Below, piece by piece: positions 1 through 64,000 of a stretch of DNA of 64,000 bases. A program made the translations under genes and the position numbers. Source of the stretch: Clostridiaceae bacterium (GTDB taxonomy: Bacteria > Bacillota > Clostridia > Tissierellales > Sporanaerobacteraceae); contig JAHXQP010000023.1 in assembly GCA_019391515.1 (NCBI GenBank), positions 62,001 through 126,000 of the forward strand, written 5' to 3'. The notes beneath the pieces are model-generated. The model searched no databases, had not been told where the DNA came from, and saw only the letters and a program-made list of their open reading frames with translations. How positions within the stretch are numbered: the stretch's first letter is position 1; each line of letters opens with the position of its first letter.

Positions 1-1160
1 AAAAGATCATCTTCTATTCTTATTCCTATTCCTTCTTCTTCAATATAAAGCCCTGGTTCATTTGTTATAACCATACCTGGTTTAAGAACTGTATTATATA
101 TTCCTATATCATGGGCATCCAATCCTAAATAATGGGAAACACTATGGAAATAGTACTTCACAAGCTCCTTGTCATCCTCTATTAACCCTAACTCCTTACA
201 ACCTTCTGCTAATACTTTTTTAGCAATTTCATCTAATTCCTTATAAGGAAGGCCTGGCCTTGCTGCCTCTTCAACAGCTTCTTTTGCCTTTAATACAATA
301 TTATACACTTGTTTTTGTCTTTCAGTGAATTTTCCGTTTACAGGGAATGTACGGCTTATATCTGCATTATAGTATTTATATTGGGCTCCTAAATCGAATA
401 ATATTAAATCTCCATCTTCAGCATTGCAATTGTTCTCCACGTAGTGAAGTATAGTAGCATTTTTTCCACTTGCAGCAATTGTCTTAAAGGCTTTTTCATA
501 TATTCCATTTTTCTTTAAGGTAAAATCAAAATATGCTTCAATTTCGTATTCCATCATCTCTGGTTTAATATTATCTATCATATTCTCTATGCCTTCTTTA
601 GTTATTTCTATAGCCTTTTTCATAAGTTGAAGCTCTTCATCTGATTTTATAACCCTTAACTTTGCAATATCATAATAGACATTTTTTATTTCAATATATG
701 GATATCTTTCATTGATCATTTTAGCAAAATATTGTGGTTCAGTTATTGCAGCTCCAATCTCTTGTCTTTCTAGATCTAAGTAAAGTTTTTCAATTCTATT
801 CCTTTCTAAAATAGAACCAATAGTTTCTTCAAATTTATCTAAGTAATCAATATTTTCTACTCCTGATACTTCTTTTGCTTCTTCAGCAGTCATTCTAGCC
901 CCAATCCACCTTGCCATAACTGGATCTGGTCTTTCTACAAATATCTTTTCTGAAATATCTCCATCTATTTTACTTATCAATAGAATAATTTTCTCCCTAT
1001 CAATTCCAGTTAAATAATAGAAATTCCTATTTGGAGCAAATTGATACTGTTCATCAGCAGATTTATATGGTGCTGTACCTGCAAATAACAACAATATACT
1101 ATTATCATCTAAAACTTTTGCCAGTTCTTTTCTGTTTTTTATAAAAAACTTTTTGTCCAT
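1..1160 (-). CDS. pepP: Xaa-Pro aminopeptidase (M24B), 3' end cut by window
   Basis: The start is at 1160 and the frame stays open to the window edge, so the C-terminus is missing. The translation has the creatinase-like N-terminal domain (LLLFAGTAPYKSADEQYQFAPN near the start) followed by a M24 metallopeptidase domain. Visible metal-ligand motifs are LFDLGAQYKYYNADISRTFP (two Asp), FHSVSHYLGLDAHD (His) and NEPGLYIEEEG followed by GIRIEDD (two Glu). M24B enzymes remove N-terminal residues preceding proline using two metal ions in the cytosol. All five ligands are inside the window, so only the last few dozen residues are lost. It stands alone on the minus strand and is divergent from the transporter at 1344. 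Confidence 0.93.
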   Translation of the reverse strand, partial: MDKKFFIKNRKELAKVLDDNSILLLFAGTAPYKSADEQYQFAPNRNFYYLTGIDREKIILLISKIDGDISEKIFVERPDPVMARWIGARMTAEEAKEVSGVENIDYLDKFEETIGSILERNRIEKLYLDLERQEIGAAITEPQYFAKMINERYPYIEIKNVYYDIAKLRVIKSDEELQLMKKAIEITKEGIENMIDNIKPEMMEYEIEAYFDFTLKKNGIYEKAFKTIAASGKNATILHYVENNCNAEDGDLILFDLGAQYKYYNADISRTFPVNGKFTERQKQVYNIVLKAKEAVEEAARPGLPYKELDEIAKKVLAEGCKELGLIEDDKELVKYYFHSVSHYLGLDAHDIGIYNTVLKPGMVITNEPGLYIEEEGIGIRIEDDL

Positions 1161-1343
1161 TTTATAACCCCTTTCATCATGTAATCGCTAATTAAATTAT
1201 ACTACTTAAACTATTATATAGTCTATAATAGTTCCTTTATTCTAACTTTTTCACTATAGATATTTTCTATTGGATTTGTTTCTATTTGTATGGTAATCTA
1301 TGGTAGAATAGTTAAAAATATAAATAGAAATGGAGAGATGTAG

Positions 1344-2273
1344 ATGAAAAGAATAGTTGAAAAATTGCCAGTACCAATTGTTGGACTAATGTTAGCTCTA
1401 GCAGCTACTGGAAATCTAGTGCTATCCTATGGGAATATATATAGAAATATATTCGGTATACTCTCTGCTATCATTTTAGTCTTAATGGTTTTAAAGATTA
1501 TAATATATCCAAAAGAAGTAAGAGAAAGTTTAGATAGTCCTGTAGTTTATAGTGTTTTCCCTACTTTTTCTATGGGAACTATGCTTTTATCCACTTATAT
1601 AAATGGATTTTTACCTTCATTAGCTTTTGGCATATGGATTATTGGACTAGTTCTTCATATTCTATTAATTATTTCCTTTACAAAAAAACATGTGTTTAAT
1701 TTCAATATTAAAAAAGTTTTCCCTAGTTGGTTTATTATCTATGTTGGAATTGTAATAACATCTGTAACTGCTCCAGCATTTAACATGATGAAAATTGGAC
1801 AAATTCTATTTTGGTTTGGATTTATATCTTATTTAATATTATTGCCAATTGTTCTAAAAAGGGTTTTAAAGATTGGAAAGATTCCAGAGCCAGCTCTACC
1901 TACAATTGTAATCTTCTCTGCACCTGCTAGTCTTTGTTTAGCTGGATATATGAATTCTTTTCAGGATAAAAACATGTTCATTGTCTGGTTTTTATTAGCC
2001 TTATCACAACTTACCTTGCTATACATATTGTTACAACTACCTAAACTATTGAAACTACAATTCTATCCCAGTTATTCAGCTTTTACTTTTCCACTAGTTA
2101 TTAGTGCCATATCTATTAAACTAACAAATGGATTTCTAACTAATATAGGACAACCTATATTAATACTTAAATATATTATAAAGTTTGAAGAATCAATAGC
2201 AATTATAATGGTACTTTATGTATTGTTTAGATATGTAAAATTTATGTCTGATAAAACTGAAACTGTTAAATAA
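1344..2273 (+). CDS. TDT-family (TehA/SLAC1-like) transporter
   Basis: This is a 309-residue, very hydrophobic protein with about ten predicted membrane helices and no signal peptide. The start MKRIVEKLPVPIVGLMLALA, with a conserved Pro-x-x-hydrophobic-Gly-Leu pattern in the first helix, is typical of the tellurite-resistance/dicarboxylate transporter (TDT) superfamily, which includes TehA, malate transporters and SLAC1-type anion channels. The substrate cannot be read from sequence; an organic or small anion is likely. GGAGAG lies just upstream of the ATG. It converges with the gene at 2301 and shares a long palindrome at its 3' end. A permease of another family is possible but less likely. 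Confidence 0.72.
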   Translation: MKRIVEKLPVPIVGLMLALAATGNLVLSYGNIYRNIFGILSAIILVLMVLKIIIYPKEVRESLDSPVVYSVFPTFSMGTMLLSTYINGFLPSLAFGIWIIGLVLHILLIISFTKKHVFNFNIKKVFPSWFIIYVGIVITSVTAPAFNMMKIGQILFWFGFISYLILLPIVLKRVLKIGKIPEPALPTIVIFSAPASLCLAGYMNSFQDKNMFIVWFLLALSQLTLLYILLQLPKLLKLQFYPSYSAFTFPLVISAISIKLTNGFLTNIGQPILILKYIIKFEESIAIIMVLYVLFRYVKFMSDKTETVK

Positions 2274-2316
2274 CAAAAGCCACTGAATTAGTGGCTTTTG
2301 TTATTTAACAGTTTCA
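2258..2316. terminator. 27-bp perfect palindrome, bidirectional terminator
   Basis: Two perfectly complementary 27-bp arms (2258-2284 and 2290-2316) flank a 5-bp loop. The palindrome contains the last codons and stop codons of both convergent genes, so both proteins end in ETVK. It should act as a hairpin terminator in both directions; the U-rich stretch in each direction comes from the CTTTTGTTATTT segment of the stem. Confidence 0.85.
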
Positions 2317-2768
2317 ACTTGTCCATCTTCTATTAATTTTTCAGCAACCCATTCGGCAACTTTTCCAGTGATTTCTACACAATGTCTTTTTCTTTCAAGG
2401 CTTTTAAAATTATCTCCAGTCCATTGTCTAGTCATAACCCTACAACAAGTTGAACCATATTCTTCTTTTATAAAATCATGTAGTTCTGCTGCTATTGGAA
2501 ACATTTTTTCGTTCATAGGTTCACCATGTACCCTACCATATACCATTCCTAGAGCCATTTGTCCTCCACTTACAGCTCCGCATAAGCAACCAGATTTCCC
2601 CATTCCTATTGGGAATCCTGAAGCCATCTTTACAATATCATCATCATAAGGTTTATCAAGCAATTTGTTTATAGTATGTGCTACTGCTTCTGAACAGAAA
2701 AATTCTCCTCTTTCAAAATATCCCTCTGCCTCTTTTTTCACTAATTCCAACAGTTCTTCTTTTGTCAT
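2301..2768 (-). CDS. C_GCAxxG_C_C family protein
   Basis: The start at 2768 (MTKEELLELV) was chosen over the ATG at 2795 because AGGGGGT sits eight bases upstream of it, giving 155 residues. The cysteine pattern of the family is present: a first Cys in FFCSEAVAHT, the core GCLCGAVSGGQMALG, then TCCRVMT and RHCVEI. This family (TIGR01909/COG1433-like) is widespread in anaerobes. Its members are thought to be redox-active or metal/cluster-binding proteins without an assigned reaction. There is no signal peptide, so it is probably cytoplasmic. It is alone, and ends in the shared palindromic terminator. Confidence 0.85.
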   Translation of the reverse strand: MTKEELLELVKKEAEGYFERGEFFCSEAVAHTINKLLDKPYDDDIVKMASGFPIGMGKSGCLCGAVSGGQMALGMVYGRVHGEPMNEKMFPIAAELHDFIKEEYGSTCCRVMTRQWTGDNFKSLERKRHCVEITGKVAEWVAEKLIEDGQVETVK

Positions 2769-2899
2769 ATATATACCCCCTAAGCTTTTGTTCATACTAA
2801 TTTTACGATACTATATCCATTAAAACAAATTAATATTATCTATAATAATGTTGTTACTATAGATGAATATAATTGCATTCAATTAGGGGATAATTATAC

Positions 2900-4222
2900 T
2901 TATGACAAGACTAACATATTAGGAATTGAAAAATAGCCTTCTCTTCCAAAGATTATATTGTTTCTGCTAATCCTAGTATAAACTCCTGCAAATTTTCCAT
3001 TATACATATATACTCCTATATTAAGCTTAAAATCTCGAACTTTCAGCTTTCCACCTTCAAATTGTACAAAAGGTCTAGTATATGGATCAATAAATTCTTG
3101 AACTAAATAGTCTTTATTCCAACACTCAAACAGTATATCTTTCCATTCCTCTTCAGAAAAATCCCTACCAGCATTAACACCTTGAGAAGCAAAAGAATCT
3201 ATAGGTTTTATTATGTAATTATCTTTATTTTTCAAAATCTGCTCAAGTAGCTTCTCATCACTACCAAATTCTTTAGTAATAGGGATATGATTCTTTATAA
3301 GGCGCCTTTCTTCTTCTGATAAAAAACTTAAAGTATCTTCATCATGGAGTATTTTAAATATAATCTTATTGTGCATTATTTGGGACCTAAGAGAACCTAG
3401 AACACATACTGCTCCATCTTTATAAGCCTTAATAAGATCAGGTATTTCATTAGATTTTTCTATAAACTCTGCAGTAACTATCCTCCTGTATATAAGATCT
3501 ATCCTCATATCTTCATAGTACAACTTTCCACCCCTATAATCTAAATCCCTTGGATCTGCAATAACACAATTATATCCATGTTCAATATAAGCTTTTTTAA
3601 AAGCTTCAAATTCAGCTGTTATTCCAGTTTCCTTAAAATCTACAATTGCTATATTAGGTTTACTGATTTTCTTATCATATCCACTATATATTTTCAAACT
3701 TTCCTCAACCCAGCTATTTATCAACTCAAAATAGGATATATCATACCTTCTCTTCATTATTTCCATAGATTCAGTATCTAACAGTATATTTGAAAAAATA
3801 TTGTCTTCATTCATGCCAGAAGTTCCATCTGTATTTACTTCTATAAATTTAAATTTATCTCCTCCACCATAAAAAAGGTCAAATCTTCCTATAGGAATAT
3901 TTACATCATAACCTGGATCTACCAATATAAGTTCTTCTAATAGCTTAGGGTATTTAAACTTCTTCCTATACTCTGGAGATTCTATGTACTTTTCTGTAAC
4001 CTTATTTTCTATAGACATTAATACTTTCCCTATACTATTGAAGTTTTTAATGTCTTCTTTAGTAAAAAACATAGGTTGATATAAAAAAGGAATTGGCTTT
4101 CCCTTATATCTTGCATTAGAATTTGCTACCTTTTCCACTGTTAGTTTATAATCTTCATAATACTTCTCAGGATCTTCTTTTACTATATCAATATATTCTT
4201 TAGTCAAACTAAGTCCGTCCAT
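2900..4222 (-). CDS. ATP-grasp protein, glutathionylspermidine-synthase-like
   Basis: This 440-residue soluble protein resembles the glutathionylspermidine synthase / circularly permuted ATP-grasp family. Supporting segments are GRFDLFYGGGDKFKFIEVNT near residue 112 (substrate/pre-ATP-grasp region), FASQGVNAGRDFSE near 350 and the late VQEFIDPY segment typical of ATP-grasp ligases. Such enzymes join a carboxylate to an amine with ATP. The substrate is unknown; no partner amidase or polyamine gene is adjacent. The next gene downstream of its end is the convergent-side cysteine protein, but upstream, 73 bases away on the same strand, is an ABC exporter, suggesting one transcript. I infer a link between ligation and export; the sequence alone does not prove it. 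Confidence 0.72.
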   Translation of the reverse strand: MDGLSLTKEYIDIVKEDPEKYYEDYKLTVEKVANSNARYKGKPIPFLYQPMFFTKEDIKNFNSIGKVLMSIENKVTEKYIESPEYRKKFKYPKLLEELILVDPGYDVNIPIGRFDLFYGGGDKFKFIEVNTDGTSGMNEDNIFSNILLDTESMEIMKRRYDISYFELINSWVEESLKIYSGYDKKISKPNIAIVDFKETGITAEFEAFKKAYIEHGYNCVIADPRDLDYRGGKLYYEDMRIDLIYRRIVTAEFIEKSNEIPDLIKAYKDGAVCVLGSLRSQIMHNKIIFKILHDEDTLSFLSEEERRLIKNHIPITKEFGSDEKLLEQILKNKDNYIIKPIDSFASQGVNAGRDFSEEEWKDILFECWNKDYLVQEFIDPYTRPFVQFEGGKLKVRDFKLNIGVYMYNGKFAGVYTRISRNNIIFGREGYFSIPNMLVLS

Positions 4223-4295
4223 TCTACTTCACCCCTATTAAACATTTTATAATATACTTACCCAATATAGTGAAGTTTTAATAAATTAGCTTTGT

Positions 4296-6008
4296 TTATC
4301 CTTCTATAAGGCCATCATAGGCTGATTTTTCTACATTATATAGGTTGTAAAAAAAGCCTTTTCTATCTATTAGCTCATAGAAACTACCTTCTTCAAGAAT
4401 AGTGCCATTGTCCATAACTACTATCTTATCATATCTCTGCAATAATTCTTCATTTAGTTTATGGGTTATAACTATACTAGTTAACCCTTCTATATCTAAT
4501 ATTGAAGATTCTATTTCATAGGAAGTTTCTGAATCAAGGCTAGCTGTAGCTTCATCTAATAAGAGTATAGGGGTATTTTTAATTAAAGCCCTAGCTATGG
4601 ATATTCTCTGTTTTTCCCCTCCTGAAAGATTGCATCCATTTTCCCCCACACTGGAATCACTCCCATTAGGCAAAGTTTTGACTAAATCTAAAAGTCCAGA
4701 CTGGACTATTGCTCTATCTATTTCATCATCTATATAGTTTCCATATAAAGCAATATTGGCTTTAATGCTATCATCAAACATAAATACATTTTGCTGTATT
4801 ATAGATATAAGATCATAGGTAGAAGAAATCTTTAATTCCCTATTCTCCATATTGTCTATAACTATTTCTCCATCATAGTCTTCATAATATCTTAATAAAA
4901 GTTTTAATAAAGTAGACTTGCCACTACCACTTTTCCCTACAATAGCCACCTTCTCACCTTTATCTATACTTAAGTTCATATCTTTAAGTATTTGTCTATC
5001 TTCATTGTATGAAAAAGATAGATTTTTAAATTCAATAGAATTTTCAAAAGAGCTTTTTTCTAAGCCTTCATCACAAGCTCTATCTACTTTAACTATATTT
5101 TCTATTTTATCATTTATAGGTTTTATCCCCTTTATTTTATTGACTATATTGGAATAATTAAGTATAGGATTTACTATATAATTCATAAGTTGTACCGAAG
5201 TCAACATTCCACCCACAGTAAATTTACCTTTTAATACAAGATAAGTCCCTAATCCTAGAGGGGCAAAGAAGACCATAGAACCAAAAAATTGTGATAAGGA
5301 ATTGACTATAGCTTCCATCTTAGCAGAATCATATTTCCTATTTTCTACAGTATTATTTGAGTTATTATAATCTTCCCTTATCTTTTCTTCTATATTGAAG
5401 CTTTTAATAACTTCAAATCCTGAAAATATATCTTTAATCTTCGTAGTAAAATTACTTACACTATTAGAATATTCCTTTTTTCTCCTTCCCATTTCCTTTT
5501 GAAATATTAAAGGAATAAAAATAGGAATAAATCCTATTATAAAAGCTGCAATAGCTATGTATATATTTAGTCTTAAGATTGAATAAGTTCCCAATACAAA
5601 TAAAGATATAAATTGGAAGCTGTCTAAAATATTTATAAAATAATCTTGTTCAATTAAATTAGTGTCATTATTTATAGTTGAAATATAGTCAGCACTATTT
5701 TGAGCATTGAAAGAAGACATATCCTTAGACATTATATTGTTAAATATATCTTCTTTTAAATAGCACATAGATTCTCTAATAAACTTTCCCCTAAATATTC
5801 TAACTAAATATGACAATACAGCTTCAACTGCCATAGTCCCCATTCCAATATATAAAATTCTTTTAAATCCCAATCCACTTCCCGTAACACTAACATCTAC
5901 AATATTTCCAAGAATAAAAGCAAAAAATATATCTACAATAGAAAGAAGTACTGCAAATAACAAATTAAGGAATAAAAGTCCCCTTGGTTTAAAAAGATAT
6001 TTTTTCAT
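4296..6008 (-). CDS. ABC exporter, fused permease and ATPase
   Basis: The N-terminal half carries about six membrane helices (first near residues 8-34). The C-terminal half is a nucleotide-binding domain with Walker A VGKSGSGKSTLL, signature LSGGEKQRISIARALI, Walker B ILLLDEATAS and a switch His in ITHK. This is the layout of a type IV half-transporter (MsbA/LmrA/bacteriocin-exporter-like) that works as a dimer. No N-terminal peptidase C39 domain is present, so it does not itself cleave a leader peptide. The start at 6008 was chosen over the ATG at 6014 because GGGGG is correctly spaced for it. It is followed 73 bases later by the ATP-grasp gene, probably in one operon. Confidence 0.9.
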   Translation of the reverse strand: MKKYLFKPRGLLFLNLLFAVLLSIVDIFFAFILGNIVDVSVTGSGLGFKRILYIGMGTMAVEAVLSYLVRIFRGKFIRESMCYLKEDIFNNIMSKDMSSFNAQNSADYISTINNDTNLIEQDYFINILDSFQFISLFVLGTYSILRLNIYIAIAAFIIGFIPIFIPLIFQKEMGRRKKEYSNSVSNFTTKIKDIFSGFEVIKSFNIEEKIREDYNNSNNTVENRKYDSAKMEAIVNSLSQFFGSMVFFAPLGLGTYLVLKGKFTVGGMLTSVQLMNYIVNPILNYSNIVNKIKGIKPINDKIENIVKVDRACDEGLEKSSFENSIEFKNLSFSYNEDRQILKDMNLSIDKGEKVAIVGKSGSGKSTLLKLLLRYYEDYDGEIVIDNMENRELKISSTYDLISIIQQNVFMFDDSIKANIALYGNYIDDEIDRAIVQSGLLDLVKTLPNGSDSSVGENGCNLSGGEKQRISIARALIKNTPILLLDEATASLDSETSYEIESSILDIEGLTSIVITHKLNEELLQRYDKIVVMDNGTILEEGSFYELIDRKGFFYNLYNVEKSAYDGLIEG

Positions 6009-6014
6009 ACCCAT

Positions 6015-6337
6015 GCCCCCATGAAATTAATATTATATTTAAATCTTTAAATATAATATACCATCATTTATTAAAAATAGCAATCAATTAATTAATAATT
6101 ATGATTAACTAATTAATAAATTTAATATTAAAGTTGATTTTATTGAATATTATGTTTTCAAGCCTTTTTAAAATAAATTTAATGACTCGTTTATTGGAAA
6201 TATGATAAATAAAATTCACATTAATATTATTGATTATATTAATGTGAATACAATCAATATAAGATAATTCTATTATATATATTTAATGTATTATATATAA
6301 TTAAATTATACGTTCTTAGAAAGGAAGTGTTTATTTG
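6015..6337. other. AT-rich divergent promoter region
   Basis: This roughly 320-base stretch between divergent genes has no convincing coding frame. It is extremely AT-rich and holds a 14-bp inverted repeat (6214-6249), separately listed. AAGGAAGTG at 6321-6329 is the ribosome binding site of the methyltransferase. Confidence 0.6.
6214..6249. promoter_or_regulatory. 14-bp inverted repeat, candidate operator
   Basis: Perfect arms (6214-6227 and 6236-6249, core ATTCACATTAATAT) are separated by 8 bases. It lies about 90 bases upstream of the methyltransferase start. There is no U-tract after it in either direction, so an operator is more likely than a terminator. The cognate regulator is unknown. 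Confidence 0.5.
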
Positions 6338-7414
6338 ATGAGAATAGAAATGACTCCTAAAGAAAGAATGACAGCTTTTTCTAAAGGTGAAGAAATTGAT
6401 AGAATAATTTGCATCCCTGATATGGGAGTTACTATGGCACCTTTTATTGGAGCAACTGCAAGAGATTATTATCATTCAGCAGAACTTATGGCAGAATTGG
6501 AAATAGCTTTATTTAAAAGGCTCCATCATGATAGTGTAGGAATATCCACTAGCTTAAGGGGGGTTGCTGAAGCTATGGGTTCTAAAATTGGCTTTCCTAA
6601 ATGTGGCATTTCATATTTACTAGAACCAGCTGTAAAATCTGTAGATGGAATAGAATCCTTAAAAGTAGCCAGCCCTCTAAAAGATGGAAAACTACCTATT
6701 CTACTTAAAGCTATAAAACTTACTAGAGACACACTTATAGATAAGGTAGATGTCAGTGCTTCCATGTCTGGCCCTATTAGTGTAGCTGCCTCTGTAGTAG
6801 GAACGGAGAATTTGATGAAGTGGATGATAAAATATCCTGAAAAAGTTCATACTTTAATGGAAATAGTAGCAGAATCTAATAATAGATATATAGAAGAAGT
6901 AGCTAAATTAGGTGTATCCATTGGCTTTGCTGATCCAGTTTCTTCTACCAGCCTTATAAGTCCAAAACAATTTAGAGAATTTTCCTTACCTGCCCTTAAG
7001 AAAAATATAGATAAAATAAAAGAAACTACAGGAAGTTCTCCTAGTATACATATATGCGGAAAAAGCAGAGACCTATGGGAAGATGTTGTCAATGCAGGTA
7101 TTTCTAATTTCAGTATAGATAATGTGGAAGATTTAGAAGAAGCTAAAAAAGTAATGGGAGATAAAGTAACAATAACAGGCAATGTTCCACCTGTTGATGT
7201 AGTTTATAAAGGTACTAAAGAAGATATATTTAAATCAGTTAAAGAATGTATTAGGAAAGGTCATGACTCTGAAAAAGGCTATATCTTAAGTACAGGCTGC
7301 CAAATTCCAATGCATACTCCAATAGAAAATATAGAGGCGTTTATGGACGCTGGAAAAAAATATGGACAGTATCCAATAAATTTGGGGATATTGGGAAGCA
7401 AGGGTAGAGGCTAG
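6338..7414 (+). CDS. MtaA/UroD-type methyltransferase
   Basis: This 358-residue protein belongs to the uroporphyrinogen decarboxylase superfamily, MtaA/CmuA branch. It has the zinc ligands expected of corrinoid-dependent methyltransferases: HICG near residue 240 and a second Cys in LSTGCQIP near residue 318. These enzymes move a methyl group between a corrinoid protein and a thiol such as coenzyme M or a methyl carrier. No corrinoid protein or substrate-specific methyltransferase is next to it, so its substrate is unknown. Heme synthesis is unlikely because UroD lacks these Zn ligands. ATG 6338 was preferred; a TTG at 6335 is possible. A hairpin terminator overlaps its stop codon. Confidence 0.82.
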   Translation: MRIEMTPKERMTAFSKGEEIDRIICIPDMGVTMAPFIGATARDYYHSAELMAELEIALFKRLHHDSVGISTSLRGVAEAMGSKIGFPKCGISYLLEPAVKSVDGIESLKVASPLKDGKLPILLKAIKLTRDTLIDKVDVSASMSGPISVAASVVGTENLMKWMIKYPEKVHTLMEIVAESNNRYIEEVAKLGVSIGFADPVSSTSLISPKQFREFSLPALKKNIDKIKETTGSSPSIHICGKSRDLWEDVVNAGISNFSIDNVEDLEEAKKVMGDKVTITGNVPPVDVVYKGTKEDIFKSVKECIRKGHDSEKGYILSTGCQIPMHTPIENIEAFMDAGKKYGQYPINLGILGSKGRG

Positions 7415-7438
7415 AGAGGATGGTTTAACATCCTCTCT
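7413..7438 (+). terminator. Hairpin terminator after methyltransferase
   Basis: Ten-base arms (AGAGAGGATG and its complement) with a 6-base loop begin within the stop codon of the methyltransferase; the following T-rich tail is weak. Confidence 0.65.
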
Positions 7439-7495
7439 ATTTAATAAAATAGTTAAAATCTAAAATATAATAAGAATTTATATTACTATCATTTA

Positions 7496-9232
7496 TTAAG
7501 ATATTTTAAATTTTATTACCATGTTGTTTAAATCCTGTGCCATCTCAGCTTGAAGCTCTGCAGTACTTGCAATTTGTTCTACCCCTTCTGTCATTTCATT
7601 TATTCCTTCAGCTATCTGAACAGTATTTTCACTTGAATTTTGAGCATTTACAGATACATTTTCTATCGCTTGATTAAGTTCACTCATAGTAGCTGTTATT
7701 TCTTCAGTCATCGATGCAATATTATCAGACATATCATTTAGGAAATTTGCATCCTTTTCATAATTATCTAAAGTCGCAATAAAAGCATCATAATCTTTCA
7801 TTACTGTATCATCCATAAATACCAATACTTCCCTCGCATTATCTGATAAATTCTTAAAAGCTTGTTGAACTTCTACTATGGTGTTTTCAATAGTAGATAT
7901 AGTCCTAGATGACTCTTCAGCTAACTTTCTCACTTCTTCTGCGACAACTTCAAAACCTCTTCCATTTTCTCCTGCTCTAGCAGCTTCTATTGCAGCATTT
8001 AAAGCTAATAAATTTGTTTGTTCAGCAATACCTGCTATAGCTCCAGCCATAACCTTTATTTCTTCTACAACCTTACCATCCTCAATTGCCTTTAAAATAT
8101 TTTTTTGTTTTTCATGATATAAATTTATAGCCATATCTCTAGAAACAATACTTTCCTTTTTAGTCTTTATTGCTTTTTGTTTAATTTCATAAGCTTTATT
8201 ATTTCCTTCAACAGAACCAGAAGCAAGTTCTTGCATATTTGAATTCATATCTTCAATAGAAGCAGATATTTCTTCTGTTGAAGCACTTACTTCTTGAGTC
8301 TCTTCTGTTATTTTTCCTGTGGAACTATCTACATCTATAAACTTTGCATTTAGCTCCTCAATTGTAGCTGAAAGCTCTTGGCTAGAAGCACTTAAATCCT
8401 GTGATTCATCTATTATAACTTTAACAAGATTCTTTAAATTTCCTTGTACATTTTTTAGAGTTCTTGCTGTATCACCAAATTCATCTTTTCTGTCTACTTC
8501 AATTTCGTATGTAAGATCATAATTTGCTAATGAATTTGCAACATCTTGTGTTTTTTTAAGCAGCATCTTAATGGATTTAGCCATATACAAACCCATAGCA
8601 ATAGTAATTAATAAAGATATTGTTGAACTAATCATTGTTATCAACTTAGAACTAGCAAATAGATCACTATTTTGTTTTTTGATTTTTTCAGAACTATCTT
8701 TATTCATAGCAACTATTTGCTGTAAATCTTCAATAGCTATATCTCTTATCTTTACTGCTTTATTATATTCTTTTTCAGCTTCATCATATTTACCTTTTTG
8801 GCTTAATTTAATTATAGATTCGATTTTATCTTTATATTGAACATAACTTGTTTTAAACTCTTTAAATATTTCTTCTTCCCCTTTTAAATATTCAAACTCA
8901 CTATTTTCATAATTCGAAATCAATTTATCACTATCATGTACTAATTTTTCAACATTATCAATGTAATTTGGTAAATCCTTATTATTTTTCTTATAAACCA
9001 TAGATAATAAATCTCCACGGATTTCAAGCAAATTTTTATCCAACTTATCTAATCTTAATACTTCATCTGTATTATGATAACTTATGGCTTGATTATCATT
9101 TACTTTATTGAACTTATTTAAAGATATAAAATTCCCTATACCTCCTATAACTATAATACTTAAAAATGCTATTAAAATTTTCGCACTTACTTTTCTGCTT
9201 TTTAACAATTCTATCCACTTCCTTTTCAACAT
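7496..9232 (-). CDS. Methyl-accepting chemotaxis protein
   Basis: The 578-residue receptor has a membrane helix at about residues 17-35, an extracellular four-helix-bundle-like sensor of about 150 residues, a second helix near 197-217, a HAMP domain, and a long coiled-coil signalling domain. The conserved hairpin tip reads [20 protein letters not shown] with [18 protein letters not shown] after it. It should form membrane arrays with CheA and CheW and steer the flagella; the ligand is unknown. No other che genes are in the window. The ATG at 9232 has a poor Shine-Dalgarno; a TTG at 9208 is preceded by AAGGAAG at good spacing and may be the true start. Confidence 0.93.
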
Positions 9233-9413
9233 TTTTCTTATTTTTTAATATATAAACTACATTATTGAATTAAATTGATAAATAAGTTCGATATCTTTTA
9301 AACTTTTACCCTATTTATTAGAGAATATTCATGTTAATTCTACATTTTTCCCCTTTTTCCTCTTTTAAAATATTATGTTTTTTTAACAATCTCTCATTAA
9401 GTAAACATAAAAC

Positions 9414-9440
9414 ATCCCCTACCTTTTAAAGGTAGGGGAT
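9414..9440 (-). terminator. Strong terminator after helicase-LexA gene
   Basis: Thirteen-base perfect arms (ATCCCCTACCTTT type) with a 1-base centre lie directly past the stop codon of the minus-strand helicase gene, followed by a TTTTATG tail in the minus direction. Confidence 0.85.
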
Positions 9441-11707
9441 CTACAAAAAGGATCTTTTTATTATGCCAACAGCTACTCCAAGTATTCTTACCTGATCGTC
9501 TCTAAACTGTGTAGGCTCATATTTTTTATTTTCAGGTATTAATAAAATTGTATCTCCCATTTTCATAAATCTTTTCAATGTTGCACTATCATCTATTGCA
9601 ACAGCAGCAATATCTCTATTATTAGCAGTTTCCTGTTTGCGTATTACAACATAATCTCTATTATTTATTCCTGCTTCTATCATGCTATCGCCCTTTATCT
9701 TTAATATATAATGGTTGTCTCCATTTATACAGTTTCTAGGCAAAGGAAAATCATCAACTATCTCTTCATTCATATATATGGCTTCTCCTGCAGCAATATT
9801 GGTGTAAACTGGAACATTGGCAAGCTCTATCTCTTTATAGTTTTTCCTTTCATATGAATCCTCTATCATAATTTCACATTTATCATTTATGTCCATAGTA
9901 ATAATACTTTCCTTATTCGTCCTAAGATTGATATATTTGTAACTTTCAATGCTTGATGGAAGCATTGATGAATTAAATAATGGTATATCATTGATAACTT
10001 CAAAATTTTTGTTAATAATATATATTTCATTACCATCGACAGCAATTCCATACTCACAAGTTCTGCAGCAACTCATATAGCTTTTTAATTGTCTAATTCC
10101 ATCATTTAACCCAGTTCCAAAGGCCTTTGTCTCAACAAAAATATATGGTATTTTATTTCCATTTTTATATATTGATATACAGATATCTACAGAACCAATT
10201 TTTGAAAAATTATTAACTTTATATTCGACATCAATAAGTCTTTCTGGATATTTATATGTTTCCATAAGCTCATTTATAAACCACTGTCGTATCTTTTCCT
10301 CATTCGAATATATATCAATTATCTCATCTTTAAATTTATATTTATCAATACTTACTTTATAAAAATTTCTTATATTTGATAATACATCAATTTTCAAATA
10401 TCTATTATCAATATCATCTAAAAATTTCGAAGGACTTCCACTTGTTGTTATATACAAAAATTCATTTGCCCTTGTCATTCCAACATAAAGTAGTTTTCTA
10501 TCCATTGATTCCTGTAAACTCTCTTCATTAAGATCTTCATAGCTTAGATATGGTATTATATTACTATTTACTCCTATAATAAAAACTACTTTGAACTCTA
10601 GTCCCTTTATAGAATGCATCGTTAGAAGTCTTATACTGTCCTTTTCAAAATTTGATTTTTTACTGTCTACAATAATATTCTCAATTCCTGAAATATCTAA
10701 TTTTTCTTTAATATCTTTAATAATATTCATATTTCTTGCAATAATTGCAATATCTTTCTTTTTAAATCTACTGATAGTATTACTTTTAATTTCAGAAATT
10801 ATAAAACTTGCTTCATCAAATGAATTTTTAAAATATCTACAGACTGGATATTCCCCTTGACGATCTATAAGCAAAGGTTGTACAAAATTTTCATTTTCCA
10901 CTATATTTTTATCATTCTCAATAAGACTATAGGCAGCCTCTGCTATTTGTGTGGTAGTTCTATAATTTTTGCTAAGAGAGTTGCTCTTTCCAGTCATATC
11001 AAACTCTATGCTTTTGAAACTTCTACCTTTAATAAGCCATGAATGAGAATAAATACTTTGAGCCGTATCACAAATAAACATTATACTTGAATATTCCTTT
11101 TCTAAAAGAAGGGGTTTCAAAAACTCAAGTTGAACTCTAGTTAAATCCTGACTCTCATCAATAATAATATGGGTGTATTTCTTACTTACTTCTTTTTTAG
11201 CCTGATTATATGCAATAAGAGCCATATCTTTAAAATCTATATATCCTATGCTTCTAAGTCTTTCGTTATATATTTCCATAAGCCGAAATATAGCACTTCT
11301 TGTAGTAGAATTTTTCATAAGTTTTTGAGGTCCATTACTACCTTGTTTGTTCTTCCTATCCTATCAACGTTTTGATATTCTTCAAGCTCCATATAATTAC
11401 AAGATTTTATCCAATCTATTTCATCTAATAGAAAGTCTATGTACTTTTGATCAAGCAGCTTTACATCTTTATAAATCTTAGACAACTCACTCACACATGA
11501 CGCTAAAATTGAATATTTTTCTTTATTGTCACTGATAACATTAATATTAGAATTGTTTTCTCTTTTGTAGTCACAAAAATATTTATACATTATACTATCT
11601 ACAGTTTTTATATCTAGTTTATTTGTTTTATCCTTTCCAAACAAATCCACCTGCTTAACCTTGGAATCGTCTATCTTTTCATAAATATATTTTACATATT
11701 GTATCAA
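9441..11707 (-). pseudogene. Broken UvrD-helicase / HsdR_N / LexA-like fusion
   Basis: Two overlapping frames form one decayed gene. The 5' frame (11315-11707) holds the post-Walker helicase region (IKTVDSIMYKYF, SCNYMELEEYQNVDRIGR). The 3' frame (9441-11318, 625 residues) has motif II IIIDESQD at 51-58, motif V TMHSIKGLEF near 233 and motif VI LLYVGMTRA near 276. A PD-(D/E)xK-like, HsdR_N-type segment follows (VDIC at 378, FVETK ending at 398). A S24 LexA/UmuD domain has Ala510-Gly511 as a candidate cleavage bond, Ser545 in KGDSM and Lys582 in ATLKRF. A lost base near 11340 would restore NGPQKLMKNS across the junction. No GxGKT exists in the roughly 107 bases before the next gene, so motif I is missing and ATPase activity should be lost. 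The overlap ATGA could still allow separate translation of the 3' part. Confidence 0.8.
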
Positions 11708-11813
11708 TATAATCTTTCATTTTTTTAAAGCCTCCAAAGCTTTCTCTTTCTGCATTAGATATTGTCTCCCTCTGATAATACGATATACAAATAACTAAAA
11801 AGTAGAGCTAACT

Positions 11814-12011
11814 TTATAAACTAATATCTATATTTCCTCCAATATTAGGATTGACTGACTGTTCCATGATTCTGGTGTTAACTTCCAACATTTTTGCTAA
11901 ATCTACATTTTGTCCCTTTGCTGTATCCATTGCCATTTTCATTATAGATACACTTGCTTCTTGAGCTACTTTCATTTGGCTTAGTCCCATTGATAATCCT
12001 GCTATGTCCAT
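11814..12011 (-). CDS. YjfB-like putative motility protein
   Basis: This small 65-residue protein begins MDIAGLSMGLSQMKVAQEAS and matches the YjfB family of short proteins found beside flagellar genes in Firmicutes, with a conserved helical N-half and a tail ending in GGNIDISL. It is preceded by AGGAGG at good spacing. The function is undefined; the genomic setting just downstream of flagellin suggests a flagellum-related role. It is separated from flagellin by a terminator, so it is probably transcribed on its own. Confidence 0.8.
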   Translation of the reverse strand: MDIAGLSMGLSQMKVAQEASVSIMKMAMDTAKGQNVDLAKMLEVNTRIMEQSVNPNIGGNIDISL

Positions 12012-12112
12012 GTGAAAACCTCCTTTTTATGATTTTAATATTGTTATCTGTCTCTGTAGATATTTCAATATTAAATTATAAAATACCTTCCATTTGATAA
12101 AACTTTCTCATT

Positions 12113-12143
12113 GAAAAAGTCAGAGGAGTAATTTCCTCTGACT
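12113..12143 (-). terminator. Flagellin terminator
   Basis: Arms AGTCAGAGGA (12118-12127) and TCCTCTGACT (12134-12143) with a 6-base loop, then TTTTT in the minus direction, immediately after the flagellin stop codon. Confidence 0.9.
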
Positions 12144-12162
12144 TCCTTATTATCATATCCAA

Positions 12163-13326
12163 TTATCTTAATAATTGTAATACTGTTTGAGGTGCTTGGT
12201 TTGCTTGAGCCAACATAGCAGTTGAAGCTTGTTGTAAGATGTTTTGTTTTGTAAATTCCATCATTTCTCTTGCCATATCTACGTCTCTAACTCTTGATTC
12301 TGCAGCTTGTAGGTTTTCAGCAGCATTGTCTAAGTTTTTGATTGTATGTTCTAGTCTGTTTTGAACAGCACCTAATTTTGATCTTTCTTTTGAAACAGTT
12401 TCTATTGCACTATTTATAGTTGTAATAGCTTTTGAAGCTGATTTTTGATCAGAGATATTTACCCCTGCTGATTTAGATGCATCTTCATCTACTTCAGCCG
12501 TTAAAGTTAAATCTGTACCCTTAGCTGTTAACGTATCAGTTCCCTCGAAATCTTCAGTAGTGGATACTGCTATGTTTGCTTCTCCAGCAACACTTTCTAA
12601 TGCAGTCTTAACATCAGCCTTAGTTGCAGTTATATCTGTATCCTTTGCTAATGTTACAGTAATTTCTTTAGTATCCTTATTATATAATGCTCCAGTTTTT
12701 GTGTCTTTATCTCCTGCTTCTTCAAATTTTATTTTTACTTTCTCACCATCTAAACTACGAACTTGTAATCCTTCAATATTTGTAGCATCAACATCTTCAG
12801 CCTTATATACTTCTCCATTTATTTTCAATGCATCTGCTCTCATGTCATTGATACTTACTTCTAAATCTTGTCCTTCATTTGCACCTATATGGAATTTCTT
12901 ATTAGCAAAAGTATTGTCTAGTAATTTTTGAGTATTAAATTCAGTGTTGTTTCCTATTCTATCTATTTCTTGTCTTAATTGGTTCATTTCATCTTGTAAT
13001 GCTGCTCTATCTACTTCAACGTTTGTATCGTTAGCTGATTGTACTGCTAATTCTCTCATTCTTTGAAGGATTGCATGAGTTTCATCTAATGCACCTTCTG
13101 CAGTTTGAATAAGTGAGATACCGTCTTGTGAGTTCTTTGAAGCCATGTTTAATCCTCTAATTTGGCCTCTCATTTTTTCTGATATTGATAGTCCTGCTGC
13201 GTCATCTCCTGCTCTGTTGATTCTAAATCCTGATGATAGTTTTTCTAAGGATTTAGCTGTTCCTGTGTTGTTAATACCTAATTGTCTGTTGGCATTCATC
13301 GCCATCATGTTATTATTAATTCTCAT
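12163..13326 (-). CDS. hag: Flagellin
   Basis: The 387-residue filament subunit has the conserved D0/D1 N-terminus (MRINNNMMAMNANRQLG, then SSGFRINRAGDDAAGLSISE) and C-terminus (RVRDVDMAREMMEFTKQNIL, ending QTVLQLLR). The central 180-290 region is variable, rich in Thr, Asp and Lys, and forms the surface-exposed domain. It is secreted through the flagellar type III apparatus and polymerises as the filament. Its own sigma-D promoter and a long leader with a CsrA-type site are visible upstream. Its neighbours csrA and fliW are the expected regulators. AAGGAGGA is the Shine-Dalgarno. Confidence 0.97.
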   Translation of the reverse strand: MRINNNMMAMNANRQLGINNTGTAKSLEKLSSGFRINRAGDDAAGLSISEKMRGQIRGLNMASKNSQDGISLIQTAEGALDETHAILQRMRELAVQSANDTNVEVDRAALQDEMNQLRQEIDRIGNNTEFNTQKLLDNTFANKKFHIGANEGQDLEVSINDMRADALKINGEVYKAEDVDATNIEGLQVRSLDGEKVKIKFEEAGDKDTKTGALYNKDTKEITVTLAKDTDITATKADVKTALESVAGEANIAVSTTEDFEGTDTLTAKGTDLTLTAEVDEDASKSAGVNISDQKSASKAITTINSAIETVSKERSKLGAVQNRLEHTIKNLDNAAENLQAAESRVRDVDMAREMMEFTKQNILQQASTAMLAQANQAPQTVLQLLR

Positions 13327-13330
13327 TATA

Positions 13331-13390
13331 AATTCCTCCTTGAAATTTTATTTATTCGGCATCCGTGCCTGCCGCCTTTTGGGCGAAATT
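13331..13390 (-). promoter_or_regulatory. Flagellin leader with CsrA-type hairpin
   Basis: In the mRNA, CGGCA and UGCCG (13370-13374 and 13357-13361) form a stem whose loop ends in CACGGA, giving CACGGAUG, close to the CsrA consensus with GGA at the loop edge. A second GGA is inside the Shine-Dalgarno AAGGAGGA at 13332-13339. This mirrors the two-site hag leader of B. subtilis, where CsrA blocks translation until FliW removes it. Confidence 0.7.
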
Positions 13391-13423
13391 AGAAAATAAA
13401 ATGTTTTTTTATTTTCATTATAT

Positions 13424-13450
13424 ATATCGGGAATGAATTATAAAACTTTA
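13424..13450 (-). promoter_or_regulatory. Sigma-D promoter of flagellin
   Basis: Read on the minus strand: TAAA (13447-13450), a 15-base spacer, then CCCGATAT (13424-13431). The B. subtilis sigma-D consensus is TAAA, 14-16 bases, GCCGATAT. The -35 element overlaps the csrA stop codon. Confidence 0.85.
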
Positions 13451-13684
13451 GTCTTTTTTATCTTTTTTCATTATTTCTTTTAGCATATCTAAGTTTATAT
13501 TTATTTCTGAGGCTTTTTTGTTTTCTTCTTGTATGTTTTCGTATAGTTCTTTTCTTATAATATCTATATTTTTAGAGGCTTCTATCCCTAATTTTACTTT
13601 CCCATCGCTTATTTCCAATACTTTTACTTCTATATTATCTCCTATGATTATACTTTCATCTTTTTTTCTAGTAAGGATTAGCAT
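13448..13684 (-). CDS. csrA: Carbon storage regulator CsrA
   Basis: The 78-residue protein starts [20 protein letters not shown] and continues [19 protein letters not shown], the classic CsrA fold with the RNA-binding edge strands. CsrA dimers bind GGA motifs in mRNA leaders and block translation. The gene sits three bases from fliW and just upstream of flagellin, whose leader has a candidate target. The tail is longer than that of many homologues and Lys-rich. Confidence 0.96.
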
Positions 13685-13686
13685 AT

Positions 13687-14139
13687 TTAAGCCCCCTCAC
13701 TATTTGATTCTTTTTTAAATATATAGTATTTAGTTGAGTATCTACCATCATCTAACACTATTTGTTTCCCTAGTTTTTCTTTTACATTTACTACTATTGG
13801 TCCCGAAAGGTTTGTTGTCATTTCTTCTATATTTTCTGGTATTACTACTATGGTATATAATGCTACATCTCCTTCATCTTTTATTTTAAGTGCTTCTATA
13901 GCTGATTCTGGTAACCTTATATCATAGTCAACTTTTACAAAGAAAGGATTTATAACTACAAAGGCTAAATCTTGATTGTCTACTGACTGAAGCCATTGGA
14001 ATGGGTTTTCTTCGTCTGTATTGTTTATGATTATGTATCTTTTTTCTTTTTCGAATCCTGGAATACCATTAGGAAAGTTAATTATACTACTCTCATCTAT
14101 TTCAATTTCCCCAAAATTTCTAGTATTTAACTTCACCAT
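13687..14139 (-). CDS. fliW: Flagellar assembly factor FliW
   Basis: This 150-residue protein starts with [20 protein letters not shown] followed by [10 protein letters not shown], diagnostic of FliW. FliW binds both flagellin and CsrA, releasing the flagellin mRNA from repression when flagellin leaves the cytoplasm. It is immediately upstream of csrA, with which it forms a conserved pair. Shine-Dalgarno GAGGAG lies just upstream. In this genome a palindromic repeat separates it from the DUF6470 gene, so its promoter may be local. Confidence 0.96.
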
Positions 14140-14180
14140 TTCTCCTCCTCAAAGGTAACTTAGTTTAGTACTTTCTTTTT

Positions 14181-14570
14181 ACATAGTGCTGGATCCCGCA
14201 AATAGAAATAAAAATTCGCTCCGAAAAGGGTTTTGATGAAATAGTATCCTCCCTAAAAATAAAATGCTAAATGTTTTCAAACTCGCTTCGCTCAAACAGT
14301 GAAAAATTTTTAACACATTTTATTTTTATGTCGGATTATTTCATAGCAAAACCCTTTTAAGTCCCTCATTTTTTATTTCTATTTGCTTAAACATTGTACT
14401 ATTTGAATAGATGTGTCTAAAGTTTTAAACTATACATAGTTAAGGATTTTGGGTTATTGCGTTTGACTGACTAAAAAAGCCTTTGACTAGAAAATCAAGT
14501 CCTATTTTCTTCAAAGCTTTTTCGGAAGGAAAACCAATAACCCAAAATCCGTGGACTGTCACTATGCTAA
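14181..14570 (-). repeat. Dispersed palindromic repeat, copy A
   Basis: The 390-base stretch between fliW and the DUF6470 gene holds no gene. It contains a core of about 220 bases (14181-14401) forming a long imperfect hairpin centred on CTCGCTTCGCTC. Beside it is a second palindromic module (14444-14554) bounded by GGATTTTGGGTT and AACCCAAAATCC. Both modules recur in copies B and C, which are in the opposite orientation. Confidence 0.88.
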
Positions 14571-14579
14571 AAGAAAACC

Positions 14580-15014
14580 TCAAAGTCCCATATTTATATT
14601 ATTACCAAGCTCATTTCCTTTTTTATAATTCAATACCGATTCTTTATAAAAATTTAACTTTCCCATTTCCCATTCTAAATTCAAATACCCTTCTACATCT
14701 ATCTTAGGCATGCTTTTAGGCATTATATCTATATTCCATTCTTTATTATCAAAAGTATTGTCAAAGGCTATTTGTGGTATGGCATCTGGTATTCTGTTTT
14801 CTATACTTGCCATTCTATTGCCTTCGGACACTATTCTATCTATTCCTTCTGATAGCTGTGATTTTGAATATTCAACACATTCTTTAGCCAAATCAGCATT
14901 GTTTTTAAGCCCTGCTTCAGCAAAACATTGATACTGGTCTATAGTTACTTTTGGAAGCTGTCTATCTATATAGACCTTTGGATAAGTAGTCTGGATATTC
15001 AAAGGAGTTATCAA
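14580..15014 (-). CDS. DUF6470 family flagellar-cluster protein (YviE-like)
   Basis: I placed the start at TTG 15014 (MITPLNIQTTYPKVYID) because GGGAG is well spaced for it; the longer TTG at 15035 would place that site inside the gene. At 144 residues it resembles the YviE/DUF6470 proteins located between flgL and fliW in B. subtilis and clostridia. The function is not known, and no membrane segment or signal peptide is present. Synteny is the main support for a motility role. Confidence 0.8.
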   Translation of the reverse strand: MITPLNIQTTYPKVYIDRQLPKVTIDQYQCFAEAGLKNNADLAKECVEYSKSQLSEGIDRIVSEGNRMASIENRIPDAIPQIAFDNTFDNKEWNIDIMPKSMPKIDVEGYLNLEWEMGKLNFYKESVLNYKKGNELGNNINMGL

Positions 15015-15059
15015 TTTTATCCACTCCCTTCCCAAATTTATAATTGATTTCTTAAGGTA

Positions 15060-16031
15060 TTATCTTAAAAAATCCACTAGACTTGGTTGAATTATATTCA
15101 TTCCTACTGATAAACTTGCTCTATATACATTTTCTTCTGCTTTTAAATCTATAGAAGCTTTAGCTAAATCTGTATCTTCATTTTTTGATAGAAGTTCTGT
15201 AGTACTTAGTACCTGAGAGTCTAATTTATCCTTAGTTAATTCCAATCTTCTCATCTTAGCCCCTATTTCTGCCCTTACTGATAGGGCTTGATCCATACAA
15301 GTTTGTAATCTTCCTATGGTTTTATCTATTTCACCTTTATTAGCTTTTGGATCTTCTAATGCAGCTTCAAATTGTTCAAAAACAGAGATTAGGTAACTTG
15401 AATCATTTGTATCTACTTCCGTTTTTTCAAAGGGGTTATTTTCATTGACTGTTCCCACTCCAAAAATTTTTATCCCTACAGTATTTACCTTTACAGTTTC
15501 AGAAACTCCTATATTATATTCTACTATCTCATCTGCAGTTAATTTAGATGTTCCATTAGAATTTTCATCTACTAATTTATAACTTCCATCTTCATCAAAC
15601 AACTTCTTATCTGTTTTATATCCCGTAAATATATATCTTCCTGCGTAGGTGGTATTCCCAATTTCTATTAAATGTTTTTTTAGTTGCTCCACTTCTGCTT
15701 TTACTTTTTCTAGATCTTCTTCTGAATAGGTTTCATTTGCCATTTGTACAGCCAATTCATTTGCTCTATGTAATACACTTCCTATTTCTATAAGAGCTGA
15801 TTCTGTTTCTCTCATCCAAGATTCTGCATCTTCTGCATTCCTTTTATATTGTTGGATTTTTGAAATATCGGTACGCAATTTAAGACTTTTACTAGCCCCT
15901 ATTGGATCATCTGAAGGAACTGAAAACTTCTTTTTACTAGATATTTGTTGATTTATCTTGTCCAATCTACCTAGATTTTGATTTAAATTATATAATAAAT
16001 TGCCAACAAGCATATTGTTAGTAACACGCAT
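15060..16031 (-). CDS. flgL: Hook-filament junction protein FlgL
   Basis: The 323-residue protein has a flagellin-like N-terminus (MRVTNNMLVGNLLYNLNQNL, then SSKKKFSVPSDDPIGASKSL) and a C-terminus (EENVYRASLSVGMNIIQPSL) typical of HAP3. FlgL caps the hook and joins it to the filament with FlgK. It follows flgK by 24 bases in the flgM operon, so the genes are co-transcribed. It has about the usual length for the family. Confidence 0.95.
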   Translation of the reverse strand: MRVTNNMLVGNLLYNLNQNLGRLDKINQQISSKKKFSVPSDDPIGASKSLKLRTDISKIQQYKRNAEDAESWMRETESALIEIGSVLHRANELAVQMANETYSEEDLEKVKAEVEQLKKHLIEIGNTTYAGRYIFTGYKTDKKLFDEDGSYKLVDENSNGTSKLTADEIVEYNIGVSETVKVNTVGIKIFGVGTVNENNPFEKTEVDTNDSSYLISVFEQFEAALEDPKANKGEIDKTIGRLQTCMDQALSVRAEIGAKMRRLELTKDKLDSQVLSTTELLSKNEDTDLAKASIDLKAEENVYRASLSVGMNIIQPSLVDFLR

Positions 16032-16055
16032 AGATTTTCTCCTTTCAATTAAAAA

Positions 16056-17480
16056 TTATCTTCCTACCAATCCTAATCTATTTATAGTTACATCTAATAT
16101 AGTATCAAATGTAGTTATCATCTTAGCTGCTGATACATAAGCATGCTGAAATCTAACTAGATTTCCTATTTCTTCATCTATAGACACACCTGATTCTGAT
16201 TGTCTTCTTCTTAGAATATTTTTCATAACTACCTCTTGGGTACCTTTCATTCTATTGGCCTGCATGCTATCTACTGCCATATTAGATAATATAGCTTTAA
16301 TAAAATCATCAGGATTACCTTTCGACATACCATCTGTAAAAAATTCATTATCTTCCCTCAAGGCTATTATTTTAAGTAAATTTTTATTATCTTCCACTCC
16401 ACCAGGCTCACCGGCAACAGCTATTTTTCTTAAATCTTCTATAATTTCATTTGACACAGCTATAGTTGCAGCTGGATTTTTTTCATCCATTGTAAAGAAA
16501 TCAATATCATGACTTTCATCTAATCCATAACCTAATCTATGTTGCTCATTTATTCCTTCTGCGAATCCCTTAGCAAAATCATTTAATTTATTCTGATAAT
16601 AAGGAATTCCTCTATATTTACCATCTTCTCCATTACCATCTACTAAATCTAAAAGTCCTTTTAATTCTCCTGATTTTAAATTTATATCATTTCCATTAGC
16701 CCATTTTAATTCTTTAGGACTATTTATATCATTCTTATCTTTAGGTCTATATTCCATCTTTGTTATATAGTCATGGTCTACTAAAGTAATACCACTTATT
16801 GATACTTTATATTTTCCATCTTTAGATTCATCTACCCTTACATTTACAATCTTTGATAACTCATCTACTAATAATTCTCTTTGGTCTCTTAAATCATTGG
16901 CCGAATTTCCGTCAATTTCTAGTGCATATATTTGTTTATTTAATGCAGCTATTTGTTCTCCTATATCGTTTATCTGTTTTACCTTTGTCTCTATTACAAA
17001 TTCAGTTTCATTTTTAAGATTTTCAAGCCTTTTTGCTGTTTCATTTATATGTTTAGTTAGTGCTATGGCAGTTTCTTTTACTGGTTCCCTATAGGAAAAA
17101 TCCGAAGAATTAGTAGAAAGATTTGTTAATGATTCAAAAAAATCATCCATGTATTGTCTAAAACTGCTATCTGAAACTTCACCAAAAAGCTTTTCTATCT
17201 CCATAAGCGTATTCTTTTTTACTTCCCATTCTCCCATAGGTGCAGATTCATTCCAGTATTTAAGATCTATATAGGAATTTCTCATTCTTTCTATGTCATA
17301 TATTTCTGTACCAGTACCTAAAAAACCTACTCCTGGCATATGGAATGGAGCTGTCGCTCTTTGATTTGCAACTTGTCTTGAATAACCATCTGTATTCATA
17401 TTGTTTAAATTATGATTTGTTACATATAAGGACCTTTGACTAGCTATAAGTCCTGATACAGCTGAGTTAAAACCATACAT
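16056..17480 (-). CDS. flgK: Hook-associated protein FlgK, copy 2
   Basis: The N-terminus (FNSAVSGLIASQRSLYVTNH, NLNNMNTDGYSRQ) and C-terminus (DEEIGNLVRFQHAYVSAAKM, then ITTFDTILDVTINRLG) match FlgK. FlgK is exported and forms the hook-proximal junction ring. It is 474 residues, within the usual range. A second flgK-type gene lies immediately upstream with a clearly different middle region. The NxxT/N-type pattern of the N-terminus here (NTDGYSRQ) is closer to the classical motif than the upstream paralogue (NNPYYTRQ). Confidence 0.93.
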   Translation of the reverse strand: MYGFNSAVSGLIASQRSLYVTNHNLNNMNTDGYSRQVANQRATAPFHMPGVGFLGTGTEIYDIERMRNSYIDLKYWNESAPMGEWEVKKNTLMEIEKLFGEVSDSSFRQYMDDFFESLTNLSTNSSDFSYREPVKETAIALTKHINETAKRLENLKNETEFVIETKVKQINDIGEQIAALNKQIYALEIDGNSANDLRDQRELLVDELSKIVNVRVDESKDGKYKVSISGITLVDHDYITKMEYRPKDKNDINSPKELKWANGNDINLKSGELKGLLDLVDGNGEDGKYRGIPYYQNKLNDFAKGFAEGINEQHRLGYGLDESHDIDFFTMDEKNPAATIAVSNEIIEDLRKIAVAGEPGGVEDNKNLLKIIALREDNEFFTDGMSKGNPDDFIKAILSNMAVDSMQANRMKGTQEVVMKNILRRRQSESGVSIDEEIGNLVRFQHAYVSAAKMITTFDTILDVTINRLGLVGR

Positions 17481-17522
17481 ATTTTTTCAATCCTTTCGCA
17501 AAAATTTATAATTGGCAAGCCT

Positions 17523-18944
17523 TTATCTTCCTGCTCTTCCCATTCTATTTACAATATTGTCTATCATTTCGTCTATGGCATTTACTACTCGTGAATTAGC
17601 TACATAAGAATGTTGGTATCTCAACATATTTGTCATTTCTTCATCTAGAGATACACCAGAAATAGTTTGTCGTCTCTCATCTATTTGCTTTAAAAGCTTT
17701 CCTTGATTGTTTGCAATATTTCTAGCCGTCTTTCTTTCTACAGCAATATTAGAAACCAAATCCCTATAATATTCTTCAAAAGTCATATCATCTAAAAGTT
17801 TTTCTTCTCTTAATTTCGATATTTTTTTTGCAATTTCTCCATCCCCTTTATCACCAGACTCAGAAATTGCTATATTATTAAAGTTTGCAAGCTTTGGATT
17901 AACTTTAATATTTGAAGCCTTTATTGTTTGTCCATCACCTATAAAAAATGATTCTCCTAGCTTTTTACCATCAAGATTATAGCCATCTTCATGCAATGCA
18001 TTTATTTCACTAGCTATATTGTTAACCAATATATCCAAGTCATCCCTATATTTTTCTACGATCTCATCCCTTGCATGTATATATCCTAATAGACTGCCCT
18101 TTTCTCCTAACTCTATATGTTCTCCTGTATCTGACCAGCATATATAGGCATAGCCTTTATTAGGTTTGCCTTCCATAACTCCATCTGGCCTATCAGTTGT
18201 CATGCCTATATGATTTATGTAGCCTCCATTGACTAAATCTCTACCTTGTAGTGAAACTACTATCTCATTTGTTGGCTTTTCATAACAATCTATAGGCATC
18301 ATTCCTGCTAATCTATCTAAAAGCTCATTTCTTCTATCTCTATAGTCATTGGCTTTAACCTTTGAAGTTTCACCTTCTACAAGCTTTATTTTATCATTTA
18401 AATTGGCTATTTCATCTAATATGTTATTTATTTCTTCTATTTCATTCTTTATTTCCTTATTTAAATTTAATTGAAGATTGTCAAGTTGAGTATCTATATG
18501 ATTTACCGTTTCAGTAAAGGCTACTCCACTTTCATGAATTAGTCCTCTAATTGTAAGACTATCTGGAACCTTATATATCTCTTCCCAACTGCTCCAAAAA
18601 CCTTCCATAACCTTTTGAAGTCCACTGTTATTCACGTCATTAAATATTATCTCTACTTCTCCTAAAATATCACTAGTAGCATTCCAATAACCATATTTCT
18701 CTAATTCATACCTATATCTAAAATCTAAAAATTCATCCCTAGTCTGTCTTATCTCTTCTACATGGACCCCTCTACCTTTTTCTAGTCCTTCACCTATTTT
18801 TACATATCTATTAGTAGCATGAATTACACTTTGTCTTGTATAATAAGGGTTATTTACATTTGATATATTATGTGATACTGTGTCTAAAGCTTTTTTATTT
18901 GCATCTATTCCTGATATAGATATATATAATCCTCCAAAAGACAT
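17523..18944 (-). CDS. flgK: FlgK-like hook-associated protein, copy 1
   Basis: This 473-residue protein has an N-terminus (FGGLYISISGIDANKKALDT, SHNISNVNNPYYTRQ) and a C-terminus (DEEMTNMLRYQHSYVANSRV, then VNAIDEMIDNIVNRMGRAGR) of the FlgK family. It is next to, but well diverged from, the second FlgK at 16056-17480, most strongly in the middle. Two flgK genes in a row are unusual. One may be the junction protein and the other a variant for a different filament, or the duplication is neutral. Spacing is 3 bases from flgN and 42 to the next flgK. Confidence 0.9.
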   Translation of the reverse strand: MSFGGLYISISGIDANKKALDTVSHNISNVNNPYYTRQSVIHATNRYVKIGEGLEKGRGVHVEEIRQTRDEFLDFRYRYELEKYGYWNATSDILGEVEIIFNDVNNSGLQKVMEGFWSSWEEIYKVPDSLTIRGLIHESGVAFTETVNHIDTQLDNLQLNLNKEIKNEIEEINNILDEIANLNDKIKLVEGETSKVKANDYRDRRNELLDRLAGMMPIDCYEKPTNEIVVSLQGRDLVNGGYINHIGMTTDRPDGVMEGKPNKGYAYICWSDTGEHIELGEKGSLLGYIHARDEIVEKYRDDLDILVNNIASEINALHEDGYNLDGKKLGESFFIGDGQTIKASNIKVNPKLANFNNIAISESGDKGDGEIAKKISKLREEKLLDDMTFEEYYRDLVSNIAVERKTARNIANNQGKLLKQIDERRQTISGVSLDEEMTNMLRYQHSYVANSRVVNAIDEMIDNIVNRMGRAGR

Positions 18945-18947
18945 ATT

Positions 18948-19421
18948 TTACACCTTCCTATCAAATAAACTATTCTTTGATTTTGATTTTTTGTTTTCAT
19001 TCCCATAAGTAGGAGGGATTGTAGCATTGGTCATTATGTTTAGATTAAATTCTATCCAATCTAATGAATCTTTAATAAGAGCATTGTTTGTCTTATTCTT
19101 TTCTTCAATAGTTTTTAGTACATTGAAAAGTTCTTCTCCCAATTTTTCTAAATCCTCTTTTTCCTCTGGTATATTGGATATTATAGTAGAAAGAGAAGTT
19201 TCTTTTCCTATTCCCCAACTATCTAAAAGATGCTCTCTTTCTAATTCCAAAGTAGCTACTTTATTTATCAATCCTTCCTCTTTAACAGTTAAACCCTTTA
19301 ATCCATCTATTTCATCATTCATAATTATATCTGTCTTCTCCATTGCAATACTATCTAGTTCTTTTAAAGCTTCTAACTGTTCTTTTAAAATATCCATAAG
19401 TTCTTCTTTAAAAGTAGTCAT
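18948..19421 (-). CDS. flgN: FlgN-like export chaperone
   Basis: I used the ATG at 19421 (MTTFKEELMD), which has GGAGGGG six bases upstream, rather than 19469. The 157-residue, mostly helical acidic protein fits the FlgN/YvyG chaperone family (LKEQLEALKELDSIAMEKTD), which keeps FlgK and FlgL ready for secretion. It sits between flgM and flgK, the usual place. Similarity in this family is low, so the assignment rests on size, composition and synteny. Confidence 0.85.
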   Translation of the reverse strand: MTTFKEELMDILKEQLEALKELDSIAMEKTDIIMNDEIDGLKGLTVKEEGLINKVATLELEREHLLDSWGIGKETSLSTIISNIPEEKEDLEKLGEELFNVLKTIEEKNKTNNALIKDSLDWIEFNLNIMTNATIPPTYGNENKKSKSKNSLFDRKV

Positions 19422-19437
19422 GGAATCCCCTCCAATC

Positions 19438-19716
19438 TTATACTTTCTTGTCAAAGTTTGCTTTTTCAAACATCTTATCTACAATTTTTCTACCATCTAT
19501 TTTATAGGTTCCAGTTGTAATCTCATCTTTTATTTTTTTTGTTTTATTTTCCCTAATCTCTGGCAATTCTTTAATTTCATTAAAAGCATTTTTATATTCT
19601 ATCGCTTTGTTTGATAGATTTAATTCGTCCCTTTTATATCTATTCTTTAATCCAACTTTTTTAATCTGTTGATTTTCATATACTTGGGAAACCTTATCTA
19701 TTCTATTGATTTTCAT
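19438..19716 (-). CDS. flgM: Anti-sigma-28 factor FlgM
   Basis: The start at 19716 (MKINRIDKVSQVY) has GGGGTG upstream and gives 92 residues. The C-terminal half (ITTGTYKIDGRKIVDKMFEK) is the sigma-D-binding region of FlgM. FlgM blocks sigma-D until it is exported through the completed hook. The operon it heads carries a sigma-D promoter (19753-19780), giving the expected feedback loop. Confidence 0.93.
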   Translation of the reverse strand: MKINRIDKVSQVYENQQIKKVGLKNRYKRDELNLSNKAIEYKNAFNEIKELPEIRENKTKKIKDEITTGTYKIDGRKIVDKMFEKANFDKKV

Positions 19717-19752
19717 AAGAAAACACCCCATTTCTCTCTACTCTTAATTATA

Positions 19753-19780
19753 TTATCGGAAATAATGGAGTGTTTCTTTA
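19753..19780 (-). promoter_or_regulatory. Sigma-D promoter of flgM operon
   Basis: On the minus strand: TAAA (19777-19780), a 16-base spacer, TCCGATAA (19753-19760). This is one mismatch from the -10 GCCGATAA form and within the 14-16 spacer range. Confidence 0.75.
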
Positions 19781-19788
19781 GACTTTTA

Positions 19789-20208
19789 TTAATTTCTACC
19801 ACTTCTATATCTTTCCTTAATTCTCATCTTTTCTCTAGCATCACTATTTTGTAATGCAGATGGATCTTTTCCTCCGCCTATAGCTTGTTTAAATTCTCTA
19901 TCCATATCTACAATACATTTTTCACAAAATCTACCAGTTCTTATAGATTTACCACATCTTTCACAGGTAAGTATTGAATTATTTTCATCTTTTATTTCCA
20001 GTCTTCCTTGTTTTAAAAAGTTTATTATCTTCTTCGTCTCTACCTCTGTTTCTTCAGATACTTCAGATACATTAGCATCTGGATTTTCATCTAAATATTT
20101 TTTTACCTTTTGAAAATCTTCTTCTTCCTGTTTTCTACATTTAGGACATATATTGAAATTATCATATACATATATTCCACCACAACGACTACAATTTCTT
20201 ATATCCAT
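19789..20208 (-). CDS. yvyF: YvyF-like flagellar operon protein (TIGR03826)
   Basis: This 139-residue protein has two zinc-ribbon-like Cys sets (NCSRCGGIYV with NICPKCRKQ, and LTCERCGKSIRTGRFCEKC). Between them is a helix-turn-helix-like stretch (NVSEVSEETEVETKKIINFL). It matches YvyF of B. subtilis, which lies between comFC and flgM. It may be a regulator, but its role is undefined. It follows comFC by 11 bases. Confidence 0.88.
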   Translation of the reverse strand: MDIRNCSRCGGIYVYDNFNICPKCRKQEEEDFQKVKKYLDENPDANVSEVSEETEVETKKIINFLKQGRLEIKDENNSILTCERCGKSIRTGRFCEKCIVDMDREFKQAIGGGKDPSALQNSDAREKMRIKERYRSGRN

Positions 20209-20219
20209 AAAAATCCCCC

Positions 20220-20888
20220 TTACAATTTCATTCCAGAGGTTATAGCTAAGGCATCAACCTTCTTTGCATGTCCCTCTTCTAAAAGAACTTTAGCACATTC
20301 TTTTATAGTTGCTCCTGTAGTAGTTATATCGTCTATAATTAATATTTCTTTATTTTCAAATTCAATACTATCTACGATTTTAAATACCCCTTCTATATTC
20401 TTTATTCTGTCATATCTATTTAGTTTATTCTGGGGTTTTGTATTTTTAACCCTTATTAGTTTTTCCCTTGATAGAGGAATATCCAAGCTTTTAGATACAT
20501 ATTTAGCTATAAGTTCTGATTGGTTATACCCTCTTATGGCTTTCCTTCTCCTATGAATAGGTACATAGGTTATTATATCTATATTTTCCGTAAGATTTTT
20601 TTCATATATAGTTTTAATAAGTATTTCTCCTAGTGGCTTATAGAGATATCCATAGTTTTCATATTTATAAAGATAAATCTTTTCTCTTATAAACTCATTG
20701 TAAAAAAGTGAATATACTGCTTTTCCTAAATATGGGGAGCCTAAGTCTACTTCCCTATTTAAATACTCCATATTATCTCTACAATAGTTACATATATAGT
20801 TTTTTATATCTTCCCCTTCGCTGCCACAAAATAGACAAATTCCTTCTTCAGGAAAAAGCAACTCATTAAATCCATCAAAAATCTTCAT
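20220..20888 (-). CDS. comFC: ComF family protein
   Basis: A cysteine cluster near residues 17-39 (CLFCGSEGED and YICNYC) is followed by a phosphoribosyltransferase domain with the PRPP loop ILIIDDITTTGATI near residue 190. ComFC is needed for late steps of DNA uptake in naturally competent Firmicutes, probably in the cytosol. It lies 9 bases from recD2 and is probably in the same transcript. At 222 residues it is a normal size. Confidence 0.93.
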   Translation of the reverse strand: MKIFDGFNELLFPEEGICLFCGSEGEDIKNYICNYCRDNMEYLNREVDLGSPYLGKAVYSLFYNEFIREKIYLYKYENYGYLYKPLGEILIKTIYEKNLTENIDIITYVPIHRRRKAIRGYNQSELIAKYVSKSLDIPLSREKLIRVKNTKPQNKLNRYDRIKNIEGVFKIVDSIEFENKEILIIDDITTTGATIKECAKVLLEEGHAKKVDALAITSGMKL

Positions 20889-20897
20889 AATCTCCCC

Positions 20898-23111
20898 CTA
20901 AAAAAATGTAAGCATCATTTTCATCCTATAGTCCAATCCAGAATATCTCTTTGTAATCCTATTGTTCTGGATCATCTTAAGAAGAAACTGTTCCTCACCT
21001 ACAAGAACTACTAACTCTTTTGCCCTAGTAATAGCTGTATATAATAAGTTTCTAGTAAGTAACATTGGAGGTCCCCAACATATTGGCATAATAACTACTG
21101 GAAACTCACTACCTTGGCTTTTGTGAACAGTTGTTGCATAGGCTAGCTTTAGTTCATCTAATTGACTGAAGTCATATTCTACTTCCTTCTCATCATCAAA
21201 AAGTACTTTAAGGATTTCATCTTCTTTATCTATATCTATTATAAATCCAAAGTCTCCATTATAGACCCCTTCTCCTTTTTCTTTAACTACTCCATTTTCT
21301 ATGATCTCCCATTCAGTAGTATAGTTGTTCTTTATCTGCATCACCTTATCCCCTATCCTAAATATTTCATCCCCTATTTTCTTTTCGCTTTTCCCATATC
21401 CTTTAGGGTTCAATACTTCTTGGAGATATTTATTTAGTGAATTTGTACCTGCATCCCCTTTTTTCATTGGGGTTAATACTTGAATATCTTTTAGTGAATC
21501 ATATCCATTAAATTTTGGTAGTCTCCTATTACATAGACCTAGTACAGTATCTACTATTTCTTTTGAATTATATTTAGGTATGAAATAAAAGTCTTTTCCC
21601 TTTGCATTCAAACGAGGATATTCTCCTTTATTTATCTTATGGGCATTGACTATTATCATACTTTCTTCTGCCTGTCTAAATATTTCATCTAACTTAACTA
21701 CTTTTACTACACCACTATTTATAATATCTTTCAATACATTTCCTGGTCCTACTGAAGGTAGTTGATCTGTATCTCCTACAAATATTACTCTAGTTCCTGC
21801 CATTATGGCTTTTAACAGATTGTTCATAAGGATAATATCTACCATAGAAGTTTCATCTATAATGACTACATCTGCCTCTAATGGACTACCTTCATCTCTT
21901 CCAAATCCCATTTCATCTTCCATAAATGAATATTCCAATAGTCTGTGAATAGTCTTTGCTTCTCTACCTGTAGCTTGGCTCATCCTTTTAGCTGCTCTGC
22001 CTGTAGGTGCTGCTAAAACTACTTCCAGCTCTTTTTCTTCAAATAGTTTTATAATTGCATTTATTGTGGTAGTTTTTCCTGTTCCTGGTCCTCCAGTAAT
22101 AATAAGCATTCCATTTTCTACAGACTCTTTTATAGCTTCCCTTTGTCTCCTAGCAAATTTTATTCCTTCCTTATCTTCTATATTATTAATTTCTTCTTCT
22201 ACATCTATATTTAATTTTTCTAATTCTACTCTAGAAAGTTCTACTATCTTCTTACTTACATTGGTTTCTGCTATATAGAAAGGCATATAATATACCCATA
22301 TTTCTCCATCTACATTTTCCAATTGAATCTCTTTTCTTATGGCTAGATCCCTTATAGATTGTTCTATTAGTTCTTCTTCTACTTCAAGTATTTTCCTAGA
22401 CTCTTCTATGAGTATTCCTTGTGGAACATAGGTATGACCATTTCCTGAGGATTTCATAAGTTGAAACTTTATACCTGCTTCAACCCTATAAGGTGAATTG
22501 GTCGCTATTCCCATATTTTTAGCTATTTCATCTGCTTTTTTAAAACCTATTCCAAAGATATCTTCTGATAGTCTATAGGGATTTTCTGAGATTATATTTA
22601 TAGTGTCCTTTCCATATTTTTTATATATTTTAACTCCATAGTTAGCGGTTATTCCGTACTGTTGTAAAAAAACCATTATATCCCTTAATTCCCTTTGTTC
22701 TTCAAAGGCTTCAGATATTTTCTTTACTTTCTTATCCCCTATGCCTTCTATTTCTTTAAGCCGTTCTGGATAGTATTCTATTATTTCTAAAGAATCTTTC
22801 CCAAATCTTTCTACTATCTTTTTTGCTGTCTTTTTTCCTACATGGGGAATGAGGCCAGAGGAAAGGTACTTTTCTATTCCATCTAATGTATTTGGAGTTA
22901 TTGTAGATACATTTTCTATTTTTATTTGTTCGCCATAGTTTGGATGATAGATCATTTCTCCAGCTACTTCTACAGATTGACCTATATTTAAAAAAGGAAT
23001 ATTGCCTACAATTGTTATGGAATCTTCTTCTGCGTGCAATTTGGCAACGGTAAATCCATTGGATTCATTTCTAAATATTATATCTTCTACAATTCCCTCT
23101 ACAGTAATCAA
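20898..23111 (-). CDS. recD2: RecD2-type ATP-dependent DNA helicase
   Basis: This 737-residue SF1B helicase starts with an OB-like domain, then helix-hairpin-helix segments (SGLIPHVGKKTAKKIV near 85-100, GIGDKKVKKI near 123). Walker A is GGPGTGKT at residues 340-347, Walker B is VVIIDETSMVD, and the C-terminal 2B motif reads AYATTVHKSQGSEFPVVIMP. RecD2 acts without RecBC, unwinding 5' to 3', and is tied to replication-fork repair and antibiotic or mismatch stress in Firmicutes. Here it sits beside comFC where B. subtilis has comFA, another helicase, which may matter for DNA uptake. Confidence 0.96.
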   Translation of the reverse strand: MITVEGIVEDIIFRNESNGFTVAKLHAEEDSITIVGNIPFLNIGQSVEVAGEMIYHPNYGEQIKIENVSTITPNTLDGIEKYLSSGLIPHVGKKTAKKIVERFGKDSLEIIEYYPERLKEIEGIGDKKVKKISEAFEEQRELRDIMVFLQQYGITANYGVKIYKKYGKDTINIISENPYRLSEDIFGIGFKKADEIAKNMGIATNSPYRVEAGIKFQLMKSSGNGHTYVPQGILIEESRKILEVEEELIEQSIRDLAIRKEIQLENVDGEIWVYYMPFYIAETNVSKKIVELSRVELEKLNIDVEEEINNIEDKEGIKFARRQREAIKESVENGMLIITGGPGTGKTTTINAIIKLFEEKELEVVLAAPTGRAAKRMSQATGREAKTIHRLLEYSFMEDEMGFGRDEGSPLEADVVIIDETSMVDIILMNNLLKAIMAGTRVIFVGDTDQLPSVGPGNVLKDIINSGVVKVVKLDEIFRQAEESMIIVNAHKINKGEYPRLNAKGKDFYFIPKYNSKEIVDTVLGLCNRRLPKFNGYDSLKDIQVLTPMKKGDAGTNSLNKYLQEVLNPKGYGKSEKKIGDEIFRIGDKVMQIKNNYTTEWEIIENGVVKEKGEGVYNGDFGFIIDIDKEDEILKVLFDDEKEVEYDFSQLDELKLAYATTVHKSQGSEFPVVIMPICWGPPMLLTRNLLYTAITRAKELVVLVGEEQFLLKMIQNNRITKRYSGLDYRMKMMLTFF

Positions 23112-23180
23112 CCTCTACTCCCTCCAATTATCTTTATTAGATAATATTATACCATAAAAATATTGCCTATACTTTACCCC

Positions 23181-23759
23181 TTATTCTAAAGTCTCTCTAA
23201 TCTTTAGTAACTCCTGCCGTAAAATAGCTATATCTCCCTTAGTGGCAGGTTTGTTGTATTCATCATAAAAAACTATATCTTCATATATTCCCTTCTCCTT
23301 TTTATTATAAAACTTCCTTATTATTTCACCATTGTTTATATGTTTTTCGACAGTTTTCAAAGAATTCAAACTTTTGATCTTATAGTTAGAGCTCAAAAAT
23401 ATATTTACCCCGTCTAATCCTCCTTCTATCTTCTCTATATACTTTATATTTACATAGCCTAAAGCTCCATCATTCCTAGATATAGGTTTTCTCGTCTTAA
23501 TTGGTATAAATATGTTTTCTTTATTGAAGGGAATAGGAACCAATTTATTTATATTTAGTAAATCACCATAGTATTTTCTAGACTCTTTTAAATCCATTAG
23601 AAAATATCTACCTAGACAATTTAAAAAACTTCTTAAACTCTCCTCTAAATATTTTTCTCCACCCTTATAAGTGTAGATAGCTGTACAATTTCCTTTCATA
23701 TTTAAATAAACAGGCATAAAAGCCATTAGCTCTTCTTCTATATATTTCCCTATGCCCAT
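23181..23759 (-). CDS. ComK-like competence regulator
   Basis: This 192-residue protein aligns by eye with ComK in order and spacing. It has a Cys-Leu-Gly-Arg-Tyr-Phe segment near residue 47, then VPIPFNKENIFIPIKTRKPI, then GALGYVNIKYIEKIE, then NIFLSSNYKIKSLNSLKTVEKH. In B. subtilis ComK the matching stretch runs from SCRFFGSSYAG through IFLFPTLSSTRP to ISHVHVKEF and VTFSNG. ComK activates late competence genes such as comF, and comFC lies just downstream here. The start has a strong Shine-Dalgarno (GGGAGGGG) and a consensus promoter with a LexA box. The similarity is moderate, so an unrelated fold cannot be ruled out. Confidence 0.62.
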   Translation of the reverse strand: MGIGKYIEEELMAFMPVYLNMKGNCTAIYTYKGGEKYLEESLRSFLNCLGRYFLMDLKESRKYYGDLLNINKLVPIPFNKENIFIPIKTRKPISRNDGALGYVNIKYIEKIEGGLDGVNIFLSSNYKIKSLNSLKTVEKHINNGEIIRKFYNKKEKGIYEDIVFYDEYNKPATKGDIAILRQELLKIRETLE

Positions 23760-23783
23760 AAAAAACCCCTCCCTTGACTATTC

Positions 23784-23812
23784 ATTATAATAGAACATAC
23801 GTTCTAAGTCAA
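23784..23812 (-). promoter_or_regulatory. Sigma-A promoter with LexA box in spacer
   Basis: On the minus strand: TTGACT at 23807-23812, a 17-base spacer, TATAAT at 23784-23789. The spacer contains AGAACATACGTTCT (23792-23805, plus-strand reading), matching 12 of 14 positions of the Gram-positive LexA box CGAACRNRYGTTYC. Transcription would begin about 7 bases later and run into the ComK-like gene. Confidence 0.8.
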
Positions 23813-23823
23813 GGGAGGTTTTT

Positions 23824-23967
23824 TTATTTCATACTAGTTATAACTTTAGATAGTTCATTTATACTTTTTGTTAGATTATCTAATTTACCTTCTATTCTAA
23901 CCAAAAGATAAATAGATATAACTATTGGAAAGCCTAAATTGGCTATCTGAGTATAAACTTCTTCCAT
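23824..23967 (-). CDS. YvrJ family small membrane protein
   Basis: A 47-residue frame, too small for most gene finders, reads MEEVYTQIANLGFPIVISIY then LLVRIEGKLDNLTKSINELS and ends VITSMK. YvrJ proteins have the same short N-terminal helix with NxGFPI, a membrane span and a coiled tail. AAGGAG precedes the start at 23967; the ATG at 23970 is spaced too tightly. It follows DUF2922 in what looks like a conserved four-gene cassette but lies after its terminator-like hairpin. Confidence 0.8.
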   Translation of the reverse strand: MEEVYTQIANLGFPIVISIYLLVRIEGKLDNLTKSINELSKVITSMK

Positions 23968-24000
23968 CATATTCTCCTTTCTTCAATTTTAAATAACAAA

Positions 24001-24024
24001 TGGTGAAGACAGCAAGTCTTCACC
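24001..24024 (-). terminator. Hairpin after DUF2922 gene
   Basis: Arms GGTGAAGAC and GTCTTCACC with a short loop; the tail in the minus direction (TTTGTTATTT) is a weak U-tract, so some read-through to YvrJ is possible. Confidence 0.55.
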
Positions 24025-24033
24025 ACTTATAGA

Positions 24034-24267
24034 TTAAATTTCTATTTCTTCAATAGTAGTTCTTACAATTCTTGCCCCTACTGTTGTTGTTATATCTCCA
24101 CCATTAGAGTCAAAGACATTTGTTTCTATGATATTGTCCATTGTATTTCTTACTTCCTCCCCTGTTAAATCATTTCTTGGATTGTCAACTGATAAAGTCA
24201 CCCTTCTATCTTCTAGGTTTTTAAATATCATTTGCAATTTAGAATTTTCCACTAAATCACCTCCCAT
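24034..24267 (-). CDS. DUF2922 family protein
   Basis: At 77 residues, the segment LQMIFKNLEDRRVTLSVDNP followed by RNDLTGEEVRNTMDNIIE matches DUF2922. The function is unknown. A true start may be internal (GTG encoding VENSKLQM, residue 6) because of the Shine-Dalgarno GGAGGTGA just ahead of it. The gene lies 16 bases from the DUF1659 gene; both are small, have no membrane segment and are followed by YvrJ. Confidence 0.85.
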   Translation of the reverse strand: MGGDLVENSKLQMIFKNLEDRRVTLSVDNPRNDLTGEEVRNTMDNIIETNVFDSNGGDITTTVGARIVRTTIEEIEI

Positions 24268-24283
24268 ATACTATTTTTTAAAA

Positions 24284-24508
24284 CTAAATTTCTTCTAATA
24301 ATTCTACTTCCTCTACTTTTTTAACTTTTAATAGTGGTAGTTCTTGAAGACCTGACAGTGATTTTGCTACTCCGTAAACATTTTCTTTAGCTGCATCCAC
24401 TTTTAGTTTGGAATAGGTTTTAGATTTAACTATTTGCTTATCTCCATCCATTCCTCCATCTAATTCTAATTTAAGTTTTGCAGAATCCTTTATTTCTGTA
24501 ACTGCCAT
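24284..24508 (-). CDS. DUF1659 family protein
   Basis: The 74-residue protein (MAVTEIKDSAKLKLELDGGM with AKSLSGLQELPLLKVKKVEE later) fits DUF1659. DUF1659, DUF2922 and YvrJ genes commonly occur together in Firmicutes, with no known activity. It has AGGAGGTG upstream and follows the sigma-factor gene by about 50 bases, so the four genes may share one transcript. Confidence 0.85.
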   Translation of the reverse strand: MAVTEIKDSAKLKLELDGGMDGDKQIVKSKTYSKLKVDAAKENVYGVAKSLSGLQELPLLKVKKVEEVELLEEI

Positions 24509-24561
24509 ATTATCACCTCCTCTACTTCTTATATAGAAGAAAAGAGGAAATCTTACTATTA

Positions 24562-25125
24562 TTAAATATTTTTATTTATAATATTTTTTAGTTTGTCTAC
24601 TGCTTTTGTCTTTGTATTCACTACTGTCCTATAGGATAGACCTAGCTTTTGGCTAATCTCTACCATAGTCATTTTATAAATATAGTAGTATATTAAAATT
24701 TCTACTTGCCTATTAGAAAGGTAGGATAGGCCTTTAAATAATATTTCTTTTTCTTCCCTATTTATAATAGTATCTAAAGGTCCCAATCCTTTATCTTCTA
24801 GAAGGTCTATAAACTCTTTTTCCTCATCTACAGTCTCATTCAAAGATAATTCTATTTTTTCCTTATGTTTATTTAGATAATGGTATTTAAGCTGTAGTTT
24901 TAAATATCCTAAAAATCGACTTCCTTTTGAATCATCATAGTCTTCTACAGTTCTAAGAATTATCTCATATCCTTCTTGGAGCAAATCATCATATTTAGAA
25001 TAATAATTGTAGTACCTTTTAATAGAACTTAATATTAAAGGTTTAAGACTAATAATTAACCTTTCCTTTGCTTTTTTATCACCATTTTTACTTAAAGCCA
25101 CAAGCTTATCTATTTCACTATACAA
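24562..25125 (-). CDS. Sigma-70-family (ECF-like) sigma factor
   Basis: This 187-residue protein has a sigma region-2 core (DDLLQEGYEIILRTVEDYD with FLGYLKLQLKYHYLNKHKEK) and a C-terminal region-4 helix-turn-helix (LSNRQVEILIYYYIYKMTMV then EISQKLGLSYRTVVNTKTKA). It should direct RNA polymerase to a small regulon, plausibly including the DUF1659-DUF2922-YvrJ genes behind it. In B. subtilis the split sigma factor YvrI/RsoA is linked with yvrJ. No anti-sigma gene is obvious next to it. Confidence 0.85.
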   Translation of the reverse strand: MYSEIDKLVALSKNGDKKAKERLIISLKPLILSSIKRYYNYYSKYDDLLQEGYEIILRTVEDYDDSKGSRFLGYLKLQLKYHYLNKHKEKIELSLNETVDEEKEFIDLLEDKGLGPLDTIINREEKEILFKGLSYLSNRQVEILIYYYIYKMTMVEISQKLGLSYRTVVNTKTKAVDKLKNIINKNI

Positions 25126-25203
25126 GAATATATCCTCCTATTGATAGCTGGCTATCTTGTATTGCTAGCAACTTTATGTTACTTTAAAAAAAGGAAATAA
25201 AAA

Positions 25204-25237
25204 AAAGTAGAGTGAAGCATTATCTTCACCCTACTTT
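25204..25237 (-). terminator. metK terminator
   Basis: Arms AAAGTAG...GTGAAG (25204-25218) and CTTCAC...CTACTTT (25224-25237) with loop CATTAT and TTTTTTTTATTT in the minus direction. Confidence 0.85.
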
Positions 25238-25320
25238 TAAAATATCTACATTATTTTGTATTGAAAATAAACTATCATAAATAGTTCTTAATAAAAATCT
25301 TCTAGATCTTGAAATAATAC

Positions 25321-26508
25321 TTATTTTCCAAGTCCTTCACTTCTAAGCACTTCTGCTTTATCAATTCTTTCCCATGTAAGATCTAAATCTGTTCTTCCAA
25401 AATGACCATAGCTTGCTAATTGTCTATATATAGGTCTTCTTAAGTCTAATTTGTCAATAATAGCTGCAGGTCTTAAATCGAAGTGTTTTCTTACTAATTC
25501 TTCAATCTTTTCATCTTCAATTTTTCCAGTTCCAAATGTATTAACATATATGGAAAGTGGTCTAGCTACTCCTATAGCATAAGCAAGTCCTACTTCACAT
25601 TTATCAGCAAGTCCAGCTGCTACTATATTCTTTGCTACATATCTAGCTGCATAAGCTGCAGATCTATCTACTTTTGTTGGATCTTTTCCTGAGAAAGCTC
25701 CTCCTCCATGTCTTCCATATCCACCATAAGTATCTACAATTATCTTCCTACCAGTAAGTCCTGCATCTCCCATAGGTCCGCCTATTACAAATCTTCCAGT
25801 TGGATTTACATAGTATTTAGTATTCTCATCTATCATATCTTCTGGAACTACTTTTGTTATTACTTCTTTGATAATGTCTTCTCTTATAGTTTCTAAATCT
25901 ACTTTAGCACTATGTTGAGTAGAAACTACTATATTTTCAATCCTTACAGGCTTATTGTCTACATACTCAACAGTTACTTGAGTCTTTCCATCTGGTCTTA
26001 AATAAGGAAGTGTACCGTCTTTTCTAACTTCTGCAAGTCTTCTAGCCAATTTATGAGATAATGCTATAGACATAGGCATAAGCTCTTCAGTTTCATTACA
26101 AGCAAAGCCAAACATCATTCCTTGATCTCCAGCACCTATTTTATCGTATTCATCTTCTCCATTTTCCTTGTGCTCTTGTGCTGCATCTACTCCCATTGCT
26201 ATATCTGTAGATTGTTCATTTATGGAAGTTAGCACTGCACAAGTTTCAGCATCAAAACCAAATTTTGCCCTCGTATATCCTATTTCTTTTATAGTGTTTC
26301 TAACTACCTTTGGTATATCTACATAACAATTAGTAGTGATTTCTCCTGAAACTAATACTAATCCCGTGGTAACAGAAGTTTCACAAGCAACCCTAGCATT
26401 AGGATCTTGTGCTAAAATAGAATCTAATATTGCATCAGAGATTTGGTCACAAACTTTATCTGGATGGCCTTCAGTTACTGACTCTGATGTAAACAACCAG
26501 TTCTTCAT
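25321..26508 (-). CDS. metK: S-adenosylmethionine synthetase
   Basis: The 395-residue enzyme makes SAM from methionine and ATP in the cytosol. The start [20 protein letters not shown] contains the family's first motif; [15 protein letters not shown] is the ATP-binding hexapeptide region and [20 protein letters not shown] with [19 protein letters not shown] forms the P-loop region. It is preceded by an SAM-I riboswitch, the expected control. Confidence 0.98.
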
Positions 26509-26551
26509 AAAAGTAACCTCCTTAGATTTATATTAATAGATTGATTTATTC

Positions 26552-26710
26552 TGAAAAATAAATAAGCCCCTTCCAAAGGAAAAGGCTGACAAAGTGTCAC
26601 CTCATCTTTCAGAATTTGATTCTGTGGGATTTAGCACCGTCGTAGACTAATAAATAGTTACGGGTTGCCGGGTTTCAAAGGGCCCATTCCCTCCACCACT
26701 CTTGATAAGG
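26552..26710 (-). promoter_or_regulatory. SAM-I (S-box) riboswitch with terminator
   Basis: The minus strand reads CCTTATCAAGAGTGGTGGAG, then GGCCCTTTGAAACCCGGCAA, then GGTGCTAAATCCCACAGAA, ending GAAAGATGAGG. These are the S-box conserved blocks, with P1 formed by 26704-26710 and 26600-26606. The expression platform is a 10-bp terminator stem (26564-26586) followed by a T-rich tail to 26552. High SAM should close the terminator and shut off metK. Confidence 0.96.
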
Positions 26711-26769
26711 TATCAAGATTTTATTCATTTAGTTTATTGTACCATATTTAAAAAAACACGTCAATTAGG

Positions 26770-27243
26770 TTAAAAAACCGAAATAACTTTATAACTTAAA
26801 CTAAATACTATAATTCCTGCAGCTATTATTCCAGATACAATACTAACTAAAGCTTTTCTAGAGTCCAATTTAAGTAATGTAGCAGCAATACATCCAGTCC
26901 AAGCTCCTGTAGTTGGAATTGGCACTGCTACTAGTATGAAAAGTCCTAGTATACTATATTTCTTTATTTTATCTCTACTTTTTTTAAGAGTTCTTTTCTT
27001 TACTTTTTTTATTAATTTAGAAAACAAAGTAGTTTTTTCTAAATAGTCCATTATAGGTTCTAAAAGCTTCAATAGAAAAGGTACTGGTATTATATTTCCG
27101 ACAATGCTTAGTGCTGTACTCTCTAGTGGTGTGAAACCCATAGATATTCCTAGAGGAATGGCACCTCTAAGTTCTACAAGAGGCATAGCAGCAACAAACA
27201 TAACAGTTATTTCATCTTTTATTGTTTCTAATATATCAATCAT
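26770..27243 (-). CDS. Small multidrug export family protein (COG2426)
   Basis: At 157 residues with four or so membrane helices, it carries the segments AAMPLVELRGAIPLGISMGF and ILVAVPIPTTGAWTGCIAAT typical of Sm_multidrug_ex proteins. Despite the family name, the function is poorly tested. It ends 60 bases before the metK riboswitch on the same strand, so read-through from it toward metK is possible unless the riboswitch promoter is separate. Confidence 0.82.
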   Translation of the reverse strand: MIDILETIKDEITVMFVAAMPLVELRGAIPLGISMGFTPLESTALSIVGNIIPVPFLLKLLEPIMDYLEKTTLFSKLIKKVKKRTLKKSRDKIKKYSILGLFILVAVPIPTTGAWTGCIAATLLKLDSRKALVSIVSGIIAAGIIVFSLSYKVISVF

Positions 27244-27572
27244 AAAATCCTCCTATATCTATTAACTAAAGTTTTCATAGTTCTTTATTTAATTATATTA
27301 TAAAAAAACAATTTAAGTCTTTCCATTGGTTCATCTTTCAAAGTTCATACTATATCTAACAATATTGTTAGGTTCTAAAGTTTATGTCTTTTTAATATAT
27401 TCTAGTCTATATAAAGGATTCCTTTAAAATAAATAAAATAGTTTGAAATAGTGCGAACAAGTTGGATTTAAAGAGACATATGGAGAAAAAAGAAGATTCT
27501 TTTGTTTAACAGTCTATTTTGACATGTGCATTATAATCAAAAACCCCCTATAATAAAAGAGTCGGCGGTCAA
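27244..27572. other. Intergenic region before tRNA
   Basis: About 330 AT-rich bases with no gene. It includes a perfect 16-bp palindrome CTAACAATATTGTTAG (27356-27371) and two TATAAT matches (27532-27537, 27549-27554) upstream of the tRNA. A TTGACA at 27519 is not at consensus spacing for either, so I do not call the tRNA promoter firmly. Confidence 0.5.
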
Positions 27573-27649
27573 CGGGGTGTAGCGCAGTTTGGTAGCGCAC
27601 GTGGTTTGGGACCATGGGGCCGGGGGTTCGAATCCCTCCACCCCGACCA
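27573..27649 (+). tRNA. tRNA-Pro (UGG)
   Basis: A 77-nt cloverleaf: acceptor CGGGGTG pairs with CACCCCG, the anticodon loop is TTTGGGA giving anticodon TGG, the T-arm has GGTTCGAATCC, and CCA is encoded. It is alone on the plus strand, followed by a strong terminator. Confidence 0.97.
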
Positions 27650-27656
27650 TTGATGA

Positions 27657-27689
27657 AAGAAGGATTGAAATTTCAATCCTTCTTTTTTT
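27657..27689 (+). terminator. tRNA terminator
   Basis: Fourteen-base arms (27657-27670 and 27671-27684, AAGAAGGATTGAAA type) meeting almost without a loop, then a run of T, 8 bases past the tRNA CCA end. Confidence 0.88.
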
Positions 27690-27760
27690 ATACTCTTTTT
27701 TATATAATCAATAAATATTTATCTTTAATTTTGATTAGATCTTCTTTTTAATTTGTGCAA

Positions 27761-28113
27761 GCCCACGGATTTTGTGAAAATCTTCGTCTCTATTTTCTAA
27801 TCAAAGACTTTTTTAGTCAGTCAAACTCAATAACCCAAAATCCTTAACTATGTCTATTTTAAAAATCTTTATTAAACGTATTTATTCAAATAGTACAATG
27901 TCTAAGCAAATAGAAATAAAGAATGAGCGACTTAAAAGGGTTTTGCTATGAAATAATCCGACCTAAAAATAAAATGCGTTAAAAATTTTTCACTGTTTGA
28001 GCGAAGCGAGTTTGAAAACATTTAGCATTTTATTTTTAGAGAGGATACTATTTCATCAAAAACCTTTTCGGAGTGAATTTTTATTCCTATTTGCGGGGAA
28101 CCTGCACTATGTA
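27761..28113 (+). repeat. Dispersed palindromic repeat, copy B
   Basis: The stretch between the tRNA terminator and ttcA holds the core hairpin (27891-28113), centred on TTTGAGCGAAGCGAG, plus the second module (27761-27843), shortened relative to A and C. It shares long identical stretches with copies A (inverted) and C. No frame is conserved; it is non-coding. Confidence 0.88.
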
Positions 28114-28208
28114 AAAAGAAAATATCCAAATTCAGAAAAATAAATAGTGAAATATATGGACTAAAATAGTATAATATATTTTGATATATTTATAAGAAAG
28201 GTGATACT

Positions 28209-28919
28209 ATGAAAAAGATTTTAGGTCCTATGAGAAGAGCCATACAGGATTTTAACTTAATAGAAGACGGAGATAAAATAGGGGTAGGTGTATCTGGTGG
28301 AAAAGACAGCATGGTACTACTATATGCTCTAAAACTTTATCAAAGATTTAGCCCAGAAAAATTCCAACTAGAAGCATTCACAGTAGACTTAGGATTCAAA
28401 GGCTTCAACACCAAAGCCATTGAAAAATATTGTAAAAGTATAGATGTACCTTTCAATCTAAAAAAAACCAATATTAAAAACATAGTATTCGATATAAGGA
28501 AAGAAAAAAATCCTTGCTCACTATGTGCAAATATGCGTAGAGGGGCTATACACAACGCCTTAAAAGAAAAAGGATTCAACAAACTAGCCCTGGGCCATCA
28601 TAGCGATGATGCCATAGACACCCTTTTTCTAAGCCTATTATATGAAGGAAGATTAAATACACTACAACCCCTAACATATTTAAATAGGAAGAAAATATAT
28701 GTAGTACGCCCACTACTATATACTTCAAAACAAGATATAAAAAATGCCATAGAAAAAAATAATATTCCAATAGTTAATAATCCTTGTCCAGTAGACAAAA
28801 AAACTAAAAGAGAAGATATGAATAAACTTGTACAAAATATTTATAATGAAGTACCTGGTGCTAAAAATAGAATCCTTACAGCTATAAAAAATAAGGAAGG
28901 TTTAAAGCTTTGGTTCTAA
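28209..28919 (+). CDS. ttcA: TtcA-family tRNA thiolation PP-loop protein
   Basis: The 236-residue protein has the PP-loop VSGGKDSMVLL near residue 28 and a CxxC pair in PCSLCANMRRG near residue 101. A later Cys in NNPCPVDK may complete an iron-sulfur site. This fits the TtcA/TtuA-type ATP pyrophosphatases that thiolate tRNA, e.g. 2-thiocytidine at position 32. It is monocistronic on the plus strand with AAAGGTG upstream of the start. The exact tRNA target is not certain. Confidence 0.85.
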   Translation: MKKILGPMRRAIQDFNLIEDGDKIGVGVSGGKDSMVLLYALKLYQRFSPEKFQLEAFTVDLGFKGFNTKAIEKYCKSIDVPFNLKKTNIKNIVFDIRKEKNPCSLCANMRRGAIHNALKEKGFNKLALGHHSDDAIDTLFLSLLYEGRLNTLQPLTYLNRKKIYVVRPLLYTSKQDIKNAIEKNNIPIVNNPCPVDKKTKREDMNKLVQNIYNEVPGAKNRILTAIKNKEGLKLWF

Positions 28920-28924
28920 CATAA

Positions 28925-28950
28925 AAAAGTAGTGGTTCTCCACTACTTTT
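28925..28950. terminator. Bidirectional terminator ttcA/flgJ
   Basis: Arms AAAAGTAGTGG and CCACTACTTTT with a 4-base loop sit between the convergent ttcA and flgJ genes; T-rich on the plus strand and also on the minus strand via AAAAAA. Confidence 0.85.
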
Positions 28951-28961
28951 CATCATAATAA

Positions 28962-29297
28962 TTATATTTTAATTCTATTTTGATTTTTAAACTGCTCATA
29001 AAGCATCTTCGCTATTCCTACACCATCTTCTTCACTATCAGATATCCTTTCGGCCATCTCCTCATCAAACATATCTTCAAATATTTTAGTTGCTGTACTC
29101 TTTTCTATAAGTCCACCATCAGGTATAGTCTTTCTCATTTCTTTCAACATCATATGTATAAAAATAGATTCAAAATCTTTACATATATCCATCAATTCTT
29201 TGTCTTGTTTTTCTTCTCCAACATTTTCAATTTTCTTTTGAAGAATATTTTCATCCGTAGTCTTCTGCATTATGAAGCTATTAGGAAATATTTCCAT
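28962..29297 (-). CDS. flgJ: FlgJ-like rod-binding protein
   Basis: This 111-residue protein matches the N-terminal rod-binding domain of FlgJ (CKDFESIFIHMMLKEMRKTI, then TATKIFEDMFDEEMAERISD and GVGIAKMLYEQF). It has no muramidase domain, so rod-hole formation in the cell wall must be done by another enzyme, as is common in Firmicutes. It follows flhP by 23 bases and is its operon partner. Confidence 0.88.
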   Translation of the reverse strand: MEIFPNSFIMQKTTDENILQKKIENVGEEKQDKELMDICKDFESIFIHMMLKEMRKTIPDGGLIEKSTATKIFEDMFDEEMAERISDSEEDGVGIAKMLYEQFKNQNRIKI

Positions 29298-29320
29298 ACT
29301 TTCACCTCATTAGTTTAAAA

Positions 29321-30115
29321 TTATCTCTTAAGATTTGAAATCAATTGAAGCATTTCATCTGAAGTATGTATAACTTTAGAACTTATTTCATAAGCTCTTT
29401 GAGCACTAATCATCTTCACCATTTCATCTACCACTTCAACATTTGAAGCCTCTAAATAGCCTTGAGCTATTTTACTTTCCATTTCATTTGCAGCTATAGG
29501 TATTTCATCACCAGAGGCAACTGTTGCACTATAAAGGTTTGATCCTTCATTTAAAAGTCCTTCTGGATTTATAAACCTAACTAATTTGAATCTACCTAAA
29601 TTAACTGTATTATCTCCTTCGTCTTTGGCCGTTATATTGCCCATTTGGTCGATAGTTACATCTCTTAGTCCATCTCTAATAACTATATCGTTATTTGTAT
29701 CACTCAAAACCCTATATCCTTCGCTAGTTACCAATCTTTTTGAATTTCCTTCTACGCTTAATTTAAAACTTCCATCCCTAGTATATCTTATATTTCCATT
29801 TGGAAGTTGTATAGCAAAAAATCCTTCTCCATTGATGCCCACATCATATTCACCTTTTGATTCTATCAGGCTACCATTTTTAAAACTTTTCTTGGTAGCT
29901 GCAGGCATAACACCATGACCTACTTGCAAATTTACAGGCCTACCTTGATCATCTACTATATTATTCCTTCTCATATTTGTATATAAAAGGTCTTTAAACT
30001 CTGCCCTTTGAGTCTTGTATCCAGTAGTATTTACATTAGAAAGGTTGTTAGCAATAGTATCTATATTAAACTGTTGACCTCTCATACCTATAGCCGCAGT
30101 CCACATTGAACGCAT
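29321..30115 (-). CDS. flhP: Flagellar rod protein FlgG/FlhP-like
   Basis: The 264-residue protein has the rod/hook family N-terminus (MRSMWTAAIGMRGQQFNIDT, IANNLSNVNTTGYKTQRAEF) and C-terminus (VDEMVKMISAQRAYEISSKV, then DEMLQLISNLKR). It is a distal rod component exported by the flagellar secretion system. The order mbl-flhO-flhP is the same as in B. subtilis, which is why I use this symbol; FlgG is an acceptable name. Confidence 0.92.
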   Translation of the reverse strand: MRSMWTAAIGMRGQQFNIDTIANNLSNVNTTGYKTQRAEFKDLLYTNMRRNNIVDDQGRPVNLQVGHGVMPAATKKSFKNGSLIESKGEYDVGINGEGFFAIQLPNGNIRYTRDGSFKLSVEGNSKRLVTSEGYRVLSDTNNDIVIRDGLRDVTIDQMGNITAKDEGDNTVNLGRFKLVRFINPEGLLNEGSNLYSATVASGDEIPIAANEMESKIAQGYLEASNVEVVDEMVKMISAQRAYEISSKVIHTSDEMLQLISNLKR

Positions 30116-30127
30116 ATTTTCTTCCCC

Positions 30128-31168
30128 CTATACTCTTCCTATTTCATTTGCTGATTTTTCCATCATCTCATCCTGTACTCTTATAGCTTTTTGACAAGTT
30201 TCAAAATTTCTTAAAAGTGATATCATCTCTACCATCTCTTTTATAGAGTCCACATTGGAATTTTCTAAAAATCCTTGGAATACTTCTCCTTGAAAAGGCA
30301 TTTCTTCAGCCTCTACATCATCTGCCATTCTATAGAAATTATCCCCTATCTTTCTTAAAAATTCTTTATTATCTAAATCAACAATATCTAAATTAGCTAC
30401 CATATTTCCATCTACAAACACTTGTCCACCTTTTGTGATCTCCACATCATTGCCATTGATAGTTATAGGTCCACCAGTTCCCATAACTAGATAGCCTTCC
30501 GATGTAGTTAACTGTCCCATACTATTTACGGTAAAAGAGCCATCTCTAGTATAGTAGATTTCTCCATCTTCACCTTGAACTTTAAAAAACCCACTTCCTT
30601 CCAAAGCTAAATCAAATTTTCCTTCAGTATTCAATAAACCACCTTGAGTAAAATCTGTTACAACCTTTTTGACTTTGGCTCCTGCATTCATAGTTCCTAC
30701 AACTCTTGGACCTGGACGAGAAACAATTCCTTCAAGTAATCCCTCTATATTTCCTCCACCTTGAATAGGGTTATGATTTCCATCTAGAATATAGTTTTCC
30801 CCATCTGTCTTATATTCATCTTGTTCATTTTTATAAAATGTTTTTAAATATCCTTCATCATCTACTACAAATCTAATATCCTTTACATAACTAATACCAT
30901 TAGGGGTCCTCACCATAAAATATCCTTCATTTGTACGAGCTCTATGAACATCTCCATTGGTTTCATACTCTATTTCATTTTCTCTTTGAGGCCTAAAATC
31001 TGGCCTATCATTTATTTTGGAAAGTAAAACTTCTGGAAAAGATTCAGTCAAAACCACATCTTTTTTAAATCCCGTAGTATTTATATTTGAAAGGTTATTT
31101 GATATTGCTTCCAGTCTTCTTTGATTTGCAATCATTGAAGTAGCACTTATATATAATCCTCTATTCAT
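30128..31168 (-). CDS. flhO: Flagellar rod protein FlgF/FlhO-like
   Basis: The 346-residue protein has the family N-terminus (MNRGLYISATSMIANQRRLE, ISNNLSNINTTGFKKDVVLT) and C-terminus (IKEMVEMISLLRNFETCQKA). At 346 residues it is longer than B. subtilis FlhO, with an insert between residues 90 and 180. It has its own sigma-D promoter at 31203-31229 and heads the flhO-flhP-flgJ operon. Confidence 0.9.
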   Translation of the reverse strand: MNRGLYISATSMIANQRRLEAISNNLSNINTTGFKKDVVLTESFPEVLLSKINDRPDFRPQRENEIEYETNGDVHRARTNEGYFMVRTPNGISYVKDIRFVVDDEGYLKTFYKNEQDEYKTDGENYILDGNHNPIQGGGNIEGLLEGIVSRPGPRVVGTMNAGAKVKKVVTDFTQGGLLNTEGKFDLALEGSGFFKVQGEDGEIYYTRDGSFTVNSMGQLTTSEGYLVMGTGGPITINGNDVEITKGGQVFVDGNMVANLDIVDLDNKEFLRKIGDNFYRMADDVEAEEMPFQGEVFQGFLENSNVDSIKEMVEMISLLRNFETCQKAIRVQDEMMEKSANEIGRV

Positions 31169-31202
31169 TAAATCACATCCTTGACATAGTACTCATAGGT
31201 AT

Positions 31203-31229
31203 ATATCGTCAATTTCAAAATATACTTTA
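31203..31229 (-). promoter_or_regulatory. Sigma-D promoter of flhO operon
   Basis: On the minus strand: TAAA (31226-31229), a 15-base spacer, GACGATAT (31203-31210), one mismatch from GCCGATAT. It begins a few bases past the mbl stop codon. Confidence 0.82.
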
Positions 31230-31232
31230 GAT

Positions 31233-32258
31233 TTATCTTTCAACTATTGAATCAGAATCCAACAAGCTGTTTTCCAATACATCTACCCAATCAAGAGCTT
31301 TACCAGTCCCTGTAGCTACACAGGCAATTGGATTTTCTGCTATATTTACTTTGATACCAGTTCTCTCAGATATCAATTTATCCAATCCATATAAAAGGGC
31401 TCCTCCACCAGTCATTACTATTCCTGTATCTGCAATATCTGCTGCTAATTCTGGTGGTGTCCTTTCAAGTACTGTATGAACTGTATCTACAATATTTGAA
31501 ATAGGCTCTTCCATTGCTTCAAACATTTCACTTGAAGAAACCTTTATATTCTTTGGAAGACCAGTCACTAAATTTCTTCCCCTTATTTCCATATAAACAT
31601 CCTTTTCTCTCCTACAAGCTGTACCTATATTTATCTTTAAATTTTCTGCACTTCTTTCACCTATCATTACATTGTGTTTTCTCCTAATGTACCTGGTTAT
31701 CGCTTCATCACAATCGTCTCCAGCGATTTTTAAAGAACGACTAACTACCATTCCTCCCAGCGAAATAACAGCTACATCAGTAGTTCCGCCACCAATATCT
31801 ACAATCATATTTCCATTAGGTTGAGTTATATCTATGCCTGCACCTATTGCAGCAGCTATAGGTTCTTCTATTAAGTATGTTTTTCTTGCTCCAGCTTGAT
31901 TACTAGCTTCAATTACCGCTCTTTTTTCAACTCCAGTAACCCCACTTGGTACACATACTATAATTCTAGGTTTAAAAAATGTTTTTCCTGAAGCTTTTCT
32001 TATAAAATATTTCAACATCCTTTCAGTTACATCATAATCAGATATTACTCCGTCCTTTAAAGGTCTCATAGCTACTATATGTCCAGGAGTACGTCCCAAC
32101 ATCCTCCTTGCCTCTTCACCTACAGCTAAAAATTTATTTGTATTGTGATCGATTGCTACTACTGAGGGCTCATTTAGTACTACCCCTTTATCCTTTACAT
32201 ATACTAAAATACTTGCAGTCCCTAAATCTATCCCCAAATCTGTTCTAAAAGCAGCCAT
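31233..32258 (-). CDS. mbl: MreB-like actin homologue Mbl
   Basis: The start at 32258 (MAAFRTDLGIDLG) has AGGAGG at good spacing and gives 341 residues. The phosphate-1 loop DLGIDLGTASILVY, MIVDIGGGTTDVAVISLGG and MTGGGALLYGLD are the actin-fold nucleotide sites. MreB family proteins guide cell-wall synthesis along the membrane. Synteny (spoIIID-mbl-flhO-flhP) marks it as the Mbl member rather than the MreBCD one. Confidence 0.93.
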   Translation of the reverse strand: MAAFRTDLGIDLGTASILVYVKDKGVVLNEPSVVAIDHNTNKFLAVGEEARRMLGRTPGHIVAMRPLKDGVISDYDVTERMLKYFIRKASGKTFFKPRIIVCVPSGVTGVEKRAVIEASNQAGARKTYLIEEPIAAAIGAGIDITQPNGNMIVDIGGGTTDVAVISLGGMVVSRSLKIAGDDCDEAITRYIRRKHNVMIGERSAENLKINIGTACRREKDVYMEIRGRNLVTGLPKNIKVSSSEMFEAMEEPISNIVDTVHTVLERTPPELAADIADTGIVMTGGGALLYGLDKLISERTGIKVNIAENPIACVATGTGKALDWVDVLENSLLDSDSIVER

Positions 32259-32406
32259 CCTTGTTCCTCCTTTTATTATAATCATATATATAATATGTTA
32301 ATTTCCTTTTAGTCATCATAGTATAATTCTATACTTATTATAAAATTCCTTCAACTTTTTTCATATAACTATGAATAATAAGAAAATAATTCCAAAAAAG
32401 CTTAAA

Positions 32407-32424
32407 AGGTCCCTTTTGGGACCT
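32407..32424 (-). terminator. spoIIID terminator
   Basis: Arms AGGTCCC and GGGACCT with a 4-base loop just past the spoIIID stop; minus-direction tail TTTTAAGCTTTTTT. It separates spoIIID from mbl. Confidence 0.75.
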
Positions 32425-32426
32425 AT

Positions 32427-32681
32427 TTAGTCGCTTACTGCTTTGTATTTCATTTTTGTGGCTTTGCCACCTCTAATATGTCTTTCTGCTTTATTCTGTT
32501 CTAGTACTTCTTTTACCATACTTGCAACAAGAGGGTTTATCTTAGGGAGACGTTCTGTCACGTCTTTATGTACTGTACTCTTGCTAACCCCAAATACACT
32601 GGCTGCTTGTCTAACGGTTGACTTTTCACTTATTATATACTTTGCAATCTCTAAAGCCCTTTCTTCTATATAGTCTTTCAC
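32427..32681 (-). CDS. spoIIID: Sporulation transcription factor SpoIIID
   Basis: The 84-residue DNA-binding protein reads IEERALEIAKYIISEKSTVR then QAASVFGVSKSTVHKDVTER, the SpoIIID helix-turn-helix, with a basic C-terminal tail. It controls mother-cell genes during sporulation with sigma-E and sigma-K. The gene is well placed between spoIIQ and mbl, and its presence supports an endospore former. Confidence 0.97.
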   Translation of the reverse strand: MKDYIEERALEIAKYIISEKSTVRQAASVFGVSKSTVHKDVTERLPKINPLVASMVKEVLEQNKAERHIRGGKATKMKYKAVSD

Positions 32682-32780
32682 ATATTTAACCCCCTTTGAA
32701 CTTTATTTTAGGAATGGGTCTTTTTAAATACTTATGCACTCTAAATCTCTAATAGAACTTTTATTCTAGTCTTCCAGACT

Positions 32781-33545
32781 TTAGTTGATGCCTGGTAAAT
32801 ATTTCTTAGGATTTACTCTTTTTCCATTTAACAATACTTCTAAATGTAGATGTGGACCATCTGCCATTTCTAAACCTTTAGGCTTTCCTATTCCACTTAT
32901 AGGAGTTCCTTTTTTGACGCTTTGGCCTTTTTTCACCATATCTTTTGTGGATAAATTGGTATATCTAGTTTCCAATCCATTTCCATGATCAATTGATACT
33001 ACTATTCCCCATAACTCATCTTCATGTACTTCTTTAACTATACCGTCAAGACAAGCTTTTACTGCTGTTCCCTCTTTTGCTTTAATATCTATACCTTTAT
33101 GACTAGTCCACTCTTCTAAAGTCTCTGAATAAATTAATTTATCAGCACTATAATCCAATCCAAGTTCTCCTTCTACTGGCATATGGAAAGTTTGTATTGC
33201 TTCTGGTTCTGAGTTTTGCTTTGGTTGCTCTTCTTTTGGTTCTTGTTCTTCTTTTGGTTCTTCTTTTTTCTCTTCTATTTCTTTTTTTTCTTCTTCTTTA
33301 GCCTTTTCTTCTTGCTTCTTTCTTTCCTGTTGTTTTAAACTTTCTAAAGAAGGCTCTTCTACACCATGTTTATCTTCATCTGTAAGTATTAAAAAATCTT
33401 CTTCCATTGGATCTTCTTCACTTTTCATCCTATCCAAGTTACTTTTAGAAGCCCATACTGCTACTGTTCCCACTACACAGACACAGATAAATAAAATGAT
33501 ATAAAAGCTATCTTTATTTGTTAGTTTGTTAAATTTATTCTTCAT
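32781..33545 (-). CDS. spoIIQ: SpoIIQ-like M23 (LytM) protein
   Basis: The 254-residue protein has a membrane helix near residues 14-32, then a long charged Glu/Lys/Pro-rich linker (about 70-110), then a LytM domain. The zinc residues are intact: HKGID (HxxxD) near 149 and PHLHLE (HxH) near 235. B. subtilis SpoIIQ lacks a functional His, but clostridial SpoIIQ keeps them and may cut peptidoglycan in the engulfment space. The order spoIID-spoIIQ-spoIIID supports this name over a generic endopeptidase. Confidence 0.88.
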   Translation of the reverse strand: MKNKFNKLTNKDSFYIILFICVCVVGTVAVWASKSNLDRMKSEEDPMEEDFLILTDEDKHGVEEPSLESLKQQERKKQEEKAKEEEKKEIEEKKEEPKEEQEPKEEQPKQNSEPEAIQTFHMPVEGELGLDYSADKLIYSETLEEWTSHKGIDIKAKEGTAVKACLDGIVKEVHEDELWGIVVSIDHGNGLETRYTNLSTKDMVKKGQSVKKGTPISGIGKPKGLEMADGPHLHLEVLLNGKRVNPKKYLPGIN

Positions 33546-33677
33546 TTAATACACCTCCGTCTCAACTTCTAATAATATTATTGCCAAAATTAAATATTTA
33601 ATACACCTAGTCCTATTTTTGTTTTATTTTGTATAACCATCTCTTAACATGCTCCTTAAGTGCTTTCTTCAAACATA

Positions 33678-34142
33678 GGGATTTTGGGTTCTTGGTTTTC
33701 CTTCCGAAAAAGCTTTGAAGAAAATAGGACTCTTTTTTTCACAAAACCCTAACGCAAATAATGGTTATTTGCTAAATTGATTTCCAATCAATTTCACGGG
33801 TTTTATGAAAAAATTCGTCTCTATTTTCTAGTCAAAGGCTTTTTTAGTCAGTCAAACTCAATAACCCAAAATCCTTAACTGTATTATTTTTTTAAACTTT
33901 TAGCTATTTTTATTCAGATAGTACAATGTTTAAGCAAATAGAAATAAAAAATGAGTGACTTAAAAAGGTTTTGCTATGAAATAATCCGACCTAAAAATAA
34001 AATGCGTTAAAAATTTTTCACTGTTTGAGCGAAGCGAGTTTGAAAATATTTAGCATTTTATTTTTAGGGAGGATACTATTTCATCAAAACCCTTTTTGGA
34101 GCGAATTTTTATTTCTATTTGCGGGGAACTGGCACTATGTAA
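33678..34142 (+). repeat. Dispersed palindromic repeat, copy C
   Basis: It lies between spoIIQ and spoIID. The second module (33678-33874) is longest here and is bounded by GGATTTTGGGTT and AACCCAAAATCC; the core hairpin is 33919-34139. The orientation is the same as copy B. The rest of the roughly 640-base gap has no gene. Confidence 0.88.
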
Positions 34143-34187
34143 AAAAAAGTAACACAAAAAAATATAAAAAAGAGTAGAAAAAATTTT

Positions 34188-35210
34188 CTACTCTTTTTTA
34201 TATTTTCTAATCTCCACACCAGTATAATAGTGCTTCAATATATCTTTATATTTTTTCCCTTTTTTGCCCATACCATTGGCTCCCCATTGGCTCATACCTA
34301 CTCCATGGCCATAGCCAATAGTTTCAATATCTATCATATCAGTCTTCGGATTATATATTATTTTAAAATTAGTAGAGTTGAGATTAAATATTTCTCTAAT
34401 CTCACTACCACTTACTACTTGACCATCTATCATCACTTTCTTTATTCTGCCACTTTCTGATCTTTCTACTAGTTTCACTTTTTCAGGAAGATTTTCCTTC
34501 GTAATATTCACACCAGGATATTTTTTCTTCAACTTAGATAAAAAATCATCTACTTTAAAAGTAGCGATATCTTTAAACTTTGGCGCTCCTTCTTCATAGG
34601 GACTTGATACTGATTTTAAATAAGGACTATCGTTAGAAAAGACATCTCTTACATCTTCTGTCACGCCACCACTAGTTGAATGATAAAGAGGTTCCGCAAT
34701 ATCCTTGCCATAATATATCACTTCTCCAGCAGTATCTTCCACAGCCTCTTCAATCTTAGGCCAGTACTTATTCATCCACTTTTTAGAATGAGCTTCTTCC
34801 AACTCCTTTATTGACAGAAAAGCTTGACAATGAACACCAGTACAAAGAGGGGCTTGTGGATGATCAGGATGTCCTTCACTAAATTTGTTCATTTTATGAA
34901 GGGCATAGGTCCTACTGGCCACTGCCTGAGCTTTTAGTGCTTCTATATGGAACTCTCCAGGCATTTCTGCTGCTACCACCCCTTTTACATAATCCTCTAG
35001 AGAAAGTTTCACAACTTCTTGAGTTCTGGTATCATATACCTTCATATATCCATCAAACTCTTCTTTCTTAACTTCTTTTTCTTCTTTCTTTATATCCTTT
35101 ATTTTTATTTTGTTTTCAAGAGAAATAAAATTGGAAGTCTTCACAAGTACAGTTGGAAGAATAATAGTTATTATTAAGATAAATCCTACGTATATCCATA
35201 TTTTTTTCAT
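34188..35210 (-). CDS. spoIID: Stage II sporulation protein D
   Basis: The start at 35210 (MKKIWIYVGF) with GGGGGAG upstream gives 340 residues: a membrane helix near 4-24, then the SpoIID domain (VKGVVAAEMPGEFHIEALKA, AQAVASRTYAL) and the late GYGHGVGMSQWGANGMGKKG motif ending in the DILKHYYTGVEI segment. SpoIID is a peptidoglycan glycosylase that works with SpoIIM/SpoIIP during engulfment. It follows murA and is flanked by repeat copy C. Confidence 0.96.
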   Translation of the reverse strand: MKKIWIYVGFILIITIILPTVLVKTSNFISLENKIKIKDIKKEEKEVKKEEFDGYMKVYDTRTQEVVKLSLEDYVKGVVAAEMPGEFHIEALKAQAVASRTYALHKMNKFSEGHPDHPQAPLCTGVHCQAFLSIKELEEAHSKKWMNKYWPKIEEAVEDTAGEVIYYGKDIAEPLYHSTSGGVTEDVRDVFSNDSPYLKSVSSPYEEGAPKFKDIATFKVDDFLSKLKKKYPGVNITKENLPEKVKLVERSESGRIKKVMIDGQVVSGSEIREIFNLNSTNFKIIYNPKTDMIDIETIGYGHGVGMSQWGANGMGKKGKKYKDILKHYYTGVEIRKYKKE

Positions 35211-35287
35211 CTTCTCCCCCTCTTTTATCAAATGTTTATAGTACAACCTAATTACATTCTATGCAGTGGGAAAAGATGATATGTTAA

Positions 35288-36541
35288 TTATTCTATCCTA
35301 TAAATTTTAGCTCCTAGTTTTGTCAATTTCTTTTCTATTCCATCATAACCTCTATCTATATGGTATACATGATCAATAATAGTTTGCCCATCGGCTATAA
35401 GACCAGCTAATATAAGAGCTGCTCCTGCTCTTAAATCTGTAGCCTTGACTTGTGCACCTGTCAAAGAATCAACACCTTGAACTATAGCACTTCTGCCATC
35501 AATCTTAATATCTGCACCCATTCTCTTAAGTTCATCTACATGCATAAATCTGTTTTCAAATACAGTCTCAATAATGACACTAGTACCCTTGCTTATACTC
35601 ATAAGACTCATAAATTGAGCTTGCATATCTGTAGGAAAACCTGGATAGGGCAAAGTTTTAATATCTACAGCATTTCGGCTGTCCTTACCTATAACCCTTA
35701 CCTTATCTCCATTTTCCCATATTTCACATCCTGTTTCTCTGAGCTTTGCGATAACTGGCTTGATATGGCTCGTAATAACATTTTCAACTATAATATCTCC
35801 ACCAGTAATAGCACTAGCTACCATATAAGTTCCAGCTTCAATCCTATCAGGTATAACTGAATGGTGAGCGCCACCTAGTTTTTCTACTCCATTGATCCTA
35901 ATACTACTAGTACCAGCACCCTTAATATCTGCACCTAATTTACTTAAAAAATTAGCTAAATCTACTATTTCTGGTTCCATAGCAGCATTATCAATAACGG
36001 TTTCACCTTCTGCTAAAACAGCTGCCATCATTATATTTTCTGTCGCCCCTACACTAGGAAAGTCAAGGTATATTCTGTCCCCTACTAATTTATCTCCATA
36101 AGCTGCCACATATCCATGATCTACATCAATCTCTGCCCCTAGTGCTTTAAACCCTTTAAGATGCAAATCTATAGGTCTAGTACCTATAGCACAACCTCCC
36201 GGAAGAGATGTCTTAGCTTTTCCTAGACGGGTCAAAAGAGGTCCCATCACCAAAAAAGAAGCCCTCATTTTACTCATTAACTCATAAGGTGTTTCATGTT
36301 TGTTCAAATTGGCAGAATTGATCTTTATCTTTCCACCTTCATACCTTTCTACTTCCGCTCCTAAAGAGGATAATACTTCACAAATAACATCTACATCCCT
36401 CAAACTCGGTACATCTTCTAACACAATATCTTCAGTGCCTAATAGAGAAGCCGCAAGAATTGGTAGTGCTGAATTTTTAGCCCCACTTACTCTAACCGTT
36501 CCTTTTAATGGAGGGCTCTTCTCTACCACTATTTTACTCAA
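35288..36541 (-). CDS. murA: UDP-GlcNAc 1-carboxyvinyltransferase MurA
   Basis: The 417-residue enzyme transfers enolpyruvate from PEP to UDP-GlcNAc, the first committed step of peptidoglycan synthesis. The start has SGAKNSALPILAASLL with the conserved Lys-Asn pair; the catalytic Cys lies in LPGGCAIGTRPIDLHLKG near residue 117. That Cys makes it fosfomycin-sensitive in principle. It lies between ywmB and spoIID as in Bacillus. Confidence 0.96.
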   Translation of the reverse strand: MSKIVVEKSPPLKGTVRVSGAKNSALPILAASLLGTEDIVLEDVPSLRDVDVICEVLSSLGAEVERYEGGKIKINSANLNKHETPYELMSKMRASFLVMGPLLTRLGKAKTSLPGGCAIGTRPIDLHLKGFKALGAEIDVDHGYVAAYGDKLVGDRIYLDFPSVGATENIMMAAVLAEGETVIDNAAMEPEIVDLANFLSKLGADIKGAGTSSIRINGVEKLGGAHHSVIPDRIEAGTYMVASAITGGDIIVENVITSHIKPVIAKLRETGCEIWENGDKVRVIGKDSRNAVDIKTLPYPGFPTDMQAQFMSLMSISKGTSVIIETVFENRFMHVDELKRMGADIKIDGRSAIVQGVDSLTGAQVKATDLRAGAALILAGLIADGQTIIDHVYHIDRGYDGIEKKLTKLGAKIYRIE

Positions 36542-36561
36542 ATAAATCCCCTCCTAATACT

Positions 36562-37320
36562 TTAGTAACTAATTGTAATAATTGGTGTTCCTATCCATAC
36601 ATAAGTTTTTTCTTCATACTCATTATACCTCATTGCAAGATTATAATTCATCTTTTCATTACCTGAATATATCTTCTTTTTAAATATTGGAGTATAAGCT
36701 GTAACACTTATTAAATCTCCTTCATCATAATTATCTACTATTTTTCCATTTACCCTTTTTATTGACTGCTTAATCAGTTTATCAATATCACTCCTATTCA
36801 ATTTTCCTTTAAAACCTCCTACAACGCAAGTTGTAATTTCTGGTTTAATCCCATATTGTGTAAATATAGCTTGGATATCCTTCATTATATCATTTATTTG
36901 ACTACTTTTCTCCTTTTTTATTGAATTAACAAAAATAGTAGTTTCACCCTTATTCATACCCTTATGTAAATAAGATGAAACTGCTATACTAACTGAGTCT
37001 TTAGCCCTGTTTTCTACTTTATATTGTATAAAACCTTTTTTCTCTACAACTTCTTCAATAATATTTCCTTCAATACTTAATCCTTCAACAAATTCTTTTC
37101 CTAAAGACACTACTCTTTCTTTAGTCATAAATTCATCTGAAAATTTTCCACTACAATGGATATCTAATTCTATAAACTCCGCTCCAATACTCTTTATAGA
37201 TTCCATCAATACTTCTTCCTGATAATTATAGCCTTCTAACTCTTCTTGGCTAAAACTAAAATTTGTTAAAATTAAAGATAGAATGATTCCTAAAAATATA
37301 ATATTTCTAATACCCTTCAT
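36562..37320 (-). CDS. ywmB: YwmB family protein
   Basis: The 252-residue protein begins with a hydrophobic segment (MKGIRNIIFLGIILSLILTN) that is a signal peptide or anchor. The rest matches YwmB, a TATA-box-binding-like fold protein found upstream of murA in Firmicutes. It is probably exported; its role is unknown. It lies 20 bases from murA. Confidence rests on size, N-terminus and position. Confidence 0.78.
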   Translation of the reverse strand: MKGIRNIIFLGIILSLILTNFSFSQEELEGYNYQEEVLMESIKSIGAEFIELDIHCSGKFSDEFMTKERVVSLGKEFVEGLSIEGNIIEEVVEKKGFIQYKVENRAKDSVSIAVSSYLHKGMNKGETTIFVNSIKKEKSSQINDIMKDIQAIFTQYGIKPEITTCVVGGFKGKLNRSDIDKLIKQSIKRVNGKIVDNYDEGDLISVTAYTPIFKKKIYSGNEKMNYNLAMRYNEYEEKTYVWIGTPIITISY

Positions 37321-37395
37321 ATTAAACCCTCCCTATATAATAGGAGGAAAAGGTACATATGTAAAAATGTAAAGGGGGACAAAACATTTTCACAT

Positions 37396-37450
37396 TAAAA
37401 AAGCACCCTTTCCTCATGGTATGAGTATTGCCATGATAGGGTGCTTTTTA
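37396..37450. terminator. Bidirectional terminator atpC/ywmB side
   Basis: Arms AAAAAGCACCCT and AGGGTGCTTTTT with an inner CATGG/CCATG pairing, ending 8 bases before the atpC stop. It is the terminator of the ATP-synthase operon; T-rich tails occur on both sides. Confidence 0.88.
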
Positions 37451-37457
37451 TACATTA

Positions 37458-37886
37458 TTACTTAATATTTTTTGTTCCGTCTATATTTTTCGTCTCTGCC
37501 ACATCAAGCCTATTTAATGCTCTTCTTAATGCTAATTCAGACCTTTTTATATCTATTCCACTTTGTCTTTCTTTGAGCCTTTTTTCTGCTCTTTCCTTAG
37601 CTTCTTTAGCCCTTTCTATATCTATTTCATCAGGCCATTCCCCTGCATCTGATATTATTGTAGTACCCTCTTTTGAAACTTTAATATATCCGTTACAAAG
37701 AGCCGCCACTCTTTCTTTTCCATCAATCATTATTCTTACTTTACAAATTTTAAGTGGAGTAACCAATGGAGCTCTATTTTTAAGTACCGCTAAATCCCCA
37801 TCTATTCCTCTCACTATAACAGACTCTACTTCGCCAGAGAAAAACTTTCTATCAGGAGTTACAATTTCAAGAGGAAAAGTAGCCAT
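37458..37886 (-). CDS. atpC: F-ATPase epsilon subunit
   Basis: The 142-residue protein has the N-terminal beta domain (FPLEIVTPDRKFFSGEVESV then VRGIDGDLAVLKNRAPLVTP) and the helical C-terminal hairpin. It is part of the rotor stalk and controls ATP hydrolysis. It is the last gene of the operon, following atpD by one base, and ends at the terminator at 37396-37450. Confidence 0.96.
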   Translation of the reverse strand: MATFPLEIVTPDRKFFSGEVESVIVRGIDGDLAVLKNRAPLVTPLKICKVRIMIDGKERVAALCNGYIKVSKEGTTIISDAGEWPDEIDIERAKEAKERAEKRLKERQSGIDIKRSELALRRALNRLDVAETKNIDGTKNIK

Positions 37887-37887
37887 A

Positions 37888-39303
<1,416 letters not shown>

Positions 39304-40170
39304 CTATTTTAGAGCTTCTGCCCCTGCTACAATTTCAGATATCTCACTAGTTATAGCAGCCTGACGAGCCCTATTGTAGCTAAGAGTTAATTCATCTATC
39401 ATTTCTTCTGCATTATCTGTTGCTGATTGCATAGCTGTTCTTCTAGAACCTTGCTCACTACAAGAAGATTCTATTAAGGCACCATAGATAGTACTCTCAA
39501 TATATTTAGGAATTAAATAATCAAGTACTTCTTCAGGTGAAGGCTCATATTCTATAACAGAAGTTTTTTCTTTTTTGTCGCCATTTACACCTTCATTAGG
39601 TAGGAGTTTGATTATCTTATTTTCTTGAGAAAGGGTAGTTATAAACTCTGTATAAACAAGTTTTACTTCATCTACTTCCCTATTTTCATATTTCTCCATA
39701 GCCGATTGTCCAATTTGTACTGCATCACTAAAAGCTGGTGCTTCCGTTATATCTAAAAATTCACCTACTACATTGTAGCCTCTACTTTTGAAATAATCTT
39801 TTCCTTTACGACCTATAATGATTAGGTCAACTTCATCTTTTCTAGACTTTATTTCACTTTCTACAGCTCTTATAACATTGGAATTATATCCTCCCGCCAA
39901 ACCTCCATCAGCAGTAATAACAATATATAGGGATCTTTTAATTTCCCTAACTTCTAAAAAAGGATGTCTCATATTTCCTGTAGCAGAAAGTACTTCTTGG
40001 ATACTTTCTCGAACAGTATTGAAATAAGGCCTTGTTTTCTCTAGTTTTTCCCTTGCCTTTCGTAGTTTCGCAGAAGATACCAATTCCATTGCTTTAGTTA
40101 TTTGTTTTGTATTAGTAATTCCTCTAATACGTCTCTTAATGTCTCTTGTTGATTCAGCCAAATATTTCAC
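39304..40170 (-). CDS. atpG: F-ATPase gamma subunit
   Basis: The 288-residue rotor shaft has the conserved N-terminal helix (RDIKRRIRGITNTKQITKAM) and C-terminal helix (NAEEMIDELTLSYNRARQAA then ITSEISEIVAGAEAL). It transmits rotation between the c-ring and the alpha/beta head. It lies between atpA and atpD as usual. Confidence 0.97.
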   Translation of the reverse strand: MKYLAESTRDIKRRIRGITNTKQITKAMELVSSAKLRKAREKLEKTRPYFNTVRESIQEVLSATGNMRHPFLEVREIKRSLYIVITADGGLAGGYNSNVIRAVESEIKSRKDEVDLIIIGRKGKDYFKSRGYNVVGEFLDITEAPAFSDAVQIGQSAMEKYENREVDEVKLVYTEFITTLSQENKIIKLLPNEGVNGDKKEKTSVIEYEPSPEEVLDYLIPKYIESTIYGALIESSCSEQGSRRTAMQSATDNAEEMIDELTLSYNRARQAAITSEISEIVAGAEALK

Positions 40171-40184
40171 CCCCTAATAGGGAA

Positions 40185-41711
<1,527 letters not shown>

Positions 41712-42254
41712 TTATACTTTCATGCTCTTTAAATTCTTTTCAATAGATTCTAGCTGTCCTTTCACTGTTCCATCTATTATTTTATTTTCAACCTTAAGCA
41801 TTACTCCTCCGACTACTTCTTTATCTACTATGTTTTTTAGCACTATATTTTTTCCTAGTTTATTTGAAAGTATAATTTTTAATTTGTCTTCAGCTTTTCT
41901 ATCCATTGGAACAGCAGTTACCGCTGTTGCTTCTAGTATGTTTTTCTCTTCATTATATAGATAATGATAATAACTATCTATCTCCCTTATATATCTTTCC
42001 CTCCTCTTATCAATAATTACATATAAGAAGTTCAATATTTCTTGAGAAAGATTATTGCCAAATAGACTATTTATTAAATCTTTTTTCTCATCCTTAGTAA
42101 TCTTTGGATGGGTAAGAACCATTTCAAAATCAGGCTCTTTTTCAAGAACCTTAGATACAAAAGATATTTCATTTTTAAACTCTTCAATTTTATCCAACTC
42201 TAAGCCAGTTTCAAAGAGAGCCAAAGCATAGCGTTTGCTTACTAGTTTTGCCAT
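41712..42254 (-). CDS. atpH: F-ATPase delta subunit
   Basis: The 180-residue stator protein has the N-terminal helical domain (LVSKRYALALFETGLELDKI) and the C-terminal GKNIVLKNIVDKEVVGGVML with IDGTVKGQLESIEKNL. It overlaps the end of atpF by 13 bases, suggesting translational coupling. Confidence 0.95.
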   Translation of the reverse strand: MAKLVSKRYALALFETGLELDKIEEFKNEISFVSKVLEKEPDFEMVLTHPKITKDEKKDLINSLFGNNLSQEILNFLYVIIDKRRERYIREIDSYYHYLYNEEKNILEATAVTAVPMDRKAEDKLKIILSNKLGKNIVLKNIVDKEVVGGVMLKVENKIIDGTVKGQLESIEKNLKSMKV

Positions 42255-42754
42255 TTATCTGTCCCTACCTCATCTATAAACTTGTTAATTAAATCTTGCT
42301 GTAAGCTTATATCTAGTTCTTCATCAATAACTTTAGAAGCTATAAGAAGGGCCATATCTCCTGCCTGCAACTTTATTTCGTCTAAAGCTTTTTCTTTTTC
42401 TCTCTCTATTTCCTTTCTTGCTCTATCTACAATGCCATTAGCTTCAACTTTTGCTTCATCTATTATATCTTCTTTTATTTCTTCTCCTCGCTTACGTGCA
42501 GATTCAATTATCTCCTGACCTTCAGCTTTCGCTTCACTTATTTTAGCTTCGTATTCACTTTTAAGCTCTGTTGCTTCTTCTTTTAAAGCTTTGGCACCAT
42601 CTATATCACTTTGAATCCTATTTTCTCTTTCTTTCATATAATTTGAAACAGGTTCATGTAAAAAATGTTTTAGTATAAAGAACAATATTACTGTAGCTAC
42701 AAGTTGTAATATCATTGAAGACGATATTGGTAAAACCCTAATATCAAAATCCAT
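42242..42754 (-). CDS. atpF: F-ATPase b subunit
   Basis: The 170-residue peripheral stalk subunit has one N-terminal membrane helix (SMILQLVATVILFFILKHFL) and a long, highly charged coiled coil rich in Glu, Lys and Ala. It anchors the delta subunit and the F1 head to the membrane. Its end overlaps the atpH start. Confidence 0.96.
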   Translation of the reverse strand: MDFDIRVLPISSSMILQLVATVILFFILKHFLHEPVSNYMKERENRIQSDIDGAKALKEEATELKSEYEAKISEAKAEGQEIIESARKRGEEIKEDIIDEAKVEANGIVDRARKEIEREKEKALDEIKLQAGDMALLIASKVIDEELDISLQQDLINKFIDEVGTDKWQN

Positions 42755-42810
42755 AAACTGAACCTCCCTTTATCGGGTATATTCTAAGAGATGGGCATAC
42801 CCATCTCAAA

Positions 42811-43110
<300 letters not shown>

Positions 43111-43128
43111 TTAAAAATTTTAAAAAAC

Positions 43129-43800
43129 TTAATCCATAGCTCCTCCAACAAATATCATAGTAAGCATGGCAAATATAAAGGTTTGAAGTACACCAGAGAA
43201 CACATCAAAATAAGCGTGTAACACAGGTGTAAAAATTGGAGCAAAATATCCTAATGCACTATATAAAAGCCCCATTATAATAACTCCACTTAAAACATTT
43301 CCAAATAAACGGAATGATAGAGATATTGGATTTGCCAATTCTCCAAGTATATTCAATGGAGTAAGAAATGCCATAGGCTCAGTAAAATTCTTAAAATATC
43401 CTAAGAAACCTGAAGTTTTAAAACTATAATACTGAGTCAAAAAGAAAGTCATTAAAGCCAATGTAAATGTCACACTATAATCAGACGTTGGAGGGGTAAA
43501 TCCTATAAGCCCAAATAAATTAGCTAATAAAAGAAACATAACCAATGTTAAAATATAAGGTGCAAAAAACATCTTATTTGGTCCCATAGTACTCTTTACT
43601 AATCCATCTACAAATTCCACTAAAACTTCTACTACATTTAAAAATCTTGAAGGCTTTTCACCAGCTTCTGCCTTTTTAATTTTATTATTAACTATTAAGG
43701 CAAATATGGTTAAAATTATTAATATTATCCAAGTGTTTACTATGGTATCGGGTATTAAAATATCCTTCCCAAATAACTTCATAGCTATTTCTATTTTCAA
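43129..43800 (-). CDS. atpB: F-ATPase a subunit
   Basis: The 223-residue membrane subunit has about five helices, including the essential Arg in SLSFRLFGNVLSGVIIMG near residue 165. It forms the ion half-channels facing the c-ring. It lies 39 bases before atpE and behind atpI. Length is typical for short clostridial a subunits. Confidence 0.96.
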   Translation of the reverse strand: MKIEIAMKLFGKDILIPDTIVNTWIILIILTIFALIVNNKIKKAEAGEKPSRFLNVVEVLVEFVDGLVKSTMGPNKMFFAPYILTLVMFLLLANLFGLIGFTPPTSDYSVTFTLALMTFFLTQYYSFKTSGFLGYFKNFTEPMAFLTPLNILGELANPISLSFRLFGNVLSGVIIMGLLYSALGYFAPIFTPVLHAYFDVFSGVLQTFIFAMLTMIFVGGAMD

Positions 43801-43842
43801 TTTTCTCCCTCCCTTCTTTAGGCCTAGTTATCTTAACTTTTT

Positions 43843-44220
43843 CTATGCTTTCCTTTTAATACTATCATAAATTGCGCTGGAAAGTATAACCACTTTTATA
43901 ATGAAAAGCCCTAAAGCTGTAGTAACAAAACTTAAGTATTCAGCTAATGCTGCAATAGTCAAAACTATAAAATAAATAAAATATCTAAGAAAATAATTTC
44001 CTACTGAATATCCGTAGGCCCTTTTAGGATCCATTTTGACTGCTTTCTCTATAGAAAGTCCCATCAAGATAAAAGTCAATATACTTATACTCGAACCAAA
44101 AATCATTCCTAATGCATAAGGTTTTCTTTCTTTTATTGTTATAAACAATATTCCTACTATTACTAAACTAAGGGCTATTGCCCTTTTTATTATCGTCCTT
44201 ATCTTTTCGTCTTGAAGCAC
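43843..44220 (-). CDS. atpI: ATP synthase subunit I
   Basis: I chose GTG 44220 (MLQDEKIRTIIKR) because AAGGAAG is spaced eight bases ahead; a longer start at 44256 would overlap atpZ more deeply. The 125-residue protein has four membrane helices and helps assemble the c-ring. The gene overlaps atpZ, as expected in clostridia. Confidence 0.82.
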   Translation of the reverse strand: MLQDEKIRTIIKRAIALSLVIVGILFITIKERKPYALGMIFGSSISILTFILMGLSIEKAVKMDPKRAYGYSVGNYFLRYFIYFIVLTIAALAEYLSFVTTALGLFIIKVVILSSAIYDSIKRKA

Positions 44221-44446
44221 TAATTTCACTTCCTTTTCTGGTCTTCCTATTGCCAAATTTAAATAAATTCATAAACCCAGCCAAAGCTCCAAATATAATA
44301 AAAACAATAGTAAAGACCATTTCAGTGTTCAACTTTTCATCTATTATATTTCCTAGATAAACACCTAATAAAATAGGTGTAATTATAGAAAGGCCTATTT
44401 GAGTTATTAATGCAATTCCTTCTCCAATTGTCTTCTTATTTTTCAA
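44168..44446 (-). CDS. atpZ: AtpZ/AtpI-type membrane protein
   Basis: The TTG start at 44446 (MKNKKTIGEGIALI) has GGAGTG upstream; GTG 44455 is the alternative. The 92-residue protein has two helices (IALITQIGLSIITPILLGVY and MVFTIVFIIFGALAGFMNLF) and a basic C-terminus. AtpZ and AtpI pair to aid cation handling or c-ring assembly. It heads the ATP-synthase operon. Confidence 0.82.
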   Translation of the reverse strand: MKNKKTIGEGIALITQIGLSIITPILLGVYLGNIIDEKLNTEMVFTIVFIIFGALAGFMNLFKFGNRKTRKGSEISASRRKDKDDNKKGNSP

Positions 44447-44664
44447 TACAAACACTCCATTTTATATGTATACCCAAAAACTTTGAAGTTTTATAAACAA
44501 TTTTTAAATGAAAACATTGCCACAATATTTTATATATATAAAATATATAATATCTGAAAATTTTTTTCAAATTATTTTTTTAAAATTTTCATTTAAAACA
44601 GTGTTTAACCAATAAAAATGTGTTCTATTTTCATATATGTATCATCGGCATAATGATACATGTT
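44447..44664. other. ATP synthase operon leader and promoter region
   Basis: About 220 very AT-rich bases without a gene. The minus-strand ATP-synthase promoter must lie here, but I cannot single out one. At 44637-44661 is a perfect 9-bp inverted repeat (ATGTATCAT) with a 7-base loop, just downstream of the sigma-54 activator gene. It lacks a U-tract. Confidence 0.5.
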
Positions 44665-46266
44665 TTATAGTGATACACCATATTTTTTAAGTTTTCTATA
44701 TAAAGTGCTCCTAGAAATCCCTAATATCTCTGCTGTTCTTTTCTTGTTTCCACTATTTTCCTCCAAAAGCTCTAATATATGTTTTATCTCCATATCTTCC
44801 AATGATTTTTTATCTACTTTCTTTTCACTTACAGGCACAACTATTTCCGTCTTTTCTATTATATTCTCTGGTAAATGCACAGGAAGTATTTCTCCTTCAA
44901 AGCATAAATTTACGGCCCTAAATATTGCATTTTCAAGTTCCCTTACATTTCCTGGCCAATCATAGTTTATAAGCACATCTAAAGCATCATTACTTATAGT
45001 TATTCCTTTCTTATCTAATTTCGTAGCTGCCTTTTCTAAAAAACAATCTATAAGTTTTATTATATCCTCTTTTCTATATCTTAAAGGGGGAATTTCCAAT
45101 GAAAACATATTTAATCTATAGAATAAATCCTCCCTAAAATTTTTCTTCTTAACCTCTTCTTCTAGATTCCTATTAGTAGCTGCTATAACCCTTATATCTA
45201 CTTCTATAGGCTCATTTCCTCCTACCCTAGTAAAAGTACCACTTTGTAAAACCCTTAAAAGCTTAGCTTGAATATCTATAGGCATTTCTCCAATCTCATC
45301 TAAGAAAATAGTACCTCCATTAGCCAATTCAAATTTTCCTAATTTACCTCCTTTTTTAGCCCCTGTAAAAGCTCCTTCAGCATAACCAAACAGCTCAGAT
45401 TCCACTAACTCCTTTGGAATGGTAGAACAATCAAGTATTACAAAAGGTTTTGAAGCTTTTGAACTATTGTTGTGAATAGCATGAGCAAATAACTCCTTTC
45501 CAGTCCCACTTTCTCCTTGAATAAGGACTGTCATATCTGTATTTGAACCAGTCTTTGCTATCTTAATAGTTTTAGCCATTTTTTCACTTTTATGAATTAT
45601 ATCATCAAAAGTAAATCTTGCGCTATATCCAGACATATTATTTATAAACTTAGTAGCTGTATTTATCTCTTTTATTTTATCCAATGCTCCGACTACTTTT
45701 CCATCTCCATCTACAATAGGTAAAATAGTCTTTAATAGCCTTCTTTTCTTCCCTTCTTTGGTCTTTACATATATCTCCTTATTAAACACTGGTGAGCCAT
45801 TTTTTAGTACTTCAACTACTTTCAGTTTTGTAGAATAAAAATCTTGAAGAGGCCTTTTAGTTATCTCATTTTTAGGAACCTCTATAAATTCTAATGCCTT
45901 TTCATTAAAATATTTTACATATCCATTATTATCAAATATCAAAATTGCATCAGGAACAGTCTCAGCTATTTTAAAGTTAAAAGTATTTAAATCATCTATT
46001 TTAGATATAAGACAGATATTTTTAATCTTTTCTTTAACCAAATGGACCACTATATTTGAAACAGACTCTAAGCTATCTTTATATATATTGCTATCTATAT
46101 ATATAATCGTCTTATATCCACTTATAATGTATTCTTTTGTAAAAGGTTTATTCAATTCTTCTTCTATATCTAATAAAATATTGTCATTAGAATCATAGAT
46201 TTCTATCGCTACTCCTTCAATATTTACCTCATCTCTAAGATTCGCAATCCAGTTTTTCTTAACCAT
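44665..46266 (-). CDS. Sigma-54-dependent activator, PAS and Fis HTH
   Basis: The start at 46266 (MVKKNWIANLRDEV) has GGAGG upstream and gives 533 residues. A N-terminal sensory part and a PAS domain (DAILIFDNNGYVKYFNEKAL) precede the AAA+ domain with Walker A GESGTGKELFAHAIH, the GAFTGAKKGGKLGKFELANG loop that contacts sigma-54, and VRELENAIFRAV. A Fis-type HTH ends it (KKRTAEILGISRSTLYRKLK). It is downstream of the atoE gene and probably activates the ato-like genes from the sigma-54 promoter at 50718-50733. Confidence 0.93.
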   Translation of the reverse strand: MVKKNWIANLRDEVNIEGVAIEIYDSNDNILLDIEEELNKPFTKEYIISGYKTIIYIDSNIYKDSLESVSNIVVHLVKEKIKNICLISKIDDLNTFNFKIAETVPDAILIFDNNGYVKYFNEKALEFIEVPKNEITKRPLQDFYSTKLKVVEVLKNGSPVFNKEIYVKTKEGKKRRLLKTILPIVDGDGKVVGALDKIKEINTATKFINNMSGYSARFTFDDIIHKSEKMAKTIKIAKTGSNTDMTVLIQGESGTGKELFAHAIHNNSSKASKPFVILDCSTIPKELVESELFGYAEGAFTGAKKGGKLGKFELANGGTIFLDEIGEMPIDIQAKLLRVLQSGTFTRVGGNEPIEVDIRVIAATNRNLEEEVKKKNFREDLFYRLNMFSLEIPPLRYRKEDIIKLIDCFLEKAATKLDKKGITISNDALDVLINYDWPGNVRELENAIFRAVNLCFEGEILPVHLPENIIEKTEIVVPVSEKKVDKKSLEDMEIKHILELLEENSGNKKRTAEILGISRSTLYRKLKKYGVSL

Positions 46267-46390
46267 GTTTAAAACCTCCAAATAGATTCCAGTTTATAAA
46301 CCTACTTGTATCTTATTATAAACCATAGAAGCCTCTATGCCTAATATAGTTAAGAAGTTATCAATATATAGTTAAAAATATATCGTGTTA

Positions 46391-46426
46391 AGCAAAAAGA
46401 CGACTCTTTTGAGTCGTCTTTTTGCT
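46391..46426 (-). terminator. atoE terminator
   Basis: Sixteen-base perfect arms (AGCAAAAAGACGACTC type) with loop TTTT sit just past the atoE stop codon; the stem itself carries the T-run. Confidence 0.9.
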
Positions 46427-46427
46427 A

Positions 46428-47792
46428 TTATAAGAAGAATAATCCAAGACCTATTATAAGTCCTCCCAAGAGCAAGTCAATTATACAGAATCCCATAATA
46501 TCTCTAGCTCCAAGGCCTGCAATACCTAATGCTGGTAAGGCCCAGAATGGTTGGATCATATTTGTCCAAGCATCTCCCCATGCAATAGACATAGCAGTTT
46601 TAGCTGCTGGTACACCTAACGCTTTACCAGCTGGCATCATAATTGGAGCTTGAACTGCCCATTGTCCACCACCAGATGGAACAAAGAAGTTAACAATTCC
46701 GGCACTTAAGAAAGAAAATAGTGGGAATGTTTTAGCTGTTGAAACACTTACAAACCATTTAGAAATAAGTGATGCAAGGCTAGCACCTTCTGGGTTTTTT
46801 CCAATCATCATACCCATTATTCCTGAGTAGAATGGGAATTGGAGTATTATACCTGCTGAACCTTTTACTGCCTCGCCTACAGCTTTTATAAACCTTCTTG
46901 GCGTTTGATGGAATATCATTCCTAGTATTAAAAATATGAAGTTTAATATATCTAAGTTTAAATCAAACCCATTTGTAGAGAAATAATACACTATATATAT
47001 GATTCCAAATATTCCTGTAATTAGGGAAATTATTCTACTGTTTTCAATTCTATCAGCTGGAGTTTCATTTTTAGATAGTTCTGATTCTGCAGCTTCTTCA
47101 TCACCATTTTCCAATAAACCTACATCTATAGTTACAGCTTTACCTTTTTCTGGATGCATAGCTCTATTTATAAGGGGTAAAGTAAATATGATTGCAAAAG
47201 AAATGATTAAGTTGAAAGGTGCAAATATAGTTTGAGCAGTTGGTATTACTTCCGTTACGGCACCTGCTGTCATTCCTGCTAAGTCTGCTGTACTTGTTGC
47301 CAATGTAAGTGGTATAGACGCTGAAATTCCTCCATGCCAAACTAAGAATCCTGAATAAGCACTGGCAATTAAAAGTCTATAGTCTACATCTCTTACTTGT
47401 TTAACTATCTCCATTGCATAAAGAGCTCCTATAACAAGTCCAAAACCCCAGTTAATCCAACAAGCTAATGCTGAAACAAATGATACTGCAAATATAGCCT
47501 GAGTAGGAGTCTTTGGTATGCTAGCCATTTTCCTAAGACCTTTTTTAACTGGTGGAGAACTAGCTAATGTATGTCCTGTAACCAATACTAATGCCATCTG
47601 CATTGAAAAAGCCAATAGATTCCAAAAACCGTCTCCCCAATGAACAATCATATCTAGTGGGGTTTGTCCAGTAAAAATTATACCTAATACAAACGTTAAT
47701 ATTGTTAAAAATATAGCAAATATAAACGCATCTGGCAAGTAATTTTGTACTAAATTTACACAACCATTGGTAAACTTTTTAAACATATCCAT
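46428..47792 (-). CDS. atoE: AtoE-type short-chain fatty acid transporter
   Basis: The 454-residue protein has about ten membrane helices. Motifs LVTGHTLASSPPVKKGLRKM, SAYSGFLVWHGGISASIPLT and FFVPSGGGQWAVQAPIMMPA are those of the SCFA_trans family. It likely carries acetoacetate, butyrate or similar acids across the membrane. It is the last of the ato-like genes, after the CoA-transferase subunits, and is separated from them by a terminator. Confidence 0.9.
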   Translation of the reverse strand: MDMFKKFTNGCVNLVQNYLPDAFIFAIFLTILTFVLGIIFTGQTPLDMIVHWGDGFWNLLAFSMQMALVLVTGHTLASSPPVKKGLRKMASIPKTPTQAIFAVSFVSALACWINWGFGLVIGALYAMEIVKQVRDVDYRLLIASAYSGFLVWHGGISASIPLTLATSTADLAGMTAGAVTEVIPTAQTIFAPFNLIISFAIIFTLPLINRAMHPEKGKAVTIDVGLLENGDEEAAESELSKNETPADRIENSRIISLITGIFGIIYIVYYFSTNGFDLNLDILNFIFLILGMIFHQTPRRFIKAVGEAVKGSAGIILQFPFYSGIMGMMIGKNPEGASLASLISKWFVSVSTAKTFPLFSFLSAGIVNFFVPSGGGQWAVQAPIMMPAGKALGVPAAKTAMSIAWGDAWTNMIQPFWALPALGIAGLGARDIMGFCIIDLLLGGLIIGLGLFFL

Positions 47793-47893
47793 CCTCCTTT
47801 TTTAGTGTATATTAAAAGTCGAAATATGTAAATGTCGTTCTAAATAGTCCATGATAACCTAATGTTTTTTTCGATTTTCCCTTATTTTTGCTT

Positions 47894-47935
47894 AAATTAT
47901 GCAGCATCTAATGAACACTAGATGCTGCATAATTT
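47894..47935 (-). terminator. CoA-transferase terminator
   Basis: Sixteen-base perfect arms (AAATTATGCAGCATCT and complement) with a 10-base loop, 13 bases past the stop of the CoA-transferase B subunit. Both flanks are T-rich. Confidence 0.88.
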
Positions 47936-47948
47936 TATATTTTAAAAC

Positions 47949-48608
47949 TTATGCTTCCATTTTTTTAAGATCGTCAGCTACTATTAATTCTGCTTCTGTA
48001 GCATTTTTAACATCTTCTACTGTGAATTCAGGATTTATTTCTGTTAGAACTAATCCTTTATCAGTTACTTCCATAACTCCCATTTCAGTAATAATTAAAT
48101 CTACTTCTCCTGCAGCTGTTAAAGGTAAATTACATTCTTTTAATATCTTTGGATTACCTTTAACTGTGTGTTCCATAGCTACAATAACCTTTTTAGCACC
48201 TACTACTAGGTCCATAGCTCCACCCATTCCTGGAACCATTTTGCCAGGAATCATCCAGTTTGCAAGGTTTCCTTTTCCGTCTACTTGTAGTGCACCTAAA
48301 ACTGTCATATCAACATGTCCACCACGGATTATACCAAAGGATGTAGCACTGTCAAAAAATACTCCACCTTCTTTTATAGTTACAGGCATACCACCAGCAT
48401 TTATTATGTCTTTATCTTCTTTTCCTTCTTCTGGTGCTGGTCCTAAACCAACAAATCCATTTTCTGATTGGAAAGTAACATCCATACCTTCTGGTACATA
48501 GTTAGCAACCATTGTTGGAAGTCCAATACCTAGGTTAACTACGTCACCATCATGTAATTCTTTAGCAACCCTTTTAGCTATAAAAGCTTTTCTTTCTTTC
48601 TTATCCAT
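47949..48608 (-). CDS. atoA: CoA-transferase beta subunit
   Basis: The 219-residue subunit holds the catalytic Glu in [12 protein letters not shown] near residue 50 and the [20 protein letters not shown] segment typical of the 3-oxoacid CoA-transferase B chain (ScoB/AtoA/CtfB). Together with subunit A it swaps CoA between acyl groups such as acetoacetyl- and acetyl- or butyryl-CoA. It starts 1 base from the A-subunit stop. Confidence 0.94.
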
Positions 48609-49261
48609 TATTTGTCACCTCCAACTATGTAATCAACAAAGATTCCTGGAGTTACAACTTCGTTTTGATCTATTTCTCCAACTTCTACTATGTTTTCAGC
48701 TTCAACTATTACTAAATCAGCAGCTGTTGCCATTACAGTATTGAAAGTTCTAGTTGATCCTCTGTAAACAATATTACCTTTTTTATCAACTTTATGTCCA
48801 AGTAATAGCGCAACATCAGCTTTTAGTGGTTTTTCTAACAGATAAGTTACACCATCTATTTCCTTTTTTTCTTTTCCTTCTTCTATTACAGTACCAACCC
48901 CTGTTGGAGTTAAGAATCCACCAAGTCCTGCTCCTGCTGCTCTTATTTGTTCTGCTAGTGTTCCTTGTGGAACTAAGTGTACTTCCATTTCACCAGCATT
49001 CATTTGGTTTCCTGTTTCCTTATTTGTTCCAATATGGCTTGCATATAGAGTTTTAACTTGTTTGTTAACTACTAATTTACCAACACCTGAATCTACAAAT
49101 CCTGTGTCATTACTTATTATCGTCAAGTCTTTAACTCCCTTTTCAACTAGCGCATCTACTAGTTTGCAAGGAGTACCACAACTTAAGAAACCGCCAATCA
49201 TAATAGACATGCCGTCTTCTATATGGCTGATAGCTTCTTCTATAGTCACTACCTTATTCAT
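48608..49261 (-). CDS. atoD: CoA-transferase alpha subunit
   Basis: The start at 49261 ([14 protein letters not shown]) has GGAGGTG upstream and gives 217 residues. [20 protein letters not shown] and [20 protein letters not shown] are AtoD/ScoA/CtfA-type segments. It overlaps the B subunit gene by one base, indicating coupling. The CoA donor and acceptor are inferred from context (thiolase, AtoE), not fixed by sequence. Confidence 0.94.
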
Positions 49262-49457
49262 GATACGCACCTCCATATGTTTTTTTATTTTCTAATTTAC
49301 ATTATATCATTTGTTAACTTTTTTTCAATTTTTTTGTCTTTTTTTGACAGAAAAATTATGCTTTTTTAGCTAAACAATAGCTGTAATAATGATAACAGCT
49401 ATTGTTTAGTACTAAATATTTATCTAAATTTTATAAAAGATTCATTATTATCTATAA

Positions 49458-50636
49458 TTATCTTCTAACTATTAGTGCAGTTCCTTGTCCTCCACCAATA
49501 CATAAAGTAGCTAAACCATGTTTTGCATCTCTCTTAGCCATTTCATATAGTAGTGTAACAAGTATTCTTGCTCCTGAAGCTCCTATAGGGTGACCTAATG
49601 CAATTGCTCCACCATTTACATTAGTTTTTTCCATATCTAATCCTAATTCTTTAGCTACTGCTAGGGATTGAGCAGCAAAAGCTTCATTTGCTTCTACAAG
49701 ATCTAAATCTTTAACAGTTAAATTAGCTTTTTCTAAAGCTTTTCTTGATGCTGGTATTGGACCAGTTCCCATAACGCTTGGATCTACTCCTGCTGAAGCA
49801 TATGACACTATAGTTGCAAGAGGTTCTATTCCTAATTCTTCTGCTTTTTCTTTTGACATAACAACAAATGCTGCTGCACCGTCATTGATTCCTGAAGCAT
49901 TTCCAGCAGTTACAGTTCCATCTTTTTTGAATGCTGGTCTTAATTTTGCCATTCCTTCAATTGTGCTTCCAAATCTTGGATGCTCGTCAGTATCAACTAT
50001 TTTTGGATCGCCTTTTCTTTGTGGAACTTCTACAGGTACTATTTCATCTTTGAATCTTCCACTCTTAATAGCTTCTTCAGCTCTTAATTGGCTAGTTAAT
50101 GCAAATTGATCTTGTTCTTCTCTAGTAAGATTCCATTTTTCCGCCACATTTTCAGCAGTAATACCCATGTGATAATCATTAAATGCATCCCAAAGTCCAT
50201 CTTTAATCATTTCATCTACTACTTTTCCATCGCCCATTCTTTGGCCCCATCTATTATTGTTTAATACATATGGAGCTTTGCTCATGTTTTCTGTTCCACC
50301 TGCTATAACTATGTCTGCTTCTCCAGCTACAATAGCTTGAGCTGCTAATTCAACAGTTTTAAGTCCAGATCCGCAAACTTTATTAACTGTGAAAGATGGT
50401 ACTTCTATTGGAATACCAGCGTGAACTGATACTTGTCTAGCTACGTTTTGTCCTAATCCAGCTTGAAGTACATTACCAAATACTAATTCATCAACTTGGT
50501 CTGCCTTTATACCTGCTCTTTTTATAGCTTCTTTTACAGCAACAACTCCTAAGTCTACTGCTGGTACGTTTTTAAAGGAACCACCATAAGTTCCAACTGC
50601 TGTTCTAACTGCACTTGCAATAACAACTTCTTTCAT
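49458..50636 (-). CDS. atoB: Acetyl-CoA C-acetyltransferase (thiolase)
   Basis: The 392-residue enzyme has the acyl-accepting Cys in [20 protein letters not shown] near residue 88, the late [19 protein letters not shown] (His) and the CIGGGQGTA Cys near the C-terminus. It joins or splits acetoacetyl-CoA. It is the first gene of the ato-like cluster and carries the only sigma-54 promoter I can see here. It belongs to the biosynthetic thiolase class. Confidence 0.96.
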
Positions 50637-50675
50637 AATAAAATACCTCCTATTATAATTATATTTAATTTATTG

Positions 50676-50717
50676 TATATTTATATGTGCATGGCACAAG
50701 TGTCACATATAAATATA
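50676..50717. promoter_or_regulatory. 14-bp inverted repeat at the thiolase start region
   Basis: Perfect arms 50676-50689 and 50704-50717 (TATATTTATATGTG and complement) are separated by 14 bases. They begin one base downstream of the sigma-54 -12 element, so they overlap the transcript start. A repressor or mRNA hairpin is possible. Confidence 0.55.
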
Positions 50718-50733
50718 TGCAAATTATGTGCCA
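50718..50733 (-). promoter_or_regulatory. Sigma-54 (-24/-12) promoter of thiolase cluster
   Basis: On the minus strand TGGCAC, five bases, then TTGCA, an exact match to the -24/-12 consensus (TGGCAC-N5-TTGC). It lies about 85 bases before the thiolase ATG. The nearby sigma-54 activator is the likely partner. Confidence 0.88.
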
Positions 50734-50915
50734 ACTTCATGTGAATTATTTGTTTGTACTATAAATTTTAAGAATATTTATAATATATTGTTATTTAAAT
50801 ATAAACTTTGTTAAAAAATTAACTTGCTCTTCCTTACTAATATATTCAACTATGCTTGTAATATACCTTAATTATAACATATAGATATTATAAATCAAAC
50901 ATTTTTCTACAATTT
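50734..50915. other. Upstream region of thiolase promoter
   Basis: About 180 AT-rich bases with no gene. An activator-binding site for the sigma-54 activator is expected here, but I see no strong inverted repeat. Confidence 0.4.
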
Positions 50916-52034
50916 TTACCCCATCTGATCAAGAATAACCTTAACTATCCTTTCTGAAGCCTTACCATCTCCATAAGGATTTACTGCATTAGCCATTTTT
51001 TTATATTCTTCTTCACTTGATAAAAGTAAATCCAATTCTTTTAAAATATTCTCTTTAGAAATTCCAACCAATTTTGCAGTTCCTGCTTCTATACCCTCTG
51101 GTCTTTCTGTTTCTTCTCTTACAACTAGTACAGGTTTGCCCAAACTAGGCGCTTCTTCTTGTAGTCCACCAGAATCTGTAACTACTATATGGGATTTTGA
51201 CATTAAATTTGTAAAAGGTTCATAGTCTAGTGGTTCAACTAAATGGATATTTTCATTTCCATCAAATATCTCATGGGCTATATCTCTAACCTTTGGATTC
51301 AAATGTACCGGAAATACTACTTCCACATCATTATATTTTTTTGTTATTTCATCTATTGCCGTAAATATATTTTCCATAGGTTTTCCTATGTTTTCCCTTC
51401 TATGAGAAGTAAGTAGAATAACCCTTTTGTTTTCAAAATCTATACTATTTAAAAAACTATCTTCAAATATGTAATCCTCTTTTACTACATGGAACAGTGC
51501 ATCTATAACTGTATTTCCAGTTATAAATATCTTTTCTTCTGGATATCCTTCCCTAAGTAAATTTTCTCTACTTTCATCAGTAGGTGCAAAATGGAAATTA
51601 GTTACAATACCTGTTAACTTCCTATTAGCTTCCTCTGGGTAAGGAGAATATAAATTTCCACTTCTAAGACCTGCTTCTACATGTCCTACTTTTACTTTTT
51701 GATAAAAAGCTGCCAATGCTCCTGCAAATACAGTTGTAGTATCTCCTTGAACCAATAATAGATCTGGCTGAGTCTCTACTATTACTTTTTCCAACCCTTC
51801 CAATGCCTTAGTAGTTATACCCGTTAGGGTTTGTCCAGGTTTAAATATATTTAAATCATAATCTGGATTGATTTTAAAAATATCCAATACTTGATCTAAC
51901 ATCTCCCTATGTTGAGCAGTTACACATACTATACTTTCAATTTCTTCAGTATTTTCCATTGCCTTTACAATAGGGGCCATCTTAATTCCCTCTGGCCTAG
52001 TTCCAAATACAGTCATAACCTTTAGTTTTCTCAT
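50916..52034 (-). CDS. wecB: UDP-GlcNAc 2-epimerase
   Basis: The start at 52034 (MRKLKVMTVFGTRPE) has GGGAGGAAATA upstream and gives 372 residues. GTRPEGIKMAPIV, GHVEAGLRSGN and VVTDSGGLQEEAPSLGKPVL are non-hydrolysing epimerase motifs. It makes UDP-ManNAc for wall polymers such as teichoic acid or capsule. It directly follows wecA/tagO by 1 base. Confidence 0.95.
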   Translation of the reverse strand: MRKLKVMTVFGTRPEGIKMAPIVKAMENTEEIESIVCVTAQHREMLDQVLDIFKINPDYDLNIFKPGQTLTGITTKALEGLEKVIVETQPDLLLVQGDTTTVFAGALAAFYQKVKVGHVEAGLRSGNLYSPYPEEANRKLTGIVTNFHFAPTDESRENLLREGYPEEKIFITGNTVIDALFHVVKEDYIFEDSFLNSIDFENKRVILLTSHRRENIGKPMENIFTAIDEITKKYNDVEVVFPVHLNPKVRDIAHEIFDGNENIHLVEPLDYEPFTNLMSKSHIVVTDSGGLQEEAPSLGKPVLVVREETERPEGIEAGTAKLVGISKENILKELDLLLSSEEEYKKMANAVNPYGDGKASERIVKVILDQMG

Positions 52035-52035
52035 A

Positions 52036-53115
52036 TTATTTCCTCCCATTGTCTCTATTACTTGAATCTTCACTTCTCCTCATATCTATAAGACCTAATT
52101 TTCCAGCAAAAAATATAGTAAATAAAATAACTATACCTGCTATAATACCAGATTGTCTACTATTAGCCTTAGATATTGCTACTGCACAAACTCCAAATAC
52201 TCCACTTATTAAATAAAGTATAAGGACTGTTTTCTTCTGACTTAGTCCTCTTTGAAGTAATTTATGATGAAGATGTCCTTTATCTGCCTCCATTATAGAT
52301 TTACCATTTAACATCCTTCTAAATATGGCAAATGTAGTATCAAAAATAGGGAGACCTAAAACAATTATAGGAACTACTATAGCTATAGTTGCTACACTTT
52401 TCATTACCCCTTCTATAGCTATTGCTGAAAGCATAAACCCTAAAAATAATGCTCCCGTATCTCCCATAAATATTTTAGCTGGATTGAAATTAAAAGGTAA
52501 AAATCCTAAACAAGCTCCAGCTATTATAGCTGAAATAATCATAATACTTGTATATGAATCACCCATTAGATGGTTTGCATTATAAGCTACAAATACCAAT
52601 GACAGACTAGATATCATGGCTACTCCTGCTGCCAACCCATCAAGTCCATCTATTAAATTTAATGTATTGGTTATTCCGACTATCCAAAAAATAGTTAATG
52701 GAATAGAAAAACCTTTCAAATATAAAAGTGTATTTTCTTTTGAAAATGGATTGGTTATAAAGTCGATTTTAACATCCCCAAATATTAAAACTAGACTTGC
52801 AACTATTTGAAAAACAAGCTTCATCTTTGGGCTAAGATCCATTGAATCATCAATTATTCCTGAAACTACTATTATGCTTCCTCCGATTATTATAGAAACT
52901 AAAGTTCTATCTAATGGTAAAAATATAACTGCTGAAACAATTGTAGCTATATATATTGCTAGTCCTCCTAATAGAGGAATAGGTTTCTTATGTACCCTTC
53001 TACTATCCTTCGGTATATCTATTGCCCCAATTTTATATGCTATTTTCTTAGCAATAGGTGTCATAGATAAGGAAATAAATATTGCTGTAAGAAATGGTAT
53101 TATAATTTTTTCCAT
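52036..53115 (-). CDS. tagO: Undecaprenyl-P GlcNAc-1-P transferase
   Basis: The 359-residue membrane enzyme of the WecA/TagO/MraY family has about eleven helices. Its motifs are DSRRVHKKPIPLLGG near residue 37, NTLNLIDGLDGLAAG, AKIFMGDTGALFLGF and the GHLHHKLLQ loop. It starts lipid-linked wall-glycan synthesis at the inner membrane surface. Paired with wecB it points to a cell-wall polymer containing GlcNAc-P and ManNAc. B. subtilis tagO also lies near a mnaA-type epimerase. Confidence 0.92.
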   Translation of the reverse strand: MEKIIIPFLTAIFISLSMTPIAKKIAYKIGAIDIPKDSRRVHKKPIPLLGGLAIYIATIVSAVIFLPLDRTLVSIIIGGSIIVVSGIIDDSMDLSPKMKLVFQIVASLVLIFGDVKIDFITNPFSKENTLLYLKGFSIPLTIFWIVGITNTLNLIDGLDGLAAGVAMISSLSLVFVAYNANHLMGDSYTSIMIISAIIAGACLGFLPFNFNPAKIFMGDTGALFLGFMLSAIAIEGVMKSVATIAIVVPIIVLGLPIFDTTFAIFRRMLNGKSIMEADKGHLHHKLLQRGLSQKKTVLILYLISGVFGVCAVAISKANSRQSGIIAGIVILFTIFFAGKLGLIDMRRSEDSSNRDNGRK

Positions 53116-53315
53116 AGTTGTATTCGCTCCTTCATAAGAGTTACTTCTTAGAATTTTATATTAGTTTTATCTATAAGTCAATGAAACAAAACTTATTATT
53201 ATGTTGTTCGATATAGATTATAAATATCCTTTATAGTGAACAATTATATACCAAGTTTTAGTATAAAAAAAGACTTCATTTTATTTTAAAGGAAATCTTT
53301 TTTTGGAAAATTATA

Positions 53316-53422
53316 TTACCACTTTTCTAAACCATCTACTACTGGTATAATTGCTACAATACTACTCCTATCTACTATGAAATTTGTAACTACAAATAGT
53401 CTTTGAGCAATTTGTCATCCAT
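53316..53422 (-). pseudogene. Remnant of a small unknown gene
   Basis: GGAGGAAT precedes ATG 53422, whose frame stops after 10 codons (MDDKLLKDYL). One frame over it continues as VVTNFIVDRSSIVAIIPVVD ending GLEKW. A single lost base would join them into a 35-residue protein. I do not recognise the family; the signal could also be chance, as the segment is short. Confidence 0.4.
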
Positions 53423-53537
53423 TAATAATTCCTCCTATATTTTTGAACACATCTCATGTTTTGTTAATACTACAATAAATTCATCAATATAATTTATATT
53501 AAACGATTCTATTAAAAATTCACATATATGTAGACAT

Positions 53538-53567
53538 AAAAAAGGTAGAGTAAACTCTACCTTTTTT
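53538..53567 (-). terminator. Terminator after the first NhaC gene
   Basis: Fourteen-base arms (AAAAAAGGTAGAGT and complement) with a 2-base loop, just past the stop of the 53572 gene; T-runs on both ends. Confidence 0.9.
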
Positions 53568-53571
53568 ATGT

Positions 53572-55074
53572 CTATCTTTCTTCAGTTATACATGGTTTTA
53601 AAACTGATTCTTCTGAAGAACTTTCTTGTTTTTTAATTTTTACATCAGGCTCTGACGGTATACTAAAACTAGGTATAAACCTATCCCATCCTGTACGAGT
53701 AAGAACTATCATGGAAACAACTGCAATCATACCCATAAAATTATACTTTATAATATCTGTAGCTTTGAAACTGTGTAATGGATAAACCGCAGAGGCAATT
53801 CCAATATAAAAGTTTACATACACATGCCATGGAATAAGTTGAGAACCAAATACTCCCAATGAACTTCCAAAAGCAGCATTTCTAAGTCTTAACTTGTACA
53901 TATCTTCTTCACTAGCTTCTACATTATCATCTGTAAGAGTTTTGATAATAGGTCCAATAGTTACTATTTGAGCCATTTCATCAGAAAGGGCAGCATTTCC
54001 TAGTAGACAAAGAAGTGCATTGCAAGTCATAAGTTGTCTTACATTTTCAACCCTAGATGCTATAAAATTGGATAATGGTGCAAAAGCATCCATTCTAGTC
54101 ATAATTCCACCAAAAGCTCCTACCCACATCATCATTACTATAACCCAACTTCCTGCATCTGAAAATCCAGAATATATAAGTTCTAAAAATCCACCTTTCC
54201 CAAATATAGATGGAACAGTACCTGCTATCAAACCTAAAATCATTGATGAAACTATTCCAAGTCCAAGACACGCCAATGTTGGAAGTCCCTTAACTGCAAC
54301 TATTATAACAAGTATTAGTGGAATAATCATATAATATGGTACTCCCTCTTTTACCTGATTTAAAAGAGTTACAGCTGAAGGATTTTTAACCTTCAAACTA
54401 TCCCAAACTTCTCCTGGAATTTGATCTATCGCTTCGGATGCGTTTGCAGTTGTATTAGGCAATCCCATTCCAACGCTTACTACAAAAAATACTGCTATAG
54501 AAAGTACTAAACATAATAGAGCCCATGCCCCTTGATGTTTAATTCTATCGATTACTTCTACTTTTTGAATACCAGAACTTACTACTGTAGTATCAGAAAT
54601 TAGTCCTATATTATCTCCAAAACATGCACCACCTGCAACTGCAGCAGTTGTAAGTATTAGATTTCCATCTACTATATGGTTTAACCATAAAAATATAGGT
54701 GCACATGCTGCAAATGTTCCCCATGATGTACCTGTTGCTACTGAAAGTATACTAGTTACAATAAGTCCAGTTACAGCTACTGTTTTTCCTGTAAGCCCTA
54801 GTCTCAAAGCCATATTGATTATGGCTGCTCCTACACCTGTAGCCATAAAACATTCTGCCATCGCATAAGCCATCATTAGAATAAAAAATACAAGTTCCAT
54901 TTCTTTAACGTTTTCTACTGAACAATCAAGTATCTCCCCAAAAGAAATCTTTTCAGTAAAACGCGCTATCACCGCAGCATAAATAGTAGCTATTGGAGCT
55001 GCTACTAGTGCATTCATTCCTCCAATCATTAGTCCTGCCATTAAAAATACTGGTGAAAGTCTTAACAAAGCCAT
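53572..55074 (-). CDS. nhaC: NhaC-family Na+/H+ antiporter, copy 1
   Basis: The 500-residue protein has about eleven helices and the family segments FILMMAYAMAECFMATGVGA, ATGTSWGTFAACAPIFLWLN and NAALSDEMAQIVTIGPII. It is closely similar along its whole length to copy 2 at 55532. NhaC members exchange Na+ for H+ or, in the amino-acid and malate branches, substrates for cations. The gene has a 450-base untranslated upstream region. Na+ or an amino acid linked to the racemase upstream of the pair is a likely cargo. Confidence 0.85.
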   Translation of the reverse strand: MALLRLSPVFLMAGLMIGGMNALVAAPIATIYAAVIARFTEKISFGEILDCSVENVKEMELVFFILMMAYAMAECFMATGVGAAIINMALRLGLTGKTVAVTGLIVTSILSVATGTSWGTFAACAPIFLWLNHIVDGNLILTTAAVAGGACFGDNIGLISDTTVVSSGIQKVEVIDRIKHQGAWALLCLVLSIAVFFVVSVGMGLPNTTANASEAIDQIPGEVWDSLKVKNPSAVTLLNQVKEGVPYYMIIPLILVIIVAVKGLPTLACLGLGIVSSMILGLIAGTVPSIFGKGGFLELIYSGFSDAGSWVIVMMMWVGAFGGIMTRMDAFAPLSNFIASRVENVRQLMTCNALLCLLGNAALSDEMAQIVTIGPIIKTLTDDNVEASEEDMYKLRLRNAAFGSSLGVFGSQLIPWHVYVNFYIGIASAVYPLHSFKATDIIKYNFMGMIAVVSMIVLTRTGWDRFIPSFSIPSEPDVKIKKQESSSEESVLKPCITEER

Positions 55075-55531
55075 TTAAAAATCTCCCCTTTTAGATAGTT
55101 AGTATTTTAGTTGGTAAAAATTTAAATAAATATTTATACCTGGAGCCAACTGCAAACCCTTTCCAGAATAGGAAAATAAGTACACATAAGTGTTAGTAAA
55201 TAATTATTAATACAAATATTTAAGAGCTATACACTCATACTTAAATAATAATTATTGAATTAAAAAAAGAAGCTTTAAGCTTCTAAATTTTATATTTAAG
55301 AATTTTATATTATTTTTTCTCATAAGTCAATTGAAAGAAAATTGTTAAAATAAGCACAATAGTAGTTGTAAAAAGTAGAGAGCCCCTCTATTTTCCCTTT
55401 GTTCATCAGGTTAGATACAAATAAATAAAAACCCACAAATTGGAACCTAACTCAAAAAATTAACTTACTAAAAAAAGCCATCTTATAAGGAGTTCACCCC
55501 TTTAAGATAGCTTTTCTTAAAAAATTTATAT
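55075..55531. other. Intergenic region between NhaC genes
   Basis: About 450 bases with no gene. Two hairpins with T-tracts are present: 55268-55284 (AGAAGCTT-T-AAGCTTCT, minus T-tail) and 55472-55515 (just after the copy-2 stop). A structured leader may lie near 55140-55190 (stem CTGGA/TCCAG), but I know no riboswitch class that matches it. Confidence 0.5.
55472..55515 (-). terminator. Terminator after the second NhaC gene
   Basis: Imperfect arms (AAAAGCCATCTTA and TAAGATAGCTTTT) close around a roughly 18-base loop that starts soon after the stop codon; a T-run ends it on the minus strand. Confidence 0.75.
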
Positions 55532-57001
55532 TTATTTTCCAGTTGCTAAACCTTCTTTTTTAAGTCTTACATCAGGTTCTGATGGTAATCCAAACCTTGG
55601 TATAAATCTATCCCATCCTGTACGAGTAAGAATTAGTATAGAAAGTACTGCAATCATAGCCATGAAATTATATTTAACTATATCTAATTTTGCAAATTTG
55701 TGTAATGGATAAACTGCTGAAGCAATTCCAATATAGAAATTTACATATACATGCCATGGAATAAGTTGTGAACCAAATACTCCTAACGCATCTCCAAAAG
55801 TGGCATTTCTAAGTTTTAACTTATACATATCTTCTTCACTAGCTTCAACGTTATTGTCCGTAATAGTTTTGATAATAGGTCCAATAGTTACTATTTGAGC
55901 CATTTCATCTGATAAAGTTGCATTTCCTAATAGACAAAGTAATGCATTCCAAGTCATAAGTTGTCTTACACTCTTTGCCTTTCTTACAATAAAATTTGAT
56001 ATTGGAGCAAAAGCATCCATTCTACCCATGATTCCACCAAAAGCTCCTACCCACATCATCATTACTATAACCCAAGATCCTGCGTCTGAAAATCCAGTAT
56101 ATATTAAACCTTTATCTCCAACAACATCACTAATATTAGTAACTGTCCCTGCAAAAGCTCCCAATATTAACGATGTTACTATTCCAATTCCCAAACAAGC
56201 TAATGTTGGTACTCCTTTAATTGCAGCTCCTATAACTAGTATCAACGGAATAACCATATAATACGGTACTCCCTCTTTTACCTGATTTAAAAGTGTTACG
56301 GCTGAAGCATTTTTTTCTTCTAAGTTTTGCCAAACTTCTCCTGGAATTTGGTCGATAGCTTCTCCACCATCTGCCTTTATATTAGGTAATCCCATTCCAA
56401 CACTTACTCCAAAGAATATTATTGCTGCTAATATTAAACATAGTATAGACCATGCACCTTGATGTCTAATTCTATCAATAACTTCTACACCTTGAATACC
56501 TGAACTTACTACTGTAGTATCAGAAATTAGTCCAATATTGTCTCCAAAACATGCTCCTCCTGCTATTGCAGCAGTTGTTAATAAAAGATTTCCATCTACT
56601 ATATGATTTAACCATAAGAATATAGGTGCACATGCTGCAAATGTTCCCCATGATGTACCTGTTGCTACTGAAAGTATTGCTGTTACTAAAAGTCCAGTAA
56701 CTGCCACTGTCTTAGCTGTAAGTCCTAACTTTAGTGCCATATTGATTATAGATGCTCCTACACCTGTGGACATAAAACATGCTGCCATTGCATAAGCCAT
56801 CATTAAAATAAAGAATACAAGCTGTTCCTCTTTTACACTTTCAATTGCTGCATCTAAACTATCGTGAAAAGAAACTTTCTCAGTAGCCCTAGCTATTATG
56901 GAAGCATATATAACAGCTATTGGTGCCGCTATAAGTGCATCAAAGCCTCCAATCATTAGCCCTGCTAATAAAAATACTGGTGATAACTTTAATAACGCCA
57001 T
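55532..57001 (-). CDS. nhaC: NhaC-family Na+/H+ antiporter, copy 2
   Basis: The 489-residue protein matches copy 1 along its length, including ATGTSWGTFAACAPIFLWLN and NATLSDEMAQIVTIGPII. Main differences are the start of the loop after residue 215 and the short C-terminal tail. It directly follows the racemase by about 70 bases and is likely in its operon. In other Clostridia, NhaC-type genes occur next to ornithine racemase, suggesting transport of ornithine or a D-amino acid. Confidence 0.88.
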   Translation of the reverse strand: MALLKLSPVFLLAGLMIGGFDALIAAPIAVIYASIIARATEKVSFHDSLDAAIESVKEEQLVFFILMMAYAMAACFMSTGVGASIINMALKLGLTAKTVAVTGLLVTAILSVATGTSWGTFAACAPIFLWLNHIVDGNLLLTTAAIAGGACFGDNIGLISDTTVVSSGIQGVEVIDRIRHQGAWSILCLILAAIIFFGVSVGMGLPNIKADGGEAIDQIPGEVWQNLEEKNASAVTLLNQVKEGVPYYMVIPLILVIGAAIKGVPTLACLGIGIVTSLILGAFAGTVTNISDVVGDKGLIYTGFSDAGSWVIVMMMWVGAFGGIMGRMDAFAPISNFIVRKAKSVRQLMTWNALLCLLGNATLSDEMAQIVTIGPIIKTITDNNVEASEEDMYKLKLRNATFGDALGVFGSQLIPWHVYVNFYIGIASAVYPLHKFAKLDIVKYNFMAMIAVLSILILTRTGWDRFIPRFGLPSEPDVRLKKEGLATGK

Positions 57002-57072
57002 TTAATATCTCTCCTTCTATTTATTTAGTGTTTTAGATAATAAATTATTGCTTAAAGAATATTTATTTTATC

Positions 57073-58143
57073 TTAGATATAAATCCTTTTCACATAAGGT
57101 GAGGTCATACATCTAAGTATTGCTACATAGTCAAGAGTAAAACTTATTATATCGCCAATTTCATAATCTCTATCAGAGTTAGTAATATCTAAAATTAAAT
57201 GGTCACTGCTGCTTCCAAGTATATTTATGTTTTCATCGTCCGGTAACATAAATTGAGGATCACAATCTTGTTTTCCTACAGCACATATAGCCCTTTTCAT
57301 CATACCTTTGTCCTCAAAAGTCGGTACATTTCTAAAAGCATCCATAGCTACCTCTCCTATAGGCATTGAAGGTTTTTCTTGTACTTCTACTATTTCTGCT
57401 TTAAGCTTAAAGGCATCATTATAAGTATCTGGTATCATGGTCCATGTTACTTCAACCAGTCCAAGAATTATCGATGTTCCAAGTCTCATTTGATTTACAC
57501 CTTCTGGTAGTTCTTCATGTTGTATCAAACATAATGAGCTGGAATTTCCACCAGAAATAAGTTCTAATTCTATATTAAATTTTTCCTCTATTTCCTTCTT
57601 AATATCTGCAAGTTGCCCAACGTTTTCCTTAGAAGGAATAATAGCACCGTAACAAGTTAAATTTGTACCTATGCCTACTAGCTTTACACCTTCTAAATCC
57701 AAAATCTGGCTAATCGTTTTCATAATAGTATCCTTATTATTATAAAAAATTCCTTCCCTTAAATCTCCTACATCTATCATTAAAACGATTTCATGAGTTT
57801 TTCCTAATTTTACAGCTTCTTTAGATATAGCTTCTATAGTCTTTATCTCTGAATTAAGGGAGATATCTGCAAATTCAACCAATCTCTTTGCCTCACTCAT
57901 TGCAGGAAGTCTTAGAAGCATCTTTTTTGCAGGCAAATCCTTAAACTTTTCTAAATTGTCCAATTTAGAATCCCCTAATGTATCTATTCCTCCATCTATC
58001 ATAGCTTGCGCAAGCTCAATAGAACCACTAGATACTTTAGTTACTCCAACTGGATTTACTCCATTCTTTTTACATATATCTGTAACAACCTTTGCATTAT
58101 GTCGTATTTTTTTAATATCTACTTCGATAAATGGATATTGCAT
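57073..58143 (-). CDS. orr: Ornithine/alanine racemase, PLP-dependent
   Basis: The 356-residue enzyme has the Ala-racemase N-terminal (TIM-barrel) fold with the PLP Lys in GVTKVSSG near residue 36. Further family blocks are MLLRLPAMSEAKRLVEFADI, SGGNSSSLCLI and LGSSSDHLILDITNSDRDYE. It closely resembles the ornithine racemase of Clostridium sticklandii, which I recall as sharing LLRIP, GDLREG, SGGNSSS and GASSDHLIVD blocks. Ornithine and alanine are both possible substrates. The usual ornithine-degradation genes (ora, ord, ort) are not in the window. Confidence 0.85.
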   Translation of the reverse strand: MQYPFIEVDIKKIRHNAKVVTDICKKNGVNPVGVTKVSSGSIELAQAMIDGGIDTLGDSKLDNLEKFKDLPAKKMLLRLPAMSEAKRLVEFADISLNSEIKTIEAISKEAVKLGKTHEIVLMIDVGDLREGIFYNNKDTIMKTISQILDLEGVKLVGIGTNLTCYGAIIPSKENVGQLADIKKEIEEKFNIELELISGGNSSSLCLIQHEELPEGVNQMRLGTSIILGLVEVTWTMIPDTYNDAFKLKAEIVEVQEKPSMPIGEVAMDAFRNVPTFEDKGMMKRAICAVGKQDCDPQFMLPDDENINILGSSSDHLILDITNSDRDYEIGDIISFTLDYVAILRCMTSPYVKRIYI

Positions 58144-58510
58144 TTTCTTCCCCCATTTTGTTTTTATTTGAAATAAAAATAATTAAAGTTATTTATATAA
58201 TAATTGAAAACGTTTTTATTTTTGGGCAAAAATAGACATTCTTAGTGTTTTTTTATTATTTCCTCCTTTTTCCGTTTATATTTTAACATAGATAATGTTA
58301 AAAGTACAACTTTTTTTATTTTATTTAGTTACAAGATATACTATTCGACAAGTTTTACAAAAACCCTTTTATTTTTTTAAACTTTTTTCACTAATCTTCA
58401 TAAAGTATCATGGAAAAGTTTACAAATAATGCAAAAATATTGTTACACATTGTGTTTTCATGTCATAATTATATCAAAGTTTCATATATATTGCTAGCAT
58501 CCATTTATTG
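58144..58510. other. Intergenic region upstream of racemase
   Basis: About 370 AT-rich bases with no gene, presumably holding the racemase promoter on the minus strand. I see no confident regulatory motif. Confidence 0.45.
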
Positions 58511-58557
58511 GGTGTATAAAAAGTCCACTCCATACTGAAGTGGACTTTTTATACACC
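58511..58557 (-). terminator. upp terminator
   Basis: Nineteen-base perfect arms (58511-58529 and 58539-58557) with a 9-base loop end immediately at the upp stop. T-rich stretches are within the stem. Confidence 0.9.
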
Positions 58558-59235
<678 letters not shown>

Positions 59236-59242
59236 TTATACA

Positions 59243-59692
59243 TTATAACATATACTTAGTTTCTATGTCAGAAATTTTATTTACCCTTCTTTCATGTCTT
59301 CCACCTTGAAACCTCGCTTTTACCCAAGTAGACACAATTTCTAAAGCTAAATCTTTTCCTACTACCCTTCCACCTAAAGCTAAAACTTGTGCATTATTAT
59401 GCTCTACAGACATTTTAGCTGAATAAGTGTCACCACATAGCGCACATCTTATGCCTGCTACTTTATTACATGATATGGATATTCCTATACCAGTTCCACA
59501 TACAACTATACCTCTATCACATTCTCCATTTTTAACAGCCAAAGCCACCTTTTCTCCAAACTCAGGATAATCCACTGATTCAGAAGAATTGGTACCATAG
59601 TCAATATATTCTATTCCTTCCTCTTCTAAAAAACTTTTAATATGCTCTTTTAGTTCATATCCTCCATGATCTGAGCCTATTCCTATCTTCAT
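59243..59692 (-). CDS. rpiB: Ribose-5-phosphate isomerase B
   Basis: The 149-residue enzyme has GSDHGGYELKEHIKSFLEEE, the Cys-containing VVCGTGIGISISCNKVAGIR and HNNAQVLALGGRVVG, all active-site segments of RpiB/LacAB proteins. It interconverts ribose- and ribulose-5-phosphate. It lies between ywlE and upp as in Bacillus. Confidence 0.96.
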   Translation of the reverse strand: MKIGIGSDHGGYELKEHIKSFLEEEGIEYIDYGTNSSESVDYPEFGEKVALAVKNGECDRGIVVCGTGIGISISCNKVAGIRCALCGDTYSAKMSVEHNNAQVLALGGRVVGKDLALEIVSTWVKARFQGGRHERRVNKISDIETKYML

Positions 59693-59703
59693 TTCTATTC
59701 CTC

Positions 59704-60156
59704 CTATTCTTGTATTTTTTCTGCAATTTTCTCTAAAGCTTCTTCTATTTCTTTTTTTGACTGCTCATAAGCTCTCATTCCCATTCCATAAGGGTCTATT
59801 ATATCTTCTTCTACCCCAAAGGCATATTCTTTCAAAGTATATACCTTTCCTTGGACTATGGAATAATTATTTATTAATACATCTTTATGAGACCTAGTCA
59901 TGGTCAATATCAAATCTGAGCCACCTAAAAGCTCTCTATTCACCATTTTAGCCCTATGACTAGAAATATCTATTCCTTCTTTTTTTAAAACTTCCATTGC
60001 TTCCTTACTTGCTCTACTTCCTTTCATAGCAAATACCCCAGCAGAATCTACCTTTATATTTCTTATTTCCTTCCTATCTAATATATCCTTAAAAAGGCCT
60101 TCTGCCATACTACTTCTACAAGTATTCCCTGTACAAACAAATAGAACTTGCCTCAC
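59704..60156 (-). CDS. ywlE: Low-MW phosphatase, YwlE-type protein arginine phosphatase
   Basis: The 150-residue protein has the P-loop VLFVCTGNTCRSSMAEGLFK and the late acid motif IIDPYG. The Thr in CTGNTCRS is the residue that makes B. subtilis YwlE prefer phosphoarginine over phosphotyrosine, where Ile is usual. The order sua5-ywlE-rpiB is that of Bacillus. I infer that phosphoarginine is the substrate; the partner kinase McsB is not in the window. Confidence 0.9.
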   Translation of the reverse strand: MRQVLFVCTGNTCRSSMAEGLFKDILDRKEIRNIKVDSAGVFAMKGSRASKEAMEVLKKEGIDISSHRAKMVNRELLGGSDLILTMTRSHKDVLINNYSIVQGKVYTLKEYAFGVEEDIIDPYGMGMRAYEQSKKEIEEALEKIAEKIQE

Positions 60157-60169
60157 AAACCTCTCTCCT

Positions 60170-61219
60170 TTATACTCTTCTTATATTTCCACCACAAGCT
60201 TTCTTCATTCTGTTCATAATAGCTGTTCCAATGCCTTCTTTATCTACTCCCTCAGCTAGTATTATATCTACATTTAACTTATCAAATTGCCTCAATATTT
60301 TAAATAGATTTCTAGCTATGGTCTCTTTTTCATTCCTACTTCCCATTGTCAATACAATTCCTTCATCATACTCTTTAACTGTCTCTTCAGTAGCCATTAT
60401 ACCCAGTTTTTTCCCTTCCAGTTCCATTTTTTTAGAGTATTCCCTTATTGAAGAAACCATATCTTCTACATCTCCAGAGAAAACTATCATTTCAGCCTTT
60501 GGTGCATAATGTTTATATTTTTGTCCTGGAGATTTAGGCACTATATTTTCATCATCACTTATTATACTTTCATCGTATTTAACTTGGGGAAATATTTCTA
60601 AAAGATCTTCATAAGTCACTCCTCCAGGTCTAAGTATAGTAGGTATATCTTGAGATATATCAAGTACAGTAGATTCTACCCCTATGCCAGTACTACCTCC
60701 ATCTATAATCATATCTACCCTACCACTTAAATCCATAATAACATGTTCTGCATTTGTTGGACTTGGTTTACCTGAAAGGTTGGCACTAGGCGCTGCAATA
60801 GGTACTTTTGAATATTTTATAAGTTCTGAAGCAATTTTATGTTTTGGCATCCTAATAGCTACAGTTGAAAGCCCTCCAGTTAATTTCTCGGATATTTTTT
60901 CACTCTTATTGAATATAAGGGTAAGAGGTCCAGGCCAAAATCTTTCCATAAGCTTTCCTGCCCTCTCATTTATATCTTCCACTAGAGGATATACTTCTTC
61001 TATGCTGCTTACATGGAGAATCAAAGGATTGTCCTGTGGTCTTCCTTTAGCAATAAATATTTTATCTACTGCTTCTTCATCAAAACAGTTGGCTCCTAAA
61101 CCATAGACTGTCTCAGTAGGAAAAGCAACAGTTCCCCCCCTCTTTATTATATCTGCAGCTTTTTCTACTATTTCACTATTTGGATTGTCCTTTTCTACTT
61201 TTACTACAATAGTTTCCAT
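60170..61219 (-). CDS. ywlC: Threonylcarbamoyl-AMP synthase
   Basis: The start at 61219 (METIVVKVEKDN) has AGAAGGTG upstream; the longer frame has no ribosome site. The 349-residue protein holds the YrdC domain (GGTVAFPTETVYGLGANCFD, then KGRPQDNPLILHVS) and a C-terminal Sua5 domain. It makes the intermediate for t6A37 on ANN-decoding tRNAs. The gene follows the prfA side, as in B. subtilis. Confidence 0.95.
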   Translation of the reverse strand: METIVVKVEKDNPNSEIVEKAADIIKRGGTVAFPTETVYGLGANCFDEEAVDKIFIAKGRPQDNPLILHVSSIEEVYPLVEDINERAGKLMERFWPGPLTLIFNKSEKISEKLTGGLSTVAIRMPKHKIASELIKYSKVPIAAPSANLSGKPSPTNAEHVIMDLSGRVDMIIDGGSTGIGVESTVLDISQDIPTILRPGGVTYEDLLEIFPQVKYDESIISDDENIVPKSPGQKYKHYAPKAEMIVFSGDVEDMVSSIREYSKKMELEGKKLGIMATEETVKEYDEGIVLTMGSRNEKETIARNLFKILRQFDKLNVDIILAEGVDKEGIGTAIMNRMKKACGGNIRRV

Positions 61220-61362
61220 AGTACACCTTCTTTTTGTATTATCTTTTTCTTCTAAATATATATTATACATGATTTTTTTAATCTTAAGTAGGGGTTTTTA
61301 GTTCTTTATACTATTTTACAAGAATATTAATAGAATAGATAAAATATTAAAGGAGGGAAGCT

Positions 61363-62076
61363 ATGGATGATATTTATACTATTACTTTAGTAGGCTTTTT
61401 TGTTGGAGTGGCTGGTACTGGACTTGGAGGGCTATTTGCCCCTTTTATTAAAGAAGAAAACCAAAAGCTTCTAAGCTATCTACTAGGTCTTACTGGAGGA
61501 CTTATGCTTAGCATTGTAGCTTTTGAACTTCTACCTCAGGCATATATATTAGGAGGATTTATAACAGAAATAATAGGAGTAATACTTGGAATTATTGTAG
61601 TTATTTCTGTAGAAGAAATAACCGTTGGAAAAGACTATAATTCCCTTATGAAAAGTGGAATTATATTGAGTATAAGTATGGGGATACACAATCTACCTGA
61701 AGGATTGGCCATAGGCTCTAGTTTCATGGCTCATAAAGAAATGGGACTTACTCTAGCACTTGCTATACTTGTTCACAATATTCCAGAAGGTCTAGCCTTA
61801 GTTGCTCCTCTTAAAGCAGGAAAGCTACCTAATTGGAAAATAGTTTTAACCACTCTTATTGTAGGGGTTCCTACTGGAATAGGAGCTTTTATAGGGGCTT
61901 ATCTTGGAACTGTATCCAATTATCTCATATCCTTCTGTCTATCTTTTGCAGGAGGAACTATGCTCTATATAATATGTAATGATTTAATCCCAAATGCAAA
62001 AACCCTTCACAGTGGAAGGGCTTCTACCATATGGATAATCATAGGCTTTATACTAGGAATGCTAACAGTCTTTTAG
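61363..62076 (+). CDS. ZIP-family metal transporter
   Basis: The 237-residue protein has about eight helices and the paired metal-site motifs [13 protein letters not shown] and [13 protein letters not shown] in helices four and five. It is closest to the GufA subgroup and should import Zn2+ or other divalent metals. It is on the plus strand between two minus-strand genes; its last codon overlaps the prfA stop by 4 bases. AGGAGG precedes the start. Confidence 0.9.
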
Positions 62077-63140
62077 CCTACATGTTTTAATTTTTCCGCT
62101 TGATCTGTTGTTATGAGTGCTTCTACTATTTCTTCAATATCTCCATCTAAAAATGATTCTAGTCTATGGATAGTCATATTGATTCTATGATCAGTTACCC
62201 TACCCTGAGGGAAATTATAAGTTCTTATCCTTTCACTTCTATCTCCAGAGCCTACTTGGCTCCTTCTTTCTTCAGCTATTTCTTGATTTTGTTCTGTCAT
62301 AAGCTGATCATAAAGTCTAGCTTTAAGGATCTTCATAGCTTTGTCCCTATTCTTATGTTGGGACTTTTCATCTTGACAGGATACAACCATTCCTGTTGGT
62401 AAGTGGGTAATTCTAACTGCTGAGTCAGTAGTGTTTACACTTTGGCCACCATTTCCTGAAGAACGGAATACGTCTATCCTTATATCATTTGGATTGATTT
62501 CCAAATCTATATCTTCAGCTTCTGGAAGGACTGCTACAGTAGCGGTAGATGTATGTATCCTACCACTTGCTTCAGTTTCTGGTACCCTTTGAACCCTGTG
62601 AACACCACTTTCATATTTTAATTTACTATAGGCACCTTTACCTTTGATCATAAATATTGCTTCTTTAAATCCTCCAATACCTTGGTTGTTAGAATCCATC
62701 ATTTCAACTTTCCAGCCTTGTTTTTCTGCATACATAGAGTACATTCTAAGAAGGTCTCCTGCAAATAGTCCTGCTTCACTTCCACCTGCTCCAGCCCTTA
62801 TCTCTACAATAACATTTTTATCATCATTTGGATCCTTAGGTATAAGAAGTATCTTGAGTTCTTCTTCTAAAGCTGCAACTTGAGATTCCAAATCAGTTAT
62901 TTCTTCTTTTAACATTTCTTTAAATTCATCGTCTAATTTTTCTTTAAGCATTTCTTTATCTTCTTCTAAAGTCTTAGCTGCTTCATTAAATTCTCTATAT
63001 TTCATAACTATAGGCTCTACTTCTGCATGTTCTTTAGCAAGCTTTTGCCATTCTTGTGTGTCTTCCATTACTTTTGGATCAATTATCTTCAGGCTAAGCT
63101 CTTTATATTTCTTTTCCAAAAAATCTAATTTATCTAACAC
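62073..63140 (-). CDS. prfA: Peptide chain release factor 1
   Basis: The 355-residue factor has the GGQ loop in [16 protein letters not shown] and the [18 protein letters not shown] region. It reads UAA/UAG in the ribosomal A site and releases the peptide. It lies in the Bacillus order prfA ... ywlC, with the ZIP gene on the opposite strand in between. Confidence 0.97.
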
Positions 63141-63189
63141 ATCTTCACCTCCACAATGTTTTCATATATAATTTAATACACTCATAATC

Positions 63190-63708
63190 TCAATAAACTA
63201 GTACTCCTGCTGCCCCTGCTAATATAATTGCTAATATAGGATGAAGCTTTTTAAAAGATATTAAATAAAACAACACTCCTCCTATTATAACACTTTTAAA
63301 ATCTATAAATGCATTTTTTGCCACACTGATACTAGCTGATACAATAAGACCTAAAACTACTGGCCTTATACCTTTAAATGCCCAATCTACATAAGGGGAA
63401 TTTTTAAACTTCGATAGAAAATGGGCTATTAAAATTATTATAATTACCGATGGAAGGACTACAGCAGTAGTTGCCAGTATAGAACCTAGTACCCCTCCCA
63501 CTTTATATCCTAGAAAGGTAGCAGAATTTATAGCAACTGGACCTGGTGTCATCTCCACTACAGCTAGTATATCTATAAATTCTTTAGCAGTAAGCCAACC
63601 GTGGACTTCTATTACTTCTTTTTCAATCAGTGGAATCATAGCATACCCACCACCAAAGGTAAAAGCTCCTATTTTTAAGAAAGATAAGAAAAGATTTAAT
63701 AATTCCAT
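63190..63708 (-). CDS. Chromate transporter, short-chain CHR subunit
   Basis: The 172-residue half-size CHR protein has about five to six helices and starts FLSFLKIGAFTFGGGYAMIP, with EMTPGPVAINSATFLGYKVG later; these are the CHR-domain hallmarks. Short CHR proteins come as pairs that act together, exporting chromate or moving another oxyanion. The upstream partner overlaps its start by one base. Confidence 0.9.
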   Translation of the reverse strand: MELLNLFLSFLKIGAFTFGGGYAMIPLIEKEVIEVHGWLTAKEFIDILAVVEMTPGPVAINSATFLGYKVGGVLGSILATTAVVLPSVIIIILIAHFLSKFKNSPYVDWAFKGIRPVVLGLIVSASISVAKNAFIDFKSVIIGGVLFYLISFKKLHPILAIILAGAAGVLVY

Positions 63709-64000
63709 TATTTATTCTCCTTAAACTTATAATATCCTATAGCACCAAAAGCTGATACAAGTATGACAACTATAGGACTTATATCTATAAATGCTACAGC
63801 CAAAACTGTAAGAACACTAATAACTAACATATATTTACTAATATCCATCTTTCTTGCAAGCTTATATACGGCGGTAAAAATCAAAGCTGCCACTGCTGGC
63901 CTTATGCCTAAAAATGCTTTATCTATTACAGGATTATTCCTATATTTCCAAAGAGATGTTACAATCAACAGTATAATCAAAAACGAAGGAAGAATAGTCC
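63708..64000 (-). CDS. Chromate transporter partner, 5' end cut by window
   Basis: The frame is open to the window edge with no start codon inside, so the N-terminal part is missing. Its end overlaps the next CHR gene by one base. LGIRPAVAALIFTAVYKLAR and two membrane helices match the C-terminal part of short CHR subunits. Confidence 0.8.
   Translation of the reverse strand, partial: TILPSFLIILLIVTSLWKYRNNPVIDKAFLGIRPAVAALIFTAVYKLARKMDISKYMLVISVLTVLAVAFIDISPIVVILVSAFGAIGYYKFKENK

Follow-up and report, generated by a model that had tools for sequence, protein, structure and literature searches.

A decayed helicase-nuclease-S24 gene in a Clostridiaceae genome and its intact relatives, which look like nucleases with a built-in DNA-damage switch

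The window analyzed here is a stretch of 64,000 nucleotides from a Clostridiaceae bacterium (GenBank assembly GCA_019391515.1, contig JAHXQP010000023.1, positions 62,001 to 126,000). Positions 9441-11707 of its minus strand encode, in this order, a UvrD-type helicase, an HSDR_N_2 nuclease and an S24 domain of the LexA type, distributed over two reading frames as follows:

11315..11707, minus strand: 130-aa fragment in the other frame of the same pseudogene, corresponding to residues ~61-179 of relatives and without Walker A
9441..11318, minus strand: 625-aa ORF with the helicase from about residue 179 of relatives, the nuclease and S24
11046..11309, minus strand: remnant of the UvrD-helicase N-terminal domain with its DESQD box (Pfam)
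10440..10658, minus strand: top-scoring part of the UvrD_C helicase domain (Pfam)
9981..10304, minus strand: HSDR_N_2 nuclease domain (Pfam), with D378 at 10185-10187, E396 at 10131-10133 and K398 at 10125-10127
9468..9812, minus strand: Peptidase_S24 domain, LexA-type (Pfam), with Ala510-Gly511 at 9786-9791, Ser545 at 9684-9686 and Lys582 at 9573-9575

The four Pfam matches within the 625-aa ORF all exceed the curated cut-offs (UvrD_C 1.2e-30, Peptidase_S24 9.2e-30, HSDR_N_2 1.3e-22 and UvrD-helicase 4.6e-12). They confirm the order of three domains in one chain that had been proposed in an earlier, sequence-only reading of this DNA, and because 29 intact homologues have their domains arranged alike it is not a product of chance. 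The residues named in that reading (D378, E396, K398, A510-G511, S545 and K582) are likewise all present in the ORF. Relatives align to the 130-aa fragment at about residues 61-179 and to the 625-aa ORF from about residue 179 onward. The source genome holds no second copy of the gene, which is flanked by an ORF resembling a methyl-accepting chemotaxis protein (7496-9232) and by a flagellin (12163-13326), both named by eye. A flagellin also lies upstream of the fusion gene at locus L092, the two flagellins being 54% identical, and the flagellin side may be a common insertion spot for the window copy and L092.

The window copy is a pseudogene with at least two lesions, comprising a frame break, an upstream in-frame stop and a missing Walker A region. 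The in-frame stop lies directly upstream of the 130-aa fragment. When the N-termini of six intact relatives were searched against the window with tblastn, their first ~57 residues, which include Walker A, had no clear counterpart anywhere in it, and the best match for the missing 5' part (E 0.006) started at residue 61. This bears out the earlier claim that the copy lacks Walker A, and since the 5' part has no clear counterpart in the window, the loss reflects a 5' truncation that is distinct from the frame break. The same reading had put the damage down to a base lost near 11340; the frame break is there in the assembled sequence, where it may be a read error, yet the damage is larger, taking in the truncation and the in-frame stop. 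A sequencing error as the sole cause can be rejected, because the 5' end bearing Walker A is absent in addition to the loss of frame.

Intact homologues, whose existence elsewhere had been anticipated, were found with the same domain order. Scans of reference genomes, further genomes and plasmids yielded 22 intact genes, and 68 genomes of the genus to which genome G300 belongs yielded seven more besides that of G300 itself, giving a total of 29. This total counts three near copies (L087-L089) of L086, 94-99.6% identical to it, two of which (L087 and L088) are not in the gene tree. Left out before counting were L076, which lies on the contig of L024, L028 and L072, which are cut by contig ends, and the frameshifted or deleted L029, L071, L073, L074, L095 and L106. 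The intact proteins are 803-861 aa long, as measured from the first possible start codon, with a median pairwise identity of 46% among the first 22. Among the hosts are Clostridium magnum, C. bovifaecis, Clostridium sp. ZS2-4 and a Marinisporobacter MAG. One host, Ilyobacter polytropus, is not a member of Bacillota; its copy (L075, WP_013389202) is annotated as 'S24 family peptidase'. The Walker A lysine, the DE box, the checked helicase arginines of motifs IV and VI, the D...ExK catalytic set of the nuclease and the Ser/Lys pair of S24 are kept in all 29, and the Ala-Gly cut site in 27. At the level of sequence it is thus established that this is a three-domain enzyme with all of its catalytic sets conserved, and the intact members are predicted to be helicase-nucleases of ~810 aa carrying a C-terminal self-cleaving domain of the LexA type.

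The gene is patchily distributed. At E <= 1e-60, 9 of the 391 genomes searched in the class and 21 of the 398 in the phylum give a match; the genome from which the window comes, incomplete copies and hits to the helicase alone are all included in these numbers. In the gene tree, a quick tree with a midpoint root, copies from different families are united (G051 with G606, SH-aLRT 100; G010 with G491, 99), a pattern suggestive of horizontal transfer. Carriage by phages or plasmids was considered and rejected, full-length copies being found in 0 of 50,697 phage records and 1 of 72,556 plasmid records; IMG/VR gave matches to the helicase part only (4 loci). More broken copies are seen in other genomes (L029, L071, L073, L074 and L095), suggesting that the gene is frequently lost. 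One of these, L071, was examined as a programmed split between nuclease and S24 and rejected as such, the break lying inside the nuclease. The window thus holds a dead copy of what appears to be an accessory gene that moves horizontally.

Six relatives stop before the S24 domain (L069, L070, L094, L147, L148 and L149). All of the checked helicase residues are kept in them, while the nuclease is altered in every case: in three the catalytic E and K have become K and N, and in the other three the nuclease core is missing. On the tree these forms represent two independent losses nested within full-length genes, both of which are required by well-supported branches. One of them, L070, has stops inside the match in its genome and may be decaying. 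These searches turned up no helicase-nuclease that has a live nuclease yet lacks S24, although such a protein would have scored equally high. Because the six S24-less relatives are nuclease-dead or nuclease-less and no live S24-less nuclease was encountered, the nuclease and S24 appear to be functionally tied. Their joint loss would suit a switch that turns the nuclease on as well as one that turns it off, and by itself gives no polarity. Two other members, L075 and L153, have Asp in place of the Gly of the cut site and keep their nuclease residues; a Gly-to-Asp change here corresponds to lexA3, the classic mutation that blocks cleavage.

A further set of 26 loci (L121-L146) encodes shorter proteins of 472-544 aa, in which the N-terminal half of the helicase is joined to S24. 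These S24-only proteins occur in 25 of the 68 genomes of the G300 genus and in G098 (L142), and on the tree a single branch with a support of 100 separates them from all the others. A GK[TS] Walker A and an Ala-Ala-Gly site are present in 26 of 26. Among the 24 in which the pattern located the DE box, 21 no longer have its Glu, indicating a degenerate helicase. In the structure alignment, which covered 24 of the 26 proteins, the S24 Ser and Lys are invariant, and both are present by pattern in the other two. Two of two such proteins tested pass the NCBIfam cut-off for the LexA repressor; no Pfam-type evidence of DNA binding was seen in the set. With the nuclease absent and S24 intact at all 26 loci, S24 would have some role independent of the nuclease. 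Many of the loci lie in common chromosomal settings, with the same gene type at 16, 12 or 11 of the 26. The idea that the full-length protein has the S24-only one for an obligate partner was also considered and rejected, the latter being present in 2 of 8 genomes with a full copy versus 23 of 60 others (Fisher p 0.70).

Structure models were made for both types. The full-length model (L024, from 19 rows) has a mean pLDDT of 76.5 and a pTM of 0.51, at which the packing of domains, S24 on nuclease included, is not reliable; Foldseek searches with it returned UvrD and PcrA first and then LexA (3k2z; 1jhe with TM 0.86 by target length). The S24-only model (pLDDT 79.8, pTM 0.61) matched N-terminal parts of UvrD/Rep as well as LexA, including LexA bound to the RecA filament (8gms, TM 0.87 by target length).

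The neighborhoods of the first 22 intact copies, four of which are nearly identical (L086-L089), were then compared. Within ~3.5 kb of seven of them lies a PLD-ResIII helicase, sometimes with DUF3427, of a type that PADLOC labels 'Type IV methyl-directed restriction enzyme' and that is presumably a SauUSI-like restriction helicase. Seven adjacencies stand against ~0.11 expected from 17 such genes in 23 genomes or records, an estimate made with rounded genome sizes and a profile built from six of these very neighbors. At L025 the neighboring helicase is broken into two ORFs. Other loci carry Zorya II ZorABE and a NERD-HRDC gene (L024), PsyrT/PsyrA and NERD-UvrD (L026), GmrSD (L091), an AIPR gene (L077) or a DUF4011/MTES_1575 gene that scores with PDC-S37 (L078). 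Altogether 11 of the 22 loci hold one or more defense-type genes, a count made from neighbors chosen by eye and without matched control loci, and these neighbors favor a role in defense. For the other 11, the Ilyobacter neighbors were read from the annotation, in which there is no defense gene, and one L087 neighbor was scanned and matched no PADLOC family; the surroundings of L075 and of the window copy are housekeeping or flagellar. Near the SauUSI-like helicase (L025, L077, L079, L080, L081 and L027), HIT-domain genes are found at 4 loci and Nudix genes at 2, and a gene resembling an NTP pyrophosphohydrolase, named by eye, is common to L027 and L080. Neither HsdM nor HsdS was noticed among the selection of neighbors scanned.

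Regulation by the SOS response at the promoter was considered and rejected, because GAAC-N4-GTT, the SOS box of Firmicutes, is missing upstream of the 22 intact copies; a single looser AAC-N4-GTTC is present in L080. With a slightly wider pattern of the box there were 0 matches among 10 more copies of the full-length or S24-less kinds and 1 among the 26 S24-only ones.

The reading we prefer is that of a defense helicase-nuclease that is turned off by RecA-stimulated self-cleavage of its S24 domain, and for this whole chain of steps we would put the probability at roughly 0.38. The helicase would travel along DNA and the HSDR_N domain would cut invading DNA. Upon damage to the host's DNA, RecA on single-stranded DNA would stimulate S24 to cut the Ala-Gly bond at the boundary between the nuclease and the S24 core. 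Cleavage would release that core, which, as in LexA, is probably the part that forms dimers, and would alter nuclease activity. In the preferred direction, a point that the earlier reading had left open for its DNA-damage or phage-defense switch, this would amount to a built-in restriction alleviation, by which damaged or repairing host DNA is spared. The Ala-Gly bond and the Ser-Lys pair are determinants of RecA-mediated self-cleavage, according to PMC8565304 and to general knowledge. The off direction is favored by analogy, since the helicase-nuclease HsdR provides a precedent in which restriction is alleviated through ClpXP proteolysis (PMC4231737 and PMC11109961). We also lean toward it because L075 and L153, whose cut sites carry Asp, keep their nuclease; these two cases would fit a switch to off better than a switch to on, with cleavage at another bond a possibility in them. 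Weighing against the preferred reading are the S24-only relatives, in which S24 is kept although the nuclease is gone, and the housekeeping or flagellar surroundings of L075 and the window copy. That S24 gates the enzyme at all, in whichever direction, is considerably more probable than the complete chain and is what we would expect. Intermediate between the two, and just short of even odds, is the broader proposition of a single-chain immune helicase-nuclease set directly by the SOS signal, whether for alleviation or the reverse, together with the S24-only form as a second SOS-responsive protein devoid of a LexA-type DNA-binding domain.

The main rival reverses the direction, and we regard it as unlikely, though less so than the remaining alternatives. 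Here S24 would restrain the nuclease until RecA-triggered cleavage, following damage caused by a phage, freed it to destroy the DNA of phage or cell in an abortive infection. The defense-type neighbors agree with this, and the finding that all six S24-less relatives are nuclease-dead or nuclease-less, with no S24-less relative having an intact nuclease, looks as if the S24-less form were harmful. UmuD, which is activated by cleavage, offers a precedent, but LexA and CI are inactivated by it, and L075 and L153 would be expected to be locked off and yet retain their nuclease residues. Less probable again is a factor of DNA repair or recombination, an SOS-tuned helicase-nuclease working on broken ends rather than in defense. 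Its kinship with UvrD/PcrA and LexA and the lack of a recognized defense gene near the Ilyobacter and window copies speak for such a role, whereas the patchy spread, the tree that joins copies of different families, the defense-type genes at half of the loci and the missing GAAC-N4-GTT box, with its one looser match, all speak against it. Least probable is that S24 serves for dimerization only and self-cleavage is incidental: S24 domains do dimerize LexA and CI, and in two members the cut site departs from the usual one, but dimerizing needs neither the Ala-Gly bond kept in 27 of 29 nor the Ser/Lys pair kept in 29 of 29, and the 26 S24-only relatives have all three.

LexA-type self-cleavage is familiar from repressors and a polymerase subunit. 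Judged from their sequences and surroundings, the intact copies, often near anti-phage genes, resemble a nuclease that carries its own DNA-damage switch. A nuclease with its own LexA-type domain would tie the sensing of DNA damage to immunity without any need for transcription, and might reveal how cells stop aggressive nucleases from hitting their own broken DNA. The family also sets an annotation trap, as proteins made of half a helicase and S24 clear the NCBI cut-off for LexA repressors and a full-length one is filed as no more than 'S24 family peptidase'.

Compared with known systems, the fusion shares with LexA, and also with UmuD and CI, the C-terminal S24 fold, the Ala-Gly bond and the Ser-Lys dyad; LexA is the closest PDB sequence to the S24 part (3k2z, 6e-31), and the window copy and L024 lie above the NCBIfam lexA cut-off (TIGR00498), with L075 below it. 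Unlike LexA, it matches no LexA-type winged-helix DNA-binding domain in Pfam, the N-terminal partner being a helicase-nuclease. The accessible part of PMC3834820 holds no list of the RecA-contact residues of LexA that could be used for testing. No description of a helicase-nuclease-S24 fusion was found in the literature searched, outside of which lie subscription papers and most preprints. As in the SF1 helicases UvrD, PcrA and Rep, the UvrD N and C domains keep their motifs, and the best folds are UvrD and PcrA; yet the family is far below the uvrD, pcrA and rep equivalog cut-offs (for L024, 117-126 bits for uvrD, pcrA and PRK11773 versus cut-offs of 911-1144) and carries a nuclease and S24 in addition. 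Type I HsdR similarly unites an HSDR_N-type nuclease and an ATP-driven DNA motor in one protein, but in the fusion the nuclease is C-terminal to an SF1 helicase and S24 is added. Of the 32 PADLOC families scoring with L024, the best 25 cover the helicase or, in the case of MTase_I, the nuclease; none of these 25 spans all three domains or reaches S24. The helicase region is similar to those of Gabija GajB and NERD-UvrD (L024 with PADLOC C3a187, 6.9e-39; GajB, 4.7e-37). GajB works with a separate nuclease, GajA, and to our knowledge neither GajB nor NERD-UvrD has an S24 domain. The helicase-nuclease-S24 fusion is a real family of bacterial proteins and seemingly one not described before.
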